NCBI GenBank assembly: GCA_002898255.1
Contig: BEIE01000004.1
Coordinates: forward strand, 124,001 to 188,000
Source of the DNA: a bacterium HR28
GTDB lineage: Bacteria; Chloroflexota; Chloroflexia; Thermomicrobiales; Thermomicrobiaceae
DNA: 64,000 nt
Direction: 5' to 3'
How positions within the stretch are numbered: position 1 is the first letter of the stretch; every line of letters begins with the position of its first letter. Made by a program: the position numbers and the translations under genes. The notes beneath the pieces are model-generated. The model saw only the letters and a program-made list of their open reading frames with translations. It had not been told where the DNA came from and did no database searches. Below are positions 1-64,000 of this stretch, one piece after another.

Positions 1-395
1 CACACATCCGTACACTGCTTTTGACGTTCTTCTTCCGATACCTCGAAGGGCTGATCGTGGACGGACACCTGTACATTGCTCAACCACCGCTCTATCGGTT
101 GCAGAGCGGCAAAGAGGTCTATTACGTGTATTCCGACGAGGAGCGCGACGCTATTTTGAATCGTGGTGACGGCAAGACCTGGGACATCCAGCGGTACAAG
201 GGTTTGGGTGAGATGAACCCCGAGCAGCTTTGGGAGACGACAATGGATCCGGCGCGACGGACGCTGCTTCGGGTAACAATTGAGGACGCAGTCAAGGCTG
301 ATGAGACGTTCAACATGCTGATGGGCTCAGCGGTGCCGCCGCGCAAGCGGTTCATCCAAGCCCATGCCCGCGAGGTACGGAACTTGGACATCTAA
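1..395 (+). CDS. gyrB: DNA gyrase subunit B, C-terminal part (truncated by window edge)
   Basis: The open frame enters from the left edge in frame 3 and begins [13 protein letters not shown], so the gene starts outside the window. About 130 residues are present. They cover the end of the Toprim region and the C-terminal tail, with the family motif [17 protein letters not shown] and the ending REVRNLDI, which is characteristic of GyrB rather than of most ParE proteins. With GyrA the protein forms the ATP-driven topoisomerase that introduces negative supercoils. A hairpin directly downstream separates it from the convergent hup gene. Confidence 0.96.
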
Positions 396-398
396 AAT

Positions 399-423
399 GC
401 CGAGGCGGAAAACCCGCCTCGGC
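399..423 (-). terminator. Hairpin between convergent gyrB and hup
   Basis: Perfect 10-bp stem, GCCGAGGCGG at 399-408 and its complement at 414-423, with a 5-nt loop. Read on the minus strand it is followed by ATTTTAG, so it fits a terminator for hup. It may also stop gyrB transcripts, although the plus side lacks a U-run. Confidence 0.7.
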
Positions 424-446
424 TGACCAATGGATTCCGAGAACGC

Positions 447-725
447 TCAGCGCCCCGCGACTGCACGCTTGAGCTGTGTTCCTGGGCGAAAGCTTGGGCT
501 TCGCCGGGCCGGAATCTCGATCGGCTCGCTTGTCCGCGGGTTTCGGCCCCGCCGGCGTGCGCGCTCGCTTACGCGGAAAGTTCCAAAGCCGGCAATGCTA
601 ACCTCTTCCCCCTTTGCAAGTGTGTCCTGGATCGTCTGGAAAACAGCGTTCACGATTGGAGCGACCTGGCTCTGCCGAGCGTTGGTTCGCTCTGCCACTG
701 CTCGAATGAGATCGCTCTTACGCAT
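447..725 (-). CDS. hup: HU-family nucleoid DNA-binding protein
   Basis: 92 residues, the usual HU length, beginning MRKSDLIRAVAE. The N-terminal helices are followed by the HU core GEEVSIAGFGTFRV and an arginine-rich arm with RRGRNPRT, which in this family inserts into the DNA minor groove. HU bends and compacts DNA as a dimer. The frame is open 10 codons further upstream, but the ATG at 725 has a strong AAGGGGG ribosome-binding site and matches family starts. It is monocistronic, between its own promoter and the hairpin shared with gyrB. Confidence 0.95.
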   Translation of the reverse strand: MRKSDLIRAVAERTNARQSQVAPIVNAVFQTIQDTLAKGEEVSIAGFGTFRVSERARRRGRNPRTSEPIEIPARRSPSFRPGTQLKRAVAGR

Positions 726-784
726 GGCTCGAACCCCCTTCGTCGGCCTTCCCAATCCCTAGATCTCTTCTCGAGATCACCGTC

Positions 785-812
785 ACTATAGCATGAATCG
801 CGAATTTTGCAA
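785..812 (-). promoter_or_regulatory. Sigma70-type promoter of hup
   Basis: On the minus strand TTGCAA (807-812) and TATAGT (785-790) are separated by 16 bp, about 60 bp upstream of the hup start. The site lies in the short gap just beyond the end of the rRNA methyltransferase gene, so hup can be expressed independently of the infC operon. Confidence 0.7.
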
Positions 813-822
813 GAGGTTGAGG

Positions 823-1638
823 CTACTCGCGGGTAGTGGCTTTGCGCGTTGCCATCCGCCGCTGTCGGGCCGCCTCGAACAACATAACCGATCCAGCAAC
901 TGCTGCGTTGAGAGACTCCAAGCCACCGCGCAACGGAATGGCGACGTGGTGTGTGGCGAGTTGTCTCAGCTGCGGGCTTACTCCGTGTGCTTCGCTGCCG
1001 ATAACGAGAGCAGAGGCACGGGTCCAGTCGAGTTGATCGTAGGCCAGGCTAGCGCGCGGGTCACCGACAACAAGCTGCTCAACGCGATGAATCCAAGCCT
1101 CCTTATCGCCGGCTAATTCCTCAATTGGCAGACGGAAGTGTGACCCCGCGGCGGCCCGGACCACCTTGGCATTGAATGGATCCACCGTTCCCGGCGTCAG
1201 AAAAGCGGCATGTGCTCCGGCGCCGAGCGCGGAACGCAGGAGAGTACCCAAGTTCCCCGGATCTTGCAGTCGGTCGACGACAAGGAGAAGTAACGCTTCG
1301 CGCTCTGGGATACGGATCTCTAGGGAGGGGAATGGAAAAACTGCAATCACTGCCTGCGGCGTGACGGTATCCGCGACATATTGCAGAATCTCGTCGCTCA
1401 CCGCTACGATCGAGATCCCGCGCTTCCTGGCCTCCTCAACAATCTGCTGCTCCTCGGCGCCAGCACGGTGAGGAGAAAAGTAGAGGAGCTTTGGCCAAAA
1501 ACCAGCTGCGATCGCATCCGCGATTGTGCGTGGCCCTTCTACAAGGAAAGCCCGTTCTCTCTCTCGCACGCGGCGCTCACGGAGAGAACGGGCATAAGCC
1601 ACGAGCGGATGTCGACGACTTGTCACCAATCGCGTCAC
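823..1638 (-). CDS. TrmH/SpoU-family RNA 2'-O-methyltransferase
   Basis: 271 residues. The N-terminal third (to about residue 95) resembles the RNA 2'-O-ribose methyltransferase substrate-binding domain, with [10 protein letters not shown]. The SpoU methyltransferase domain follows, with motif 1 [12 protein letters not shown] at about 126-137, motif 2 IGSEAHGVS, and motif 3 [14 protein letters not shown] near the C-terminus. These build the knotted SAM-binding site. The likely substrate is 23S rRNA or tRNA; the exact position cannot be read from the sequence. The start overlaps the rplT stop by 4 nt, making it the last gene of the infC operon. Confidence 0.92.
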
Positions 1639-1988
1639 AGGGCTTGACGTGCCACCTCAACCAAGCGGCTGAACGCTGCGGGATCGTGGACAGCAAGATC
1701 AGCCAGCATCTTGCGATCGATCTCGACCCCTGCCTGCTTCAGGCCATGCATGAAGTCCCGGTAGGGAAGCCCGTGCTGACGAGCAGCGGCATTGATACGG
1801 ACGATCCAAAGGCGGCGAAAATCCCGCTTGCGGGCACGGCGGTCGCGATACTGGTATCGTAGAGCTTTGAGGACCGCTTCATTCGCATGCCGGTACAGCT
1901 TGCTCCGCCCGAGCTGATATCCTTTCGCTAGCTCCAGAATCTTCTTGTGTCGTCGGTGTTTGGTCACTCCGCGTTTGACGCGAACCAT
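1635..1988 (-). CDS. rplT: 50S ribosomal protein L20
   Basis: 117 residues, the normal L20 length. It begins [24 protein letters not shown] and contains [15 protein letters not shown] and the C-terminal [13 protein letters not shown]20 is an assembly protein of the large subunit. It sits in the conserved order infC-rpmI-rplT and overlaps the downstream methyltransferase gene by 4 nt. In other bacteria this operon is autoregulated by L20; nothing obvious here confirms that. Confidence 0.97.
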
Positions 1989-2016
1989 CGTTCTCCCTCT
2001 CAGGCCTCAGCAGTTG

Positions 2017-2217
2017 TTACCATGCGTACGGCAGGAGCGGTTTTACTCGGTGCACGTCCGAGGGGTGCACCGGTACCATCTTATCGAAGGAGCGGCGGAC
2101 TCGCGGCGCTTTCTTCAGGCGATTGTGATTCCGGGCACTGCGCATCCGCAGGACCTTGCCGGTACCGGTAATCTTGAAGCGTTTTGCTGCAGCCTTTTTC
2201 GTCTTCATCTTGGGCAT
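2017..2217 (-). CDS. rpmI: 50S ribosomal protein L35
   Basis: 66 residues, beginning MPKMKTKKAAAKRFKITGTGKV, the signature of L35, with the family's LRMRSARNHNRLKK segment. It is a small basic protein of the large subunit, located two nucleotides after infC and 28 nt before rplT in the usual operon order. Confidence 0.97.
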   Translation of the reverse strand: MPKMKTKKAAAKRFKITGTGKVLRMRSARNHNRLKKAPRVRRSFDKMVPVHPSDVHRVKPLLPYAW

Positions 2218-2219
2218 GC

Positions 2220-2783
2220 TCAGCTCTCCTGCTCTCGTTCGTCAGCACTTCCTGTCCGCGCCGTCTCACCCCGACCCGGGGCCAGGAACATAACCAGGGT
2301 CCTTCCCTCAAGGTGTGGGGCCTGCTCGACCATCGCTCTTGGGCCCAGGAGCTCGAGCACCTTCTGGAGTACCCGTTCGCCGAGTTCCTGGTAGACGATT
2401 TCCCGACCACGGAACAGTACGGTCACTTTGACTTTTGCGCCATCCGCCAGGAATTGCTGAATTTGGCGGACTTTCGTCTCGAGATCGTGCATGTCGATCC
2501 GGGGCCGTAGCCGGATCTCCTTGACCTCGATCGTCTTCTGGCGCTTCCGTGACTCCCGCTCGCGGCGACTCTCCTCATACCGGTACTTGCCGTAATCCAT
2601 AATGCGGCACACCGGCGGAGTCGCATTCGGCTGAACCTCGACGAGATCCAACCCTCGTTCCCGCGCGAGCCGGAGTGCTTCTTCTGTGCGGAAAATTCCT
2701 AAATGCTGTCCGGTTTCGTCGATCAAGCGGACTTCCGGAACGCGGATCCGCTCGTTCACTCGTAGAGGTCGTGTCGTACTGAT
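2220..2783 (-). CDS. infC: Translation initiation factor IF-3, probable ATC start
   Basis: About 187 residues with both IF-3 domains. The N-terminal part has RVNERIRVPEVRLIDETG and the YGKYRYE linker. The C-terminal part has VKEIRLRPRIDMHDLETK and RGREIVYQELG. IF-3 binds the 30S subunit and proofreads initiation. The start is chosen at an ATC codon (2783-2781) six bases after GGAGG. A GTG at 2798 is in frame but lies inside that ribosome-binding site, so it is less likely. Non-canonical starts are a known hallmark of infC and allow IF-3 to repress itself. The C-terminal tail is acidic and variable. Confidence 0.93.
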   Translation of the reverse strand: MSTTRPLRVNERIRVPEVRLIDETGQHLGIFRTEEALRLARERGLDLVEVQPNATPPVCRIMDYGKYRYEESRRERESRKRQKTIEVKEIRLRPRIDMHDLETKVRQIQQFLADGAKVKVTVLFRGREIVYQELGERVLQKVLELLGPRAMVEQAPHLEGRTLVMFLAPGRGETARTGSADEREQES

Positions 2784-2849
2784 CGTGCCCCTCCTCACCC
2801 AGAGGTTAGAGCCGTTCTCCGCATGACCACGCTCTGCGTGGCATACCCG

Positions 2850-2878
2850 ATGGTAACACGCCTCACCGATTCGGTCAA
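2850..2878 (-). promoter_or_regulatory. Promoter of the infC operon
   Basis: On the minus strand TTGACC (2873-2878) and TACCAT (2850-2855) are spaced 17 bp apart, leaving a leader of roughly 60 nt before the infC ribosome-binding site. The -35 box overlaps the last codons of the upstream DUF2298 gene. Confidence 0.65.
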
Positions 2879-5154
2879 TGAGGTAGCGAAGACGAAGGAC
2901 GGGCGTAAATCACAACGTCACCCTGCACAAAGGCGGGTTGCCAACCGAGCTGTTCTAGAGTATCCGAAAGTCGGTCAGCTTGTGGCGCTCCCAACAGCGC
3001 ACAATTCGCTCCCAAGCCGGACCGCTCTAGCGTCCCGATATACACGTACGTGACATCGTAGTGATCAAGCACCTCCTTAACATGTTCTACCGAGGGGGAT
3101 TCGAAAATTTCCCGAAGCGCTGCCTTACGCTCCTCAAGCGCTACAAGTTGCTCCAAGCTGCCTCGTCTCCACTGGTATTCGTGCCCGTCCCATCCCAGAA
3201 CCGTTGGTCGTCCAGTTGCCATCGACACGCGACTGTGGGGGATCTCCATCGTCATCCCGTAGGAGCAGCCAGGAGCCTCGAGCACAACAGCGTCTGCCGC
3301 GGCGTTTCCTCGCACCCACTGGATGCCAGCAGCTTCGTCAGGATGCGCTTGACGAAGATACTCGAGCCCATCAAGCCCCTGCGCTTGAGCAAAGCCATCT
3401 GTCCATTTCCAGATCGAGAGCGGAGGATACAGCGCACCAGCCAGGAGTGCAAGGACAACGAGGCCAAGCGACACTGGTCTGAGAAATCCCCGGGAGCGCA
3501 AGATGTGCAAGAGAAGAGCAGGCAGTGCTACTGCCTGGAGTGCCCACGCATCAAAGTAGACTTTGAAGACGGTGTTCATGCGATCGCCGAAGACATCGCG
3601 AAGATAGAAAAATTCAACCGCGAGAATGCCACTCCACGCTGCAACCAGAAAAGGCAGAGCCCGTGACCAGTTCTCCGGGGAACTCTCACGTTGCCAGAGT
3701 AGCCACCCGGCCACGAGGAGCGGTATTCCGATGAGAACAAGGGCCGGAGTCTTGCTCGCCAGCGCCAAGATTGCCACGAAACCTGCGATGGCAACGGTAA
3801 TCCCAGCACGCGGACGGTGTGTCGCTGGTAGCCCCAACAGCAGCACACCGACCGCCAGTGCTCCTGGCACCAGCAAAGTGCCGTGCGCGCGAAGCAGCTC
3901 GCCAAAGGAGCTCCTCTCCCACACGACGATACCGACGGTACGGACAAGCCGGCTAAGAAGCGGTATCCGTGCAAGTGTTGGCGGCACATCTTGTGGCAGG
4001 AGACCATAGGAAGGGATGTACGTCACCTGGAACGGGAGCGCAACGACCACAGCGACGCAGCCGAGCAGACCAATATGGAGTGCGGTGCGGGAAACCGTTG
4101 GCCACCAGCGGATCGCTGCGACCAGAACCACTGTCAGTGCCGCCAAAGGGAGCGCCCAGGTGTTCGTGATCCAGAGACAGCCCAGCAATACACCGGCCAG
4201 AACTAGTGCTGCTACGGATCGCGTGCCGGTCGTCACAACGGAGAGGCTTCCGAGGAAAGCGCCAAGCAGCGGTAATGCCAGAAGATGGGGGTGAAGATCA
4301 CCCAAGACAAACGAAAAGGCTGGGAACTCGTTGATTGTCGGACGCGGAGGCCCCGCCCAGGGAAAGCCTGTGTCGACGATCACTCGAGAGGCGTTCCAGC
4401 CCGGACCGGTCCACCACGAGGCAGTAAGAGTGTCGTGGGGATTGCGAAGCAGGGCCCAGGCCGTCTGCCAATTACCGACGCCAACAAGGAGAAAGATTGC
4501 AAGGATCGCTGCTGACCAGCGGAAAGAGCCACCCGATTGGGCAGCTGCGAGATGACCAGCTGCCGCGCAAATGCTCACGATCGCGCTGGCGAACAAGGAG
4601 GCAAGTGCTAGATTAAACGCCACTTCCGGCGCGATGCCCAGGATCTTCGCCAGCCCTGCCATCTCGACATAACCAAAGATGTAGTAATTGACCGGTTTGT
4701 TCGCAAACCAAGGATCCGGAGGGGGAAGGTGTGAGGAAACGATTGTGCTTGACAGAATAGCGAGTTCCATCGGTTTCTCAGTGTAGCGAATGGCTGGATT
4801 AAAGCTGCGGAACACGGCATACCCTGCAAAGGCTCCGGTATGCAGAAGGAGGAACGGCCAACCCCGGCCAGTGCCACGGCCTAGTGCGGCCAACTCACGA
4901 GTCAGGAGTGCGGTACTCCAGCAGCCAACCGCGAGCAGACTGAAGCTAACAAGAAGTGTGGTCGGAGTGAAGGGAAGACGGAGGAGGGTACTAAGCCACC
5001 AAACGGGTAGGGCGATCAGCGCTGGGCCGACTGCCAAAGAAATGCCAATGGCAAGCTTCTCGTCACCGCAAGCACTCCGTATGGCAGGGAAGACAGCAAG
5101 CGCACATGACAGCCAAGCAGCCTGCCAGAGCACTGCCACGGCGATCTCGTTCAT
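2875..5154 (-). CDS. DUF2298 ('YYY') polytopic membrane protein
   Basis: 759 residues with many hydrophobic segments from the N-terminus onward. It has the DUF2298 signatures EKPMEL, DPWFANKPVNYYIFGY, NEFPAFSFVLGDLHPHLLALP and DRMNTVFKVYFDAW. The C-terminal soluble part contains AVVLEAPG and RPTVLGWDGHEYQWR, shared with the C-terminus of its upstream neighbour, so the two are tandem paralogues. This family is known from Chloroflexota and archaea and resembles membrane glycosyltransferases; the substrate is unknown. The ATG has AAGGGGGCGG just ahead of it, overlapping the stop of the 1503-residue gene, so the two are probably co-translated. Confidence 0.85.
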   Translation of the reverse strand: MNEIAVAVLWQAAWLSCALAVFPAIRSACGDEKLAIGISLAVGPALIALPVWWLSTLLRLPFTPTTLLVSFSLLAVGCWSTALLTRELAALGRGTGRGWPFLLLHTGAFAGYAVFRSFNPAIRYTEKPMELAILSSTIVSSHLPPPDPWFANKPVNYYIFGYVEMAGLAKILGIAPEVAFNLALASLFASAIVSICAAAGHLAAAQSGGSFRWSAAILAIFLLVGVGNWQTAWALLRNPHDTLTASWWTGPGWNASRVIVDTGFPWAGPPRPTINEFPAFSFVLGDLHPHLLALPLLGAFLGSLSVVTTGTRSVAALVLAGVLLGCLWITNTWALPLAALTVVLVAAIRWWPTVSRTALHIGLLGCVAVVVALPFQVTYIPSYGLLPQDVPPTLARIPLLSRLVRTVGIVVWERSSFGELLRAHGTLLVPGALAVGVLLLGLPATHRPRAGITVAIAGFVAILALASKTPALVLIGIPLLVAGWLLWQRESSPENWSRALPFLVAAWSGILAVEFFYLRDVFGDRMNTVFKVYFDAWALQAVALPALLLHILRSRGFLRPVSLGLVVLALLAGALYPPLSIWKWTDGFAQAQGLDGLEYLRQAHPDEAAGIQWVRGNAAADAVVLEAPGCSYGMTMEIPHSRVSMATGRPTVLGWDGHEYQWRRGSLEQLVALEERKAALREIFESPSVEHVKEVLDHYDVTYVYIGTLERSGLGANCALLGAPQADRLSDTLEQLGWQPAFVQGDVVIYARPSSSLPH

Positions 5155-5163
5155 CCGCCCCCT

Positions 5164-8100
5164 TCATCCCTTCACCGGTGGGAGCACCTCGTAGATAACT
5201 GTCTCGCCGAAAACAGCCACACGCCTCAGAGTCGACCCTTCGAGAGCTTGGAAGGCTGCGATACCTTCCGGCGAAGCGTACAGCTCATCTGGTTGCGTCG
5301 CACCGGCAAATCCTGGTTGGACGCGCCAACGCTTCTCGACTTGACCGACGATGACATAGCGCACTCCGTACGCGTACAAAAGCTGCCGTTTCCGTTGCAG
5401 GTCTGTGGTCGTGTACAGCTCGCGTACCTCGCGCAGTCTTCGATCGACGGCATCCCCAAGCGGGGAGAGCCCTATGACGCCGTGATCCATCGGTACAATC
5501 GCCGTACGCTGCTGCCGCTCGTGGCGGTCCCAGCCCAGGATAGTAGGAAAACCAGTTGCACTCGAGATCCGGGACCCGTTGCCTCGATAGGGCCCGATCG
5601 ACGCCTCCAAGATCACCGGGTTGCCCCGAGCATGCTCGCGTAGCCACTGGATGACCTGCCAGTCCTCGGTGGTGTCAATTACTTCACCGCGACTGTTCGT
5701 ATAAGTTCCTCCGATCATCCAGGCATATCCGTTGAGGCTGCCAGGAGTTGGGGTCGACGGAAGGCGTAATGCTAATCGTGCAGGAGTTCCGAGAAGCGGG
5801 TAGAGGGCGGCAAGAGAAGCAAGCACCACGAGCGCTCCAACCATGATAGGCCGAGCTGATGGTTGAAAAGCATTCGCCGGTCGTGCCAGAGCCCAGAGAA
5901 ACGCTGCCCAGCCGCTCAATGCGAGCAGTGGCCAGGCCTCGAAGTAGAACTTAAATACTGTGTTCATGCGTTCCCATGGCGATCCATAGAGATCGTCGAC
6001 AACAATGAAGAGTTCCGCCAAAGCGATCACTCCAAGAGCGATAAGCCAAAGAGTTGGAATCGCTACTTCTGGACGCCGTTGGTGCAGGAGAACCCATACA
6101 GCAACCGCACCAGCTGGAGCGAGCATGAGCGCTGCGGTCAGATGTGTCGCGCCGAGCAGTCCGACTGCTGCCCCAGTTGCCACGGCGAAAGCAAGAGCCT
6201 CATGTGTCGAGGTGTCGAAGCGAAGAGAGGACGCGCTGAGTGTCACCGTCACCAGCACGAGTACGAGGAGTGCAGGGAGCCAACGGTCCTCGTTGTAGAG
6301 AAGGACTGAGGAGATACCCCCGCTTCTCATGAGCGTGCCGATTCCGTAGCCTGCTGCGGCAGTCCCCATGGCCGTGATGCCCAGGAACCAGTGCCGTGTG
6401 TTTGGCCAACGGCTGTTCGCCAGGAGTGCCACTATCGACAGCAGGAGGAGCAGACCGAAGTGCATCAGGAATTGCGCGACCGGGCTCCCTACCATGGTTG
6501 GGCGTATGGTGGTTACCGGACTCATGAACCGTTCGTAGAAGGGTTGGAAGGCCAGCCGGGCCAACGTGATCGACACGATCCCTACCGCTAGCGCAAGGAA
6601 AACTCCATGGCGGCCTGGGGATCGGAGGCTAGCATAGGAGAGGATAAGCAGGAGGAGCGCAATGAGTGGAAAATCCCAGCTGTTCGTCACGGCGGCCGTG
6701 CCACCGAGCAATACGGCACAACCGATTCGAAGCCATCGTGTTCCTGCATCTTCCTCCTCACCATGCGCAGCCAGAGCGAGACCAATCACTGCCAGCCAGA
6801 AGGGTAACGCCAGCATGTGCGGATGAAGATCGGCATAGAGGAACGAGAAGTAGGGAAATTCAGTGATGGTGTTGGCAATGGCACGCGAACTCTGCCAAAA
6901 ATCGATGGCCAGCGAGCCACGAGCAAGGATCTGGAAGGCTGGATCGATATTTCCCGAGAAGAGTACCCAACCTACTGCTCCTATGCTGCCAGCCAGAATC
7001 CAGCCACTTGGCGCTACCCGTTTTTGTTCCTCACCCCACGAGGCACGAGCTACGATCCGCCGGGTTAGTTCCATGCCAAGCGATGCGACAACACCGGCTA
7101 CTAGCGCCGCAAAGGTCGCCAGTGTCAGTTGGAAGGCTCGTTCGGGGAGAAGACCGGTCAGCTTCCAGAGCAATGCTGACAAGAAGAAGCCGTAATAGTA
7201 ATAGTTCTGAACTCCGTCGGCGAACCAAGGATCATACGGGGGGAACCAGCGACTCCGGGCTACCGCATTGGCATAGGCAAGCTCCATCGGCTTTTCACCA
7301 CCGAAAAATGGATGCCAAAGATCGGGGTATCGCCAGCGTAACCAGAGGAAGAAAATGAACGTTAGCCAAAACAGGAATTCGTTAAGAATCCAATAGCGTG
7401 CGCTTGCTCGCCAGTCGATCCTGCGGAGCTGTGGCCAGCCGAGAATCCACGACAACACAGCGGCCAGAATGATGACCGGTAATAGCCAGGGAAGCTCGAA
7501 CGGGACAAGACGCCAGCTCGCAGCTAACCACACTGGATAGGCGAGCAGTGCCAGGCCAAGCGGTCGGGCAAGCCCCAAACCCCGGTCGGGCAGCTGTCCC
7601 GCGACACGTGCCGCAAGCGGCAAGCCGGCGAGGCCGGTTACGACCAGGATGACCACCCACCAAAGAAGTGCCAACGCGTCGTGCTGTAGCCAGCGCTCAC
7701 TCCAGCCGACATCACGGGCCACTTCCACGGTGCTTGCCGGTAGACCCAGCAGCTGCTTGTATGCCTCCGGTCGTCCGCGCTGTGGCACATACGGCTGTTG
7801 GAGTGCCCAGGCGAAGAGGGTGCGGAGCTCTTCGATGGTAAGCGTCCGCGTCTTACGGTAGATTCGCACGTGTGGATGATCGTAGACGGTGAAGCTTTCG
7901 TCCGCTGCGTAGTCATCGAGGCTAAGTGGTCCGAGGCGTGACTCCTGTTTTCCCTCATAGACCAGCTCGAAACCGAGTTCGCCCGAAGCGAGCAGCCGGT
8001 AATACTCGCTGATGACCGGATAGCGCCACGGGAGTCGTGGAATGGATCCTGCCAGGCGATCTGACGACAGTACGAGATAGTCGACTTGAGCGAGGGATTC

Positions 8101-9675
8101 TGCAAGATATTGGAGTGCATCCTCTGGCGCACGGTCGTCGTACCAGTTTAACGTGACGAACCGATACTGCTGGTCTGGATGCTGGTCTGGGAATGCCAAT
8201 GGCAGCCGATCATCCCAGTGTTCGACGCCGAGTGTGGCACCGCTTGGAACGTGAGCATAAATCCATTCCGAGGCACTGACTCGCGTGTGCGGTTGCGCGT
8301 AGATGGTGCTAAACGCGAATGCCCATATCCCAGTACCAGCCAAAAGGATGCCAATAAGTACAGCAGCAAACGTTCGGCGAATACGCTGCTGCGCCCACCG
8401 TACCTGCTCGATCAGGTTGCCACTCACGAGAATGGCAAGCGGCCCCACAAGGGGTAGAGAGTAGCGCAAGTACTTCGTCTCTGCAGTCCAGGCGGTGAGT
8501 ATGTAGGCAGCGATCCAGGCGAGCGTCAGTACCCTCACGAGCCTGGCGTCGGAATCACTAGTAGCCACCGCTCCCTGAACAGCGCTCCACGCCCGGATCG
8601 CTTTGCAGATGTTTATGACTTCCTTTAGGACGATGAAGATTGCGAACGTTGCGAATGCTGGCCCAAGACCCCAGCGCCAGAGCTGCACAATGTGGTAGAC
8701 GATCGGCACGGTGTCAACGTATTGCCGGGTGTACGGAACATCGAGCTCTCCGCGAGCAATCTGCCATTCGCGCAGGATGTCTTGGAGTGTTGACCTCGGG
8801 TCGAGGACGGTGTATGGCTCGAATACCGCAAAGGCAATGATCGCTGCCACTGCGACGGTGCCCCAGGGAGCTCTGAAGAGCACGGCGCGAAAGAGTGTGC
8901 TCATGCGCCACGGCTTTGGAACATGCCTCGCTGCGCTCCACACGAGGGCAACTGCTATTGGAACTGCCAGCGGCCACATGCTCGCTTTGCAGGCGAGTGC
9001 GGCTGCGTACGCGACTCCGGTGGCGATACCCCAACCGCGAGTTCCGGTGCGTGCGAGTTGGAGAGCGGCCCATAGCGTGATCGTGCTAAACGTCGATGCC
9101 CACGGGTCGACGACGAAGAAATGCGCCTGTTGGATAGCGATCACGCTCATCGCGAGGAGGGCACCAGTTGTAAGAGCGGCGCCCGTTCCGAATGCACGCC
9201 GCGCGATCGCCATGGCGAAGAGGATGCCGATCAGATCGACCAAGGCGCTAGACAGGCGTCCCCGAAAGGCGAGCGTGCGATACGGATCGAGACTTCCGAG
9301 GGATAACAGACCAAGCAACGAACGAACGCGATCCACTAGCCAACTTGTCGCCTCCAGCGTATAAAGCGGCAGCGCCCCATACGCAAACGCTTGTGGACGA
9401 CCATCGGCCCCCGCCGATCGTGGGTTCCATGGGCTCCCCGTGGGATCAAGAAGCTCGGAGAACTCCCTCGGGGTGTGGATGCGGTCGACTGCGACCATCA
9501 GCTGGAAACGCTCATCGGGATGCAAGAGATGCCATTGATCCCAACTAATCCCATAGAGGCGAAGGGTAAGAGCGAGGACGATGACCGCGATGAACCCCGC
9601 GGCTTGGAGCACCGCCAGTCTGCGCCTCTTCTGTCCTACCGTTTGAGGAGTGGTGACCGTCAGCTGTTGAGCCAT
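5164..9675 (-). CDS. Fusion of GT39-like glycosyltransferase and DUF2298 membrane protein
   Basis: 1503 residues, very large. The N-terminal half (about 1-650) resembles the protein-mannosyltransferase/ArnT superfamily: a first membrane helix, then an acidic first loop LLHPDERFQL where such enzymes carry the catalytic acid, then further membrane helices and a soluble domain. The second half (about 660-1503) is a complete DUF2298 protein with EKPMELAYANA, DPWFADGVQNYYYYGF, ITEFPYFSFLYADLHPHM and ERMNTVFKFYFEAW. Its end shares VILEAS and PTILGWDRHERQ with the smaller neighbour. A role in lipid-linked sugar transfer to cell-surface material is inferred only. No break or frameshift is seen. Confidence 0.83.
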   Translation of the reverse strand: MAQQLTVTTPQTVGQKRRRLAVLQAAGFIAVIVLALTLRLYGISWDQWHLLHPDERFQLMVAVDRIHTPREFSELLDPTGSPWNPRSAGADGRPQAFAYGALPLYTLEATSWLVDRVRSLLGLLSLGSLDPYRTLAFRGRLSSALVDLIGILFAMAIARRAFGTGAALTTGALLAMSVIAIQQAHFFVVDPWASTFSTITLWAALQLARTGTRGWGIATGVAYAAALACKASMWPLAVPIAVALVWSAARHVPKPWRMSTLFRAVLFRAPWGTVAVAAIIAFAVFEPYTVLDPRSTLQDILREWQIARGELDVPYTRQYVDTVPIVYHIVQLWRWGLGPAFATFAIFIVLKEVINICKAIRAWSAVQGAVATSDSDARLVRVLTLAWIAAYILTAWTAETKYLRYSLPLVGPLAILVSGNLIEQVRWAQQRIRRTFAAVLIGILLAGTGIWAFAFSTIYAQPHTRVSASEWIYAHVPSGATLGVEHWDDRLPLAFPDQHPDQQYRFVTLNWYDDRAPEDALQYLAESLAQVDYLVLSSDRLAGSIPRLPWRYPVISEYYRLLASGELGFELVYEGKQESRLGPLSLDDYAADESFTVYDHPHVRIYRKTRTLTIEELRTLFAWALQQPYVPQRGRPEAYKQLLGLPASTVEVARDVGWSERWLQHDALALLWWVVILVVTGLAGLPLAARVAGQLPDRGLGLARPLGLALLAYPVWLAASWRLVPFELPWLLPVIILAAVLSWILGWPQLRRIDWRASARYWILNEFLFWLTFIFFLWLRWRYPDLWHPFFGGEKPMELAYANAVARSRWFPPYDPWFADGVQNYYYYGFFLSALLWKLTGLLPERAFQLTLATFAALVAGVVASLGMELTRRIVARASWGEEQKRVAPSGWILAGSIGAVGWVLFSGNIDPAFQILARGSLAIDFWQSSRAIANTITEFPYFSFLYADLHPHMLALPFWLAVIGLALAAHGEEEDAGTRWLRIGCAVLLGGTAAVTNSWDFPLIALLLLILSYASLRSPGRHGVFLALAVGIVSITLARLAFQPFYERFMSPVTTIRPTMVGSPVAQFLMHFGLLLLLSIVALLANSRWPNTRHWFLGITAMGTAAAGYGIGTLMRSGGISSVLLYNEDRWLPALLVLVLVTVTLSASSLRFDTSTHEALAFAVATGAAVGLLGATHLTAALMLAPAGAVAVWVLLHQRRPEVAIPTLWLIALGVIALAELFIVVDDLYGSPWERMNTVFKFYFEAWPLLALSGWAAFLWALARPANAFQPSARPIMVGALVVLASLAALYPLLGTPARLALRLPSTPTPGSLNGYAWMIGGTYTNSRGEVIDTTEDWQVIQWLREHARGNPVILEASIGPYRGNGSRISSATGFPTILGWDRHERQQRTAIVPMDHGVIGLSPLGDAVDRRLREVRELYTTTDLQRKRQLLYAYGVRYVIVGQVEKRWRVQPGFAGATQPDELYASPEGIAAFQALEGSTLRRVAVFGETVIYEVLPPVKG

Positions 9676-9774
9676 CGCTCCCGCTCCTGACCGGGCAATG
9701 ATGCCCGAGCACGGCCGGTCATGGTAGGGTTCGATGTGAGGAGTGTCGACCGATCAATCGGAGCGCTACACGAC

Positions 9775-10719
9775 ATGGCGGAGTCGATTCGTATTCTATT
9801 TCTTGGTACACCTGATTTTGCCGTACCATCGCTCCGCGCACTCGTTGCCCAACCCGATATGGAGATTGTTCTAGTGGTGACACAGCCGGATCGCCCCGCT
9901 GGCCGGGGCCGTGCGTTGCAGCCACCGCCGGTAAAGATGGCCGCGCTCGAGTTGGGCTTGCCTATATGGCAACCAACGTCCTTGCGTGGGGCCGAAGTGG
10001 AAGAGCGCTTTCGCGTGGTCTCTCCGGCAGTCGGCGTTGTGGTCGCCTATGGGGAATTGATTCCCCGTCGGCTCTTGGAGCTCGTACCGCATGGCTTTCT
10101 GAACGTGCACCCATCGTTGCTACCCCGCTATCGCGGAGCAAGTCCGATTCAGACCGCGCTACTCAATGGGGACGAGATGACGGGTGTGACGGTCATCCTT
10201 CTTACGCCTGAGCTGGACGCAGGTCCGATTGTTCGACAAGTTGCGGTGCCAATTTTGCCGGAGGACACTGGTCAGACCCTCAGCAGTCGGCTCGCCGCGC
10301 TTGCTGCCGAGATTCTCCCTGAGACGGTTCGCGATTGGGTCAAGGGGAAAATAGCTGCTGTCCCTCAAGACGAACAGCAAGCGACCTATACTCGGCCCTT
10401 GAGCAAAGAGGACGGGAGAGTCGACTGGTTCCTACCGGCGGAGCGGATCGAGCGGGCGATCCGTGCACTGCAGCCATGGCCCGGTGCCTGGACACTGATC
10501 CGTGGACGTCGCTTGATTCTGCTTCGCGCACATCTCACCCAGAACGAGCAGCGGCTCGCACCTGGCTGCCTTGCCCCGACAAGTACCGAGTTACTTGTTG
10601 GGACCGGGAGCTGCCCCCTGGCCTTGGACATTGTGCAGCCAGAAGGAAAGAAGCCTATGACGGGCCTCGACTGGTGGCGCGGAGCTCGTCTCGCGCCAGG
10701 GAGCTGCTTCGATGCGTGA
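9775..10719 (+). CDS. fmt: Methionyl-tRNA formyltransferase
   Basis: 314 residues from the ATG at 9775, typical of the family. It begins [19 protein letters not shown]. The formyltransferase domain has the catalytic-site segment [21 protein letters not shown] followed by [16 protein letters not shown]. The C-terminal domain follows, with DGRVDW and [11 protein letters not shown]. It formylates initiator Met-tRNA using 10-formyl-THF. The frame is open 18 codons further upstream, but that ATG lacks a ribosome-binding site. It overlaps the start of the endonuclease V gene by 8 nt. Confidence 0.95.
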
Positions 10720-11479
10720 AGAAGAGAATTCAACGCATACGCGGCGACCACGCCGGTGGGCTCTCCGCGCGACCATTTCGCCGGAAGAGCTGGAGCGCCT
10801 AGCACAGCTTCAACAGCAGCTCGCGCAACGGATCCTCGAGTGTCCTTTGCCCGGCCCACCTCGACTGATCGCTGGCGCAGACCTACATGTTCGTGGCGAG
10901 CATGCAGTGGCTATTGCGGTGAATTTCGAACTTCTTGAGCTTCCTGACAACGATGAGGATATTCGTCCGTTGCCGCTCCAGGAGGTCGAGCGAGCCATCG
11001 TGCAGACAGTCGTCACTTTCCCATACATTCCGGGCTACCTAAGTTTTCGGGAAGCACCGGCCATTGTCGAAGCGATACGGGCGTTGCGGCGAACACCGGA
11101 TCTGCTCCTGATCGATGGACAAGGACGGGCACATCCGCGTGGCTGCGGACTCGCCAGTCATGTTGGGGTCCTGCTTGATTTACCCACAATCGGTGCAGCG
11201 AAGTCCCGTCTGTACGGCCGATATAGCGAGCCGGCCAATGTACGGGGTGCGTGGACACCTGTCATCGGCGATCACCAAGTGATCGGTGCCGCGGTGCGGA
11301 CACGCGTGGACACCAAGCCGATTATCGTCTCCGTTGGGCATCGCATCACGTTGCAGGAGGCGATCGCGTGGGTTCTTCGGCTCAGTCGCTATCGTATCCC
11401 GGAGCCAACTCGTTGGGCTCATCGCTATGCAAAGGACGCCGCCGCACACCTGGACGAAGAAAGTGCACCGGGGATGTGA
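10712..11479 (+). CDS. nfi: Endonuclease V (deoxyinosine 3' endonuclease)
   Basis: 255 residues. Endonuclease V motifs appear in order: LIAGADLHV with the first metal-binding Asp, [32 protein letters not shown] with the second Asp, and AAKSRLYG. The enzyme nicks DNA near deaminated bases, chiefly inosine, to start repair. It starts within the last codons of fmt after GGGAG, so the two are co-transcribed. The N-terminal 20 residues are longer than usual and basic. Confidence 0.92.
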
Positions 11480-11936
11480 GTAGGAAGTGTCGTGCGGAGT
11501 ACAACTCCGTAGCTCTATCCAGGTTCGGGTGATTCCCGTTGTGAGCCCCATGCGGGAGGTGGACCAACCAGAAAGGTCGTGACAGAAACGTTGGCGCCGG
11601 GGACAGAACGGACACTTCGTTTTGTCGCCGCACCTTGGTTTTCGCGATCCGCACACACGAGAGTGGATCTTGTGACCGGTTACTACCGGGGGTCTTCTCA
11701 CAACCGCGCCGCCACGCTGTCTCGGGAGTCGCATGCAGTTCTTTCACAGCCACGGCAGCGGTCTATCTCGGAACATCCTAGGTCGATGGGCAATGAACGG
11801 AACAAGGCCGGTCTATCGGTGTGCGACAGCGCAGAACTACCGTGTACGTGCCGAACTACGCGTGCTGCTTGACCCGGGTGGCCAGTCTGTATGGGCGTGG
11901 TCGCGAGATTCCAGGCGGTGGAGTCGGCTCTCAGAA
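11480..11936 (+). other. 457-nt gap left of the integrated element
   Basis: No coding frame with a credible ribosome-binding site or recognisable product, and no tRNA, rRNA or known riboswitch motif. It is host-side flank between nfi and the left end of the integrated element. Before insertion it would have been continuous with the region after 22520. Confidence 0.5.
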
Positions 11937-11964
11937 TATACGCATAAGGGTTCTAACCCCAAGT
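11937..11964 (+). repeat. Left attachment site (attL) candidate
   Basis: Left arm TATACGCATAA (11937-11947), centre GGGTTC (11948-11953), right arm TAACCCCAAGT (11954-11964). The first 18 bases repeat with one mismatch at 22493-22510. The left arm resembles a XerC-type half-site, while the right arm is divergent, as expected if it came from the element. Confidence 0.75.
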
Positions 11965-12039
11965 TTGTGTTGGTTCGTCCTGGCCGACGCTGGTCGAACG
12001 CGTACGGATGCGGGGATGCACGATCCGGCGGTGTTGGTT

Positions 12040-12068
12040 CGAACCTGTACGTACAGGTTCGGTATAAT
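12040..12068 (+). promoter_or_regulatory. 22-bp perfect palindrome abutting a TATAAT box
   Basis: The sequence at 12040-12061 is a perfect palindrome with half-site CGAACCTGTAC. Two bases after its right edge is a consensus -10 box, TATAAT, at 12063-12068. The palindrome occupies the place of the -35 element, which is otherwise poor (TTGGTT at 12034 is too far away). This is the layout of an operator controlling the regulator gene that starts at 12111. The binding protein is not identified. Confidence 0.7.
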
Positions 12069-12072
12069 CGGT

Positions 12073-12094
12073 TTGGTGACCATGTCGTGACCAC
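12073..12094 (+). repeat. Left tandem 11-bp repeats, possible integrase arm sites
   Basis: TTGGTGACCAT at 12073-12083 is followed directly by the related GTCGTGACCAC at 12084-12094 (8 of 11 identical). The exact 11-mer occurs twice in tandem near the opposite end of the element, at 22419-22440, in the same orientation. Confidence 0.6.
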
Positions 12095-12110
12095 CCAGGG
12101 GGTGCAAGCG

Positions 12111-13019
12111 ATGGAAGCGCCGCGCATCGTGCCGGTCCGGGTCGCTCGACTGGATGGCGAGCGGGCACGCGAACGCGTGCTCGCCGCCGAGCCGAACCGA
12201 GTGGTCGAGACCGGCGACGAGGGGTCGATCATTGCCTGGTGGGACGATGGGGGGATGGCCATCATCAGCCCCAACCCTGAATTTCCCCCGGAGGCGCAAC
12301 TGATCGATGGAACGGGGCGGATCCTCTGCGCGTGCGAGAACCGCCCCCCATGGACAGCCGCGTTCGAATCGAGCCCGCTACTCGCCTGGGTCTCCGCGGT
12401 TTCCTGGTTGCCTGACCACGACCCGTACCCGCCGGCCCTCCTGGTCTCCGGCACAGCTGAGTCTCTCCGGTGGGCGCTCGAGGCCTGGTTCGATCACGTT
12501 GCGCAGATCCCTGGTCTCCTGGCCTCGTCTGGGGAGACGCGCATGCTCTGGACTCGACCCACCGCCTTCCCCTTCCCGGTTGCACATCCTGGCCAGGATC
12601 CGCTCCCCGAACACGCCCTCATCGCCTCGTGCTGGCTCCTCGTGGACGGTGCGCGTGTCACCGGGGACCCCGTGGCCGCGTTGCTCCGCGTCCGCGTGCG
12701 TCAACTCGCATCCGACCGTTGGTGCGTGACGGTCGCGACCGCCGTTCCAGCCCTGCGCGAAGGGGTCATCGACTGGTTGTCGGCGCTCCTCGGCCAAGTC
12801 GAAGTCATCAACCCATCGGTGCTCCTCGGCTTCGCGTTGCCAGACGAACGCCAGTGCACACTCCTGACCCCGACGGAACGGCAACTCCGGCAACTCTATT
12901 ACCACGGCCTCAGCGATAACGAAATCGCCCAAGCTGTCCACAAGGATCGGGGCACCGTGTCCAATATCCTGAGCGACCTCCGCCGCCGCCACCTCATCAG
13001 CACCCGCCGCCCGCGCTGA
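12111..13019 (+). CDS. Element-encoded protein with C-terminal LuxR-like HTH
   Basis: 302 residues from the ATG at 12111, preceded by GGGGGTG. The frame is open far upstream, but that part crosses the attachment site and promoter. The first 240 residues resemble nothing I recognise. The last 50 form a helix-turn-helix of the LuxR/GerE type: LTPTERQLRQLYYHGLSDNE, then IAQAVHKDRGTVSNILSDLR and a basic tail. It is the first gene of the element, reads inward, and sits behind the palindromic operator, so it is a plausible element regulator. The ligand or partner is unknown. Confidence 0.75.
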   Translation: MEAPRIVPVRVARLDGERARERVLAAEPNRVVETGDEGSIIAWWDDGGMAIISPNPEFPPEAQLIDGTGRILCACENRPPWTAAFESSPLLAWVSAVSWLPDHDPYPPALLVSGTAESLRWALEAWFDHVAQIPGLLASSGETRMLWTRPTAFPFPVAHPGQDPLPEHALIASCWLLVDGARVTGDPVAALLRVRVRQLASDRWCVTVATAVPALREGVIDWLSALLGQVEVINPSVLLGFALPDERQCTLLTPTERQLRQLYYHGLSDNEIAQAVHKDRGTVSNILSDLRRRHLISTRRPR

Positions 13020-13042
13020 TACCCCACCCAACTGCACCCGCT

Positions 13043-13072
13043 CACGGCACCGGCCGAGCGGCCGGTGCCGTG
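13043..13072 (+). terminator. Strong hairpin after the regulator gene
   Basis: Perfect 13-bp GC-rich stem CACGGCACCGGCC at 13043-13055 and its complement at 13060-13072, with loop GAGC. It lies 24 nt after the regulator stop and has no clear U-run. It isolates the regulator gene from the iteron region. Confidence 0.6.
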
Positions 13073-13097
13073 CTGTCTACGCACCCGCCGCCCCCCG

Positions 13098-13199
13098 CGT
13101 GAAACCGGCGTGAACCGGGCAGGAACGGCGCGTGAAGCTGCGTGAAGCGCGCATGAGAAACTCGTGAAGGAGCCGTGAAAGAATATGAAGCGCCATGAT
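13098..13199 (+). repeat. Ten helically phased CGTGAA-type iterons (putative origin)
   Basis: Copies begin at 13098, 13109, 13120, 13131, 13141, 13152, 13163, 13174, 13184 and 13194. Six are exact CGTGAA; four are degenerate (CAGGAA, CATGAG, TATGAA, CATGAT). Spacing is 10 or 11 bp throughout, mean 10.7, so every copy faces the same side of the helix. The array ends at the -35 box of the xis-primase-helicase operon. It is best explained as an iteron origin or a cooperative operator for that operon. Confidence 0.75.
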
Positions 13200-13229
13200 T
13201 GACCGACACGATCCATCACGGGCTATACT
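13199..13229 (+). promoter_or_regulatory. Promoter of the element replication operon
   Basis: TTGACC at 13199-13204 and TATACT at 13224-13229 with a 19-bp spacer, slightly long, 26 bp before the first start codon. The -35 box touches the last iteron, so a protein on the array would control it. Confidence 0.6.
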
Positions 13230-13254
13230 TGTCCGCCGAAAGGAGGGTGCAGCC

Positions 13255-13485
13255 ATGCCGAAGCAAGACAAGCCGATCTACACCGTCAAGCTCCTCGATG
13301 CTGCGCGGCTCGCCGGTGTCGGGCGCTGGGCGGCCTACCGCGCGGCCAAGACCGGCGAGCTCTTGCCGGGTGTGCCGGTCGTCGCGGTCGGTCGGCGCCT
13401 GGTCGTGCCGGTCGCCCCGCTGGCGCGGGCGCTCGGAGTCGAGGCTGAGGAGCTGCGCGAGTCGATACGGGGGTCGACAAAATGA
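13255..13485 (+). CDS. Small helix-turn-helix (excisionase/MerR-like) protein
   Basis: 76 residues from the ATG at 13255, which has an excellent AAAGGAGGG site. It contains a winged-helix HTH of the excisionase type: YTVKLLDAARLAGVGRWAAY for helix-turn-helix, followed by RRLVVPVAPLARALGV. First gene of the replication operon and directly next to the iterons, it could be the protein that binds them or a regulator of integration. It shares 4 nt with the following mini-ORF. Confidence 0.75.
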   Translation: MPKQDKPIYTVKLLDAARLAGVGRWAAYRAAKTGELLPGVPVVAVGRRLVVPVAPLARALGVEAEELRESIRGSTK

Positions 13486-13598
13486 AGACACGCCCGCACC
13501 GCCGGGAACTCGCCCCAGTGGCACAGGCGCCTGGCGACCACCTCATCACGTCCGAGCTTGTGCGCCGCTTTGTTGCGTGGGAAAGGGTGGCGCCATGA
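13482..13598 (+). CDS. 38-residue mini-ORF locked between two overlaps
   Basis: It reads MKTRPHRRELAPVAQAPGDH and ends FVAWERVAP. Its ATG overlaps the preceding stop (ATGA at 13482-13485) and its stop overlaps the primase start (ATGA at 13595-13598). GGGGG lies 8 nt upstream. Perfect tiling at both ends makes translational coupling likely. The product is basic at the N-terminus with a short predicted helix at the C-terminus. Function unknown. Confidence 0.6.
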   Translation: MKTRPHRRELAPVAQAPGDHLITSELVRRFVAWERVAP

Positions 13599-14449
13599 CG
13601 AAGCTGGGTCGCACCGCCCTCCGGTACGCGAAAATGCTCCGCTGGCCCATCGTACCGCTCCACTGGGTCGACGATGCTGGCCACTGCTCCTGCGGCGATC
13701 CAGCGTGCCGCGCGGCCGGCAAACACCCGCTCATCGCCGACTGGCCGCGGCGCGCGACGAATGATCCGGCGACGCTCGCCCGCTGGTGGCAAAAATGGCC
13801 CCTGGCCAACCTCGGCGTCGCGCTCGGCGATGGCCACGTCGTCCTCGACGTCGACCCCCGGCATGGCGGCGATGAGGCACTCGCCGATCTCGAGGCCACG
13901 CACGAGCCGCTGCCGCCAACGCCAACCGTCCTGACCGGCGGTGGTGGGACCCACTACCACTTCGCCGCTCCGCCGGACACGCCGACCGTGACGCTCGCGC
14001 CCGGTCTCGAACTCAAGGCCGCGGGGGCACAAGTCGTCCTGCCACCGAGTCGGAGCGCGGCCGGGCTCTACCAGTGGGATGCCGGCGCTCATGTCGCCGA
14101 TCTCCCGCTTGCGCCGCTGCCCGACTGGCTGCTGGCACTGGCGCACCAGGTGCGGCGGAGCCCTGGTCAGAGGAGTACGGAACTCCCGCCGGTGATCACC
14201 GAAGGGGCGCGCAACCGCTGGCTCGCCTCGCTTGCCGGGACACTGCGCCGCCGCGGCTGCAGCGAAGCGGAAATCCTTGCGTGTCTCCGGATCCTCAACG
14301 TCTCACGCTGCCAGCCGCCGCTGGACGAGCGCGAGCTGGCCAAGATCGCACGGTCCATCGCGCGCTACGCACCGGCGTGTCCGCCAGATGCACCGGCCCC
14401 CCGCAGCCGCCGGCGCATCATCCACCTGGGAGTGATCCATGCGGAGTGA
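13595..14449 (+). CDS. Prim-Pol type primase/polymerase with PriCT-like C-terminus
   Basis: 284 residues from the ATG at 13595 (GAAAGGGTGG upstream). The N-terminal domain matches the bifunctional DNA primase/polymerase family: a Cys-rich segment CSCGDPACRAAGKHPLIADW, then LGVALGDGHVVLDVDPRHGG with the paired catalytic aspartates, and LTGGGGTHYHFA. The C-terminal part VITEGARNRWLASLAGTLRR and ERELAKIARSIARYAP fits the primase C-terminal domain. It would prime replication of the element together with the helicase whose gene it overlaps by 11 nt. Plasmids and phages often pair these two activities. Confidence 0.88.
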   Translation: MTKLGRTALRYAKMLRWPIVPLHWVDDAGHCSCGDPACRAAGKHPLIADWPRRATNDPATLARWWQKWPLANLGVALGDGHVVLDVDPRHGGDEALADLEATHEPLPPTPTVLTGGGGTHYHFAAPPDTPTVTLAPGLELKAAGAQVVLPPSRSAAGLYQWDAGAHVADLPLAPLPDWLLALAHQVRRSPGQRSTELPPVITEGARNRWLASLAGTLRRRGCSEAEILACLRILNVSRCQPPLDERELAKIARSIARYAPACPPDAPAPRSRRRIIHLGVIHAE

Positions 14450-16238
14450 CATCGTCGAAATCGTCGTGCATGGTGTGACGTATCGCATCGAAGAGCCAAT
14501 CGTCCGTGATGGCCTCCGTGCCACCGTTACCGCGCTGGTCGATGGCCAGGCTCTCGCCACTGACCGGCTCAACCTCGACCGCGAGCGGGATCGCCGCCGC
14601 TTCGCCGAACGTGCCGGCAACCCGGCGCTCGCCGATGACCTGCTCCTCGTCCGTGAGCGCGTGCTGGAGTACCTCGCCGGGCCACCACCCGCCGCGAGCG
14701 AGGCAAATAAGACACTTGACGGCGAGGTGCTCGCCGCCGCCCTGGCGTTGCTGGACGACCCACAGCTGCTCGACCGGGTTCGCGAGACGGTGGCCGCGCT
14801 CGGTTGGACGCCGCCCCCGGGCGGCGAACACCTGCCGGCGCTGGTGTACCTGGTCCTCAGCAGCCGCTTGCTGGAGCGGCCGGTGAACTTGCTCGTCGAG
14901 GGCCCGAGCGGCGCGGGCAAGACGCTGCTCGTCGCGACGGTTGCCCAGCTCTTCCCGGCAGACGCGATCGTTGCGCTCACCGGCATGTCGGAGCGCGGCC
15001 TGCTCTACCTGGGCGGCAACCTCAGCCACCGGATGCTGCTCGTCACCGAGGCGGCTGGCCTGCATCGCGACGGCATCGGTGCGGCGATCATGCGCTCGGT
15101 CACCTGGGAAGGTCGCGTGCGCTACCCGACCGTCGAGAAGGACGAGAGCGGCCGGCTGGTGAGCCGCGTGATCGAACTCGCGGGGCCAACCGGACTCGTC
15201 ACGACGACTACCCGCGGCGTCGAAGAGGAACTGGCCACGCGACTCCTAGCCGTCAGCGTGCCGGAAAGTCCTGAGGCGACGCGAGCGGTGCTCCGCGCCA
15301 TCGGCCGGACAGCCAACGGGAGTGCGCCAGAACAGCCGGATCTCGCGCCCTGGCACGCACTGCAGCGGTGGCTCGAGCACGAGGGGGTACGGAGCGTCAC
15401 CATCCCGTTCGCGGAGCGGCTCGCCGAACTCGTGCCGGCTGACCTCGTGCGCATGCGGCGCGATTTCCCGCAGCTCCTGACCCTGATCCGCGCCCATGCG
15501 CTCCTCCACCAGCGCCAGCGCGAGCGCGATGCCCATGGCCGGATCATCGCCACGCTTGCAGACTACGCAGCAGTCCACCGGCTGGTCGCGCCGCTGTACG
15601 GCGTCATCGCCGCCGGCGGGGTGACCGAGGGGGTCCGCATGGTGGTCAGCGCGGTCGCCGAGCTGTGCCTCGAGCCGGACGATACGGTGTCGCTCACCCG
15701 GCTCGTGCAGCTGCTCGGTCGCGACAAATCGCGCATCAGCCGGCACGTCCGCCGCGCGATCGAGCTCGGCTTCTTGGTCAACCTGGAGCCCGTCAAAGGC
15801 CGGCCGGCCAAGCTGCGCCCCGGCGACCCGCTGCCGCCACCGGTGAGCGCGCTCCCCGACCCAGAAAACCTTGCGCTCCCCCTGGAGCGCAACACCGCAA
15901 CACTCGCGGGAGATCGCGATCACGACGCGGAAAACACCGTTGCACCTGGGGGAGCAACACCCCCGCAACACCCGCAACACCCGCCACGGCCGGACGAGGG
16001 AAGCGTTGCGGGTGTTGCGCCACCGTTGCGCCCCGGGGAGCAACGGTCTTTTGGCGATGCTGATGCGGAAATCGCCGACCGTTGCGGTGTTGCGGGTAGG
16101 GGGCAACAGTGCATGTTTTGCCCCTGCGGTGGCGTACTCGGGCCGACGGACCGCGCAGGTTGGCTGCGCTGCGAGCGGTGTGGACAGTGGATGCGCGCCG
16201 ACGATCCAGCATTGCGGCGCGGGAAGGGAGGTGGCTAA
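14439..16238 (+). CDS. AAA+ ATPase (putative replicative helicase) with winged helix and zinc ribbon
   Basis: 599 residues. An N-terminal region of about 120 residues precedes an ATPase domain with Walker A EGPSGAGKTLL at about residue 150, a Walker B-like RMLLVTEAAG, and a sensor region GPTGLVTTTTRG. A winged helix follows near residue 420 (VSLTRLVQLLGRDKSRISRH). A Pro/His-rich linker then leads to a C-terminal zinc ribbon with CMFCPCGG and CERCGQWM. By context with the Prim-Pol gene it is likely the element's replicative helicase or origin-opening ATPase. It ends in TAATG, shared with the next start. Confidence 0.82.
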   Translation: MRSDIVEIVVHGVTYRIEEPIVRDGLRATVTALVDGQALATDRLNLDRERDRRRFAERAGNPALADDLLLVRERVLEYLAGPPPAASEANKTLDGEVLAAALALLDDPQLLDRVRETVAALGWTPPPGGEHLPALVYLVLSSRLLERPVNLLVEGPSGAGKTLLVATVAQLFPADAIVALTGMSERGLLYLGGNLSHRMLLVTEAAGLHRDGIGAAIMRSVTWEGRVRYPTVEKDESGRLVSRVIELAGPTGLVTTTTRGVEEELATRLLAVSVPESPEATRAVLRAIGRTANGSAPEQPDLAPWHALQRWLEHEGVRSVTIPFAERLAELVPADLVRMRRDFPQLLTLIRAHALLHQRQRERDAHGRIIATLADYAAVHRLVAPLYGVIAAGGVTEGVRMVVSAVAELCLEPDDTVSLTRLVQLLGRDKSRISRHVRRAIELGFLVNLEPVKGRPAKLRPGDPLPPPVSALPDPENLALPLERNTATLAGDRDHDAENTVAPGGATPPQHPQHPPRPDEGSVAGVAPPLRPGEQRSFGDADAEIADRCGVAGRGQQCMFCPCGGVLGPTDRAGWLRCERCGQWMRADDPALRRGKGGG

Positions 16239-16810
16239 TGGCAGTGGGACGGCCGACTGCGGACGACCTCGCTTACGGTCGCCGGGTGCTCTCCCGCTGG
16301 GGTCAGGTGGTCCCGTACCGGCTGAACCGGCGTGAGGCCGAGGCCTACGAGCGTGCGAAGGAGCTCGGGTACCTCGTACTGCCGACCAGGCGCGTGCACC
16401 TCCGCAACGTCTGGTGGCGCTGGTGCGAGGAACATGGGCACCCGTACGTGATCGTGACGCCGCAACAGAAGCACGCCCAGGTGCACTACGACCTGCTGTG
16501 CATCGATGCGCAGCTGAGCAGTACCGGCGTCGTCGCGCTCCTCGACCTCGTCGCTGAGCTGGTGGAGCCGTACTGGCGAGCGCACCCGCGGCTGCTGCGC
16601 CGCTACGCGGACTGGGACTACATCGGTGAGGTCACCGGGACGATCCACCTGCCGCTCGCTGATGCCGACGCGTTCACGGCGCGCGTCGTCTCGCTCCTGC
16701 GCGAGCCGGGGGCCCTCTGGTACAGCACGGCGGACTGGGATGAGCGCGAGCGGCGGCAGTTGGAGTACCGCGACGCGGTCCGCCGCTGGCGGAAGGAGCG
16801 ACAGGGATGA
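16238..16810 (+). CDS. Hypothetical element protein
   Basis: 190 residues from the ATG at 16238, which overlaps the helicase stop as TAATG and follows AAGGGAGGTGG. The frame is open further upstream but inside the helicase gene. It is Trp-, Tyr- and Arg-rich (VWWRWCEEHGHPYVIVTPQQ) and I recognise no family. Its place in the chain helicase, this gene, SprT-like protease with 1-4 nt overlaps suggests obligate co-expression with the replication genes. Confidence 0.75.
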   Translation: MAVGRPTADDLAYGRRVLSRWGQVVPYRLNRREAEAYERAKELGYLVLPTRRVHLRNVWWRWCEEHGHPYVIVTPQQKHAQVHYDLLCIDAQLSSTGVVALLDLVAELVEPYWRAHPRLLRRYADWDYIGEVTGTIHLPLADADAFTARVVSLLREPGALWYSTADWDERERRQLEYRDAVRRWRKERQG

Positions 16811-17634
16811 CCGCCCGACGAGCGGCAGTTGGCGGAGTCCACGGAGCAGGACGTGTCACGGAGACACGGAGCCAACACGTCCGAGCTAGCGCGGACACAC
16901 CAGCGATCCCGCCGGAGCACGTGGCGCACCGGCAGGCGTTCGAGGCCTTCGTGCTCGAGCACGCCGAGCCACGGCACCGCGACGTGCTCCGCTTCCTGTA
17001 CGAGCGCTGGCACGAGTACAACGAGCGCTTCTTCACTGGCCAGCTCGTCGTGCCGTACATCCTGCTCGCGGAGCCGAAGATGCCGAGCGCACTCGGCGAC
17101 TGCGCTCCGGTGTCTGGGTTCGGCGCACGCTCGCAGATCCGCATCCGTCCCTCGATCGTCTTCGGCGGTCACCCGCTGGTCCGGAGCGGTGCCGCCTTCG
17201 CCGAAGGCCGGCTGCGCTTCGCGGCCGATGTGCTGTTGCACGAGATGGTCCACCAGTACCACCAGGAAGTCACCGGCGTCACGGAAGACTCGTACTCTGG
17301 CCACGGACCGGTGTTCCGCGACGAATGCAACCGGATCGGCGCGCTGCTCGGCCTGCCGCCGGTGCGGACCTGTAAGGCACGTGGTCGCGACCGGGACCTA
17401 CCGTCCTGCAGCCACTGGCCGCACAACGTCCGGCCGCCGGACTACTACCTGGGCGCCGTGGTGGAGCGCAGCCGGCGACGGCTCGAGCTGTCAGCCGCGA
17501 CGATCGCCGCCGCACTGGCTGCGGACGCGGAGTTGCGGTTGGCCGTCGCGAGGAAACGGGCCGAGCGCGGCATCGCCTGGCCAGATGTGTCCGAGCTAGC
17601 ACGGACGCATATCGAAAGGGGTGTGGAGTCGTGA
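16807..17634 (+). CDS. SprT-like zinc metalloprotease
   Basis: 275 residues. The central domain resembles SprT/Spartan proteins: YERWHEYNERFFTGQLVVPY near the start of the domain, then LLHEMVHQYHQEVTG with the HExxH zinc and catalytic motif, and a downstream SGHGPVFRDECNRIGALLGL helix. CSHWP may mark the remains of the zinc-ribbon part. In eukaryotes Spartan removes DNA-protein crosslinks; SprT-like genes are common in phages and plasmids. It starts in an ATGA overlap. A role in clearing replication blocks is inferred. Confidence 0.83.
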   Translation: MTARRAAVGGVHGAGRVTETRSQHVRASADTPAIPPEHVAHRQAFEAFVLEHAEPRHRDVLRFLYERWHEYNERFFTGQLVVPYILLAEPKMPSALGDCAPVSGFGARSQIRIRPSIVFGGHPLVRSGAAFAEGRLRFAADVLLHEMVHQYHQEVTGVTEDSYSGHGPVFRDECNRIGALLGLPPVRTCKARGRDRDLPSCSHWPHNVRPPDYYLGAVVERSRRRLELSAATIAAALAADAELRLAVARKRAERGIAWPDVSELARTHIERGVES

Positions 17635-17732
17635 CCGCGCACCCCTTCGGCCGCCGCGTGCTCGAGCGGCAGTCGTCGATACGGCGCGTCTCCGCTGAAC
17701 GCTCGTTTCCTGATGGGGGGGAAGAGCGATGA
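17631..17732 (+). CDS. 33-residue mini-ORF locked between two overlaps
   Basis: It starts with GTG at 17631, overlapping the protease stop as GTGA, and ends TGA at 17730-17732, overlapping the next ATG as ATGA. GGAG lies a few bases upstream. The product begins MTAHPFGRRVLERQ and ends PDGGEER. It is Arg-rich and unrecognised. The tiling at both ends mirrors the mini-ORF at 13482. Confidence 0.5.
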   Translation: MTAHPFGRRVLERQSSIRRVSAERSFPDGGEER

Positions 17733-17956
17733 CGACTGAACCTACAATGAAACAGTGGACCCTCCTCGCCGAGCTGGCTCGCTCGGTGCTCGCGCTGGCG
17801 CGTGCCGAGGCCGCCTGGACCCGCGCGCTCGTGCAGGTGCAGGACGCCGAAGCCGCACTCGACCGTTCGTGGCCCGGCTGGCGGGACTGGCTCCGCGCCT
17901 GGCTCGCCGAGAAAGCAGAACCCGACAGGGTGCGCCAATGCCTGCCAATGTTGTGA
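17729..17956 (+). CDS. Small hypothetical element protein
   Basis: 75 residues starting at the ATG at 17729 after GGGGGGGAAGAG. It is largely helical, Ala/Leu/Arg-rich, with three Trp in SWPGWRDWLRAW. No family recognised. Its end overlaps the start of the next gene by 19 nt. It belongs to the same tightly packed plus-strand operon. Confidence 0.6.
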   Translation: MTTEPTMKQWTLLAELARSVLALARAEAAWTRALVQVQDAEAALDRSWPGWRDWLRAWLAEKAEPDRVRQCLPML

Positions 17957-18411
17957 GACACAAGCGACGGCTCTTCGTGCTCGCGTTGCTCTCTGGTGCG
18001 ACGATCGAGGAGGCGTCGATGCGTGCTGGCGTCTCGACCCGCACCGGTTCCCGCTGGGCGAACGACCCCATGATCCGCGCGATGATCGATGCGGAACTGG
18101 CGCGGATCGAAGAGCACATCATCGACCAGCTCGTTGCCGGAGCGGGGGAGGGAGTGGCGGTCCTGCGGCGGTTGCTCGGCAGCAGCGACGAGCGGCTGGC
18201 GCTCCGTGCTGCCGACCGGCTGGTCCAGCACTACCTCACGTGGGTGACGGGACAGCGGCGTTCCGGCGTTGACGAGCAGGAACTCGAACACGTGGTGCAG
18301 CTGATCGAACGAGCGGTGACGCAGGCGTTGCGCGATGTCGGACTCGGTGACCGGGAAAGGGAGGTGCGTGAGCGGTTGGCCGCGATACTCCAGCGAGGAG
18401 TGGATACCTGA
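17938..18411 (+). CDS. HTH protein resembling phage small-terminase/regulator proteins
   Basis: 157 residues from the ATG at 17938, inside the end of the previous gene. The N-terminus has a homeodomain-like helix-turn-helix, LALLSGATIEEASMRAGVST followed by RTGSRWANDP. The rest is predominantly helical (AVLRRLLGSSDERLALRAAD). This layout, HTH then long helices, is seen in small terminase subunits and related phage proteins, but the similarity is by eye only. If it is a terminase-like protein, the element could be a packaged satellite. Confidence 0.65.
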   Translation: MPANVVRHKRRLFVLALLSGATIEEASMRAGVSTRTGSRWANDPMIRAMIDAELARIEEHIIDQLVAGAGEGVAVLRRLLGSSDERLALRAADRLVQHYLTWVTGQRRSGVDEQELEHVVQLIERAVTQALRDVGLGDREREVRERLAAILQRGVDT

Positions 18412-18433
18412 GTCAGAGCCGAGGGGGTTCGTG

Positions 18434-18919
18434 ATGCAGGAGATCGAACGCGTATTCCAAGAAGCGGAACAGGTCGTCGAGCAGCTGGAAGGGAAGCTGC
18501 GGCAGCTCGAATCAGGGGTGGACCCGACCGGTCGCCGGTACCACCCGGATGACCTCGAAGCTGAGCGGCAGCGGGTCCTCGCCGAGGCCGAGCAGCGCAT
18601 GGCGAGGCTCGAGCAGCGGCTCGGCGAGGCGCTCGATCGCGCCGTCGAAAAAGGGGACTTTCTCCTGCGCGAGTGGGGCCTGCGCGGTGCTGATGCGCTC
18701 GACTTCCGGTTGCGGGTCGACCGAGCGATCGCCACGCACGGCGATCCCCAGCGGGTCCTGCGGCGGGAACTTGCGCGGGCCGTGCAGGACCGCGACCGCG
18801 GGCGCATCGCCTGGCTCGTCCGCGAGTGCGACGCCTATCTCGATGCGGACCGTGCGCGCGCGTTCGTGGCCGATGCGCTCGAGGTGCTCGGCACGGTGGT
18901 GTCGGGTCCGGACCGCTAG
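18434..18919 (+). CDS. Coiled-coil protein, possibly interrupted by an amber codon
   Basis: 161 residues from the ATG at 18434 (GAGGGGG upstream). The N-terminal 70 residues are a strong coiled coil (EAEQVVEQLEGKLRQLES and AEQRMARLEQRLGEALDR). A helical domain with repeated Arg/Asp follows. The TAG at 18917-18919 is followed in the same frame by 50 more sense codons to 19072. No family recognised; it is the last plus-strand gene before a convergent hairpin. Confidence 0.7.
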   Translation: MQEIERVFQEAEQVVEQLEGKLRQLESGVDPTGRRYHPDDLEAERQRVLAEAEQRMARLEQRLGEALDRAVEKGDFLLREWGLRGADALDFRLRVDRAIATHGDPQRVLRRELARAVQDRDRGRIAWLVRECDAYLDADRARAFVADALEVLGTVVSGPDR

Positions 18920-19072
18920 CTCATCGCGCTCTACCGCCAGCTCCGCACGCCGGAGGGTCGTTCGCGCCTCGAAACCCGCCTGGCACCGGCGATCGGTCGG
19001 GTCCGGCGCCTCAAGAGCGGCCGGCAAGGGATGACTGTGCGGGAATTCTTGCAGTTGATCGAGAGTGGTTGA
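18920..19072 (+). other. In-frame continuation after the TAG stop
   Basis: Fifty codons continue in frame directly after the TAG: LIALYRQLRTPEGRSRLETR at the start and MTVREFLQLIESG at the end, then TGA at 19070-19072. The composition matches the gene before the stop. It is either a recent nonsense mutation, a sequencing error, or a read-through extension. Confidence 0.55.
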
Positions 19073-19102
19073 GGGCACGGGTGGGTACTGGCGGAGACAC
19101 GA

Positions 19103-19133
19103 ACCGGCCGCCGGGACTCTCCCAGCGGCCGGT
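19103..19133. terminator. Hairpin between convergent element operons
   Basis: ACCGGCCGC at 19103-19111 pairs perfectly with 19125-19133, and the inner bases GGGA and TCCC can extend the stem. It lies between the end of the plus-strand operon and the end of the minus-strand operon, so it can serve both. No U-run on either side. Confidence 0.6.
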
Positions 19134-19155
19134 CCAGGCTCGGTCGTCGCAGCGG

Positions 19156-19503
19156 TCACTCGACGGCTTCGATCGCCTGCTCGAGCGCGCGCAGTTGTTC
19201 GGCGTCGTCACCGTAGAAGGTCCGCTCCGCCTCGAAGAGCGCCACGCACGTCGCGGCCAACTCGCGCCGTGTGCTGTCCGGCGCGAGAAGCGGAAGCAGG
19301 AAGAGCCGTGCGTCTGGGTACCCCAAGGCGCCGAAGTACTCGTACGTCTCGAGCAAGCGGAGCGCGAGTGCCAGGTCCGGGTCGAGCGCATCGACGTAGG
19401 CGGCGACCGTCTCGAGCGTGGCGCGTGCGAGGCGCGGCTCGAGCTCGATCATGGTCCGGACGGCGTCACCCCAGGCAGCAGCCAACCGGTCCGCGTGCGT
19501 CAT
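19156..19503 (-). CDS. Small hypothetical element protein
   Basis: 115 residues, start ATG at 19503 with GGAAGGG upstream. It is acidic and helical, Leu/Ala-rich (LDPDLALALRLLETYEYFGA), and no family is recognised. It overlaps the preceding gene by 4 nt (ATGA) and is the last gene of the minus-strand operon headed by the SWIM protein. Confidence 0.65.
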   Translation of the reverse strand: MTHADRLAAAWGDAVRTMIELEPRLARATLETVAAYVDALDPDLALALRLLETYEYFGALGYPDARLFLLPLLAPDSTRRELAATCVALFEAERTFYGDDAEQLRALEQAIEAVE

Positions 19504-19748
19504 CGCTGGTTCCCTTCCGTATCGCGCTCGGCGGCGGTCAGGCGGAGGAACCGCTCGAGCGCCTTCGGGCTCGCTGCGCTCGCGAACGTGTTGACGAAGA
19601 CCGCTCGCACCAAGCTGTTCTGGCGCGCGAGCAGGACTTGGTAGTCGGCGACGATCGTGGCGGCCTGTGCGTCGTCCATGGCGCCGTTGAGCAACGTCGC
19701 CAGGTTGCGTGCTGCCTGTTGCGCTGCGGTGATGTCCCAGGTCACCAT
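19500..19748 (-). CDS. Small hypothetical element protein
   Basis: 82 residues, start ATG at 19748 after AAAGGAAAGGAG. It contains the helical stretch ITAAQQAARNLATLLNGAMD and ends DTEGNQR. No known family. Coupled by an ATGA overlap to the next gene, which supports both being real. Confidence 0.65.
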   Translation of the reverse strand: MVTWDITAAQQAARNLATLLNGAMDDAQAATIVADYQVLLARQNSLVRAVFVNTFASAASPKALERFLRLTAAERDTEGNQR

Positions 19749-19777
19749 CGTTCTGCTCCTTTCCTTTCGTGACGCGA

Positions 19778-20005
19778 TCAGACGGGCATGCGGTACAGCT
19801 GCGACAGGGCCACGGCCATGGACCGCACCACGGGTTCGATCTCGTCCGGCGAGAACGGCAGCGGTTGCGACACGGCCAGGATCTGACCCGCCGGACCGTA
19901 GATGAGCCAGGCCGTGTCCTCGCCGTCGGTGAGGATGTGCGCGACGACGTTTCCGACCAGCATCTCGGAAGCGACATGGAACGTGTGCGGCTTTTTGCGT
20001 GTCAT
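19778..20005 (-). CDS. Small hypothetical element protein
   Basis: 75 residues from the ATG at 20005, chosen because GAGAAGGAG precedes it; the frame is open to a GTG at 20047. It has a probable beta-rich core TFHVASEMLVGNVVAHILTD and AWLIYGPAGQILAVSQPLPF, then a C-terminal helix. Unrecognised family. Confidence 0.6.
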   Translation of the reverse strand: MTRKKPHTFHVASEMLVGNVVAHILTDGEDTAWLIYGPAGQILAVSQPLPFSPDEIEPVVRSMAVALSQLYRMPV

Positions 20006-20093
20006 CGTCGGTGCTCCTTCTCGTCGTCCTGGGTCAAGGGTCTTCACGGGGTTCCCTTGGCGGTGCGCGGATCATCGGTCGGCTCCTTCCCCC

Positions 20094-20474
20094 TCACTGC
20101 TCGAGCCAGGCCAGGAGCTGCTCAGCGTAGGCCAGGAGTTCCGACGCCGGCACGGCACTGCCGTGCAGGACGTCCGCCGCCGCGCGCAGCGCCGACATCC
20201 GGAGCATCCGGCGCTCGCGCTCACCAGGGGTTGGAGCGGCCGGTGCAGGTGCCGCGTCGTCGGCGAACGCGACGCTGGTGATGCGCGGGTACTCCGCGCT
20301 GCCGTTCACCGTCGCCTGGTAGGTCTGGCCGACGACGAGCGCGTCCGCCACGTCTGGGTCCCAGACGAAGTAGCTCCGCTTCTCACCAGCGACCTTGACC
20401 CGCCAGTAGCGCTTGCCCTCGCTCGAGGTCCGTTCCTCGATGTGCTCGACCGTGACCCGCCGTTCCTGTGCCAT
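20094..20474 (-). CDS. Hypothetical protein with an OB-fold-like N-terminus
   Basis: 126 residues, start ATG at 20474 after GGAAAGGAG. The first 65 residues are strand-rich (RRVTVEHIEERTSSEGKRYW, then VKVAGEKRSYFVW) and resemble an OB-type nucleic-acid-binding barrel by eye only. A Pro/Ala linker and a helical C-terminus follow. It lies directly downstream of the SWIM gene. A single-strand DNA-binding role is conceivable but not shown. Confidence 0.6.
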   Translation of the reverse strand: MAQERRVTVEHIEERTSSEGKRYWRVKVAGEKRSYFVWDPDVADALVVGQTYQATVNGSAEYPRITSVAFADDAAPAPAAPTPGERERRMLRMSALRAAADVLHGSAVPASELLAYAEQLLAWLEQ

Positions 20475-20510
20475 GGTTCCGCTCCTTTCCGCTCGCTCAC
20501 ACACCGCGTC

Positions 20511-21050
20511 TCACCAGAGTGCCGACACCGTCCCGTCACCCTCGCGGACGAAGCGTCCGTCGTCGGTCGCCTCGGCCTCGGCTTCGCAGGCCGGGCAGCG
20601 GCCGCCGTCCAGTCCGCCGCCGCAGGTGTCGCAGCGTTCCGTATCCTCGAGCGGCTGGAAGCGGCCGCGTGGCTCGAGCGGGTGCAGGAGCAGGCAGCGG
20701 CGGCAGCGCGTGCCCGTAAGGTCGTCGTCCGTCTCTTCGACCGCACCACACACGTCGCACTGGTAGCGGCGGCGGGGCTTTGCGCCCCGGCCGCCGTCCT
20801 GGTGCCGCTCGCGGAAGAGTTCGGCCGCCAAGAGGTGCTTGCAGGTGCCGACCTCGCGGCCGCGGTACTGGTAGTCCTTGCAGTCGCAGGTGTGGCGGGC
20901 CAGGTCGACCAGGTGCGCCCGGTTCTCGCCATTGACGACGATGGAGCGGTCGGCCGACTCGGCCAGCGGGAAGACCTTGCCCTGCTCGACCAGTTCGACC
21001 GCCTTCTGGTAGCGCTCCGCGATCGCCTTCGCCTGTGCTGCCGTGATCAT
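20511..21050 (-). CDS. SWIM zinc-finger protein with zinc ribbons
   Basis: 179 residues, start ATG at 21050 after GAAAGGAG. The first 80 residues carry a SWIM motif, CDCKDYQYRGREVGTCKHLL (CxC then CxH). A basic linker leads to two CxxC pairs, CDVCG and CRRC, and then CDTCGGGL with CPAC, suggesting two zinc ribbons. SWIM domains bind DNA or proteins and occur in helicases and transposases; this one stands alone. First gene of the five-gene minus operon, it may be that operon's regulator or a DNA-binding accessory. Confidence 0.8.
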   Translation of the reverse strand: MITAAQAKAIAERYQKAVELVEQGKVFPLAESADRSIVVNGENRAHLVDLARHTCDCKDYQYRGREVGTCKHLLAAELFRERHQDGGRGAKPRRRYQCDVCGAVEETDDDLTGTRCRRCLLLHPLEPRGRFQPLEDTERCDTCGGGLDGGRCPACEAEAEATDDGRFVREGDGTVSALW

Positions 21051-21070
21051 CGTCCGACTCCTTTCGTGAT

Positions 21071-21162
21071 GTTCCGTGACGTTCCGTCAGCGTTTGTATC
21101 GTATCATATCGTTCCGTGTCGTGTCAAGCTGTCATGCCTACTCAGCGCGTGTCGTGTATCAT
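21071..21162. promoter_or_regulatory. Divergent control region between SWIM operon and xis-int
   Basis: On the minus strand TTGACA (21122-21127) and TACGAT (21098-21103) are 18 bp apart and fit the SWIM operon promoter. On the plus strand TATCAT at 21157-21162 is a possible -10 for the xis-int pair. GTTCCGT occurs three times (21071, 21081, 21111) and could be operator half-sites. Confidence 0.6.
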
Positions 21163-21183
21163 CGGCGCCGGAGGTGAGGCGTG

Positions 21184-21387
21184 ATGGCACAGGATCGCTG
21201 GTTGACGGTCGAGCAGGTCGCCGAGCGGTTGCAGGTCTCGCCGGTGACGGTCCGCCGCTGGCTGCGCGAGGGGCTCCTGGCGGGCAGTCGCTTGCCCGGC
21301 AAGGCGGGTTGGCGCATCAGCGAGCAGGACGTCGAGCGGTTTCTCGCCGAACGAGCGGGACAGCGGAGTGCGGAGCAGCATGGCTGA
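21184..21387 (+). CDS. Excisionase-like HTH protein
   Basis: 67 residues, ATG at 21184 seven bases after GGAGGTG. It is a single winged-helix domain of the excisionase/HTH_17 type: LTVEQVAERLQVSPVTVRRW then LPGKAGWRISEQDVERFLAE. It overlaps the integrase start by 8 nt. Such proteins act as recombination directionality factors; this is the best Xis candidate of the element, with the 13255 gene as an alternative. Confidence 0.83.
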   Translation: MAQDRWLTVEQVAERLQVSPVTVRRWLREGLLAGSRLPGKAGWRISEQDVERFLAERAGQRSAEQHG

Positions 21388-22462
21388 GCGGCGCGGCCGC
21401 AGCTACTCCAAGCGCGTCTGGGTCCTCGATCCGGCGACCGGCCAGCGCAAGCAGGTGCGCATCACGGCGCGCACGAAGAAGGAGCTGGCCGAGAAGGAAG
21501 CCAAGCTCCGGCTCGGCGACGCCCCGCTCGCACCAGCGAGCCTCACCGTCGCCGACTTCCTCGCGCACTACCTCGCCGTCGCGCGCCTCAGCGAGGCGAC
21601 CCGCCGGAGCTACCAGCAGGCCGCCAAGCGGTTCGTCCTGCCGCTCCTCGGCGGACTCAAACTCCGCCAGGTCACTGGCTTCCACGTCCAGCAGGTGTTC
21701 CAGGCCGCTAGCGGGTCGAGCTACGCGCAGCAGGTCGGAGCGCTGGTGCGCGGCCTGTTCCGGTTGGCCGTCCGCGAGGGGCTCTTGCCGCGCTCACCGG
21801 CCGACGGGCTGGAAGGACCGGCGCCGGCCCGCACCGAGCGGACAGCCCGCGCCTGGACGCTGGACGAACTCCGCCGCTTCCTCGCCGTCGCTGCCCAGCA
21901 CCGCTACGGCCGGTTCTTCTTCGTCCTGGCGACGACCGGCCTGCGGGTGAGCGAGGCCTGCAACCTGCGCTGGAGCGACGTCGACCTGGCGGCTGCCGCG
22001 CTCTTCGTGCGCCGGTCCAAGTCGGCAGCCGGTCGCCGGCGCATCGCGCTCGACCCGGCAACGATCCAGGTGCTCGCCGCCCAGCAGGCCGAGCAGGCGC
22101 GGCGCCGACAGCTCCTCGGACCGGCCTGGCAGGAGCACGATGCCGTCTTCGATCGCGGCGACGGCACGCCGCTCGCCGTGCGCACCGTGCAGGCCGTCAT
22201 GCAGACGCTGGTCGCACGGGCCGGGCTGACCGGTACGCCGCACACGCTCCGCCACACCCACGCCACGCTGCTCCTCGAACGGGGGGTCCCGGTCCATCTC
22301 GTCCAGCAGCGGCTCGGCCACAGCACGAGCCGCATCACGCTCGATGCCTACGCCCACGCCTTGCCACCCGCCGAGCGGCTGCTCGTCACCGAACTGGCCA
22401 CCCTGGCCGAACACGAAGTTGGTGACCATTTGGTGACCATCCGGGCCCTGAACGCAGAATAG
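21380..22462 (+). CDS. Tyrosine recombinase (integrase)
   Basis: 360 residues from the ATG at 21380. It has an N-terminal arm-binding-type region, a SAM-like core-binding domain (VADFLAHYLAVARLSEATRR), and a catalytic domain with ATTGLRVSEACNL (first Arg), RRSKSAAGRRRI (Lys), HTLRHTHATLL (His-x-x-Arg), LGHS (His/Trp position) and the nucleophile Tyr in LDAYAHAL. All catalytic residues are present. The integrase lies 30 bp from the right attachment site and its last codons contain the right pair of arm-like repeats. It presumably integrates and, with an Xis, excises the element. Confidence 0.95.
   Translation: MAERRGRSYSKRVWVLDPATGQRKQVRITARTKKELAEKEAKLRLGDAPLAPASLTVADFLAHYLAVARLSEATRRSYQQAAKRFVLPLLGGLKLRQVTGFHVQQVFQAASGSSYAQQVGALVRGLFRLAVREGLLPRSPADGLEGPAPARTERTARAWTLDELRRFLAVAAQHRYGRFFFVLATTGLRVSEACNLRWSDVDLAAAALFVRRSKSAAGRRRIALDPATIQVLAAQQAEQARRRQLLGPAWQEHDAVFDRGDGTPLAVRTVQAVMQTLVARAGLTGTPHTLRHTHATLLLERGVPVHLVQQRLGHSTSRITLDAYAHALPPAERLLVTELATLAEHEVGDHLVTIRALNAE
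22419..22440 (+). repeat. Right tandem 11-bp repeats, possible integrase arm sites
   Basis: TTGGTGACCAT occurs twice head to tail at 22419-22429 and 22430-22440, inside the last codons of the integrase gene and 52 bp from the core site. The same 11-mer is at 12073-12083 near the left end. Confidence 0.65.
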
Positions 22463-22492
22463 AACGGCGTCGCGACAGGGAATTCTCCTGAG

Positions 22493-22520
22493 TATGCGCA
22501 TAAGGGTTCTTATGCGTATT
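22493..22520 (+). repeat. Right attachment site (attR) candidate, dif-like
   Basis: Left arm TATGCGCATAA (22493-22503), centre GGGTTC (22504-22509), right arm TTATGCGTATT (22510-22520). The two arms are near-perfect inverted repeats around a 6-bp centre, the layout of a Xer/dif-type core. The first 18 bases match the left site with one mismatch. Confidence 0.75.
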
Positions 22521-23077
22521 TCCAAACGACGTCGCCGGCGCGGGCAACTTATCCCCGAGCGGCGTCACTGGTGACGCCGCTGCAGCGTTGCGCTGCCTCG
22601 TCCTCGCCACTGGTGTTTGTGCGACTGTGATTAGTCGCACGTTCGCAAGACGCCATTAGTCGTTGGCACACGAGGACGCTCATCATTGGTTTCTGGCATT
22701 GAGCTCGGCGCCTCAGGTTGACTCAGCAACATCGCATTTATGGTGAGGAGGTGCACTGTTTCACCTGCGTTTAGCGACGATCGCGGACGACTGTCAACGA
22801 TTATGCTACGGTGGCCTCCGCAGAGAAAGCTCAGAGGCGTGTCGGACATCCAATAGGCCGTAACTGCAGTCGATTCTTCACGGCTGACCGTGTCCCAAGG
22901 GATCGGCTTCTCTCTCCGTTGTCGCTGAGTGCAGTTGCGGTGTCTGCAGGTGGCTCCGCTCCACATGGCGGTTATCGCGTTGCTCGTCATTGCGGCATCG
23001 CCTACACTGCGCGGGGACGGACTGCGTCCTGTTTCACGCATGACGACGGTGGGTACGGAAACTGGAGTGAGCCAAAG
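22521..23077. other. Gap right of the element with two hairpins
   Basis: 557 nt without a credible gene. It holds two perfect inverted repeats: an 11-bp stem with a 2-nt loop at 22558-22581 (AGCGGCGTCAC and complement) and an 8-bp stem at 22619-22640 (GTGCGACT and complement). Neither is followed by a U-run. The promoter of the next gene lies at its right end. Confidence 0.6.
22980..23008 (+). promoter_or_regulatory. Promoter of the ThDP-enzyme operon
   Basis: TTGCTC at 22980-22985 and TACACT at 23003-23008 with a 17-bp spacer, about 70 bp upstream of the start codon. The -35 box is weak. Confidence 0.45.
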
Positions 23078-24688
23078 ATGCTGCTTACAGGTGCCGAGCT
23101 GCTTGTCAAAGCCTTGGAACGACACCAGGTCGACCTCGTCTTTAGTATCCCTGGAGTACACACGTTGGATATTTACGCCGCGTTAGAAAGGAGTTCTCTC
23201 CGCACGATCCTTCCCCGGCACGAGCAAGGTGCAGGCTACATGGCTGATGGATACGCCCGAGCCAGCGGCCGCGTTGGGGTCGCTCTCACCATCTCTGGTC
23301 CAGGACTCACAAATATCTTGACGCCGGTGGCGCAAGCGTTTGCCGATAGTGTTTCTATCCTCGTGATCAGCACTTGTCTTGAGCGACATGATCTCGGTCG
23401 AATGCATGGAGAACTCCATGCGATGCCTGATCAGCTGGCTGTAATCCGCCCCGTGGTCAAGTGGGCCTACCGCGTGATGAGTGCAAGCGAGATCGAACCG
23501 GCGGTCGCTGCTGCCTTTGACCAGCTGTGGAATGGCCGGCCACGTCCCGTCTATCTTGAAGTTCCACTGGATGTGTTGCGCGAACAAGCGCCTTCGTGTG
23601 ACCAATACACTGCACGCCGTCAGCCGCGTGCGCCGAACCCAGCCGATGTCGATCGTGCCGCCGAACTGCTCGCGGCAGCGAGACGGGCGGTGATCTTGGC
23701 CGGTGGCGGGGCGGTCGGCGAGGAGGTGAGTCCACTGCTGGCGGAACTGGCGAGCGAGATCCGGGCGCCAGTGTTCATGACCGTCACGGGCAAGGGGGCC
23801 ATTCCTGAGGATCATCCCTTTGCGGTCGGCTCGTGGGGATACCGATGGACAAGCGACAATCCAGCTGCCGACCTCTTTCGCAGTTCTGACGTTGTTCTTG
23901 CCCTTGGCACGGGACTCGGTACGCGGACGACTGCCGGAGGCACACTGCCCCTTCCACGGACTCTGATCCACGTCGATATCGATCCAATGGAGTTCAGTAG
24001 CTCGTATTGTCCGACACTAGCTGTTGCAGCTGATGTCGGCAAGTTTGTTGCTGCCTTACTCGAGCGGATTCGAGGGAATTTACGCCCCAGTGAGGGCTGG
24101 GATCCAGAAACCATAGCAAAGACACGCGAATCCTTGCGTAGTTTCTCGCAGGATACCTACGATCGGTACAAATCCTGGGTGCAGGCACTGCGAAGCGCCC
24201 TCCCTCGTGAAACCTTCACCGCTCACGACATGACGATGGTCTGCTACGCCGGTGTTCGGTACTTTCCGGTCTATCTCCCGAGAACCTACACCTTCCCACG
24301 CGGCTTCGGTACGCTCGGCTCGGCGCTGCCGATGGCAATTGGGGCGAAGTTCGCGCGCCCCGAGCGGCCAGCGGTGGCCATTTGCGGTGATGGTGGGATT
24401 CAATTCACGATCCAAGAGCTGGGCACGGTAGCACAGTACCGTCTCCCAGTGATCGTTGTCGTCTTTGATGATCACACCCACACTGCTGTGAAGCGGGCAA
24501 TGCTTGGGCGAGAGGTGAGACCGCGCGATGTTGATCTGATCAATCCCGATTTTGTCGCACTGGCACGTGCCTATGAAATCGAATCGGTGCGAGTCACGGA
24601 GCCGGAAGAACTCGCCCAGGCGTTGTCGCGTGCCATCGAGCGACCAACTCCGACGCTCGTGCATGTCATTTTGCGTGATGAGCCATGA
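23078..24688 (+). CDS. ThDP-dependent enzyme, 5-guanidino-2-oxopentanoate decarboxylase / acetolactate synthase-like
   Basis: 536 residues from the ATG at 23078 (GGAGTG upstream); the longer open frame is not supported. It has three-domain ThDP architecture. The Pyr domain contains FSIPGVHTLDIY and PRHEQGAGYMADGYAR with the catalytic Glu. A central nucleotide-binding-like domain has AVILAGGGAVGEE, and the PP domain starts GDGGIQFTIQELGTV. The PGVHTL, PRHEQGAG and GELHAMPDQ segments point to the AruI-like branch of arginine catabolism rather than true acetolactate synthase, and no small subunit is nearby. The ThDP motif ends in FDD instead of the usual NN. Operon with pgeF by ATGA overlap. Confidence 0.8.
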   Translation: MLLTGAELLVKALERHQVDLVFSIPGVHTLDIYAALERSSLRTILPRHEQGAGYMADGYARASGRVGVALTISGPGLTNILTPVAQAFADSVSILVISTCLERHDLGRMHGELHAMPDQLAVIRPVVKWAYRVMSASEIEPAVAAAFDQLWNGRPRPVYLEVPLDVLREQAPSCDQYTARRQPRAPNPADVDRAAELLAAARRAVILAGGGAVGEEVSPLLAELASEIRAPVFMTVTGKGAIPEDHPFAVGSWGYRWTSDNPAADLFRSSDVVLALGTGLGTRTTAGGTLPLPRTLIHVDIDPMEFSSSYCPTLAVAADVGKFVAALLERIRGNLRPSEGWDPETIAKTRESLRSFSQDTYDRYKSWVQALRSALPRETFTAHDMTMVCYAGVRYFPVYLPRTYTFPRGFGTLGSALPMAIGAKFARPERPAVAICGDGGIQFTIQELGTVAQYRLPVIVVVFDDHTHTAVKRAMLGREVRPRDVDLINPDFVALARAYEIESVRVTEPEELAQALSRAIERPTPTLVHVILRDEP

Positions 24689-25470
24689 GAATCCAGCCCT
24701 ACCGTTTCGTGACACTGACACAACTGGGTATCCCGCACGGAATGACGCGACGTGACCCTTCCCTGCCAGGACACGGGGCGGTGAGCTGGAACGCAGGCTG
24801 TGACGTGGCCCTGCAGAACCGTCGCCACTGGTGGAAGCAACTGGGACTCCCGCTGGAGTCAACAGTGTTCGGTCGGCAAGTCCATGGAGCTCGGGTCGCG
24901 GTCGTGATGAGAAAGGACGGTGGCCGAGGAGCACTGGAGCCTAGCACAGCCATACCAGATACTGATGCCCTGGTCACCGCGGAGCGTGGCCTGCCACTGG
25001 TCGTCCAGTGCGCTGACTGCGTGCCGATCCTGCTCTACGCGCCGGACGTACCGGCTGTCGCCGCGGTCCACGCTGGCTGGCGTGGAACAACGCAGTTGAT
25101 TGTCCTTCGAGCAATCGAGGTGCTGGTGGAGAATTTTGGCGCACAGCCCAGTAAGCTCAGAGCAGCGCTCGGGCCATCGATCGGTCCTTGTTGCTACGAG
25201 GTTGGTGACGAGGTTGTCGAGCAGTGGCTCACGACGGCTCCGGCAGATGGCCAACGGGCTGTTTCCCGCCGCGAAACGCGGTACGTTTTCGATCTCTGGG
25301 AAGCGAACCGCCTTCTCTTGCTTGAGGCAGGGGTTCTCCCACAGCACATTGAGCTAGCTGGCATCTGTACACGGTGCCATGCGAGCGATTGGTTTTCCTA
25401 TCGCGCTGCTGGCCCTCGTTCCGGAGCGCAGGCTGCTGTCATCGCACTTCCTGTGGATCAAGTGGGGTAA
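24685..25470 (+). CDS. pgeF: Purine nucleoside phosphorylase/laccase-domain protein (PgeF/YfiH)
   Basis: 261 residues. Family motifs: FGRQVHGARVAVV, DALVTAERGLPLVVQCADCV with the metal-binding Cys, AAVHAGWRGT with the metal-binding His, and LGPSIGPCCYEVGDEV. Members were long called multicopper polyphenol oxidases but act on nucleosides; in some bacteria they affect peptidoglycan editing. The start overlaps the ThDP-enzyme stop by 4 nt. yggS follows 2 nt after its stop, a widely conserved pairing. Confidence 0.93.
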   Translation: MRIQPYRFVTLTQLGIPHGMTRRDPSLPGHGAVSWNAGCDVALQNRRHWWKQLGLPLESTVFGRQVHGARVAVVMRKDGGRGALEPSTAIPDTDALVTAERGLPLVVQCADCVPILLYAPDVPAVAAVHAGWRGTTQLIVLRAIEVLVENFGAQPSKLRAALGPSIGPCCYEVGDEVVEQWLTTAPADGQRAVSRRETRYVFDLWEANRLLLLEAGVLPQHIELAGICTRCHASDWFSYRAAGPRSGAQAAVIALPVDQVG

Positions 25471-25472
25471 GG

Positions 25473-26165
25473 ATGATCGAGCGAGACCGTCTGGCTGCGA
25501 ATCTGGAACAAGTACGACGCAGAATCGCACAGGCTGCCGAGCGAGCTGGGCGCGATCCGGCCACCGTGAAGATTGTGGCCGTGACTAAAGGTGTGCCTCG
25601 CGCCACAGTACAGCTTGCTTACGATCTCGGACTGCGTGCCTTTGGTGAGAACCGTGTGCAAGAGGCGCTGCAGAAGTTCGGGACAGATCCGCTTCCCCCT
25701 GAAACCGAGCTACACCTAATCGGCTATCTGCAGACGAACAAGGTTCGGCACGCGGTGAAGCTCTTCTCCATGATTCAGTCTGTTGATCGCCTCTCACTGG
25801 TTGAGGAACTCGAGCGACGAACAGAAGGCCAAGGACGGCGGATCCCGGTACTCGTTCAAGTCAACGTGGCGCGTGAGCCGCAGAAACATGGTTGCGATCC
25901 TCTTGAAGCAGCCGAAGTCGTTCGCGCCGTACTCGAGGCTCCTCACTTGGAACTCCGCGGCCTTATGACAATAGCTCCGCTGACATCGTGCGAGTCCGAA
26001 ATCCGGCGAGTATTTGCAGCTTTGCGCACCCTGCGCGACCAACTCGAGGATCACTTCTCTTACCCGCTTCCGGAGCTCTCGATGGGCATGACAAACGACT
26101 TCGAGATCGCCGTCGAGGAAGGGGCAACGATGGTTCGTATCGGACGAGCGTTGTTCGGAGCATAG
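25473..26165 (+). CDS. yggS: PLP homeostasis protein of the YggS/PROSC family
   Basis: 230 residues from the ATG at 25473. It is a single TIM-barrel domain of the alanine-racemase N-terminal type. VKIVAVTKGVP carries the PLP-binding Lys; FGENRVQEALQK, HLIGYLQTNKV and the C-terminal SMGMTNDFEIAVEEGATMVR with RIGRALFG are family hallmarks. It buffers pyridoxal phosphate and has no known catalytic activity. Four bases separate it from the next gene. Confidence 0.95.
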   Translation: MIERDRLAANLEQVRRRIAQAAERAGRDPATVKIVAVTKGVPRATVQLAYDLGLRAFGENRVQEALQKFGTDPLPPETELHLIGYLQTNKVRHAVKLFSMIQSVDRLSLVEELERRTEGQGRRIPVLVQVNVAREPQKHGCDPLEAAEVVRAVLEAPHLELRGLMTIAPLTSCESEIRRVFAALRTLRDQLEDHFSYPLPELSMGMTNDFEIAVEEGATMVRIGRALFGA

Positions 26166-26169
26166 GGCT

Positions 26170-26943
26170 ATGGAAGTGTTCTGTTTCGGGAGTGGGAGCC
26201 GGGGGAACGCATTTGTCGTCCGGACGCGCCGGACAGTGCTGTTGATCGATGCGGGTTTTCCCCCGAGTGTACTCCGTACCCAGCTGGCCAGGTGTGGTAT
26301 TCGTGATCAGGAGCTCTCAGCTATTGTGATCACTCACGAACACCATGATCACGTGCGAGGACTCTCCGGACTCCTCCGCTGGCACTCCTGCCCGGTCTTC
26401 GCAACACGGGGGACGTTTGCTGCACTCGAACTAGACGGAGCCCGCCGCGTACAGATCAGAGCTCATCGATGGGTAGAGGTTGGCGATCTTGCGCTTTGCC
26501 CCATCGCTGTTTGGCACGATGCTAATGAGCCTATCGGTCTCCGCATCGCCTCGCGGGAAGCAGAAATTGCGCTTTTTACCGATCTCGGCTTGCCCACACC
26601 TGAAGTCATCGAGAGTGTTCGAAAGGCTACCTTGGCTGTCATCGAGGCGAACCATGATCGAACTCTGCTCGAAAAAGGACCCTATCCAGAATGGCTCAAG
26701 CGGCGGATTGCCTCGCCATATGGGCATTTGAGCAACGATGAGGCAGCACGCGTGACTCGCGAGTGCGGGCCGTCTACCCAAGCCGTCTGGTTGGCGCACC
26801 TTTCGGAAGAGACGAACCGGCCGGAGCTTGCGGAAGCAGCAGTCCGTGAACGACTCGTCTCTCGTCATGTGCTTCCCATCGTTCCCTTGACCCAGCGGGG
26901 CTTCCATCGGTGGTGCTCTGATGCTACAGAGTTCGGCGGATGA
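26170..26943 (+). CDS. MBL-fold metal-dependent hydrolase (YycJ/WalJ-like)
   Basis: 257 residues. The beginning MEVFCFGSGSRGNAFVVRT is typical of the YycJ/WalJ branch. The metal site is ITHEHHDHVRG (HxHxDH), with later ligands in ALFTDLGLP and WLAHLSEETN. WalJ-type proteins are exonuclease-like hydrolases linked to DNA replication and cell-wall coordination in Firmicutes; the role here is unproven. Last gene of the ThDP enzyme-pgeF-yggS cluster. Confidence 0.88.
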   Translation: MEVFCFGSGSRGNAFVVRTRRTVLLIDAGFPPSVLRTQLARCGIRDQELSAIVITHEHHDHVRGLSGLLRWHSCPVFATRGTFAALELDGARRVQIRAHRWVEVGDLALCPIAVWHDANEPIGLRIASREAEIALFTDLGLPTPEVIESVRKATLAVIEANHDRTLLEKGPYPEWLKRRIASPYGHLSNDEAARVTRECGPSTQAVWLAHLSEETNRPELAEAAVRERLVSRHVLPIVPLTQRGFHRWCSDATEFGG

Positions 26944-27051
26944 GTTTCCGTGTGATCTCTGCTGAGATGAATTGAACAGGGACGAGGTAGTGTCTAGCTG
27001 GCACAGGGCGGATTCTGAACATCGTGCGGACACCTTGTCTCCGACTGTCAG

Positions 27052-27080
27052 TTGACGTCCACCAACGGTTTCCGTACAAT
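27052..27080 (+). promoter_or_regulatory. Sigma70 promoter of the 27126 gene
   Basis: TTGACG at 27052-27057 and TACAAT at 27075-27080 with an exact 17-bp spacer, 45 bp before the GTG start. One of the best promoter matches in the window. Confidence 0.75.
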
Positions 27081-27125
27081 GGGTACGTACACCGGTAGTT
27101 GGTTTGCTGGGCGAGAGGAGGCCCC

Positions 27126-27665
27126 GTGGACTCCCAGACACTGGTATACCAGAGGGTGATCGACGAGGCGCTACGGCTCCTCTACACGCATCACTACCGG
27201 CTCTTATCTCGCCTGCTCCCCCGAGCCCTGGAGCAGTTGAATCTGAGTGAAGAGGCGCTCATGGCAGAGCTCCGTGAGAGCCCACTGGGTCAAGTGCTCC
27301 AGCGGTTGGCCGCGGTTGCGCAGGGGAAGCTCGTCGAGCAGCGTGAGCGGATTCTGGAAAACATTGAGCTAGTGCTGCAGCTGCTCTTTTGGGCGCCCGG
27401 AGCCGAGGACTACTCCGTGCCTCGGAGCTTCTGGGAGAGCGACCTTGGTCGGCTGCTCTCCCAGGCCAAGTTCCGCGCCTACGAGCCGAGTGAGCTCGTC
27501 AGCATCGGGAAGGCGGCGCAAGACCTCGGCGTGACTCGGCCAACGATCTACCGCTGGATGGACGAGCGCAAGCTCGAGTACGTCCGCGACGAGCATTCGG
27601 GACGGACTTTCATCATTCGGCGAGACGTCGAACTGCTGCGTCGGCAGCTGCAAGAATCAGCCTAA
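27126..27665 (+). CDS. DNA-binding protein with C-terminal MerR/excisionase-type HTH
   Basis: 179 residues starting at GTG 27126 after GAGAGGAGG. The first 120 residues are helical and unrecognised (EALRLLYTHHYRLLSRLLPR). The C-terminal 55 residues form a winged-helix HTH: VSIGKAAQDLGVTRPTIYRW then TFIIRRDVELLRRQL. Single-gene transcription unit with a strong promoter and a convergent neighbour. Probably a transcription regulator; the target is unknown. Confidence 0.75.
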   Translation: MDSQTLVYQRVIDEALRLLYTHHYRLLSRLLPRALEQLNLSEEALMAELRESPLGQVLQRLAAVAQGKLVEQRERILENIELVLQLLFWAPGAEDYSVPRSFWESDLGRLLSQAKFRAYEPSELVSIGKAAQDLGVTRPTIYRWMDERKLEYVRDEHSGRTFIIRRDVELLRRQLQESA

Positions 27666-27678
27666 ACGCTCTGTCGGT

Positions 27679-28179
27679 TCACCTTCGGCTGGCGAGTAGC
27701 GTCGGCAACTCACCACGCTCTTCAAGCGTCATCAGCCAGATGAGGTCTGAGCGAGACACGATACCGAGAAGTTTCCCCTCGTCGTCGACGACTGGAACCG
27801 GGTTGACACGCCGGCGATACATCAGCGTTGCCAGCGCTTCGATCGTCTCGTCAGGACCGATCGTGACCGCCGGCGACGACATGATCTCGGCAGCTCGGGT
27901 GGCCAGGATCTTGCGCAGCTGCGTTTCATCACCGGTGCCGGGAAGCTTGAAGAAGGCATCCAAAAAGGGAACATAGAGCGGTGCATTAAAACTCGCCTCG
28001 CGCGCGATCAAGTCAAACTCTGTCACGATTCCTACCACACGCCGCTCTGCGTCAATGACCGGCACCCCCGAAATCGCGTGTTCCCATAGGAGCCTGGCAA
28101 TTTCCCCGACGGAGGTATCCGGGCCGATCGCGATGACGTCTCGCGTCATCAGTGCCCGGACACGAAGCTCTTGGATCAT
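27679..28179 (-). CDS. CBS-domain pair protein
   Basis: 166 residues from the ATG at 28179 (GAGAGGAG upstream). Two CBS domains: residues about 5-65 (VRALMTRDVIAIGPDTSVGE, ISGVPVIDAERRVVGIVTE) and about 95-155 (AAEIMSSPAVTIGPDETIEA, NPVPVVDDEGKLLGIVSRSD). Such stand-alone pairs bind adenine nucleotides and regulate partners. Last gene of the tgt-to-CBS minus operon, 40 nt after nnr. Confidence 0.9.
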   Translation of the reverse strand: MIQELRVRALMTRDVIAIGPDTSVGEIARLLWEHAISGVPVIDAERRVVGIVTEFDLIAREASFNAPLYVPFLDAFFKLPGTGDETQLRKILATRAAEIMSSPAVTIGPDETIEALATLMYRRRVNPVPVVDDEGKLLGIVSRSDLIWLMTLEERGELPTLLASRR

Positions 28180-28219
28180 TCTCGCGCTCCTCTCATCAAT
28201 TGGTCGAACGAAGGCATGC

Positions 28220-29884
28220 TTAGCTCTCATCCGCTCCTTCAAGGGAAAGCCGCATTCCTGACACCACATACTGCTCTGGAGACCATCGTGGATCATACAG
28301 GTTTCGGAGAATCCTCGGCAAAGCAGCTATAATATCGGAGGCCAACAGCGAAAGCGTCCCCTTCGCCGCAATCGCAGCCAGCGCGGCTTGCCCCGCAATG
28401 AAGACGCCAGCCCCAGCGGCGTCTCTTGGCTCCAAACCCTGGGCAGCCAAGCCAGCGATCACTCCAGCAAGCACATCACCAGTCCCGGCTGAGGCGAGTC
28501 CTGGGTGAACCTGCGGTGCAAGGAGGAGCGTACCATCTGGGCAGGCGACCGACGTGTGCCCGTACTTTAAAACAACATGTTGGCCGAACGTGCGCGCTGC
28601 TTCGGCCGCCATACCCCAGGGATCCTCAAGAATCGTCGAAACCTCAACCCCAAGTAAGCGAGCAAGCTCGCCAGGGTGTGGCGTCAGGATCAGTCGAGCT
28701 TCTCGCAGTTCTTCCCACCACGTACCGGACTTGGCCAGCCAGTTGAGTCCATCCGCATCGATGACTGCATAGCCAGTGAACCGCTGCAGGGGCAGCTCCT
28801 CGCTCGTGGGGGCGAAGCCAAGCGAACCGCGTCGTTGCCGCCCGATCCCGAGGAGAAACCGTACGAGTTCTTCTGCTGGACGATCTTGTCCCAGCCCCGG
28901 GCCAAGAAGCAGCGTGCGATACCGCGGCAGGGCTTCTCGGACGAGATCTGCCCAGCGCTGACCAGCACCAACATCGCCATCTGGCGCCGGAATGAATGTG
29001 ACCTCGGCTTGGGCAGCCGCAATCGCAGGTATCAGAGAGCGCGGCACCGCAAGTGTCACAAGACCGGCTCCGACGCGGAGCGCAGCAGTCGCGGCGAGAC
29101 GGGGCGCCCCGTAGTAGCCCGGAGCGCCGCCGACGACGATTACCGCACCGACGGCCCACTTGTGCGTGTCCGCCTCACGCCGAGGGAGCCAGGTACGAAC
29201 GTCCGCCTCGGTGAGTACGGCAACACTTCCAGGAACGATCGGCGGCCGTGGCAATCCAATATCGACCAAACGAATGAGGCCAGTGTACCGCAACGCTGGT
29301 GCCAGATACGCGCCAAGCTTCGGGAGTCCCAGCATGACGGTCAGGTCAGCTCGGAATGCTCGCCGATCGGCTGCGCCCGTGTCACTGTCGATACCTGACG
29401 GTACGTCGATTGCGACCAGCAGGGTGCCCCGTTGTCGCCGTGCTTCACTCGCCGCTTCGAATGCGCTCGCTACTGGATCGGGAAGCTCTGCCCTGCCGCC
29501 GATCCCAAACACAGCGTCAACGATAACGTCAGCTCGCGAGAGAGCTTGCTCCAGTTGTTCGTTCGTAAGCCACTCACACCGGGCGAGCCACTCCGCTTCC
29601 ACGGGAACATCACCCGGTTCAGAGCGATTCCAGGCCCAGATCTTGCAGTCCCACCCGCGAGCCGCCAGGTGCCCGGCGGCAACGAGACCATCGCCGCCGT
29701 TGTTGCCCGGGCCAACGAAGAAGAGTGCGCGCCGAGATTTTCTGTCGCTGCTGCCAACAAGTTCGTCGATCACCTCGGCGACCGCTCGGCCAGCGCGTGC
29801 CATTAGTTCAGCGAGCGATGTGCCCTGGGTGACCGCTTCTTCCTCAGCTCGCCGAACTTCTGCCACGCGGCAAAGCTTTTCCAT
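28220..29884 (-). CDS. nnr: Bifunctional NAD(P)HX epimerase/dehydratase
   Basis: 554 residues with two domains. The N-terminal YjeF_N epimerase (about 1-215) has FFVGPGNNGGDGLVAAGHLA, VDAVFGIGG and AIDVPSGIDSDTG. The C-terminal ADP-dependent dehydratase (about 230-540) has GAVIVVGGAPGYYGAP, LTPHPGELARLLG and GLASAGTGDVLAGVIAGL. It repairs hydrated NAD(P)H. The fused arrangement is common in bacteria. Start ATG at 29884 after GGGAGGAG. Next to acpS, a frequent neighbour. Confidence 0.95.
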   Translation of the reverse strand: MEKLCRVAEVRRAEEEAVTQGTSLAELMARAGRAVAEVIDELVGSSDRKSRRALFFVGPGNNGGDGLVAAGHLAARGWDCKIWAWNRSEPGDVPVEAEWLARCEWLTNEQLEQALSRADVIVDAVFGIGGRAELPDPVASAFEAASEARRQRGTLLVAIDVPSGIDSDTGAADRRAFRADLTVMLGLPKLGAYLAPALRYTGLIRLVDIGLPRPPIVPGSVAVLTEADVRTWLPRREADTHKWAVGAVIVVGGAPGYYGAPRLAATAALRVGAGLVTLAVPRSLIPAIAAAQAEVTFIPAPDGDVGAGQRWADLVREALPRYRTLLLGPGLGQDRPAEELVRFLLGIGRQRRGSLGFAPTSEELPLQRFTGYAVIDADGLNWLAKSGTWWEELREARLILTPHPGELARLLGVEVSTILEDPWGMAAEAARTFGQHVVLKYGHTSVACPDGTLLLAPQVHPGLASAGTGDVLAGVIAGLAAQGLEPRDAAGAGVFIAGQAALAAIAAKGTLSLLASDIIAALPRILRNLYDPRWSPEQYVVSGMRLSLEGADES

Positions 29885-29902
29885 CGCTGGTGCTCCTCCC
29901 GA

Positions 29903-30334
29903 TCAATGTATTCGATCTCCAGAATGCGAAGGTGCGAACACGGCGACAACGACCGCGATAGCGAGATCTCGCGCGTGAGTAAGCGACACCGCAATGTGCT
30001 GGAGTCCCAGAAGCTGTGCCCGCTCGGCGGCCGTCGCGTACAGGCGAACAACTGGCTTCCCACGCCGGTTTGGGAGCACCTCGATATCTCGCCACCGCAC
30101 ACCGCGTACACCCGTCCCGAGGGCCTTCATTACCGCCTCTTTTGCGGCAAAACGTGCAGCCAGTTCGCTCACTCGCCCTGCATAGCGGATTCGCTCAGCC
30201 TCGGTATAGATACGCGAGAGGAAACGTTCCCCGAAACGAGACAGCGCCCGTTCGATACGCCAGATCTCGATCGCATCGATGCCCACCTCGACGGGGCCAG
30301 CTGCATCGGGGTCCCAGATCGGCTCAATGACCAC
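29903..30334 (-). CDS. acpS: Holo-[acyl-carrier-protein] synthase
   Basis: 143 residues, start GTG at 30334 with GGGAG upstream, overlapping the end of ugd by 11 nt. Signatures [19 protein letters not shown] with the Mg-binding Asp and [18 protein letters not shown] with the Glu and Lys, then a C-terminal [19 protein letters not shown]. It transfers 4'-phosphopantetheine from CoA to ACP for fatty acid synthesis. Confidence 0.92.
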
Positions 30335-31622
30335 GTCCGACTCCCATGTAAATGAAACCGAGGCTCCGCACCTCAGCAGGCTCATAAATGTTGCGGCCGT
30401 CGAGAATGATCGGTGTGCGCATCAGCTCGCGTACTCGTCGGAGGTCGGCTTGCTTGAACTCGTTCCACGGCGTGGCGATAAGTAACGCATCAGCCCCTGT
30501 GACTGCTGTATACGGATCCGGAACATACCGTGCTTCTGGAACCTCACGGGCCGCATTCGCCATCGCTGCTGGGTCATAGGCAGTTACCACTGCTCCTCGC
30601 TGGAGGAGCATTCGCAGGACGTCGAGCGCCGGTGACTCGCGCACGTCGTCGGTATCTTGTTTAAATGCGAGGCCCCAAAGTGCAATGGGACGTCCGTGCA
30701 AGTCTCCGAGGAGTTCCTGTAACTTCCTGACGAAACGCCGTCGCTGATCCTGATTGATCTCGAGGACAGCATGGAGCAGCTGTGGATGGCACCCGACTTC
30801 CTCAGCCATGTAGGCTAATGCGCGGACATCTTTAGGAAAACAGCTCCCACCGAATCCAAGGCCAGCCTCCAGAAACAAGGGGCCGATCCGTGGGTCGTAC
30901 CCCATCCCTTGCGCGACAACCTTCACGTCGGCGCCTACCTGCTCGCAGATCTGCGCGATCTCGTTGATGAAACTGATCCGGGTGGCGAGAATAGCATTTG
31001 ATGCGTACTTGATCATCTCTGCGGTTCGCCGATCGGTAATTAAGATTGGGGCATTGAGGACTCGATAGAGTTCCGCGACTCGCTCCGCTGCCTCACGATC
31101 CTCTGCTCCGAGCACAATTCGGCTCGGATGGAAGACATCATGGACGGCTGAGCCTTCTCGCAAGAACTCCGGATTGCTCACAACCGCGAACGTCGCATCA
31201 GGCGGTTTCACCTGCTCAATTAGCGTCGAGACGAAATCACCTGAGCCGATCGGCATGGTGCTCTTGTTGACAATGATTGTGTGTCCCCGCAGGTGACGCC
31301 CGATCGCCTCAGCCGCTGCACGCACTGCACGCATGTCGGCATCGCCATCGACTGTTGAGGGAGTCCCTACGCAGATAAAGACGAATTCCGAGTCCGGAAT
31401 TGCTTCTGCGTAGTCAGTCGTAAAGTGCAATCGTCCTGCTTCGAGATTGCGCCGTATCAATTCGTTGAGACCAGGTTCGTAGATAGGAACGATCCCCTCC
31501 CGCAACTTGGCGACCTTCTCCGCGTCGATATCGACGCCTCGGACGGAATTCCCGAGATCGGCGAACGCTCCTCCATACACAAGCCCCACGTATCCAAGTC
31601 CCACAATTGCGATCGTCGCCAC
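30324..31622 (-). CDS. ugd: UDP-glucose 6-dehydrogenase
   Basis: 432 residues. Rossmann start [20 protein letters not shown]. The catalytic Cys is in [20 protein letters not shown]; the C-terminal NAD domain has [18 protein letters not shown]. The full-length three-domain form is present. It oxidises UDP-glucose to UDP-glucuronate for surface polysaccharides; a GDP-mannose dehydrogenase is the main alternative. The operon position between acyP and acpS gives no pathway link, but a glycosyltransferase lies 3 kb away. Confidence 0.92.
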
Positions 31623-31643
31623 GGTCGCTCCTCTTCCCTCACC

Positions 31644-31928
31644 TTAGCGTCGAATACTGAAGTCCGGGTAGCTACCAGTCGGCTCAACCCAGGTACACTC
31701 AACCCGCTCTACCCATGCGCCCGGAGGCCCGACGCGGACACGATCTTGTAGGCGCTCCAAGGCAGAACGCGGGCCCTCGGCCCACAACTCCACCGATCTC
31801 CCATCGGGGCGGTTACGCACCCAACCGACCAGTCCCAGTCGTTCCGCTTCGTCCACCACGAAGAAGCGGAATCCAACGCCCTGCACGCGACCATACACGA
31901 CACAATGCAGAGCAGCGCGTTCGCTCAT
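31644..31928 (-). CDS. acyP: Acylphosphatase
   Basis: 94 residues, the normal size. Catalytic motifs YGRVQGVGFRFFVVDEA (Arg) and GWVRNRPDGRSVELWAEG (Asn) are intact. It hydrolyses acyl phosphates such as carbamoyl phosphate. The ATG at 31928 overlaps the tgt stop as ATGA; the longer open frame lies inside tgt. Confidence 0.93.
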   Translation of the reverse strand: MSERAALHCVVYGRVQGVGFRFFVVDEAERLGLVGWVRNRPDGRSVELWAEGPRSALERLQDRVRVGPPGAWVERVECTWVEPTGSYPDFSIRR

Positions 31929-33100
31929 TCTTCCCCCTCGAGCAGCACGGCCTCTTCCCGTGCATTTTCTGTCGACTGGTATGCAGCAAGGAATTGCTCC
32001 CACGCCGCGGCGAAGGTGCCCTCAGCGATTGCTGCTCGCATTTTCTGCATAAGATTTTGGATAAACCGTAAATTGTGAATCGTGGCCAGTCGATAGGCAA
32101 GGAGTTCCTTCGCCCGGAAAAGATGGTGGAGATACGCAGCACTGAAATGACGACAGGTATAGCAGTCACACGTCTCGTCCACGGGGGCGGTCAGAAACTT
32201 GAAACGTGCTGAGGTAATGTCAATGCGGCCGCTCGACGTGAAGAGTGCGCCATGGCGGGCGAGCCGTGTTGGCAATACGCAATCGAAGAGATCGACGCCA
32301 AGTGCGACCGCTCGCCACAGATCTTCCGGTGCGCCAACGCCCATCAAGTACCGCGGACGATCTTCCGGGAGGGCCTGTAGGCTCGCTGCAAGCATCGCTT
32401 CCAACAGCGGTTTCGGCTCACCGACGCTCAAGCCACCAATTGCGAACCCGTCTACTGGAAGCGCGGCGATCGTCGCCGCGCTCTGCTGGCGGCGCGTCGC
32501 GTCGAAACCTCCTTGGGCGATGCCGAAGAGCAATGGGCGCTCTTCCGCGGACATATTCGCTGTCCGCTCCTGGAATCGCTCGATGCTCCGACGTAACCAC
32601 CGGTGCGTCCGCTCCATCGCGTCGCGTTGCCGCTGCTCAGGTTCCCCGTATCCTACGACGTCATCCAGCGGCATCACAATGTCGGAGCCGAAGATGAACT
32701 GAAGATCGATCACAGATTCCGGCGTGAGTTCGCAGAGTGATCCGTCGATGTGAGAGCGAAAGATCACCCCGCGTTCCGTCACCTGCCGCAACTTCGCCAG
32801 ACTGTAGACTTGGAACCCTCCCGAGTCCGTCAGGATTGGTCCGTCCCACCCCATGAAAATGTGTAGCCCACCGACCGCCTCGAGCACCTGGGGACCAGGA
32901 CGCAGGAAAAGGTGATAGGTGTTTGCAAGGATAATCTCGCTGCCAGTGGCCCGGATCTCCTCCGGAGTCAGCGATTTGACAGTCGCTTGGGTTCCGACCG
33001 GCATGAACGCCGGAGTGTGCACGATACCGCGACGCGTCCTGAGCAGCCCAAGGCGGGCATAAGTGGTGCTCTCACGTCTCACGATCATAAACGATTGCAT
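31925..33100 (-). CDS. tgt: tRNA-guanine transglycosylase
   Basis: 391 residues from the ATG at 33100 (GAGGAGG upstream). Catalytic Asp segment LTDSGGFQVYSLAKL, the nucleophile region LFDCVLPTRLARHG, and the zinc site CDCYTCRHFSAAYLHHL are intact. It swaps guanine for preQ1 in tRNA anticodons. No queA or other queuosine genes are adjacent. First gene of a six-gene minus operon. Confidence 0.96.
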   Translation of the reverse strand: MQSFMIVRRESTTYARLGLLRTRRGIVHTPAFMPVGTQATVKSLTPEEIRATGSEIILANTYHLFLRPGPQVLEAVGGLHIFMGWDGPILTDSGGFQVYSLAKLRQVTERGVIFRSHIDGSLCELTPESVIDLQFIFGSDIVMPLDDVVGYGEPEQRQRDAMERTHRWLRRSIERFQERTANMSAEERPLLFGIAQGGFDATRRQQSAATIAALPVDGFAIGGLSVGEPKPLLEAMLAASLQALPEDRPRYLMGVGAPEDLWRAVALGVDLFDCVLPTRLARHGALFTSSGRIDITSARFKFLTAPVDETCDCYTCRHFSAAYLHHLFRAKELLAYRLATIHNLRFIQNLMQKMRAAIAEGTFAAAWEQFLAAYQSTENAREEAVLLEGEE

Positions 33101-33190
33101 CGTCGTTGACCCTCCTCGCCTCGGTGCTGACCGCAGCGAGGCTGTGCGTGAACGGGTATACCATGACAACCCAGTCAGGCGGAGAGGTGT

Positions 33191-33838
33191 ATGCATCAGC
33201 GCTCGAGAAAGTTACTCGCTCGTCTGCTCGAACTTTTCTATGGCCCCCTCGCCTCACTGTACCCGCTGCTCACGCATGTGCTCTTTGGTGGAGCATGGGC
33301 CGATTGGCAACGATCGGTTGAGACGTGGCTCGTTTCGGCAGCACGCATCGTTGAGCTGGGTTGCGGCCCAGGTGATCTTGCCGCATGGTTGGCCAGACCG
33401 GGACGAGTGGTGGTTGCTGTGGACCTTTCGCGACAGATGACGCGGATCGCCCGCCGCCGAACGGCCGGTTTGCGAGAAGTCTGCATTGTCCAGGCGGATG
33501 CTGGGGCTCTTCCCGTGCGCGACTCGAGTGTCGACGCTGTGATCACGACATTTCCGACCACGTTCTTCCTCGAGGAGACAACGAACGAAGAGATCGCACG
33601 CGTCCTACGCCCCGGTGGCCTGTACGTCGCGGTCGTCGCCGTTCGGCCCACGTGGTGGCCGCTCTGGATGCGCCCTTGGTATCCCGTCCTACAGCGTCTC
33701 CTTGGCCCGTTGCCCGCAACCGGTTGTGAAACGATGCCACAACCACGGGACAATGTCAGACTCAAGGGAGAGTGGGTGCGCGCGGAGCTTCCGAACGGTG
33801 TGCTTTGTCTCTGGGTTGCGCGGAAAGTGCAGGAATAA
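33191..33838 (+). CDS. Class I SAM-dependent methyltransferase
   Basis: 215 residues, ATG at 33191 after GGAGAGG. SAM motif VELGCGPGDLAAWLARPG, then VVAVDLSRQMTRIARRR, VQADAGALPVRDSSVDAVIT and VLRPGGLYVAVVAV. The N-terminus FYGPLASLYPLLTHVLFGG is hydrophobic, as in methyltransferases acting on quinones or lipids. The substrate is undetermined. Confidence 0.85.
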   Translation: MHQRSRKLLARLLELFYGPLASLYPLLTHVLFGGAWADWQRSVETWLVSAARIVELGCGPGDLAAWLARPGRVVVAVDLSRQMTRIARRRTAGLREVCIVQADAGALPVRDSSVDAVITTFPTTFFLEETTNEEIARVLRPGGLYVAVVAVRPTWWPLWMRPWYPVLQRLLGPLPATGCETMPQPRDNVRLKGEWVRAELPNGVLCLWVARKVQE

Positions 33839-33854
33839 GAGCCGATTGACCCGC

Positions 33855-34355
33855 TCAGCGCTCCCAGTGACTCTCAGTAGCGCTGGATGACGACGGTGTA
33901 TCGTTCAGGAGATCGTCCAAGTCAACGAGATCAGCTAAGGGGTCTTCTTTCGTCGGCTCGCGCCGGCCGTTAGCGGCAGTGAAGTTTGTTGCAGTTGAGA
34001 GAACTGGCGACGGGGGAGGAACCGACGCTGCCGCAGGGGCTGTAGCTGGAGCAGGTGCCTGGTCAGCGACAACAGCTTGTGCGGCTTGCTGCGTCGTCGT
34101 CGCGACTTCACTCAATGCGGCACGCGTCTCTTGCTGAACCAAGAGCACGGAAGTCGTCACTTCAGCAGTACTCGTCTGAACCTCGCGGAACGCTTGTTCG
34201 AACTCACTTGTCAGTTCGCGTGTTGCGTTGCGGAACTCGCGCACAGCACGCCCGATTCCTGCAGCGATCTCGGGCAACTTGCCAGGCCCGAACAGAATGA
34301 GCGCGAGCATCATAATCACGAGGATTTCCCCAATTCCCATTCTAAAGAAGTCCAT
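33855..34355 (-). CDS. Twin-arginine translocase TatA/TatB-family protein
   Basis: 166 residues. A single N-terminal membrane helix GEILVIMMLALILFGPGKLP is followed by the Tat hinge and an amphipathic helix IAAGIGRAVREFRNATRELT. The rest is a long Ala/Pro/Thr-rich and acidic tail, longer than usual TatA and more like TatB. It would work with a TatC encoded elsewhere. RBS GAGGAAGAG precedes the ATG. A second, short TatA is at 53221. Confidence 0.9.
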   Translation of the reverse strand: MDFFRMGIGEILVIMMLALILFGPGKLPEIAAGIGRAVREFRNATRELTSEFEQAFREVQTSTAEVTTSVLLVQQETRAALSEVATTTQQAAQAVVADQAPAPATAPAAASVPPPSPVLSTATNFTAANGRREPTKEDPLADLVDLDDLLNDTPSSSSATESHWER

Positions 34356-34473
34356 GGCTCTTCCTCATTCGTTAGCGCATGCGCCCCGGACCAAGCATCG
34401 ACGTCCCAGATGCTGAGGCATCGAGCTACGGTGGAGAGTATAACAGCCCCGGGAATAGTGGCTCGGGGGATGC

Positions 34474-35625
34474 GTGAGCGCTCAGGGAAGCATTGCGATT
34501 GACGGGCGTCTGCTCGCCTACCGCCGCGGGGGGATCAGCCGCTACATCCGCTGCCTGGCGGCGGCGATCGCCTCGAGTGAAGCGAATGTGTGCGCCACAA
34601 GTGGCTTTACATTCTCCCTCATCGCCAACCGTCCGATCGTCGATTCCCCGCTGCCACTTCTCCGTGTCTGGACTCCACCTCACCATCCGCTTGAGGAGTG
34701 GACGCTTGGGTGGGAACTCGCTCGACAACCGGTCTCTCTTGTCCATGCGACCGATTTTGTTCTCCCCCGCCTGCCGAAGCGGATTCGTGGCGTCGTGACC
34801 ATCCACGATCTCGCTTTCCTTGATGCCCCCGGTGAGCTCGCTCCCGACGCACATCGGTACTATGCACGCACTCTACCCGGTTTACGGCGCGCAGACCGGA
34901 TCATCGCCGTTTCGCATGCAACTGCCCGGCGAATCGCCGAATTCGTTCCGGACGTGGCTCCTCGCATTCGCGTAATCCATCATGGCGTTGAAGAACGGTG
35001 GTTCCATCCACACTCCGATCCGATCCGACAACTCTCTTCAGTGCTCGGGCATGAAACGGGCTTTCCCTTCACTTCACGTCCAATCGTTCTGGCTGTGGGT
35101 ACGGTGGAGCCTCGCAAACGGTATGACCTTCTTCTGGATGCTTTTCTGGCGCTTCATCGCTGGCTTGAAGGTGCTCCATTCCTTGTGATCGTCGGTCAAG
35201 AAGGTTGGAATGCAGCCACGACAATAATGAGAGTGCGCAGACTCCAGGAACAAGGTATTTTACAATGGCTTGCTGATGCACACGATGACCTTTTGCATGC
35301 TCTCTATTCTGTCGCAACAGTACTAGTCGTGGCTAGCCGCGACGAGGGCTTCTGTCTACCGGCGCTGGAGGCACTCGCCGGAGGCTTACCCGTGGTAGCC
35401 TTCGCAGTTGGTGCCCTGCCGGAGGTGGCCGGAGACGCTGCCCTGCTTGTGCACGACCAGACTTCCGAGGCGCTGGCTGAAGCATGCAGGACTCTCCTAC
35501 AGAACGATAGCTTACGGCAAGACTACGCAAGGCGAGGTCGCGCACGCGCACGGCAGTTCTCCTGGACTCGTGCAGCGGAACAAACCCTTACGGTGTATCG
35601 GGAGGCACTCGAGGATGGTAGATGA
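34474..35625 (+). CDS. Glycosyltransferase family 4 (GT-B)
   Basis: 383 residues, GTG start after GGGGG. N-terminal AIDGRLLAYRRGGISRYIRC. An acceptor-domain stretch is GVVTIHDLAFLDAPGELAPD. The nucleotide-sugar domain has VLAVGTVEPRKRYDLLLDAF and SRDEGFCLPALEALAGGLPV (E-x7-E motif). It probably transfers a sugar to a surface glycan or lipid. It overlaps pth by 11 nt. Confidence 0.9.
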   Translation: MSAQGSIAIDGRLLAYRRGGISRYIRCLAAAIASSEANVCATSGFTFSLIANRPIVDSPLPLLRVWTPPHHPLEEWTLGWELARQPVSLVHATDFVLPRLPKRIRGVVTIHDLAFLDAPGELAPDAHRYYARTLPGLRRADRIIAVSHATARRIAEFVPDVAPRIRVIHHGVEERWFHPHSDPIRQLSSVLGHETGFPFTSRPIVLAVGTVEPRKRYDLLLDAFLALHRWLEGAPFLVIVGQEGWNAATTIMRVRRLQEQGILQWLADAHDDLLHALYSVATVLVVASRDEGFCLPALEALAGGLPVVAFAVGALPEVAGDAALLVHDQTSEALAEACRTLLQNDSLRQDYARRGRARARQFSWTRAAEQTLTVYREALEDGR

Positions 35626-36223
35626 CCAGTGGCTTGCTGTCGGCCTCGGGAATCCGGGGCCGAGGTATGCCGACACGAGGCACAACGTCGGATTCTGGGT
35701 AATCGACGCGTTAGCAAGAGAATTTAGGATTCCCGGCTACGAGCGTCGTTTTGACGGAGAGTTTGCCTCGATTCATACCGATCGAGGTCAATTGCTCCTG
35801 CTGAAGCCACTGACGTTTATGAACTTGAGCGGTCGAGCTGTGCGAAAAGCGGTTCAGTGGTACAAGCTTCCTTTGGATCGCGTACTGATCATCCATGATG
35901 ATATGGATCTTCCGCTCGGCGTGATCAGGCTACGACAAGGCGGAAGCGCGGCAGGTCATCATGGCGTCGAGTCGGTGATCAGTGAGCTTGGGAGCGACCG
36001 GTTTGCACGGCTTCGTGTCGGTATTGGGCGTCCAGCGGTCAAAGACGAGGGCCGCTCCTATGTCTTGAGTCCATTTACTGCAGCAGAACGGCCGCTCGCT
36101 GAGCGTGTTACGCTCGTTGCAGCACAGGCTGTGCTCGTTTGGCATCGTGAAGGATTGACCGCTGCGATGAATCGGTTCAACGGACTCCGTATTCGTCTCG
36201 ACGAGTGCTCGCTTGCTGACTGA
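35615..36223 (+). CDS. pth: Peptidyl-tRNA hydrolase
   Basis: 202 residues from the ATG at 35615. GLGNPGPRYADTRHNVGFWV contains the catalytic His; KPLTFMNLSGRAVRKA, HDDMDLPLGVIRLRQGGSAAG and HHGVESVI are conserved. It releases peptides from drop-off peptidyl-tRNAs. The start lies within the end of the glycosyltransferase gene, so they are translationally coupled. Confidence 0.95.
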   Translation: MVDDQWLAVGLGNPGPRYADTRHNVGFWVIDALAREFRIPGYERRFDGEFASIHTDRGQLLLLKPLTFMNLSGRAVRKAVQWYKLPLDRVLIIHDDMDLPLGVIRLRQGGSAAGHHGVESVISELGSDRFARLRVGIGRPAVKDEGRSYVLSPFTAAERPLAERVTLVAAQAVLVWHREGLTAAMNRFNGLRIRLDECSLAD

Positions 36224-36251
36224 ACGATGTGAAAGCGACAATTGCCGCAGG

Positions 36252-36290
36252 GCGTCTCGCACTTGGCAGCCTGAGGCTGGTACGAGACGC
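36252..36290. other. Two-tier hairpin after pth
   Basis: Outer stem GCGTCTCG at 36252-36259 with its complement at 36283-36290, inner stem CAGCC (36267-36271) with GGCTG (36275-36279), loop TGA. It lies in the 216-nt gap between pth and the B12-linked cluster. No U-run. It could be a terminator or a leader structure; no B12-box was found. Confidence 0.45.
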
Positions 36291-36439
36291 GGACACAACG
36301 ACAGAGAGGTAGCGTCGCTGCTGCAATTTGGTGGTAGCAAAACAGTCGGTTGCCAAGACCTCGTATTCGCCCGACCCGTGGATGGGTTCTTCCTTCCGGT
36401 CGGATACGAGGAAGCGGAATCGAGAAACGGGGGAACGCA

Positions 36440-36985
36440 ATGGGTGCGGAGCCAGGGCAGAATGGGCGCGGATACATGATGCTTTTAGTCGGGGACGAGC
36501 GTCGCACTTCGGATGCTGCGCTCGGCATCGCGTTGCGCGGTGCCGGACATGGTTTGCGCGTGCATATCATCGAGTTTCTTAAGACCGGACGTGAGCGCGG
36601 TGAGGTTGCCGCCGTCTCGTTCCTCACAGGCGTCACACTCTCCCAATATGGGATGATCGACGTGCGCACGCGTCCGGAAGAATTCCGCGGTCCGGCTATC
36701 TCGCCGGAACGGTTGCAGGCGGCACTCCGTGAGGCCCGTGACCACGTGCTGCGCCGGGTCACCAATATTCTCATTCTGGATGGCCTGCTAACACTGGTCG
36801 ACGAAGGTATGGTAGAGGATAAGGCGATTCTGGAGCTCGTCGAACGGGCTGCTCCCTGGACCGATATCGTGTTGACCGGACGTGCGGCGAGTCCAGCCCT
36901 GCACGATGCAGCGGATAGCGTCACGCTGATGCAAACAATCAAAGTTCGGGAACACGAACCACTACGTCGAGGCCTGCACTACTGA
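36440..36985 (+). CDS. Corrinoid adenosyltransferase homologue lacking the P-loop
   Basis: 181 residues from the ATG at 36440 (GGGGGA upstream). The fold matches the BtuR/CobO family: [20 protein letters not shown], the later [20 protein letters not shown] and the terminal RRGLHY. However, the position of the family P-loop GDGKGKTT reads GDERRTSD, and the usual LDEL of Walker B reads LDGL. ATP binding of the normal kind is therefore doubtful. It heads a cluster with a B12-binding protein and MeaB, so a role in handling cobalamin for a mutase is likely, perhaps as a non-catalytic carrier or sensor. Confidence 0.72.
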
Positions 36986-37002
36986 CAAGGAGGCTTTGGA
37001 CG

Positions 37003-37416
37003 ATGCGTCGCCGACCGATTCGCGTTCTCATCGCCAAGCCTGGTTTGGACGGACATGATCGCGGGGCAAAGGTACTCGCCCGTGCACTTCGGGATGCTGG
37101 AATGGAAGTCATTTACACGGGTTTATTCCAGACGCCCGAGTCGATCGCGCAGACCGCTGTCGATGAAGATGTCGACGTGGTGGGGTTAAGCATCTTGTCT
37201 GGTGCCCACAACCAGCTTGTGCCAGAAGTGATCCGCGCGTTGCGCGAACACGGAAAGGGTGAGGCACTGATACTTGTCGGTGGCATTATCCCTCAGGACG
37301 ACATCCCCTTTCTGAAAGCGCAAGGAGTGGCGGAAGTCTTTGGCCCGGGAACGTCGCTGGCTGAGATTGTGCGGTACATCGAATCGCATGTTCCAGACGT
37401 CGTGCCCAACGGGTAA
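37003..37416 (+). CDS. Stand-alone cobalamin-binding domain of methylmalonyl-CoA mutase type
   Basis: 137 residues, ATG at 37003 after AAGGAGG. The B12 base-off/His-on motif [20 protein letters not shown] (DxHxxG), [18 protein letters not shown] and [11 protein letters not shown] are intact. In mutases this domain is fused to, or partners with, a catalytic barrel. No catalytic subunit is encoded here, so it is either the small subunit of a split mutase or a B12 chaperone. Seven bases separate it from meaB. Confidence 0.9.
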
Positions 37417-37423
37417 ATCGGCG

Positions 37424-38389
37424 ATGGTTGCGCAGTGGGACACCCTGCTCGAGCGTGTACGTTTGCGAGATCGGTCAGCACTTGCTCGCGCGATCTCGTT
37501 GCTGGAGCGGAATCCCGAACTCGGGCATGACCTCGATATCGAGCGATCGCGACAAGCCCTAGTCGTGGCTGTCGCCGGTCCGCCAGGGGCTGGGAAGAGT
37601 ACCCTTCTGGGAGCGCTCGCGAGTGAAATGACGCGCCGCGATGCGACTGTCGCGATCCTGGCTTTTGATCCGATCAGTCCGCGGTCTGGTGGCGCGATCC
37701 TGGGCGATCGTATCCGGATGTTAGAGTCGGCGCATCACCCTCGGGTCTTCGTTCGTTCTTTGGCGGCGCGTGATCCCTACGGAGCGGGTACTCCACAACT
37801 ACCGGCCTTACTCGCGCTCCTCGATGCATACGGTTTCGATTTCATCTTCCTGGAATCGGTCGGCGCCGGTCAGGAAGCTTCTCCGCTTGTTCAGGTTGCG
37901 GATGTCGTTCTCCTTGTCCTCGTTCCTGGGTTGGGAGACAGTATCCAGACACTAAAGGCCGGCGTCCTGGAGTTGGCTGACCTCGTGGTCGTCAATAAGG
38001 CTGACCGACCGGGAGCCGAAGATGTGGTCCGTGATCTTTCGGCCTATTACCGACTCATCGCCGAGTCACCGGAGTCTGCTCCCCCAATTCTCCGAGCGAT
38101 CGCTTCTGCAGGCGAAGGGGTGACTGAGATTGCAGAGGCTCTGATTGAGCTCCGTGACCGACGCGCCGCTACAGGAGTACCGGAGCAACACCGGGAGGAG
38201 CAGGCAGCGCGATCGTGGGAAGTGCGTGTCCGACACCGCTGTTATCTCTTGATTACGGAACTCCTCAACGAGTTCTTGGCGGAGGCGCGCGGGACGGGGC
38301 GCTGGCGAGCGCTGGAGGCGCGATTCTATCGTGAGCTTGCACAGCGCCTTCAGGTGTTGGCCGAGTCAATGAGAGCAGATTCAGACTGA
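37424..38389 (+). CDS. meaB: MeaB/ArgK-type G-protein chaperone of B12-dependent mutase
   Basis: 321 residues from the ATG at 37424. Walker A VAGPPGAGKSTLLGALASEM, switch region AFDPISPRSGGAILGDRIRM, FIFLESVGAGQEAS and the GTP-specificity NKAD in LVVVNKADRPGAED. MeaB guards methylmalonyl-CoA mutase and gates adenosylcobalamin loading. The C-terminal 40 nt overlap tail-to-tail with larB. Confidence 0.94.
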   Translation: MVAQWDTLLERVRLRDRSALARAISLLERNPELGHDLDIERSRQALVVAVAGPPGAGKSTLLGALASEMTRRDATVAILAFDPISPRSGGAILGDRIRMLESAHHPRVFVRSLAARDPYGAGTPQLPALLALLDAYGFDFIFLESVGAGQEASPLVQVADVVLLVLVPGLGDSIQTLKAGVLELADLVVVNKADRPGAEDVVRDLSAYYRLIAESPESAPPILRAIASAGEGVTEIAEALIELRDRRAATGVPEQHREEQAARSWEVRVRHRCYLLITELLNEFLAEARGTGRWRALEARFYRELAQRLQVLAESMRADSD

Positions 38390-39147
38390 CGCCGTAGTGC
38401 AGCGCAGCGGTTGGCGATCTTGGCAGCCGCCGCGCCAGCGCCGACTCCGTTGTCAATATTGACGACGACAAGGCCGGGAGCGCAGGTCTGCAGCATACTC
38501 TGCAACGCTGCTACTCCGCCACCGCCAAAACCGTAGCCGGTGGGTGTTGGCAAGCCAATCACGGGAACGTCCACGAGGCCTGCCACGACGCTCGGCAAAA
38601 CTCCATCCATTCCTGCGGCGACAATGAGTACGTCGGCATCCCACGCGACGATCAGCTCCTCAAGCGCCGGCACTAGTCGATGCAGACCGGCGACACCGAC
38701 GTCATGCACGACACGCACGGTACAACCAAGTTCCTCCGCGACGAATTGAGCCTCTTCTGCTGCCGGGCGGTCCGAAGCACCAGCCGTCAGAATTCCAACC
38801 CGTCCCCCGCTGGGTGTCGGAACAGCGCCCTCGTGCCACAGCACGACGGTACGACCTGACTCGGTGTACCGTGCCTGGACGTCCGGAAAGGCGGCGAGCA
38901 AATGATCGCGTTGATGTGCTGCCAATCGGCTAATCAAGACGCGGCCTCGCCGTTCAAGTAATAGCGTGACACTTGCGACGAGTTGCTCGTGCGTTTTCCC
39001 TTCGGCAAGGACGATCTCTGGAATACCCGTGCGGATCTCTCGCTCCGGATCCACCCACACTCCAGGATTCGAGCGAGCGCTCAGCATTTCGCCGGAGAGT
39101 GCTGCTCGCAGTGTACGGAAGGGGTCGCGTCGTGAGCGTTCGTTCAT
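38350..39147 (-). CDS. larB: Nickel-pincer cofactor biosynthesis protein LarB
   Basis: 265 residues. The C-terminal PurE-like domain has GILTAGASDRPAAEEAQFVA, VHDVGVAGLHRL, AAGMDGVLPSVVAGLVDVPV and GLPTPTGYGFGGGG. The N-terminal 80 residues are typical of LarB. It carboxylates nicotinic acid adenine dinucleotide in the pathway to the lactate-racemase cofactor. larA, larC and larE are not in this window. Its start overlaps the tlyA stop as ATGA. Confidence 0.92.
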   Translation of the reverse strand: MNERSRRDPFRTLRAALSGEMLSARSNPGVWVDPEREIRTGIPEIVLAEGKTHEQLVASVTLLLERRGRVLISRLAAHQRDHLLAAFPDVQARYTESGRTVVLWHEGAVPTPSGGRVGILTAGASDRPAAEEAQFVAEELGCTVRVVHDVGVAGLHRLVPALEELIVAWDADVLIVAAGMDGVLPSVVAGLVDVPVIGLPTPTGYGFGGGGVAALQSMLQTCAPGLVVVNIDNGVGAGAAAAKIANRCAALRRQSESALIDSANT

Positions 39148-39941
39148 CGATCCGATTCCATCTCGCCTAACACACTCGAAATGAGTGACTCCGGGTCGAG
39201 CGAAGTCACTCCATCACGCCGCAAGAGTAGCAGGAATTCGATGTTCCCTTCCGCCCCCCTGATCGGTGACCGTACGAGACCTTCCACGCTGAAGCCGAGC
39301 TCCAGCGCTGTCGCGATGACACGTTCTAGCACTTCGCGGTGGACAGCGGGGTCACGGACGATACCACCCTTCCCTACTTTCCCCTTTCCTGCTTCGAACT
39401 GCGGCTTGACGAGCGCGATGACGCGACCGCCTGGCCGCAGGACACGTCGGGCAGCGGGGAGTACGAGTCGCAGAGAAATGAACGAAACATCGATTGTCAC
39501 CAGATCGATTGGTTCAGGGAGGGATTCAAGATAACGCACATTGGTGCGTTCCATGACGACGACGCGTGGATCCTGCCGAAGTCGGTAGTGTAACTGGCCG
39601 TACCCGACATCAATGGCGTAGACACGGCGTGCCCCATGCTGGAGGAGCGCGTCTGTGAACCCGCCTGTGGATGCTCCAAAATCGGCGCAGACAAGGCCAT
39701 TGACGTCGATGGCAAACATGCGTAAGGCGTATTCGAGCTTTTCGCCGCCACGACTCACGTAGCGCGGCTCTTGGGTCAGCCGGAGGTCGGCATCAGGCGG
39801 TAAGAGCTCTCCTGGCTTCTCGACACGGCGATCGCCGTGCCAGACACGGCCAGCCATGATGAGTGCACGTGCCTGGCTTCGTGTCGTCGCCAACCCTCGC
39901 GTCAGAAGGAGCTCGTCAGCCCGGACCCGGCGCTTGCTCAT
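39144..39941 (-). CDS. tlyA: TlyA-family rRNA 2'-O-methyltransferase
   Basis: 265 residues from the ATG at 39941. An N-terminal S4 RNA-binding domain has RADELLLTRGLATTRSQARA. A linker and the FtsJ-like methyltransferase domain follow: DFGASTGGFTDALLQHGARR, DVGYGQLHYRLRQDP, TIDVSFISL and ALVKPQFEAGKGKVGKGGIV. It methylates riboses of 16S and/or 23S rRNA. It overlaps ruvC by 26 nt and larB by 4 nt. Confidence 0.94.
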   Translation of the reverse strand: MSKRRVRADELLLTRGLATTRSQARALIMAGRVWHGDRRVEKPGELLPPDADLRLTQEPRYVSRGGEKLEYALRMFAIDVNGLVCADFGASTGGFTDALLQHGARRVYAIDVGYGQLHYRLRQDPRVVVMERTNVRYLESLPEPIDLVTIDVSFISLRLVLPAARRVLRPGGRVIALVKPQFEAGKGKVGKGGIVRDPAVHREVLERVIATALELGFSVEGLVRSPIRGAEGNIEFLLLLRRDGVTSLDPESLISSVLGEMESDR

Positions 39942-40470
39942 GGCTCTCTTTGATCCACGGAGAGCGGAGATGATGCAGGTGGCAGAGAGCGATTGCGAGG
40001 GCGTCAGCTGCATCATCCGGTTGGGGAATCGAGGGTAGTTGCAAGAGTAAACGAACCATTTCTTGCATTTGGCGCTTTCCTGCGCGTCCGTAGCCACCGA
40101 TGGCCTGTTTCACTTGCGCTGGGGTGTACTCGACGACCGGGATGCTGAGTTGGCCACAGAGCAGCAAGACGACTCCGCGAGCTTGGCCGACTGCGAGCGC
40201 AGTCGTCACATTCCGTGCGAAGAAGAGCTGTTCCAGGGCGACAACATCAGGTTGCCATTGTTGAAGCAATCGACGAAGCTCCTCGTATAGGGACACCAAT
40301 CGTCGTTCTGGTCTGAGATGTGCGGCTGTGCTCACCACCCCATAGGTCAGAGCTCGGGGAGTCTCGGGGTCAGTGACGATCCCGTATCCCAGGAGAGCCA
40401 TTCCCGGATCGATACCGAGTACACGCAACGGGTCACGAACCTCTCTTCGTAGAACTGCCGTTTCCGACAT
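39916..40470 (-). CDS. ruvC: Holliday junction resolvase RuvC
   Basis: 184 residues from the ATG at 40470; GTG 40479 is an alternative and neither has a strong ribosome-binding site. RNase H-fold with catalytic acids in LGIDPGMALLGYGIV, VALEQLFFARNVTTALAVGQ and DDAADALAIALCH. It cuts four-way junctions with RuvAB, which are not encoded nearby. First gene of ruvC-tlyA-larB, divergent from sigA. Confidence 0.94.
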   Translation of the reverse strand: MSETAVLRREVRDPLRVLGIDPGMALLGYGIVTDPETPRALTYGVVSTAAHLRPERRLVSLYEELRRLLQQWQPDVVALEQLFFARNVTTALAVGQARGVVLLLCGQLSIPVVEYTPAQVKQAIGGYGRAGKRQMQEMVRLLLQLPSIPQPDDAADALAIALCHLHHLRSPWIKESHEQAPGPG

Positions 40471-40508
40471 TTCGAACACGGATATGGGTGTGCTTCGTCG
40501 ACAATCGC

Positions 40509-40537
40509 TTGAAATGATAGCAAAAACGCAGTATACT
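40509..40537 (+). promoter_or_regulatory. Promoter of the sigma factor gene
   Basis: TTGAAA at 40509-40514 and TATACT at 40532-40537 with a 17-bp spacer. It leaves a 160-nt leader before the sigA start, long enough for regulation, although no specific element was recognised in it. Confidence 0.7.
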
Positions 40538-40703
40538 TTCGGGCGGAGTGTACGCTGGATCGCCGCGTCGACAAGCGGAAAGGACAGCGGGTGAAAGGCG
40601 AACGAGACTCGCCAGAACCACTCGCCAGCGACCGGCCCTCGTTGTCTTCTTCGCTCTGCAGGGCGTGTTGAGCAGGTGCCGACCGGTGAGTGGGGGTCTG
40701 ATC

Positions 40704-41828
40704 ATGGATTCGATGGATCTGCATGCTCTGGATGGGATGACCGAATCGCTCTTTGGTCCCGATGAGACCCTTCCTTCTCTGGCTGATCTTGACGATTCCT
40801 CACTCGATGACAGCTTGAGTGTCCTCGAGAGTGAAACCAGTCTCGCACCCCCACGCACCTCGCTTCTCCACCGCCGACTACGTGATCAACATGAGCGTCT
40901 CGACCTCGAAGATGGCATCGGAATCAGTGACACGGTGCGGTTGTATCTCCAGGAGATCGGTGAGACGGCTCTTCTCACGCCACAGGAAGAGGTTTGGCTC
41001 GCACAACGGATCGAACGCGGGAAGATCGCTCAGGCTCGCCTCGAGCGAGGGGACTATGCGTCCGAGGAAGAGCGACAGGCGCTCCTCCATGACAAAGAGG
41101 ATGGCGAGCGTGCACGTGCTCACCTTATCCAAGCGAACTTGCGTCTGGTTGTCAGCGTTGCGAAGAAATACATCGGCCGTGGTTTGTCCTTCTTGGATCT
41201 GATCCAGGAAGGCAATATTGGCCTCATGAAGGCGACCGAAAAGTTCGATTACAAGCGCGGGTACAAGTTTTCCACGTATGCAACTTGGTGGATTCGACAA
41301 GCGATCACCCGAGCCATCTCCGATCAGAGCCGGACAATCCGTCTCCCAGTGCACGTTGGCGAAACGATTAATCGCATCAAGAAGATGAGCCATCGGCTTC
41401 AGCAAATCTTGGAGCGTGAGCCAACTCAGCTCGAGGTCGCTCGAGCGCTCGACATGCCAGAAGAAAAGATTCGTCAAATCCTGGAAGCAGCACGTCTCCC
41501 GGTTTCCCTCGAAGCTCCGATCGGACAAGACGGTGATGCGTTCTTGGGTGATTTCATTGAAGACGAGACGCAGCCACCGCCCATTGAGGTGGCATCGCAG
41601 CAGTTACTCCGGCAGCAGCTGGAGGAGGCGCTGAGCCGCCTTACGGAGCGCGAGCGCCGTATTATCGTGCTCCGCTACGGCTTGGAGGACGGTCAGTTCC
41701 GGACACTCGAAGAGGTCGGTCGAGAGTTCGGTATCACACGCGAGCGCATCCGGCAAATCGAGGCCAAGGCCCTCCGGAAGCTCCGCCACCCAAGCTGCAG
41801 CCGGATGCTCCGTGGCTATCTCGACTGA
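40704..41828 (+). CDS. sigA: Primary sigma factor of the RpoD/SigA family
   Basis: 374 residues from the ATG at 40704. A short acidic N-terminus replaces most of region 1.1. Region 1.2 is [20 protein letters not shown]; region 2 has [34 protein letters not shown] and [15 protein letters not shown]. Region 3 and region 4, with [20 protein letters not shown], follow. It recognises the -35/-10 promoters seen across the window. A long upstream open frame is unlikely to be translated. Whether this is the only primary sigma cannot be seen here. Confidence 0.93.
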
Positions 41829-42124
41829 ATCTCTCCTTGCCCAGGGGCTTGTCGGCTTTCTACCCTGTCTCATTACCTGTCGGATCACGACAGGTGGAAT
41901 AGGGTGGACGCCCAGAGGCGGAGGCCGTTTTTCCATGTTCGTTATGCATGAGTCGCCTCTGGTGGCGTCTCTGAGCTTCTCTTCTCACCCTCGTGAAGGG
42001 AGATCTGGAGAGCGGCTGTTTGCCGCTCCAGTCTCGGGCAAGGCACCAGCTGAGAACCACAACACGGTCGTGATGGGCATACTCAGCGCTACGAGCACAC
42101 CTGGACTTCCGATTGTCCTGCCGA
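41829..42124. other. 296-nt convergent gap with two hairpins
   Basis: No gene seen. An 8-bp perfect stem ACCTGTCG at 41875-41882 with its complement at 41888-41895 (loop GATCA) and a bulged stem at 42005-42031 (GCGGC/GCCGC plus CTGGA/TCCAG) may terminate sigA and fabF. Neither is followed by a strong U-run. Confidence 0.5.
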
Positions 42125-43366
42125 CTAATTGGGATACTGACCAAGAATCAACACAGCATTATGCCCACCGAACCCGAAAGCGTTCGTCATGACGTAGCGT
42201 AGGGACGCTGCGCGCGGTTGGTTGGGAACATAATCGAGGTCACACTCCGGGTCAGGTTCGCGCAGATGCCATGTCGGCGGAATCATTTGGTGCTGGAGTG
42301 CTAAGACGCAGATGGCCGCTTCCAGTGCACCTGCTGCACCGAGCAAGTGACCAGTAAGGGCCTTTGTCGAACTCACTGGCGGCACTGCCTGCCGAGAGCC
42401 GAACAGCTGTTTTATCGCAGCGGTCTCCACCGTGTCGTTGAGAGGTGTACTTGTGCCGTGCGCGTTAATGTAGTCGATGTCTCGCGTCATAAGTCCTGCA
42501 TCGTCCAATGCAGACTTCATGGCAGCGACTGCACCGGATCCATCCACGCAAGGTTGGACGATGTGGTAGGCGTCGGCAGTCGTACCGTAGCCGAGGACCT
42601 CCGCGAGGATCGGTGCTCCGCGCTGCCGAGCATAGTCCTCCGACTCCAAGACGAGCACCGCCGCACCTTCAGCGATGACGAAGCCATCGCGTGTGCGATC
42701 GAACGGGCGGCTTGCTGTCTCTGGCTCGTCGTTCCGTCGTGAAAGTGCTTGCAGTGCGGCAAACCCGGCGATGACCGTGCGTGTGAGAGGGGCCTCGCTA
42801 CCGCCTGCAAGCGCAATGTCGGCGCGTTCCTCTCGGATCATCCGAGCAGCCTCGCCGATCGCATTCGCACCACTGGCGCAGGCTGACAACGTAGCGAAGT
42901 TCGGTCCCCGGGCTCCGGTGAGAATCGCGACGTATCCTGCGGCCATGTCGGCAAGAAACATCGGAATCAGGAATGGACTCACCCGTGCGGGCCCACGCGC
43001 CTGGAGTGTTTCAACGCCTGCCTCGAACGTCTCGACGCCACCCAGTGCTGACCCAATCACGACGGCAGTGCGTTCGGCGACTGCCGGAGTCAATTCAAGC
43101 CGGGCTGCTTGGAGTGCCTGCATGGCCGCTACGACTGCGAACTGGATGAAGCGGTCGGTCCGTCGCGCTTCTTTTGGGGGAAGAAAGCGTTCGGCCTCAA
43201 ATTCCTTCACCTCTCCTGCGACGCGACTCGGCAGATCTGTCGTATCGATTCTCGTGAGTATTCTCGTTCCTGATCGACCCTCCATGAGGGACGTCCAAAC
43301 ACTGACTGCGTCGTTCCCGATAGGGGTGACGAAGCCAAGACCGGTCACCACGACGCGTCGGCGCAC
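42125..43366 (-). CDS. fabF: 3-oxoacyl-[ACP] synthase II
   Basis: 413 residues, start GTG at 43366 after GAAAGGA. Condensing-enzyme triad: Cys in LSACASGANAIGEAARMI, His in INAHGTSTPLNDTVE, His in KALTGHLLGAAGALEA. The C-terminal NAFGFGGHNAVLIL is typical of FabF. It elongates acyl-ACP chains. It lies 4 nt after the hydroxyacid dehydrogenase stop. No other fab genes are adjacent. Confidence 0.94.
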   Translation of the reverse strand: MRRRVVVTGLGFVTPIGNDAVSVWTSLMEGRSGTRILTRIDTTDLPSRVAGEVKEFEAERFLPPKEARRTDRFIQFAVVAAMQALQAARLELTPAVAERTAVVIGSALGGVETFEAGVETLQARGPARVSPFLIPMFLADMAAGYVAILTGARGPNFATLSACASGANAIGEAARMIREERADIALAGGSEAPLTRTVIAGFAALQALSRRNDEPETASRPFDRTRDGFVIAEGAAVLVLESEDYARQRGAPILAEVLGYGTTADAYHIVQPCVDGSGAVAAMKSALDDAGLMTRDIDYINAHGTSTPLNDTVETAAIKQLFGSRQAVPPVSSTKALTGHLLGAAGALEAAICVLALQHQMIPPTWHLREPDPECDLDYVPNQPRAASLRYVMTNAFGFGGHNAVLILGQYPN

Positions 43367-43370
43367 CTTG

Positions 43371-44354
43371 TTATCCTTTCCGATGCAGTTCGTCCCAATT
43401 GAGCGAACGGGGTGGGCGTTCACCTCGCAGTGCGGCGACCAGGTTTTCAGCAGCGAGCTGAGCCATCCGTGCTCGTGTGACCTCACTAGCGCTCGCGATG
43501 TGCGGGGTGACGATGACGTTGGGGCACTGCAAGAGTGGATGGTCGGCCGGCAGCGGCTCCGGATCCGTGACGTCAAGTCCGGCACCCCACAAGCGTCGGT
43601 CACGAAGTGCTGCCACGAGGGCGTCTGTATCCACGACTGCTCCTCGCGCTGTGTTGATCAGCATGGCGTTCGGTTTCATGAGAGCCAATTCACGAGCCCC
43701 AATGAGTTTCCTGGTCTCAGGCGTTAGCGGCACGTGTAGTGTAACGATATCACTCTCAGCCAGCAGCTGATCGAGCGGCAGAAAGGTTGCTCGTAGTTGC
43801 TGTTCGATCTCGGGCGGTCGTTGCTCCCGGTCGGTATAGACCACGCGCATCCCGAAACCGCTCGCACGACGTGCGACAGCCTGGCCGATGCGACCGAAAC
43901 CAACAATTCCCAGTGTCGCTCCTGCTACATCTTGCCCTAGGAAGCCGAGCGGCTCCCAAGTTCGCCACTGGCCGCGATGGACAGCCTCTGCGGCTTCACA
44001 TACGCGCCGTGCGACGGCAAGAATGAGTGCCCAGGTGAAGTCTGCCGTCGTCTCCGTCAGAACATCTGGCGTGATACAGACGACGACACCGCGAGCGGTG
44101 CACGCCTCAACATCGATGTTGTCAAAGCCGACGGCCATGTTACTGACGGCTTTGATTGATGGTAAGGCATCGAGGAGTTTCGCGTCGATTCGTTCGGTGA
44201 GAAGGGTGAGGAGACCATCAGCATCTTTGGCAAATTCGAGGAGTTCTTCACGCGTCGGTGGTAATGGTCCAGGCCAGATACTGACCTCGTATCCTGCGCG
44301 CTGGAGTACCTCGATTCCCGTTTCGGGGATTCGTCTGGTGACGACTACTCGCAC
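43371..44354 (-). CDS. D-isomer 2-hydroxyacid dehydrogenase (glyoxylate/hydroxypyruvate reductase type)
   Basis: 327 residues from the GTG at 44354, chosen because AAGAAGGAG lies 7 nt ahead; a GTG nine codons upstream is less likely. NAD motif LGIVGFGRIGQAVARRASGF, catalytic Arg in LINTARGAVVDTDALVAALR, Glu in GLDVTDPEPLP and His in VIVTPHIASAS. By similarity of segments it fits D-glycerate dehydrogenase/glyoxylate reductase. Co-transcribed with fabF, without an obvious pathway link. Confidence 0.9.
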   Translation of the reverse strand: MRVVVTRRIPETGIEVLQRAGYEVSIWPGPLPPTREELLEFAKDADGLLTLLTERIDAKLLDALPSIKAVSNMAVGFDNIDVEACTARGVVVCITPDVLTETTADFTWALILAVARRVCEAAEAVHRGQWRTWEPLGFLGQDVAGATLGIVGFGRIGQAVARRASGFGMRVVYTDREQRPPEIEQQLRATFLPLDQLLAESDIVTLHVPLTPETRKLIGARELALMKPNAMLINTARGAVVDTDALVAALRDRRLWGAGLDVTDPEPLPADHPLLQCPNVIVTPHIASASEVTRARMAQLAAENLVAALRGERPPRSLNWDELHRKG

Positions 44355-45021
44355 GCTCGTCTCCTTCTTCGCGTTTGCCACTTTCGGCCTCTCTATCGTC
44401 CGACATACGATCGGACTGATCGCATTCTATCGCCTCCTGCCGCTCGTGATGGCAAGAGACGCTCGCAGTTTGTGCTCAGACGTACCACTGATGCTGGTGA
44501 TGGCGAACCTTCGCGGGTGGGGTCGGCTCTAGGAGTGGTTGTGCCAAGCGGATACTGATCACCGGCGTGACATCAGCAGCGGGAAAGGAAAGGATGACCG
44601 GCCACTTTGCCGGCACTCCATCTCCTGATGTGGTCATTCTGTCGGCAGATCGAGATTGCACTTGTTAAGAGATGGCGATATTGCCGAGGCTCGCGGCGCG
44701 GTGTGACCAAGTTGCTTTGATACAGGATGCCTTCCCTGGTGCAAGACGCCAACTTGACTCGTACCATGGGCCGGAAGTGGACTGAGACTTATCCCCAGTA
44801 AGGAGCTCGAGCCGCTCCAAACTTGGAGCGTTCCTTCCAGTGACCGATTGGTGGGGAAGAGAGCGTCTCTTCCTCACCTCCGCTGTGAGCGCAAGATCGT
44901 CCGCAAGTTGTCTCCGGAAGGTCGGTCAAATCGGTTCCGTCGAATCCCAAAAAAGAAAGACCACCCGCAGGATGTCAGCGAGGTGATCCCTTTGCTGTCG
45001 AAGTCTAACCTGAGATATCGG
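44355..45021. other. 667-nt gap without recognised genes
   Basis: Open frames here are short, lack ribosome-binding sites and show no family. One clear inverted repeat, CGCTCCAA at 44813-44820 with TTGGAGCG at 44823-44830, sits in the middle. It is the longest non-coding stretch of the window, with no recognised RNA motif. Confidence 0.5.
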
Positions 45022-45093
45022 CTCCCCGAGCAGGATTCGAACCTGCAACCTTGCGGTTAACAGCCGCCTGCTCTACCGTTGAGCTATCGGGGA
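45022..45093 (-). tRNA. tRNA-Asn (GTT)
   Basis: On the minus strand acceptor TCCCCGA pairs with TCGGGGA. The D-arm AGCTCAACGGTAGAGC, the anticodon loop CTGTTAACC with anticodon GTT, and the T-arm GCAGGTTCGAATCCTGC are all intact. CCA is not fully encoded (GCCG follows the acceptor stem). Confidence 0.97.
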
Positions 45094-45117
45094 CCGCTCT
45101 TCAATTGTCGCACTCGG

Positions 45118-45147
45118 ATTCTGCCACAGGTCTTGGCAGTTCGTCAA
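45118..45147 (-). promoter_or_regulatory. Promoter candidate of tRNA-Asn
   Basis: On the minus strand TTGACG (45142-45147) and CAGAAT (45118-45123) are 18 bp apart, 24 bp before the tRNA 5' end. Confidence 0.5.
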
Positions 45148-45239
45148 GGGTTTCTTTGTGGGGGAGGTGTGCCACTTTGTGGTACCGCCGGCTGCCCGTT
45201 GGCTCATACTGGGATATGTCGTGCGGAACCATTGTGCGC

Positions 45240-45355
45240 GTCTCCCCTTCACTTCGCCTCCGCCGGCTTACTTTCTGCACTGCCCCTCCTCTCTGCCTCC
45301 CCCTACTCAAGCTTTCCCTTGTCCTCACATCTCCCTATCTTCCCGCTTACTCACA
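45240..45355 (+). other. Pyrimidine-rich tract upstream of the 45419 gene
   Basis: About 115 nt in the 325-nt gap between the tRNA and the next gene are strongly C/T-rich with very few G, unlike the rest of the window. No coding frame is credible here. Confidence 0.5.
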
Positions 45356-45418
45356 TCGCCGTGTTACACTGCGGCCGACAAGGATCGAGTCGGTGATGTC
45401 GTGGAAGGACTCCTAGAC

Positions 45419-46408
45419 ATGCGCATCCTGACGCGGCATGATGTCTATCGCCTCGTCCCAATGTCAGTTGCCATCGAGCTTGTCGCACGCGCATTCCGCG
45501 ATCTCTCTCTCGGTCAAGCACACGCACCGCTCCGCACGCCAATCGAAATACCCGATCATCACGGGACAACACTTTTCATGCCGGCCTATGTTCCTTCCTC
45601 CGGTGGACTCGGCCTTAAGGTAGTTTCCGTTTTCCCAGAGAATCCCTCACGCTATAAGAAACCTACCATCCATGCGGCGGTTCTCACCGTCTCCCTAGAA
45701 ACGGGTGAACCTACTGCACTCTTAGACGGCACCTACCTTACCGCGCTGCGCACCGGTGCAGCGTCCGGTGTGGCCACGCAGCTATTGGCGCGTCCTGACT
45801 CGCGCCGACTTCTCGTCATCGGTGCAGGCGCTCAAGGACCGACACAAGCGTGGGCAGTTCTCACTGTTCGCCCAATTGAAACAATCTATGTCTATGACCG
45901 AGTTCCGGAAGCGAGTGCGACCTTCGCACAGCGCCTGCGCGAACTGGCACCAGATCATCAGGCCGAGGTGATTCCGATCGACGACATCGCACCAGTTCTT
46001 CCGACGGTTGATGTCATTTGCACCGCCACAACTGCACGCGAGCCTTTGTTTCACGATGCCCACGTTCCCGCTGGCGTTCACATCAATGCGATCGGCGCGT
46101 TCACGCCCGAGATGCAGGAGATTCCACCGGAAACGGTTGCTCGGGCCTACGTGGTGGTCGATTCCGTCGCTGCCGCGTTGGCCGAAGCTGGAGATCTCAT
46201 TAAACCACTGCGTGCTGGGTTAATCGACGAATCCCATATCCAGACAGAACTTGGTGAAATCGTCGCCGGTTTAAAGCCGGCCAGAACGTCCCGTGAGCAA
46301 ATCACCTTGTTCAAGTCGGTCGGCAATGCTGTACAAGACCTCGCTGTCGCAGCTGAGGCAGTCCGGCGTGCTCAGGCTGAAGGATACGGACAAGAGATCG
46401 AGCTCTGA
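45419..46408 (+). CDS. Ornithine cyclodeaminase / mu-crystallin family protein
   Basis: 329 residues from the ATG at 45419 (GGAAGGA upstream). [20 protein letters not shown] and [20 protein letters not shown] form the substrate site. The Rossmann motif [20 protein letters not shown] follows, then [16 protein letters not shown] and [18 protein letters not shown]. Family members include ornithine cyclodeaminase, alanine dehydrogenase and ketimine reductases; which one cannot be told. Single gene with a terminator downstream. Confidence 0.88.
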
Positions 46409-46445
46409 TCCACTCTTCACTCATCCAGCACGGAGTCACAACAAT

Positions 46446-46472
46446 GCCTGAGGATCTGTGTGATCCTCAGGC
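46446..46472. terminator. Perfect 11-bp hairpin between convergent genes
   Basis: GCCTGAGGATC at 46446-46456 and its complement at 46462-46472, loop TGTGT. On the minus strand it is followed by ATTGTTGT. It likely ends both the 45419 gene and nuoF. Confidence 0.7.
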
Positions 46473-46505
46473 TTCTCACCCGTGGTCTTCTAAGCATTAT
46501 CGCTC

Positions 46506-48224
46506 TTAGGACGCTATCGGTGCTGCGGCTGTCATGGGGCACACCCCAGCGCGACAGCGTCGCTCGGTGATGTGCTCAATGAATTCCTCGCGGAAGCGCT
46601 CCAACATTCCCAGGAGCGGCATTGGTGCGACCTGCCCAAGGCCACACAGCGAGAGATCGATAATGTGCTTACTCGCGTATTGGATCACATCAAGATCCTC
46701 GGGTCTGCCGAATCCATGCCTGATCCGGTCGAGGATCTCCACCAGGGCAGGGGTTCCTAAGCGACATGGGGTGCATTTTCCGCACGACTCATATCGGCTG
46801 AATGCCACCAGGTATCGCGCGAAGTCAACCGCGCAGACGGTGTCGTCGAAGACCACAAACCCACCCGATCCCAGCATCGCACCAAGGGGGGTCAACGCAT
46901 CGAAGTCCACAGGAACATCAAGTTCTTCCTCCCGCAGTGGTCCGGCTGAGACACCACCAGTTTGGACACCCTTGAACCGATAGCCGTCACGCAGACCGCC
47001 GAATACCTCGAATATCAGCTGGCGCATCGGCATCCCGAGCTCGATCTCAGCGACCCCAAGATACCGAACAGGTCCTTGCATCGTTACAAGTTTCGTTCCC
47101 GTACTCTCCTTGGTCCCGAGCGCAGCATACCAAGAACCGCCGTTGCGGATGATTGCCGGGATCGACGCAAACGTCTCGGTATTATTCAGCACCGTTGGTC
47201 GCTTCCAAAGTCCTTCCTCCACGGAGCGGGGCGGCTTGGTACGTGGTTGGCCACGTTGCCCCATGATGGCGTACATGAGCGCAGATCCTTCACCACAGAT
47301 GTACGCTCCACCCCCTGTTCGGACACGGACGTGGCACGAGAAGCCGCTCCCGAGGATGTTATCCCCGAGAAGCCCCAGCTCGTACGCTTGCTCAACCGCC
47401 TTCTGAAATCGCCGCAAGGCTAGTGCATGCTCACCACCGATGTAGTTGTATCCATGCGGCGTCTCCAGAGCGTAGCAACCAATCAAGAGGCCTTCAAGGA
47501 CAAGATGCGGATTCGTCTCAAGCAGTCGACGATCTTTAAAGACGTTCGGTTCACCCTCGTGGCTGTTGACCACCACATATTTCGGCCATGCTGGTGTACG
47601 GCGCCCGCTTTCCCACTTGATACCCGTCGGGAAACCTGCCCCACCGCGACCACGGAGGTTGGACGTCTTCACCTCGTTGACGACCTCTTCCGGCGTCATC
47701 TCGAACAATGCCTTCAGAAAAGCCCGGTATCCCCCTGTCGCAATGTAGTCATCGATCGATTCTGGGTCGATGATGCCGGCCTGTTCAAGCAGCAGGCGTC
47801 GCTGAGAACGGAGGAACGGGTGGTCTCGCAGAGCAGGAATACCCTGCCAGCTTTCTCCCGCACGGACGCCAAGGGCCCACTCCGGACGCAGCTCACCTCG
47901 CCGGAGCGCGTCGAGGAGGTCGGGAACCCGGTCGGTTGTCACCCACCCATACACGATCGGTGGCTGACCCGGTAGTTTGATTTCGACAAAAGGTTCGGCG
48001 AAGCACCATCCGGCGCAACCGACTCGTCGGAGCACAGCAGGGATATGTCCATCCGAAAGCAGCAGCTCAAGGTGGCGGTACGTTTCTAGCGCCCCCTTGG
48101 CGATACTGCACTCGCTAATGCCGACCGAGATCACCCATCGATCACCAGACCAGAGCGTCTCCCACCGCTGCTCCGCCTGTGCTGCATATTGCTCAAACGC
48201 CGCTCGGTCACTCAGTCGACCCAT
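46506..48224 (-). CDS. nuoF: NuoF-type NADH-binding flavoprotein subunit
   Basis: 572 residues. The N-terminal 120 residues are a thioredoxin-like [2Fe-2S] domain (ISVGISECSIAKGA, RRVGCAGWCF). The flavin/NADH core follows with TSNLRGRGGAGFPTGIKWES and NSHEGEPNVFKDR, then the SLBB region, and the 4Fe-4S motif SRYESCGKCTPCRLGT. The fused N-terminal domain is typical of hydrogenase or formate-dehydrogenase diaphorases (HoxF, HndC, FdsB) rather than classical complex I. It ends ERRCRAGVCPM without extra ferredoxin domains. Its start overlaps nuoE by 17 nt. Confidence 0.9.
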   Translation of the reverse strand: MGRLSDRAAFEQYAAQAEQRWETLWSGDRWVISVGISECSIAKGALETYRHLELLLSDGHIPAVLRRVGCAGWCFAEPFVEIKLPGQPPIVYGWVTTDRVPDLLDALRRGELRPEWALGVRAGESWQGIPALRDHPFLRSQRRLLLEQAGIIDPESIDDYIATGGYRAFLKALFEMTPEEVVNEVKTSNLRGRGGAGFPTGIKWESGRRTPAWPKYVVVNSHEGEPNVFKDRRLLETNPHLVLEGLLIGCYALETPHGYNYIGGEHALALRRFQKAVEQAYELGLLGDNILGSGFSCHVRVRTGGGAYICGEGSALMYAIMGQRGQPRTKPPRSVEEGLWKRPTVLNNTETFASIPAIIRNGGSWYAALGTKESTGTKLVTMQGPVRYLGVAEIELGMPMRQLIFEVFGGLRDGYRFKGVQTGGVSAGPLREEELDVPVDFDALTPLGAMLGSGGFVVFDDTVCAVDFARYLVAFSRYESCGKCTPCRLGTPALVEILDRIRHGFGRPEDLDVIQYASKHIIDLSLCGLGQVAPMPLLGMLERFREEFIEHITERRCRAGVCPMTAAAPIAS

Positions 48225-48750
48225 CGGCTGCCTCCGTCTGCGCTTCGCCCTGTAATTCCGCGATGAGGGCTTGTAGTCGCTCCAGGTTCAGGCGGCCCAC
48301 ATACTCGTGATGATCCAGTTGGGCGAACGGAGCCAAGTCACAGACCCCAAGACACCCGTTGAAGACGTGAACCGTGAGTGCGCCATCAGGAGTTGTCCCC
48401 TGTCCAGTGATCCCATAGCGCTCCTGTAGAAACTCGACCAATCTACCTGCTCCGGCGACATAGCATGCCGCGCCGTGACAAATCCACAGAAAATGCCTCC
48501 CTGGCGGTTCTGTCCGAAAGTCAGCATAGAACGTCAAGAGTCCATAGATCCGGTTGGTAGTCACTCCGAGATGTTCTGCAATCAATTGCGCGGCCTCCGG
48601 CGGAACCCAACCGAAGAGTCGCTGGGCTTCCTGGCAAGCCCCCACCACAAGTTCTTGCGCTTCGCGGTAGTCGCGCGGCCGAAACCGCTCTTCCAGTACC
48701 CGCCGCAACGGTTCCAGGTCTACTCTCTGCCCTGACTTCGTCGGCTCCAT
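48208..48750 (-). CDS. nuoE: NuoE-type [2Fe-2S] subunit
   Basis: 180 residues from the second ATG at 48750, 8 nt after GGGAGGG; the ATG at 48756 is too close to the site. Thioredoxin-like fold with LGVTTNRIYGLLTFYADFRT and the four-Cys cluster motif CHGAACYVAGAG then FNGCLGVCDLAP. It passes electrons from the NuoF-like flavoprotein. No NuoG, hydrogenase or formate dehydrogenase large subunit follows, so the partner is elsewhere. Confidence 0.92.
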   Translation of the reverse strand: MEPTKSGQRVDLEPLRRVLEERFRPRDYREAQELVVGACQEAQRLFGWVPPEAAQLIAEHLGVTTNRIYGLLTFYADFRTEPPGRHFLWICHGAACYVAGAGRLVEFLQERYGITGQGTTPDGALTVHVFNGCLGVCDLAPFAQLDHHEYVGRLNLERLQALIAELQGEAQTEAADGSTE

Positions 48751-48786
48751 CGGCATTTCCCTCCCAGCGACCACGCCCTGGCCGCC

Positions 48787-48827
48787 AGTATACCGCGCTG
48801 CACCGCGCACTCTGCCGCAGCTATACT
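48787..48827. promoter_or_regulatory. Divergent -10 boxes for nuoE and the 48857 gene
   Basis: TATACT on the plus strand at 48822-48827 and TATACT on the minus strand at 48787-48792 are in the 106-bp divergent gap. The matching -35 boxes are weak (TGCACC-like on plus). Close spacing would make the two promoters compete. Confidence 0.45.
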
Positions 48828-48856
48828 GTGACACGAATGACACAAGGAGTAGTCGA

Positions 48857-49306
48857 GTGTTTTGGCTTGATCGGCTGGTTGAGGAACGAATCCGTACCGC
48901 GCAGGAGCAGGGGGCCTTTCGTAATCTCCCTGGCGAGGGGCGACCTTTGCCTGACGACCATGAACCTTCTACCGAAGCATGGGCTGCTCACCGTTTACTG
49001 AAAAAGCATGGCCTACTTCCTGATTGGCTTCAGCTTCGCAAAGAGATCTACAGCGAACGTCAACTCGTTCGCCAGGCTTGGGACGAGTACTGGCGCGCTG
49101 TCGACGAACTCGATCCCGCTGATCCGGCACATGCCGCAATTCTTCGTCGCCTTGCCTGGCGCTACCGTGAACTCGCCCGCGCCTTGAATCGCAAGATCGA
49201 TCAGCACAATCTCCGCTGCCCGTCGATGGCTCACGAACTCGTGCGGTTTCCTGAGGACATGATCGAACGCGAATGGCGCCGACGCGGTGTTACTCCCCCG
49301 GAGTGA
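48857..49306 (+). CDS. DUF1992 (DnaJC28-like) protein
   Basis: 149 residues, GTG start after AAGGAG. DUF1992 signature LVEERIRTAQEQGAFRNLPG followed by GEGRPLP, then LLKKHGLLPDWLQLRKEIYS. The domain occurs alone in bacteria and in the human DnaJ homologue DNAJC28; function unknown. C-terminal basic helices RELARALNRKIDQHNLRCPS. Confidence 0.88.
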   Translation: MFWLDRLVEERIRTAQEQGAFRNLPGEGRPLPDDHEPSTEAWAAHRLLKKHGLLPDWLQLRKEIYSERQLVRQAWDEYWRAVDELDPADPAHAAILRRLAWRYRELARALNRKIDQHNLRCPSMAHELVRFPEDMIEREWRRRGVTPPE

Positions 49307-49314
49307 GGAGCACT

Positions 49315-49653
49315 TTACTCCTCGCGCGCTCCACGCCCCCAGCGATCGTACCCAAAGAGGCGCTGGAAATCTCCGTCAAAGTGCTCGAGGAACTCACGGA
49401 TTTCCTCAACGTCCCGTTCGGTAACCGGCTCGTCTCGCCGCACGGGTGCCAGGTCAGCTAACTGTTCCTCACCGATCACCGCTGCGATTAAGCTTGACGC
49501 TCCACAATACTGACAGGTCAAGCGAAATGCCCAGGTCGATCGTGAACGCCCCAGCGCCTGCAGATCTTCAGCTCTGAAGCGCTCCCCACAAACGGCACAC
49601 CGTTCGACCAGATTCAGCACAATTGCGCGAACACGTTCCCAACGTGGATCCAT
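49315..49653 (-). CDS. Small zinc-ribbon-like protein
   Basis: 112 residues. Two CxxC pairs, CAVCGERF and CQYCGASS, about 28 residues apart probably bind one zinc. The C-terminal half is acidic and helical (TERDVEEIREFLEHFDGDFQ). No known family. It begins 6 nt after the DUF151 stop, so it is co-transcribed. Confidence 0.75.
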   Translation of the reverse strand: MDPRWERVRAIVLNLVERCAVCGERFRAEDLQALGRSRSTWAFRLTCQYCGASSLIAAVIGEEQLADLAPVRRDEPVTERDVEEIREFLEHFDGDFQRLFGYDRWGRGAREE

Positions 49654-49659
49654 GCCGTC

Positions 49660-50205
49660 CTACTTCTTGTCCAAATCATCTAGGTCAAGCGACTCGATCA
49701 CTTCACGGAATACCGAGAGATCAGCCTCAGAGATCGACTCCTCGGATTCGACCCGTTCGATCTCCGGTGGCTCCAACTCGCCTTCGCTCTCCGTTTCTTC
49801 TTCGCTTTCGAGGCGGACCCCTGCTCGCTCCATCACCGACTCGTCCACGTAGATCGGCACTTTGGCCCGCACCGCCAGCGCGATGGCATCACTGGGTCGA
49901 CTGTCGATCTCGATCCTGCGCCCATTCACCGCGAGCACGATCCGCGCATAGAAGATCTCCTGAGAGAGATCGGTAACCGCAACCTCGCGGATCTCCGCAC
50001 CGAGTTCGCTAATGACCGTCCGCAAGAGGTCGTACGGTAGCGGGCGAGCCGGGGTCATCCCCTGTATCGCCATCGCGATCGCCTCGGCTTCGAACGGGCC
50101 GATCCAGATCGGCAGGTGCCGGTCTCCATGGACTTCCTTCAGCAGGACGACTCGATGCTGCGTCACCAAACTGACTCGAATGCTATCGACTACCGTCTCG
50201 ATCAT
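49660..50205 (-). CDS. Bifunctional nuclease (DUF151) family protein
   Basis: 181 residues from the ATG at 50205 (GAGGAAGG upstream). The DUF151 domain covers about 1-130: VVLLKEVHGDRHLPIWIGPF, EAEAIAMAIQG, ARPLPYDLLRTVISELGAEI and SRPSDAIALAVRAKVPIYVD. The remaining 50 residues are highly acidic, with a UVR-like helix (EADLSVFREVIESLDLDD). Plant and bacterial relatives cleave DNA and RNA; the role in this organism is not known. Confidence 0.9.
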   Translation of the reverse strand: MIETVVDSIRVSLVTQHRVVLLKEVHGDRHLPIWIGPFEAEAIAMAIQGMTPARPLPYDLLRTVISELGAEIREVAVTDLSQEIFYARIVLAVNGRRIEIDSRPSDAIALAVRAKVPIYVDESVMERAGVRLESEEETESEGELEPPEIERVESEESISEADLSVFREVIESLDLDDLDKK

Positions 50206-50312
50206 ACCCTGCACCTTCCTCTGGCACGCTCAGATTTTCGTACAGGGCGTCCTCCGGCCACACCCGCCCATTGTCCCGCTCGCGTCAACTCGATTCTACA
50301 CCCATCCTCATC

Positions 50313-50939
50313 TCACTCCAAGGCGTAGGCCGGGGCACCGAGGAGTTTTGCTTCGTCCGGCGGCCAGTAGGTCAGCCACGCCTTTCCAATGATGCTAGAC
50401 ATCGGTATAGCCCCGAAAATTCGGGAGTCACTAGAGTTATTCCGATTGTCCCCCATCACAAACACATGACCAGGTTCCACGACATACTCGTGGTTCAATG
50501 TCATCCCACGCCAAACCGTTGGTTCGACGAGGTATGGTTCGATCAGCCGTTTCCCGTTGATGAACACCGCCCCGTCACGAATCTCCACGTGCTCCCCGGG
50601 TAAGGCGATGATCCGCTTCACGTATGGCTCACTCCCGCCATTCGGCGGACGAAACACAACGATATCGCCGCGCTGTGGTTGCCCGAATGGGTACCACACC
50701 CACCCTTCGTCCACGTCCACCCCCGGAATGGCATCCAGCCATCGCCCTAGCGGAATCGCCACATACGCGCGGCGATTCACAATCAACATTTCGCCATTGT
50801 GCAGGGTCGGCTCCATACTCGACCCGTCGACACGGTAATTCAGGATGACACCACGAATCGCGACGAAGAGAACCAGGGCGATCAGCAGCGTCTCAGCAAT
50901 ATCCCAAATCAGTGATCGCCGCCGCGCTGGATGAGCCAT
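50313..50939 (-). CDS. lepB: Signal peptidase I
   Basis: 208 residues from the ATG at 50939; an in-frame ATG 15 codons upstream is possible. One N-terminal membrane helix IAETLLIALVLFVAIRGVI. Catalytic Ser in YRVDGSSMEPTLHNGEMLIV and Lys in PYVKRIIALPGEHVEIRDGA. C-terminal box E is HVFVMGDNRNNSSDSRIFGA. It removes signal peptides outside the membrane. A minus-strand TATAAT at 51032-51037 may drive it. Confidence 0.95.
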   Translation of the reverse strand: MAHPARRRSLIWDIAETLLIALVLFVAIRGVILNYRVDGSSMEPTLHNGEMLIVNRRAYVAIPLGRWLDAIPGVDVDEGWVWYPFGQPQRGDIVVFRPPNGGSEPYVKRIIALPGEHVEIRDGAVFINGKRLIEPYLVEPTVWRGMTLNHEYVVEPGHVFVMGDNRNNSSDSRIFGAIPMSSIIGKAWLTYWPPDEAKLLGAPAYALE

Positions 50940-51064
50940 CTCATTTTCCCGCAACTGATCAGATTTACCGGCGATATGGTTCATCGATTCTCGTCCTATC
51001 TCCGCTCTCTCCAGCGCTCGCCCGGGCGCCGATTATATCCTGTGGGTGAGTTGGAATCACTGCC

Positions 51065-52954
51065 ATGGAGGGCGAGCTCACAATTATGAACCTGCAGAGC
51101 GGCATGATTCTTGCAAGACGGTACCGGATCCTCCGCGAGCTCGGCCGTGGCGGCATGAGCACGGTGTTTTTGGCTCGCGATGAACATTTCCCACATGTCC
51201 AACGTCTCTGTGCCCTTAAGATCATACGCGCCAGTGAGGATCCCACGCTTGCCGAGCTTCAGCGCATCGCCTTTGAACGAGAAGCCAGCCTTTTGGCTAC
51301 GCTCCGCCACCCTGCGATCCCGCAAGTCTACGACTTCTTTTACGAAGACGGCCGCTGCTGCCTCGTCCTCGAATACATCGATGGTGAGGATCTGGAACGC
51401 TATCTTGCACGTCTTGGTAGCCCCATTCCCGAGCCGCTTCTCATCGAGTGGACACTCGAACTCCTTGATGTGCTCGAGTACTTGCACTCTCAACATCCTC
51501 AACCGATCGTCTTTCGTGACCTCAAGCCTTCTAACATCATGCGACGGCAAGATGGCTCGCTTTGCCTGATCGATTTCGGGATCGCTCGCCTCTTTCAGCC
51601 GCAAACCCGCGGCACCATGATCGGGACCGAGGGCTATGCTCCCCCCGAGCAATATCGCGGCGTCTCCGATCCGCGCAGTGATCTCTACGCGCTCGGCGCA
51701 ACACTCTATCATCTCGCAACAGGTATTGACCCCCGCGACCAGCCGCCCTTCTCACTGACCGAACGTCCTCCTCGATCCGTCAATCCTGCGCTCTCCTCCT
51801 CGTTCGAGGCCATCATCTTGCGAGCACTCGCCTACGATCCAGCCGAGCGGTTTCCCAGCGCCTCTGCGATGGCACAGGCAGTCCGCGCACTCCGTGAACC
51901 GCTCGCCGATCCACCTCATCCCCGTCCACCGTCACTAACCCGACCGGCTCTTGGTGCTGAGGGATCGTTCCGTATTCGCTGGAGCTTTCGCACCAGTGAC
52001 GAGGTTCGCGGATCCCCACTGCTCACTGACGATCTCGTGGTATTCGGCTCCTACGACGGAACACTTTATGCTCTCGACGCTCGAACCGGTTACCTCCGTT
52101 GGCGCTTCCCGACCGGAAGAGGCATTGCAACGACACCTTGCGACCTTGGTGGCGCGATCGTTTTCGGTTCCGATGACGGGGCCATCTACTGCCTCGAGCG
52201 TAACGAGGGAGCCTTCCTCTGGCGATACCGTACTGCTGGCCCAGTCCGCGCGTCGCCAACGGCGGCTGGGGAATTCGTTGCAATCGGCAGTGATGACGGC
52301 TTCCTTTACGTTCTCGCTTCGAACTCGGGGGGATTGATCTGGCGCTGGCAAGCTGGTGGCCCGGTGCGTGCGACGCCGCTCGTTGTCAGTGACCGCGTCG
52401 TGATCGCTGCCGACGACGGAACTATTACCCTCCGCGTCCTCAGCGACGGTCAACTCCTCTGGCGCTCTCGCCTCTTGGCTCCCATCTGGAGTCGTCCTGT
52501 TCTCGACGGAACGAACCTTATCGTTGCCTCTCTCGACGGAACGGTCATGTGTCTGCCTCTCGAGGGGGGTGATCCGCTCTGGGTGAAGCATTTCGACGAT
52601 GCGTTCGTCGCGAGCGCTGTACTCTGGGGGAAACTGCTTATCCTAGCCGGAAATGCTGGCCATATCTTCGCTTGTTATCCGCAGTCAGGTGAAGTAGTCT
52701 GGGAACTTGATGTCGAGGGGCGTATCGCCAGCACACCAGTCCCGTACCGCGCTACACTCCTGGTTGCCACTGGAACCGGAAAGCTGCTCTCCATCACTCA
52801 GAACGGCGAGATTATCCGAACCGACGACCTTGGCACCCCTATCGTCGCAACTCCCGCTATTGATGGGTCACTCGTGTATATCGGCGCGCTTGACGGTCGA
52901 CTCTATGCCCTGGACTTGACGGAGAGAGAGGAGCCATCGGCATGCTACGCGTGA
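51065..52954 (+). CDS. Serine/threonine protein kinase fused to a PQQ-type beta-propeller
   Basis: 629 residues (ATG 51086 is an alternative start). Kinase domain about 15-275: Gly loop ELGRGGMSTVFLARD, Lys in CALKIIRA, catalytic loop VFRDLKPSNIMRRQDG, DFG in CLIDFGIARLF, and YAPPEQYRG. From about 300 to 620 there are seven or so repeats of the PQQ/WD-like form (VVFGSYDGTLYALDARTGYL, VFGSDDGAIYCLERNEGAFL). No membrane helix separates the halves, so the propeller is likely cytoplasmic. The HRD His is replaced by Phe. It overlaps the next gene by 13 nt. Confidence 0.9.
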   Translation: MEGELTIMNLQSGMILARRYRILRELGRGGMSTVFLARDEHFPHVQRLCALKIIRASEDPTLAELQRIAFEREASLLATLRHPAIPQVYDFFYEDGRCCLVLEYIDGEDLERYLARLGSPIPEPLLIEWTLELLDVLEYLHSQHPQPIVFRDLKPSNIMRRQDGSLCLIDFGIARLFQPQTRGTMIGTEGYAPPEQYRGVSDPRSDLYALGATLYHLATGIDPRDQPPFSLTERPPRSVNPALSSSFEAIILRALAYDPAERFPSASAMAQAVRALREPLADPPHPRPPSLTRPALGAEGSFRIRWSFRTSDEVRGSPLLTDDLVVFGSYDGTLYALDARTGYLRWRFPTGRGIATTPCDLGGAIVFGSDDGAIYCLERNEGAFLWRYRTAGPVRASPTAAGEFVAIGSDDGFLYVLASNSGGLIWRWQAGGPVRATPLVVSDRVVIAADDGTITLRVLSDGQLLWRSRLLAPIWSRPVLDGTNLIVASLDGTVMCLPLEGGDPLWVKHFDDAFVASAVLWGKLLILAGNAGHIFACYPQSGEVVWELDVEGRIASTPVPYRATLLVATGTGKLLSITQNGEIIRTDDLGTPIVATPAIDGSLVYIGALDGRLYALDLTEREEPSACYA

Positions 52955-53208
52955 TCGTTCACGTTCTGAACGATGATCCATTTGTTGCCGAAATTGATGG
53001 TCTTCCCGATCCACGGGACAGCTATCTCGTGCTCCGTAATCCGCGACGACGCGATGGCAAGCGGCTCCCGACCATCGCCGATGGCGTCACGACGATTCTC
53101 TATCCCTGGCACCGAATTACCTTCATCGAACTCCTCGATACAGAACGCTCCCCCGCTGGGGAAGGGCTTCTCACGATTTTCCGTGACGACCCGGCTAGTT
53201 CCCGCTGA
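52942..53208 (+). CDS. Small hypothetical protein coupled to the kinase
   Basis: 88 residues, beginning MLRVIVHVLNDDPFVAEIDG inside the end of the kinase gene. It is strand-rich in the first 60 residues, with LPDPRDSYLVLRNPRRRDGK and a C-terminal FIELLDTE. No family recognised. The overlap suggests it is made with the kinase and might be a substrate or partner. Confidence 0.7.
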   Translation: MLRVIVHVLNDDPFVAEIDGLPDPRDSYLVLRNPRRRDGKRLPTIADGVTTILYPWHRITFIELLDTERSPAGEGLLTIFRDDPASSR

Positions 53209-53220
53209 AAGACGGAATTC

Positions 53221-53409
53221 TTAACTTCGCTGCTCTTCTGCAGGGACGTCAGCTGAGACCTCCTTCGTTGCCGCACGAAATTCGCGGATCGTTCGTCCAA
53301 TCGCGCCACCAATTTCCGGCAGCCGTCCTGCACCGAATACGATCACGACAATCAGCAGGACGAGCAGCAGTTCTTGCCAACCGAACGATGGCAGCAAAAG
53401 AGGGAACAT
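53221..53409 (-). CDS. tatA: Sec-independent translocase TatA
   Basis: 62 residues, ATG at 53409 after GGAGG. One membrane helix [20 protein letters not shown], hinge FGAGRLP, then the amphipathic helix [19 protein letters not shown]. Typical short TatA. It forms the protein-conducting component of the twin-arginine pathway. TatC is not in the window. Confidence 0.95.
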
Positions 53410-53475
53410 CGAAAACCTCCTGTCAAGGACATCCGCACATTGGAATGCAGTATACCCGGCACACCCTGCTCCAGA

Positions 53476-55233
53476 CTAGCGCTCGACGCGATACCAGCGT
53501 GGGAGTTGTCGGAAGTGGTCCTCCGGAGCGACCAGCGGTGACGCATCTACCCCACCAATACGATCGCTCACGACGAAGCAGTAACGAGGATAGTAGAGAA
53601 CGATAGCAGGAACGTACTCCGCAAAAAGTCGCTGGAACTCGACATAGAGCGAACGACGTTCTGAACGGTCAAGCGAGCGACGAGCCTGCTCCAGTAAGAT
53701 GTCTACTGTCCTGCTCCGAAAACTGGTGATGTTCGCTCCCCCTTCGGATTGGGTTGAGTGCCACAATTCGAACATGTCCGGATCGCCTGATGTCGACATC
53801 CAACCAAAAACTGCTGCTGTAAACTCCCGATCTAGGAGTTGCCGCTCCAGCGATGGTGCAGCGATCGGCTGGACGGTGACACTCAGGCCGACTTCAGCAA
53901 GCTGTTGCGCCACAGCCTGTGCGACGGCAACCCGCTGCGGGTCGTCCACATTGACCAGTAGTGTGAAGCGAAAGCTTAATCCTTCCTTGTCCACTATTCC
54001 ATCGCCATCCCGATCTTCCCATCCGGCGTCGCGCAGGAGCCTGACAGCTGCAGCCGGATCATACCGGTAGTCTTGTTCCTGATACGCCCACGACGCCGGC
54101 GGAATCGGTCCATTCCCTGGTTCTGCCTGACCCCCCAAAACGTCGCGAATCAGCCGTTCCCGATCAATCGCAAGCGACAGTGCTTGGCGCACTCGTACAT
54201 CGGTGAAGAACTGTGCCTGGCCGTTCAAGAACAACGCGGTGAATCCAGCAAGCGACGGAGCATAAATGCGAGCATGCTTCCCCAAAAGTTGACCATCCTG
54301 GATAGCCTTCCACGGAACAGGCTCAAGTGCGTCCAGCTCCCCCTCCCTGAAAGCAGTAAGTGCCTCTTCAGCGGACTCGAACAACCGAATCGTCACACGC
54401 TCGAATATCGGCTGCGGCCGCTGGTAGCCGTCAAACCGAACCAACTCGATCGTTCCCGTTCGGAGATCGGCCCGTTCCAGCCGATATGGCCCCGAGCCGA
54501 TCGGATGCACGGAGAACGAGCTCCTCGAAAGGTCTGTAGGCAACGTCCCCTCAAGCAAATGCTCTGGAACGATTGGTAGAGCTAAGTATGTTGGGAAAGG
54601 GGCATAGGGTTCTGCCAGACGGAACCGCACCGTGCGTGCGTCGATGACTGCGACCTGAACACTGCGCCAAAAGTCAGCCAGTGTTGGATCACCGGGGAAA
54701 TCCGGTGCCTGTATCAGCCGCACCGTAAAGAGCACGTCCCGCGCTGTTACCGGCTGCCCATCATGCCAAAGAGCGTCATCACGCAAGTGAACCGTGTACT
54801 CAAGCCCATCTTCGCTCGCTTCCCACCGATCAGCCAAGGCTGGCTGGGGGATACCGCTACCATCGACCCACACAAGTCCCTCGAACAACAAGACAGACAC
54901 GGCCCTCTCAGCTGTTGACCGCATAATGAGCGGATTGAGCGTCTCGATCCGCCCAATGAGTCCTTGGCGGAACGTGCCACCGCTTACAGCGGCGACCGAA
55001 ACCGTCGGTTGCCTCGTGCCTTCGTCCGGTGTCGGAACTGACGATCCTGAACTTGCCTCCCCGGTCGGCTGGAAGCGGAAAACCGCCAGACCGGCACTCA
55101 ACGCGATGAGAATAATCGAGGTTACCAGCCACACCGGCCACCGACGTGCCCATGAGCGTCGCACCGTCGGATGTCGTGGCGGTGATCCGAGCAACGCTCT
55201 GGCCCTCCGCTTTCCAGTCTTTACAGGAGCCAC
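53476..55233 (-). CDS. ABC-transporter substrate-binding protein of the peptide/nickel family (SBP_bac_5)
   Basis: 585 residues, probable GTG start overlapping secG by 13 nt. N-terminal basic region then one membrane anchor WPVWLVTSIILIALSAGLAV; no lipobox Cys. The SBP_bac_5 domain follows: LNPLIMRSTAERAVSVLLFE, LADRWEASEDGLEYTVHLRD, DVRVRQALSLAIDRERLIRD and AVFGWMSTSGDPDMFELWHS. It binds oligopeptides or similar ligands outside the cell. No permease or ATPase genes are adjacent, so it is an orphan. Confidence 0.9.
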   Translation of the reverse strand: MAPVKTGKRRARALLGSPPRHPTVRRSWARRWPVWLVTSIILIALSAGLAVFRFQPTGEASSGSSVPTPDEGTRQPTVSVAAVSGGTFRQGLIGRIETLNPLIMRSTAERAVSVLLFEGLVWVDGSGIPQPALADRWEASEDGLEYTVHLRDDALWHDGQPVTARDVLFTVRLIQAPDFPGDPTLADFWRSVQVAVIDARTVRFRLAEPYAPFPTYLALPIVPEHLLEGTLPTDLSRSSFSVHPIGSGPYRLERADLRTGTIELVRFDGYQRPQPIFERVTIRLFESAEEALTAFREGELDALEPVPWKAIQDGQLLGKHARIYAPSLAGFTALFLNGQAQFFTDVRVRQALSLAIDRERLIRDVLGGQAEPGNGPIPPASWAYQEQDYRYDPAAAVRLLRDAGWEDRDGDGIVDKEGLSFRFTLLVNVDDPQRVAVAQAVAQQLAEVGLSVTVQPIAAPSLERQLLDREFTAAVFGWMSTSGDPDMFELWHSTQSEGGANITSFRSRTVDILLEQARRSLDRSERRSLYVEFQRLFAEYVPAIVLYYPRYCFVVSDRIGGVDASPLVAPEDHFRQLPRWYRVER

Positions 55234-55442
55234 TGCCCAATGATCGACAGCACCACAAAGACGATTGCCACGCCGATGGTGAGCTGGAAGAGCGTTCTTT
55301 CGAGCCCTCGCCTGGTTCGATAGATTGCTGAGGTATCACCACCGAACGCACCGCTGAAGCCTGATGCCTTGGTTTGCAGGAGGATGACCATCATAAGGAG
55401 AAGCGAAACGAGGATTATTGCGATATAGAAAGCCGTTTCCAT
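55221..55442 (-). CDS. secG: Preprotein translocase subunit SecG
   Basis: 73 residues from the ATG at 55442 (GGAGGCGG upstream). Two membrane helices, FYIAIILVSLLLMMVILLQT and LTIGVAIVFVVLSIIGQWLL, separated by the family motif GFSGAFGGDTSAIYRTRRG. It is a non-essential subunit of the SecYEG channel. Adjacent to tpiA, as in many bacteria. Confidence 0.93.
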   Translation of the reverse strand: METAFYIAIILVSLLLMMVILLQTKASGFSGAFGGDTSAIYRTRRGLERTLFQLTIGVAIVFVVLSIIGQWLL

Positions 55443-55456
55443 TGAGTGACCGCCTC

Positions 55457-56239
55457 CTATTCCGAGCGTGCTTCCACACTCCGCGTTGCTTCGACGATGC
55501 CACAAAACTGCGTCGCATCCAAACTCGCTCCGCCAACAAGAGCTCCATCGATATCCGGTGCCTTGAAGAATCCAAGCGCATTCTCCGCCGTGACGCTTCC
55601 CCCATAAAGAATCCGGAGCTCCTTGCCAACATCTCCAAAGTGCAAGACAAACCAACGACGGATCCACTCTGCCACTGACTGGGCATCCGAGGGAGTCGCC
55701 GGTTTCCCGGTTCCGATCGCCCACACAGGTTCGTACGCGATAACAATGCGCTCGCACTCTGCCGGAGACACAGACTCACAGGCCGATCGGAGCTGCCGCT
55801 CAACCACGTGGAGCGTCGCTCCGGCTTCGCGTTCCTCCAAGCTCTCACCGACACAAAGAATCGGTCGAAGCCCATAACGAAGTGCGACACGCAGTTTTGC
55901 TGCGACGACCTCGTCCGTTTCACCGAAGAGGCGACGACGCTCACTGTGCCCGACGATAACATACCGGCAGAACGGGGCAATCATGCGAGCAGAAACCTCC
56001 CCGGTATAGGCCCCTTGGTCATATGCGCTGCACGTTTGAGCACCGAGAGCAATCGAACTCCCACGCAACCGTTCTGCCAACGGAACGATCCATGGAAACG
56101 GTGGGATCAGGACAACCTCGACATTAGGGAGAGAGGGACAGCGTCGCTGGATCGCCTCTGCAAGCTCCAGCGCCTCCTCATAGGTTGTGTGCATCTTCCA
56201 GTTACCAGCGATGAGCCACTGTCGCTCCCCTGCCGTCAC
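55457..56239 (-). CDS. tpiA: Triosephosphate isomerase
   Basis: 260 residues, GTG start overlapping the pgk stop as GTGA. AGNWKMHTTYEEALELA carries the Asn-Lys pair, VIVGHSERRRLFGETDEVVA the catalytic His, and AYEPVWAIGTGKPATP the catalytic Glu and loop 6. ILYGGSVTAENA is the phosphate-binding end. It interconverts the triose phosphates. Part of gap-pgk-tpiA-secG. Confidence 0.97.
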   Translation of the reverse strand: MTAGERQWLIAGNWKMHTTYEEALELAEAIQRRCPSLPNVEVVLIPPFPWIVPLAERLRGSSIALGAQTCSAYDQGAYTGEVSARMIAPFCRYVIVGHSERRRLFGETDEVVAAKLRVALRYGLRPILCVGESLEEREAGATLHVVERQLRSACESVSPAECERIVIAYEPVWAIGTGKPATPSDAQSVAEWIRRWFVLHFGDVGKELRILYGGSVTAENALGFFKAPDIDGALVGGASLDATQFCGIVEATRSVEARSE

Positions 56240-57429
56240 TCGCCGCCCTCCATGAGCACCGCAACGCCTGGAAGTTCCCGCCCTTCCAGGTATTCAAGCG
56301 TGGCCCCACCACCGGTCGAAAGATGATCGACCCGGTCAGCCAACCCGAGCTCCTTGAGCGCTGCTACCGAATCGCCACCTCCGACCAACGTAAAACCGGG
56401 GCATGCTGCCACCGCTTCGGCCACACCGCGCGTTCCCTCCCGGAACTCGGGGACCTCGTAGACGCCCATTGGACCATTCCAGACGAGGAGCTGCGCGGTA
56501 GCGATGACCGCTGCAAAGTGACGGACAGTCTCTGGTCCGATGTCGTAGATCGCCTGATCGGCAGGCATCTCCGCTACGCGAATAATCTGGCGCGCATCGA
56601 CTGCACTGAGGGAAGGCGCAACGACGACATCCACTGGGAGTTCCACGCGAACGCCGTGCTTCGCTGCAAGAGCGAACAATCGCCTCGCCTCTTCAACCTT
56701 GTCTTCTTCGACAAGTGATCGGCCGACTTCGAACCCCTGTGCGCGCAGAAACGTATTCGCCATACCACCCCCGAGCAACAATGCATCGGCTCGGGGAAGC
56801 AAGTTCTCGATGACACCGATCTTGTCTGAGACCTTCGCTCCGCCGAGTACGAGCACAAACGGCCGCTCGGTGCTGTGCAGGACGCGCTCGAGTGCTGCTA
56901 CCTCGCGCTCCATGAGAAACCCAGCAGCACTCGGTAACAGCTTCGCCACACCCACGACGGACGCATGGGCACGATGCGCAGCCCCGAACGCGTCATTCAC
57001 GTAGCACTCCGCCAAGCTGGCAAGCGCAGCCGCAAACTCGGGGTCGTTCTGTTCCTCTCGCGGATCGAACCGTAGATTTTCCAGCAGGCCGACCTCACCA
57101 GGCTGGAGTCGCCGCGCCATTTCCTGCGCCTCTGGTCCAACGATGTCGCGGACATAGCGAACCGATTGCCCCAATACTGTGCTCAGTGCCGCAGCGACTG
57201 GAGCAAGGCGGAGTTCTTCCCGTACTTGCCCCTTCGGTCGTCCCAGATGCGTGCAGAGAATGATGCGCGCTCGCCGATCGAGAAGCCATCGGATAGTCTC
57301 GACCGTCGCACGAATCCGCGTATCGTCGGCGACCTGTCCATTCTCGAGCGGGACGTTGTAATCGACCCGCACCAGCACTCGACGTTCTGTCACGTCCAGA
57401 TCGCGTAGTGTCCGCATTCGTCTCGCCAT
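56236..57429 (-). CDS. pgk: Phosphoglycerate kinase
   Basis: 397 residues from the ATG at 57429. VRVDYNVPLENGQVADDTRI, THLGRPKGQ and LLENLRFDPREEQNDP are N-domain signatures; VLGGAKVSDKIGVIENLL, WNGPMGVYEVPEFREGT and GGGDSVAALKELGLADRV are nucleotide-domain signatures. It makes ATP from 1,3-bisphosphoglycerate. A GTG seven codons upstream is possible. Confidence 0.97.
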   Translation of the reverse strand: MARRMRTLRDLDVTERRVLVRVDYNVPLENGQVADDTRIRATVETIRWLLDRRARIILCTHLGRPKGQVREELRLAPVAAALSTVLGQSVRYVRDIVGPEAQEMARRLQPGEVGLLENLRFDPREEQNDPEFAAALASLAECYVNDAFGAAHRAHASVVGVAKLLPSAAGFLMEREVAALERVLHSTERPFVLVLGGAKVSDKIGVIENLLPRADALLLGGGMANTFLRAQGFEVGRSLVEEDKVEEARRLFALAAKHGVRVELPVDVVVAPSLSAVDARQIIRVAEMPADQAIYDIGPETVRHFAAVIATAQLLVWNGPMGVYEVPEFREGTRGVAEAVAACPGFTLVGGGDSVAALKELGLADRVDHLSTGGGATLEYLEGRELPGVAVLMEGGE

Positions 57430-57454
57430 TGTGGTCGACCAGCCCTCCACAGAC

Positions 57455-59898
<2,444 letters not shown>

Positions 59899-59932
59899 CG
59901 GTCCCCCGTTTCCCGTCCCGCAGCCCCGCCCC

Positions 59933-59941
59933 AGTATAACA
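59933..59941 (-). promoter_or_regulatory. Extended -10 promoter of yvcK
   Basis: On the minus strand TGTTATACT is a TGn-extended -10 hexamer, 35 bp upstream of the start. The -35 region is weak, as is common with extended -10 promoters. Confidence 0.5.
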
Positions 59942-59988
59942 GTGGCGGTCACTCTGATCGGGAAGGCCCGTCAAGTCCTGGCTCTGTC

Positions 59989-60017
59989 TTGCAACAACGC
60001 GAATCGGCTGCTATACT
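59989..60017 (+). promoter_or_regulatory. Promoter of the nusA operon
   Basis: TTGCAA at 59989-59994 and TATACT at 60012-60017 with an exact 17-bp spacer. Transcription would start near 60024, leaving a 110-nt leader. Confidence 0.75.
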
Positions 60018-60044
60018 GTCTATGGTAAACGGAGCGCCCCGGAC

Positions 60045-60071
60045 AAGTGGGCAATGCCCACTTTAATTTTT
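60045..60071 (+). terminator. Intrinsic terminator (attenuator) in the nusA leader
   Basis: AAGTGGGC at 60045-60052 pairs perfectly with 60056-60063 (loop AAT) and is followed by TAATTTTT. It lies after the promoter and before nusA. A second GCCCAC in the 60086-60092 stretch could pair with the left arm instead, giving a possible antiterminator. This suggests attenuation of the operon. Confidence 0.75.
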
Positions 60072-60133
60072 GCCCCGGTCGGCAGCCCACCGCCCGGGAC
60101 CCCGGAGCGCGAAACGAAGGGGGGCGATCAACA

Positions 60134-61453
60134 ATGAAGAGCGATCTCTACACTGCTATTGCACAGATCGCAGCAGAGCGCGGTATTCCGCGCGAAGCGG
60201 TCATGGAGTCCGTCCAGCAGGCCCTGCGGACAGTGTATAAGAAGGCTACTGGTTCGGACGAGGAAGTTGAGATCGAACTTGACGTGAACACGGGTCGGAT
60301 TCGCATCTTCGCGCCGAAGCGCGTCGTCGAAACTGTACGCGATCCGCTGACCGAGATTTCAATCGAGGATGCACGCAAGATCGATCCGCGCGCAATTGTA
60401 GGGGATATTGTCCGCGTCGAGCGGCAGCCCACCAACTTTGGCCGGATCGCAGCACAAACGGCGAAGCAGGTGATCCTGCAGCGGATCCGCGACTTCGAGC
60501 GCGAAACGATTTACAACGAGTTCATCGACCGAGTTGGGGAGGTCCTGACTGGTACTGTCCAGCGAGTCGATCCGCGTGCCGTGATCTTGAGCTTCGGCAA
60601 GGCCGAGGCGATCATGCCCGCCCGCGAGCAGATTCCGGGTGAACGCTATCGCCCTGGCCAGCGCCTCAAGGTGTACCTTGTTGAGGTCACCAAGGACGCC
60701 AAGGGACCGCAGCTCTTGGTCTCGCGCACGCATCCGAACCTGATTAAGCGCCTGCTCGAGCTGGAGGTACCAGAAGTGGCAAGCGGCGCGGTTGAGGTGA
60801 TGGCAATCGCCCGCGAGCCAGGTCAGCGCTCCAAGGTCGCTGTGGCTGCTCGGCAGGACAAGGTCGACCCCGTCGGGGCTTGTGTTGGCGTTCGTGGCGT
60901 GCGGATCCAGAGCATCGTCACCGAGCTTTCGGGCGAGAAGATCGACGTGATCGAGTGGTCCTCGGACATCCGCACATTCATCGCGAACGCACTCAGCCCG
61001 GCGAAGCCGATCACAGTGATCCTGAACGAGGATGAGAAGGTCGCACGGGTCGTTGTCCCGCCCGAGCAGATGTCGCAGGCCATTGGTAAGGATGGGCAGA
61101 ACGCACGGCTCGCATACAAGTTGACTGGTTGGCGGATCGACATCAAGGATCCAGACTCGTTGAAGGGCGAGGAAGCCTTGCTCGTCCGCGCTGCGACGAG
61201 CTTGCCCGAGCTGCCGCCTGACCTCATGGCACTCGGTCGCCAGCCGCGCCTCGTCCGAGCAGATGGTACCTTCAGCATCCGCGAGCGGGAGTTCGGTCCG
61301 CTGCCCAGCGATCTCATCATGAAGAGTGTCGATGTCGAAATCGTCAACGGCGTGGTGAACGTATACTACGACCGTGAACTCCGCGCCCGGTACGATTTCG
61401 AGACTGGCCGTGAGCTACCATTGACTGATGACGAAACGGCCAACGTTCGTTGA
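60134..61453 (+). CDS. nusA: Transcription termination/antitermination factor NusA
   Basis: 439 residues from the ATG at 60134 (GAAGGGGGG upstream). N-terminal RNA-polymerase-binding domain MKSDLYTAIAQIAAERGIPR, S1 domain with GEVLTGTVQRVDPRAVILSF, then two KH domains with DPVGACVGVRGVRIQSIVTE and QMSQAIGKDGQNARLAYKLT. The C-terminus is short and lacks the acidic repeats of E. coli NusA. No rimP gene precedes it, which is unusual. Confidence 0.96.
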   Translation: MKSDLYTAIAQIAAERGIPREAVMESVQQALRTVYKKATGSDEEVEIELDVNTGRIRIFAPKRVVETVRDPLTEISIEDARKIDPRAIVGDIVRVERQPTNFGRIAAQTAKQVILQRIRDFERETIYNEFIDRVGEVLTGTVQRVDPRAVILSFGKAEAIMPAREQIPGERYRPGQRLKVYLVEVTKDAKGPQLLVSRTHPNLIKRLLELEVPEVASGAVEVMAIAREPGQRSKVAVAARQDKVDPVGACVGVRGVRIQSIVTELSGEKIDVIEWSSDIRTFIANALSPAKPITVILNEDEKVARVVVPPEQMSQAIGKDGQNARLAYKLTGWRIDIKDPDSLKGEEALLVRAATSLPELPPDLMALGRQPRLVRADGTFSIREREFGPLPSDLIMKSVDVEIVNGVVNVYYDRELRARYDFETGRELPLTDDETANVR

Positions 61454-61479
61454 CACCCGTTTCGCAGGGGGTCGTGACG

Positions 61480-61839
61480 ATGAGCGAGCGTCCCGACCGA
61501 ACGAAAGGGCGTGGACCGCGCCTCAAGCATCTGCCGGTACGCACATGTGTCGCGTGCCGCGCCCGTGACTTGAAGCGCACATTCGTTCGTATCGTCCGGA
61601 CACCGGACGGGACGCTCGCCATCGATCCGACTGGCAAGCGGAGCGGCCGCGGCGCCTATCTCTGCCGACGGTTCAGCTGTTGGGAGCGCGCTGCTACGAC
61701 GGACGTGCTGGAACGCGCGCTCCGCGTGCCGGTACCACCGGAATTCCGGGCAGAACTCTTACGCTGGGCCGATCTCCACATTCGCCGCGAGGAGCCGCCC
61801 GCGAACGAGACATCACTTGAACAGGAGGAACAACCATGA
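61480..61839 (+). CDS. ylxR: YlxR/RnpM RNA-binding protein
   Basis: 119 residues from the ATG at 61480 (GGGGG upstream). YlxR core VRTCVACRARDLKRTFVRIV and KRSGRGAYLCRRFSCWERA. In other bacteria this protein binds RNase P RNA or other RNA and modulates it. Conserved position between nusA and infB; overlaps infB by 4 nt. ylxQ is absent. Confidence 0.92.
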   Translation: MSERPDRTKGRGPRLKHLPVRTCVACRARDLKRTFVRIVRTPDGTLAIDPTGKRSGRGAYLCRRFSCWERAATTDVLERALRVPVPPEFRAELLRWADLHIRREEPPANETSLEQEEQP

Positions 61840-63698
61840 GTACGAAAGCAAAGAAGCAAGCTCCCACAAGGCCTGAGCGCTCGACACCAACAACGCAGCG
61901 CAGCGGTAGCGGCATCGCCACGGTCAAGGGGCCGATCGAGATCGGTAGTGTCATCACGGTCGGCGAACTCGCTGAGGCGATTGGCGTCAGCGCAGTCGAA
62001 TTGATCAAGGCACTCATGCGGCGACGTGTCATGGCGAGCATTAACCAGCAGATCGACTTTGAAACCGCCGCAGCGGTCGCCGCCGACTTCGGCGTCGAGC
62101 TCGTTGAACGGACTCCCGAAGCCGTCCAACAGGAGAAGAGCTTGGCCGAGATCGTCCGGCTGAGCGCACAGGAGCCCGGCGCCGTGCCGCGTCCTCCTGT
62201 TGTCACAATCATGGGGCACGTCGACCACGGGAAGACGAAGCTGCTCGACGCCATTCGGCACACAAATGTCGCCGAGGGTGAGGCCGGCGGGATCACTCAG
62301 CACATTGGCGCGTACCAAGTCGAGGTCCAGGGCCGCAAGATTACTTTCCTCGACACCCCTGGCCACGAGGCTTTCACCGCCATGCGCGCCCGCGGTGCAC
62401 AGGTCACGGACATCGCGGTCTTGGTCGTTGCAGCCGACGACGGGGTGATGCCGCAGACACGAGAAGCAGTCGCTCACGCCCGTGCGGCGAATGTGCCGAT
62501 CATCGTCGCGATCAACAAGATCGATCTACCCACGGCCAACCCTGCCCGCGTCAAGCAGCAGCTGGCAGAAATCGGCGTCATCCCGGAGGAGTACGGCGGT
62601 GACGTGCCTGTCGTCGAAGTGTCGGCGAAACAGCGACTTGGCATCGAGGATCTGCTGGAAATGATCTTGCTGGTCGCTGATTTGCACGAGCTCAAGGCTA
62701 ACCCAAACCGACCAGCTATCGGCGTGATCATCGAGGCCAAGATCGATCAGAAGCGGGGTCCCGTCGCGACGGTCTTGGTCCAGACGGGTACCCTCAAGCT
62801 CAACGATATCGTGGTCGCTGGTGCGACGTGGGGACGTGTCCGCGCCATGTTCGACGACCGCGGCCGAAAGGTACGTCGCGCCGAACCCTCCATGCCAGTC
62901 GAGATTCTCGGCCTCGAGGAAGTGCCGGAGGCAGGCGACTACCTCCAGGTCGTCGAGGATGAGCGTACCGCCAAGGAAATCGCCGCGCAGCGCGCACTCA
63001 AGCGCCGTGCTGAGGCGTTTGCTGAGACGCGCGTCATCAAGCTCGACGAGTTCCACAAGGGGCTCCAGGTCGGCGAGACGCGCGAACTGCGCCTCATCCT
63101 GAAGGCGGACGTTCAGGGAAGCCTGGAGGCGATCCAAAACGCTCTGGCTAAGCTGAACGATGAGCTCGAAGGTGTCGGTATCACTGTTCTCCATGCCGCC
63201 ACCGGTGCCATCTCGGAGTCGGACGTCATGCTTGCCGCGACGACCGGCGCGATCGTCATTGGCTTCAACGTCCGTCCTGACGTTGCCGCCCGGCGTGCAG
63301 CGGAAGCGACCGGTGTAGACATTCGATACTACGATGTCATCTACCATCTACTAGAGGATGTTCGTGGTGCCGTCACCGGATTGCTCGCACCTGAAACGCG
63401 AGAAGTCGTTGACGGTGTCGCCGAAGTACGAGAAACGTTCCGCCTCCCGAACCGAGCGGTCGCAGCCGGTCTCTACGTTGTGAGTGGTAAGGCTGTACGC
63501 AATGCTCGCGTCCGGGTCATCCGGGACGGCAAGGTGATCCACGAGGGCACGGTCGCCTCGTTGCGCCGATTCAAAGAAGATGTCCGGGAAGTCGCCGCGG
63601 GCTACGAGTGTGGCTTGACCATTGACGGCTTCAACGATATCCGCGTCGGCGATCAGATCGAGTTCTATCACATCGAACAGGTCCCGCGCGGGCGCTGA
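61836..63698 (+). CDS. infB: Translation initiation factor IF-2
   Basis: 620 residues, short because the variable N-terminus is nearly missing. IF2N-like domain [20 protein letters not shown], then the G domain: [40 protein letters not shown] and [15 protein letters not shown]. Domains II-IV follow, with the C-terminal initiator-tRNA-binding end [20 protein letters not shown]. It brings fMet-tRNA to the ribosome. Confidence 0.97.
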
Positions 63699-63741
63699 TG
63701 ACGCGCCCGCGCAACCGGCCGCGCGGAAGGGAGGGCAAGCG

Positions 63742-64000
63742 ATGCCCAGTTATCGCCAAGCGCGACTAGCAGAGTTCCTGCGTGACGAGATCAGTGCCAT
63801 CATCCAACGTGAACTCCGCGATCCCCGCCTCGGTTTCGTCAGCGTCACACGCGTCGAACTCAGCCCCGACCTCCGTCATGCGCGTGTTTTTGTCTCCGTG
63901 TACGGCAGTCACGAAGAACAAGAGGCGGCATTGCAGGCACTCCAGGGTGCCGCCGGCTTCATCCGTCGGTTGATCGCCCCTCATCTGCACACAAGACACA
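63742..64000 (+). CDS. rbfA: Ribosome-binding factor A (truncated by window edge)
   Basis: Begins MPSYRQARLAEFLRDEISAI at the ATG at 63742 (AAGGGAGGG upstream), with the family segment RELRDPRLGFVSVTRVELSP and DLRHARVFVSVYG. About 86 residues are in the window. It assists 16S rRNA 5'-end maturation of the 30S subunit. Last visible gene of the nusA operon. Confidence 0.94.
   Translation, partial: MPSYRQARLAEFLRDEISAIIQRELRDPRLGFVSVTRVELSPDLRHARVFVSVYGSHEEQEAALQALQGAAGFIRRLIAPHLHTRH

Follow-up and report, generated by a model that had tools for sequence, protein, structure and literature searches.

The ten-copy repeat array at positions 13098 to 13199 of the 64,000-nucleotide stretch of HR28 DNA analysed here (the window) is probably a cooperative operator of the winged helix-turn-helix (HTH) protein encoded from position 13255, and it abuts a −35-like hexamer. 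A cooperative operator was one of two readings offered in a preliminary description of this DNA. It is supported by the end of the array at the −35-like hexamer and by the first gene that follows, whose product is a winged HTH of the BldC/RdfS/Xis class. As an operator, the array would probably be the point at which a small integrative element of Thermomicrobiales is controlled, apart from a likelier replication origin 2.7 kb downstream.

Repeat array and promoter region

The array and its immediate surroundings contain the following features.

13043–13072, no strand assigned: perfect 14-bp inverted repeat, terminator-like and without a T run, between the upstream gene and the array
13098–13199, plus strand: helically phased array of ten CRTGAA copies, proposed operator (chain score, shuffles, phase fit)
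13199–13204, plus strand: −35-like hexamer TTGACC (read from the sequence, inferred)
13224–13229, plus strand: −10-like hexamer TATACT after a 19-bp spacer (read from the sequence, inferred)
13255–13485, plus strand: 76-aa winged HTH protein, excisionase/BldC/AlpA-like, proposed binder of the array (PHROG, homologues, AlphaFold2)

The copies start at 13098, 13109, 13120, 13131, 13141, 13152, 13163, 13174, 13184 and 13194, which exactly reproduces the positions and the spacings (11, 11, 11, 10, 11, 11, 11, 10, 10) of the ten CGTGAA-type copies first described. Six of the ten carry the exact CGTGAA hexamer, and the four degenerate copies, each with two mismatches, are CAGGAA at 13120, CATGAG at 13152, TATGAA at 13184 and CATGAT at 13194. 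The column counts over the ten copies (C9 R10 T9 G10 A10 A8) give the consensus CRTGAA. A straight-line fit to the copy starts yields a period of 10.7 bp with every residual below 0.8 bp, indicating that all copies lie on one helical face; the phase coherence is 0.97 at 10.7 bp and 0.91 at 10.5 bp. The fit and the coherence thus bear out the earlier observation that the copies share a helix face over 100 bp.

We scanned for chains of hexamers spaced by 10 or 11 bp, with the hexamer chosen freely and 1000 dinucleotide shuffles of the intergenic region as the null. The array scored 22, which none of the 1000 shuffles reached (shuffle maximum, 14). It is also the strongest such chain of the 64-kb window, where the runner-up locus scored 11, and the scan found no array near a score of 22 in 1.23 Mb of other loci (best, 15). 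The CGTGAA hexamer itself is not over-represented in the window (42 found, 39 expected); therefore, the significance rests on the phasing. The pattern CGTGAA-N4/5-CRTGAR-N4/5-CRTGA was present in three of 61 genomes of the order, twice within the array and once in each of the two others. A separate candidate, an RNA element at the array, was rejected because the RNA folding there is ordinary (z 0.4).

TTGACC begins with the base that ends the tenth copy, CATGAT (13194–13199). The array therefore ends at the operon promoter as previously described, with the promoter being putative and deduced from the sequence. A sigma-70 consensus scan with spacers of 16–18 bp returned no promoter here, and the one with a 19-bp spacer is our reading of the sequence. 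Relatives have TTGAYN/TTGAAC-18-TACGCT at the equivalent position, that is, an 18-bp spacer.

We also observed a strong stem, GGYGCGTCC...GGACGCRCC, that covers the stretch from the promoter region of the HTH gene to its ribosome-binding site in three related genomes, G009, G003 and G006 (L004, minus strand, about 2654–2715; L050, 890–948; L053, 968–1028). A compensating change is present in this stem, and its z values range from −4 to −7.5. The stem is absent in the window element.

The winged HTH protein and other candidate binders

The 13255 product by itself has no Pfam match and only a weak match to PHROG 66, and it matched neither the BldC family model NF033787 (NCBIfam) nor an AlpA family. 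The alignment of 20 relatives identifies it as a winged HTH of the MerR/excisionase type, and HTH_17 was matched by four of the five proteins in a smaller alignment of its homologues. The AlphaFold2 model (pLDDT 89) is a winged HTH. Its top structural matches are BldC bound to DNA (Z 6.1), RdfS (5.7) and Pukovnik Xis (4.7), followed by the P2 DNA-binding protein 4lhf (4.5), Tn916 Xis (4.4) and lambda Xis (4.1); TraN of Enterococcus is also among the matches. Most of the top matches belong to the excisionase/BldC class, with modest Z values (about 6 at best), and the Foldseek E-values were not significant. A sequence search for solved relatives with the homologous HTH of G009 gave chance matches only. 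A small winged HTH of the MerR/excisionase superfamily thus lies adjacent to the array, and cognate binding is predicted. The array has the one-turn direct-repeat spacing (10–11 bp) of head-to-tail winged-HTH operator arrays.

From these features, the 13255 protein most likely binds the CRTGAA sites, and does so cooperatively. One monomer would occupy each site, and head-to-tail contacts between monomers on a single DNA face would build a cooperative filament. This filament would end at the −35 region of the promoter of the HTH, mini-ORF, Prim-Pol and helicase operon, and would thereby work as a threshold switch that controls how far the HTH gene itself and the replication genes are expressed. 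We slightly favour activation over repression, because the last copy abuts the −35 hexamer, the spacer is long (19 bp) and AlpA activates its own promoter. Repression is possible, as by Apl at pR-pL or by RdfS at its own promoter.

The array and the operon belong to an integrative element. An empty site was found in G003, a genome of the same genus, where both flanks are joined, indicating an insertion of about 10.6 kb between CGCATAAGGGTTCT direct repeats at 11941 and 22497. Besides the HTH gene, the element contains the following features.

11941–11954, plus strand: attL core CGCATAAGGGTTCT, 14 bp (empty site in G003)
12073–12083, plus strand: candidate integrase arm-type site TTGGTGACCAT (rare string near the element end)
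13482–13598, plus strand: 38-aa ORF overlapping both neighbours, with no family match
13595–14449, plus strand: Prim-Pol with PriCT-1 (PF09250, 4e-37; PF08708, 1e-17)
14439–16238, plus strand: AAA-type helicase-like protein (weak AAA matches)
21062–21117, plus strand: second phased array, TTYCGT in a register of about 10 bp, in the divergent promoter region before xis
21181–21387, plus strand: 68-aa HTH_17/TIGR01764 excisionase (xis)
21380–22462, plus strand: tyrosine integrase (PF00589, 2e-30)
22419–22440, plus strand: two candidate integrase arm-type sites TTGGTGACCAT in tandem, starting at 22419 and 22430
22497–22510, plus strand: attR core CGCATAAGGGTTCT, 14 bp (empty-site comparison)

The insertion lies in a palindromic, terminator-like site and not in a tRNA gene. 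Exact TTGGTGACCAT occurs only three times in the 64 kb, always near the element ends, and its presence near both ends is as expected of integrase arm-type sites; the right-hand pair is inside the integrase coding sequence. The element may be a PICI-like satellite: int, xis, a regulator, Prim-Pol and helicase, and a repeat cluster in both orientations are present, and the one terS-like match is weak; 17932–18408 shows weak similarity to a phage small terminase subunit (phrog_641, E 2e-5), which hints at a phage-satellite lifestyle.

The second array supports the operator reading, in that the other HTH_17 gene of the element, at 21181, is also preceded by a phased array, whose score none of 1000 shuffles reached. 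The 21181 product scored 33 against the BldC model NF033787, below the cut-off of 77. The same array bears on a different binder for the first one. The gene ending at 13019, just upstream of the array, encodes a product with a C-terminal HTH-like region, and such a gene is also found just upstream in G009 and G003. The array might then be the operator of this upstream regulator, acting as master repressor or activator, and some response regulators do bind direct repeats (discussed in PMC5859096). We consider this alternative unlikely, since the array at 21062–21117 has no such gene beside it and yet precedes an HTH_17 gene, and since binding to direct repeats one turn apart is characteristic of the class of winged HTHs to which the 13255 product belongs (PMC7498355). 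The upstream gene nevertheless counts against the operator reading as an alternative source of the binder, as do the weak arrays in two of the nearest relatives, G003 and G006, the absence of significant arrays before more distant HTH_17 genes, and the modest structural scores.

The structural resemblance of the 13255 product to excisionases raises a further alternative, namely that the array serves as a recombination directionality site around which the excision complex is organised. However, some 1.1 kb separates the array from the attL core, and it does not coincide with the candidate arm-type sites, all of which are found within 130 bp of the cores; moreover, the integrase has a separate TIGR01764 excisionase gene beside it. 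An excision site is therefore very improbable, and the operator of the 13255 protein remains the preferred reading.

Related elements and the candidate replication origin

A single-sequence search with the Prim-Pol confirmed nothing in genome_contigs and gave one distant relative in viral_contigs, while querying with an alignment retrieved 62 and 80 loci. The relative G009, from another genus of the family, has a Prim-Pol 82% identical to that of the window. The replication block is 82% identical at the DNA level over 13641–16093, where the homology ends. In spite of this, the G009 element does not contain CGTGAA repeats, and the identity across the array is at background level. At the equivalent place, G009 has four ATCAAGCC-type words exactly 11 bp apart (0 of 1000 shuffles), ahead of an HTH gene whose product is 45% identical to the window HTH. 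G009 carries the element twice (L027 on G009:C2 and L028 on G009:C4). One copy is at a contig end and the other is on a contig of 13 kb that contains frameshifts and an internal inverted duplication; this is either an assembly artefact or an extra copy.

The opposite arrangement was seen between G003 and G009. Their HTH proteins are 64% identical, the DNA upstream of the HTH gene is 68% identical and ATCAAGCC-TTGA is common to both upstream regions, while their Prim-Pols have no significant similarity (blastp E 0.3). This double dissociation among the window, G009 and G003 indicates that the array word follows the HTH gene and is separable from the replication genes. The HTH of G006 is 77% identical to that of G009 and the upstream DNA is 57% identical; the Prim-Pols of both G003 and G006 show no detectable similarity to those of the window or G009. 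Judging from these sequences, array word and HTH go together across elements, though the support is uneven: the G003 array is short, with 71 of 1000 shuffles reaching its score, and the G006 copies are spaced by 11–12 bp rather than 10–11 bp. Upstream of more distant HTH_17 genes we found no significant array, and no small HTH gene was evident alongside L203, L147 and L173, three of the other stretches that ranked highest in the chain scan.

These comparisons also bear on the second reading of the preliminary description, that of a plasmid-type iteron array. Iteron arrays are typically phased direct repeats. An origin bound by the Prim-Pol or the helicase would accord with the position of the array ahead of the replication genes and with its lower G+C content (58%, compared with 69% for the element). 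The repeats are, however, not conserved with the replication proteins: G009 shares the block and not the repeats, an outcome that the preliminary description itself named as refuting its proposal. Instead, a different cluster is conserved in the replication block.

15889–16107, no strand assigned: 13 GCAAC/GTTGC sites, direct and inverted, alternative candidate replication origin (conserved in G009)

This cluster, at the 3' end of the helicase gene and in or at the end of the shared block, places 13 sites within 219 bp, compared with a background mean of 0.7 per 240-bp stretch of the window. In G009, 12 of the 13 sites are perfectly conserved, with 60 of 60 bases and 18 of 18 third codon positions identical. 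Third-position identity to G009 is 0.85 across the cluster stretch and 0.54–0.67 in the rest of the helicase gene. The conservation of third codon positions within the sites indicates that the constraint is at least partly on the DNA. PICI origins lie 3' of the replication or initiator gene and contain two iteron sets (PMC6092414); the position of the cluster agrees with this, whereas that of the array does not. An AT-rich core as in PICI origins is not evident at 15889–16107. Taken together, the cluster, 2.7 kb downstream of the array, is the more probable candidate for the replication origin, and the iteron reading of the array finds no support; we regard an origin at the array as quite unlikely.

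The exchange seen among these elements suggests a tentative extension of the operator reading. HTH gene, promoter and phased array may form a transferable cassette that passes between elements whose replication modules are unrelated, with the operator word (CRTGAA, ATCAAGCC and possibly GCGACAT) diverging along with the protein and the ten-site array nucleating an unusually long, regular filament. We hold this to be possible rather than probable. If true, the cassettes would provide a natural series for reading the recognition code of head-to-tail winged-HTH filaments. More generally, related arrays with differing words and orthologous HTHs allow a direct test of how excisionase-like filaments recognise DNA, a low-specificity process that is poorly understood.

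Comparison with known systems

In its layout, the array resembles the operators of phage 186 Apl, which binds six-base direct repeats spaced by 10–11 bp, seven of them at pR-pL; the sites are weak singly and highly cooperative (PMC7498355). Both consist of hexamer direct repeats at 10–11 bp with a loose consensus, and both are found in promoter regions at a distance from att. The HR28 array differs in having ten sites instead of seven, in its sequence word, and in lying upstream of the −35 hexamer while the Apl sites lie between face-to-face promoters. In addition, the HR28 element has a second, separate excisionase gene.

BldC of Streptomyces, the closest solved fold to the 13255 model by VIA-align (Z 6.1), binds head to tail on direct repeats with one helical turn per monomer, and protects four tracts one turn apart in smeA-sffA (PMC5859096). 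In contrast to the 13255 product, BldC is a chromosomal developmental regulator. An AT-rich tract is part of the BldC sites, of which smeA-sffA has four, whereas the CRTGAA sites here are regular over 100 bp. RdfS of ICEMlSymR7A, also a winged HTH and the second-best fold match, binds its own promoter and assembles into filaments (PMC11963761). Unlike for the array, no consensus motif was found for RdfS, and RdfS is itself the excisionase. In the E. coli PICI EcCICFT073, AlpA induces replication and is an activator of its own promoter. It is likewise a small regulator, encoded by an integrase element that carries a primase-replication module and an origin 3' of the replication gene, and phased AlpA operators are not reported for EcCICFT073 in the accessible part of the source for these statements (PMC6092414).

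According to the preliminary description, no iteron of this form was known to have been described in the group. That may be true of the word within the group and is not true of the form, since hexamer direct repeats at 10–11 bp are known from phage 186 Apl and from further recombination directionality factors. We conclude that the array, an unlikely origin, is probably an operator of a known kind, unusually long and regular, in an unfamiliar host group.
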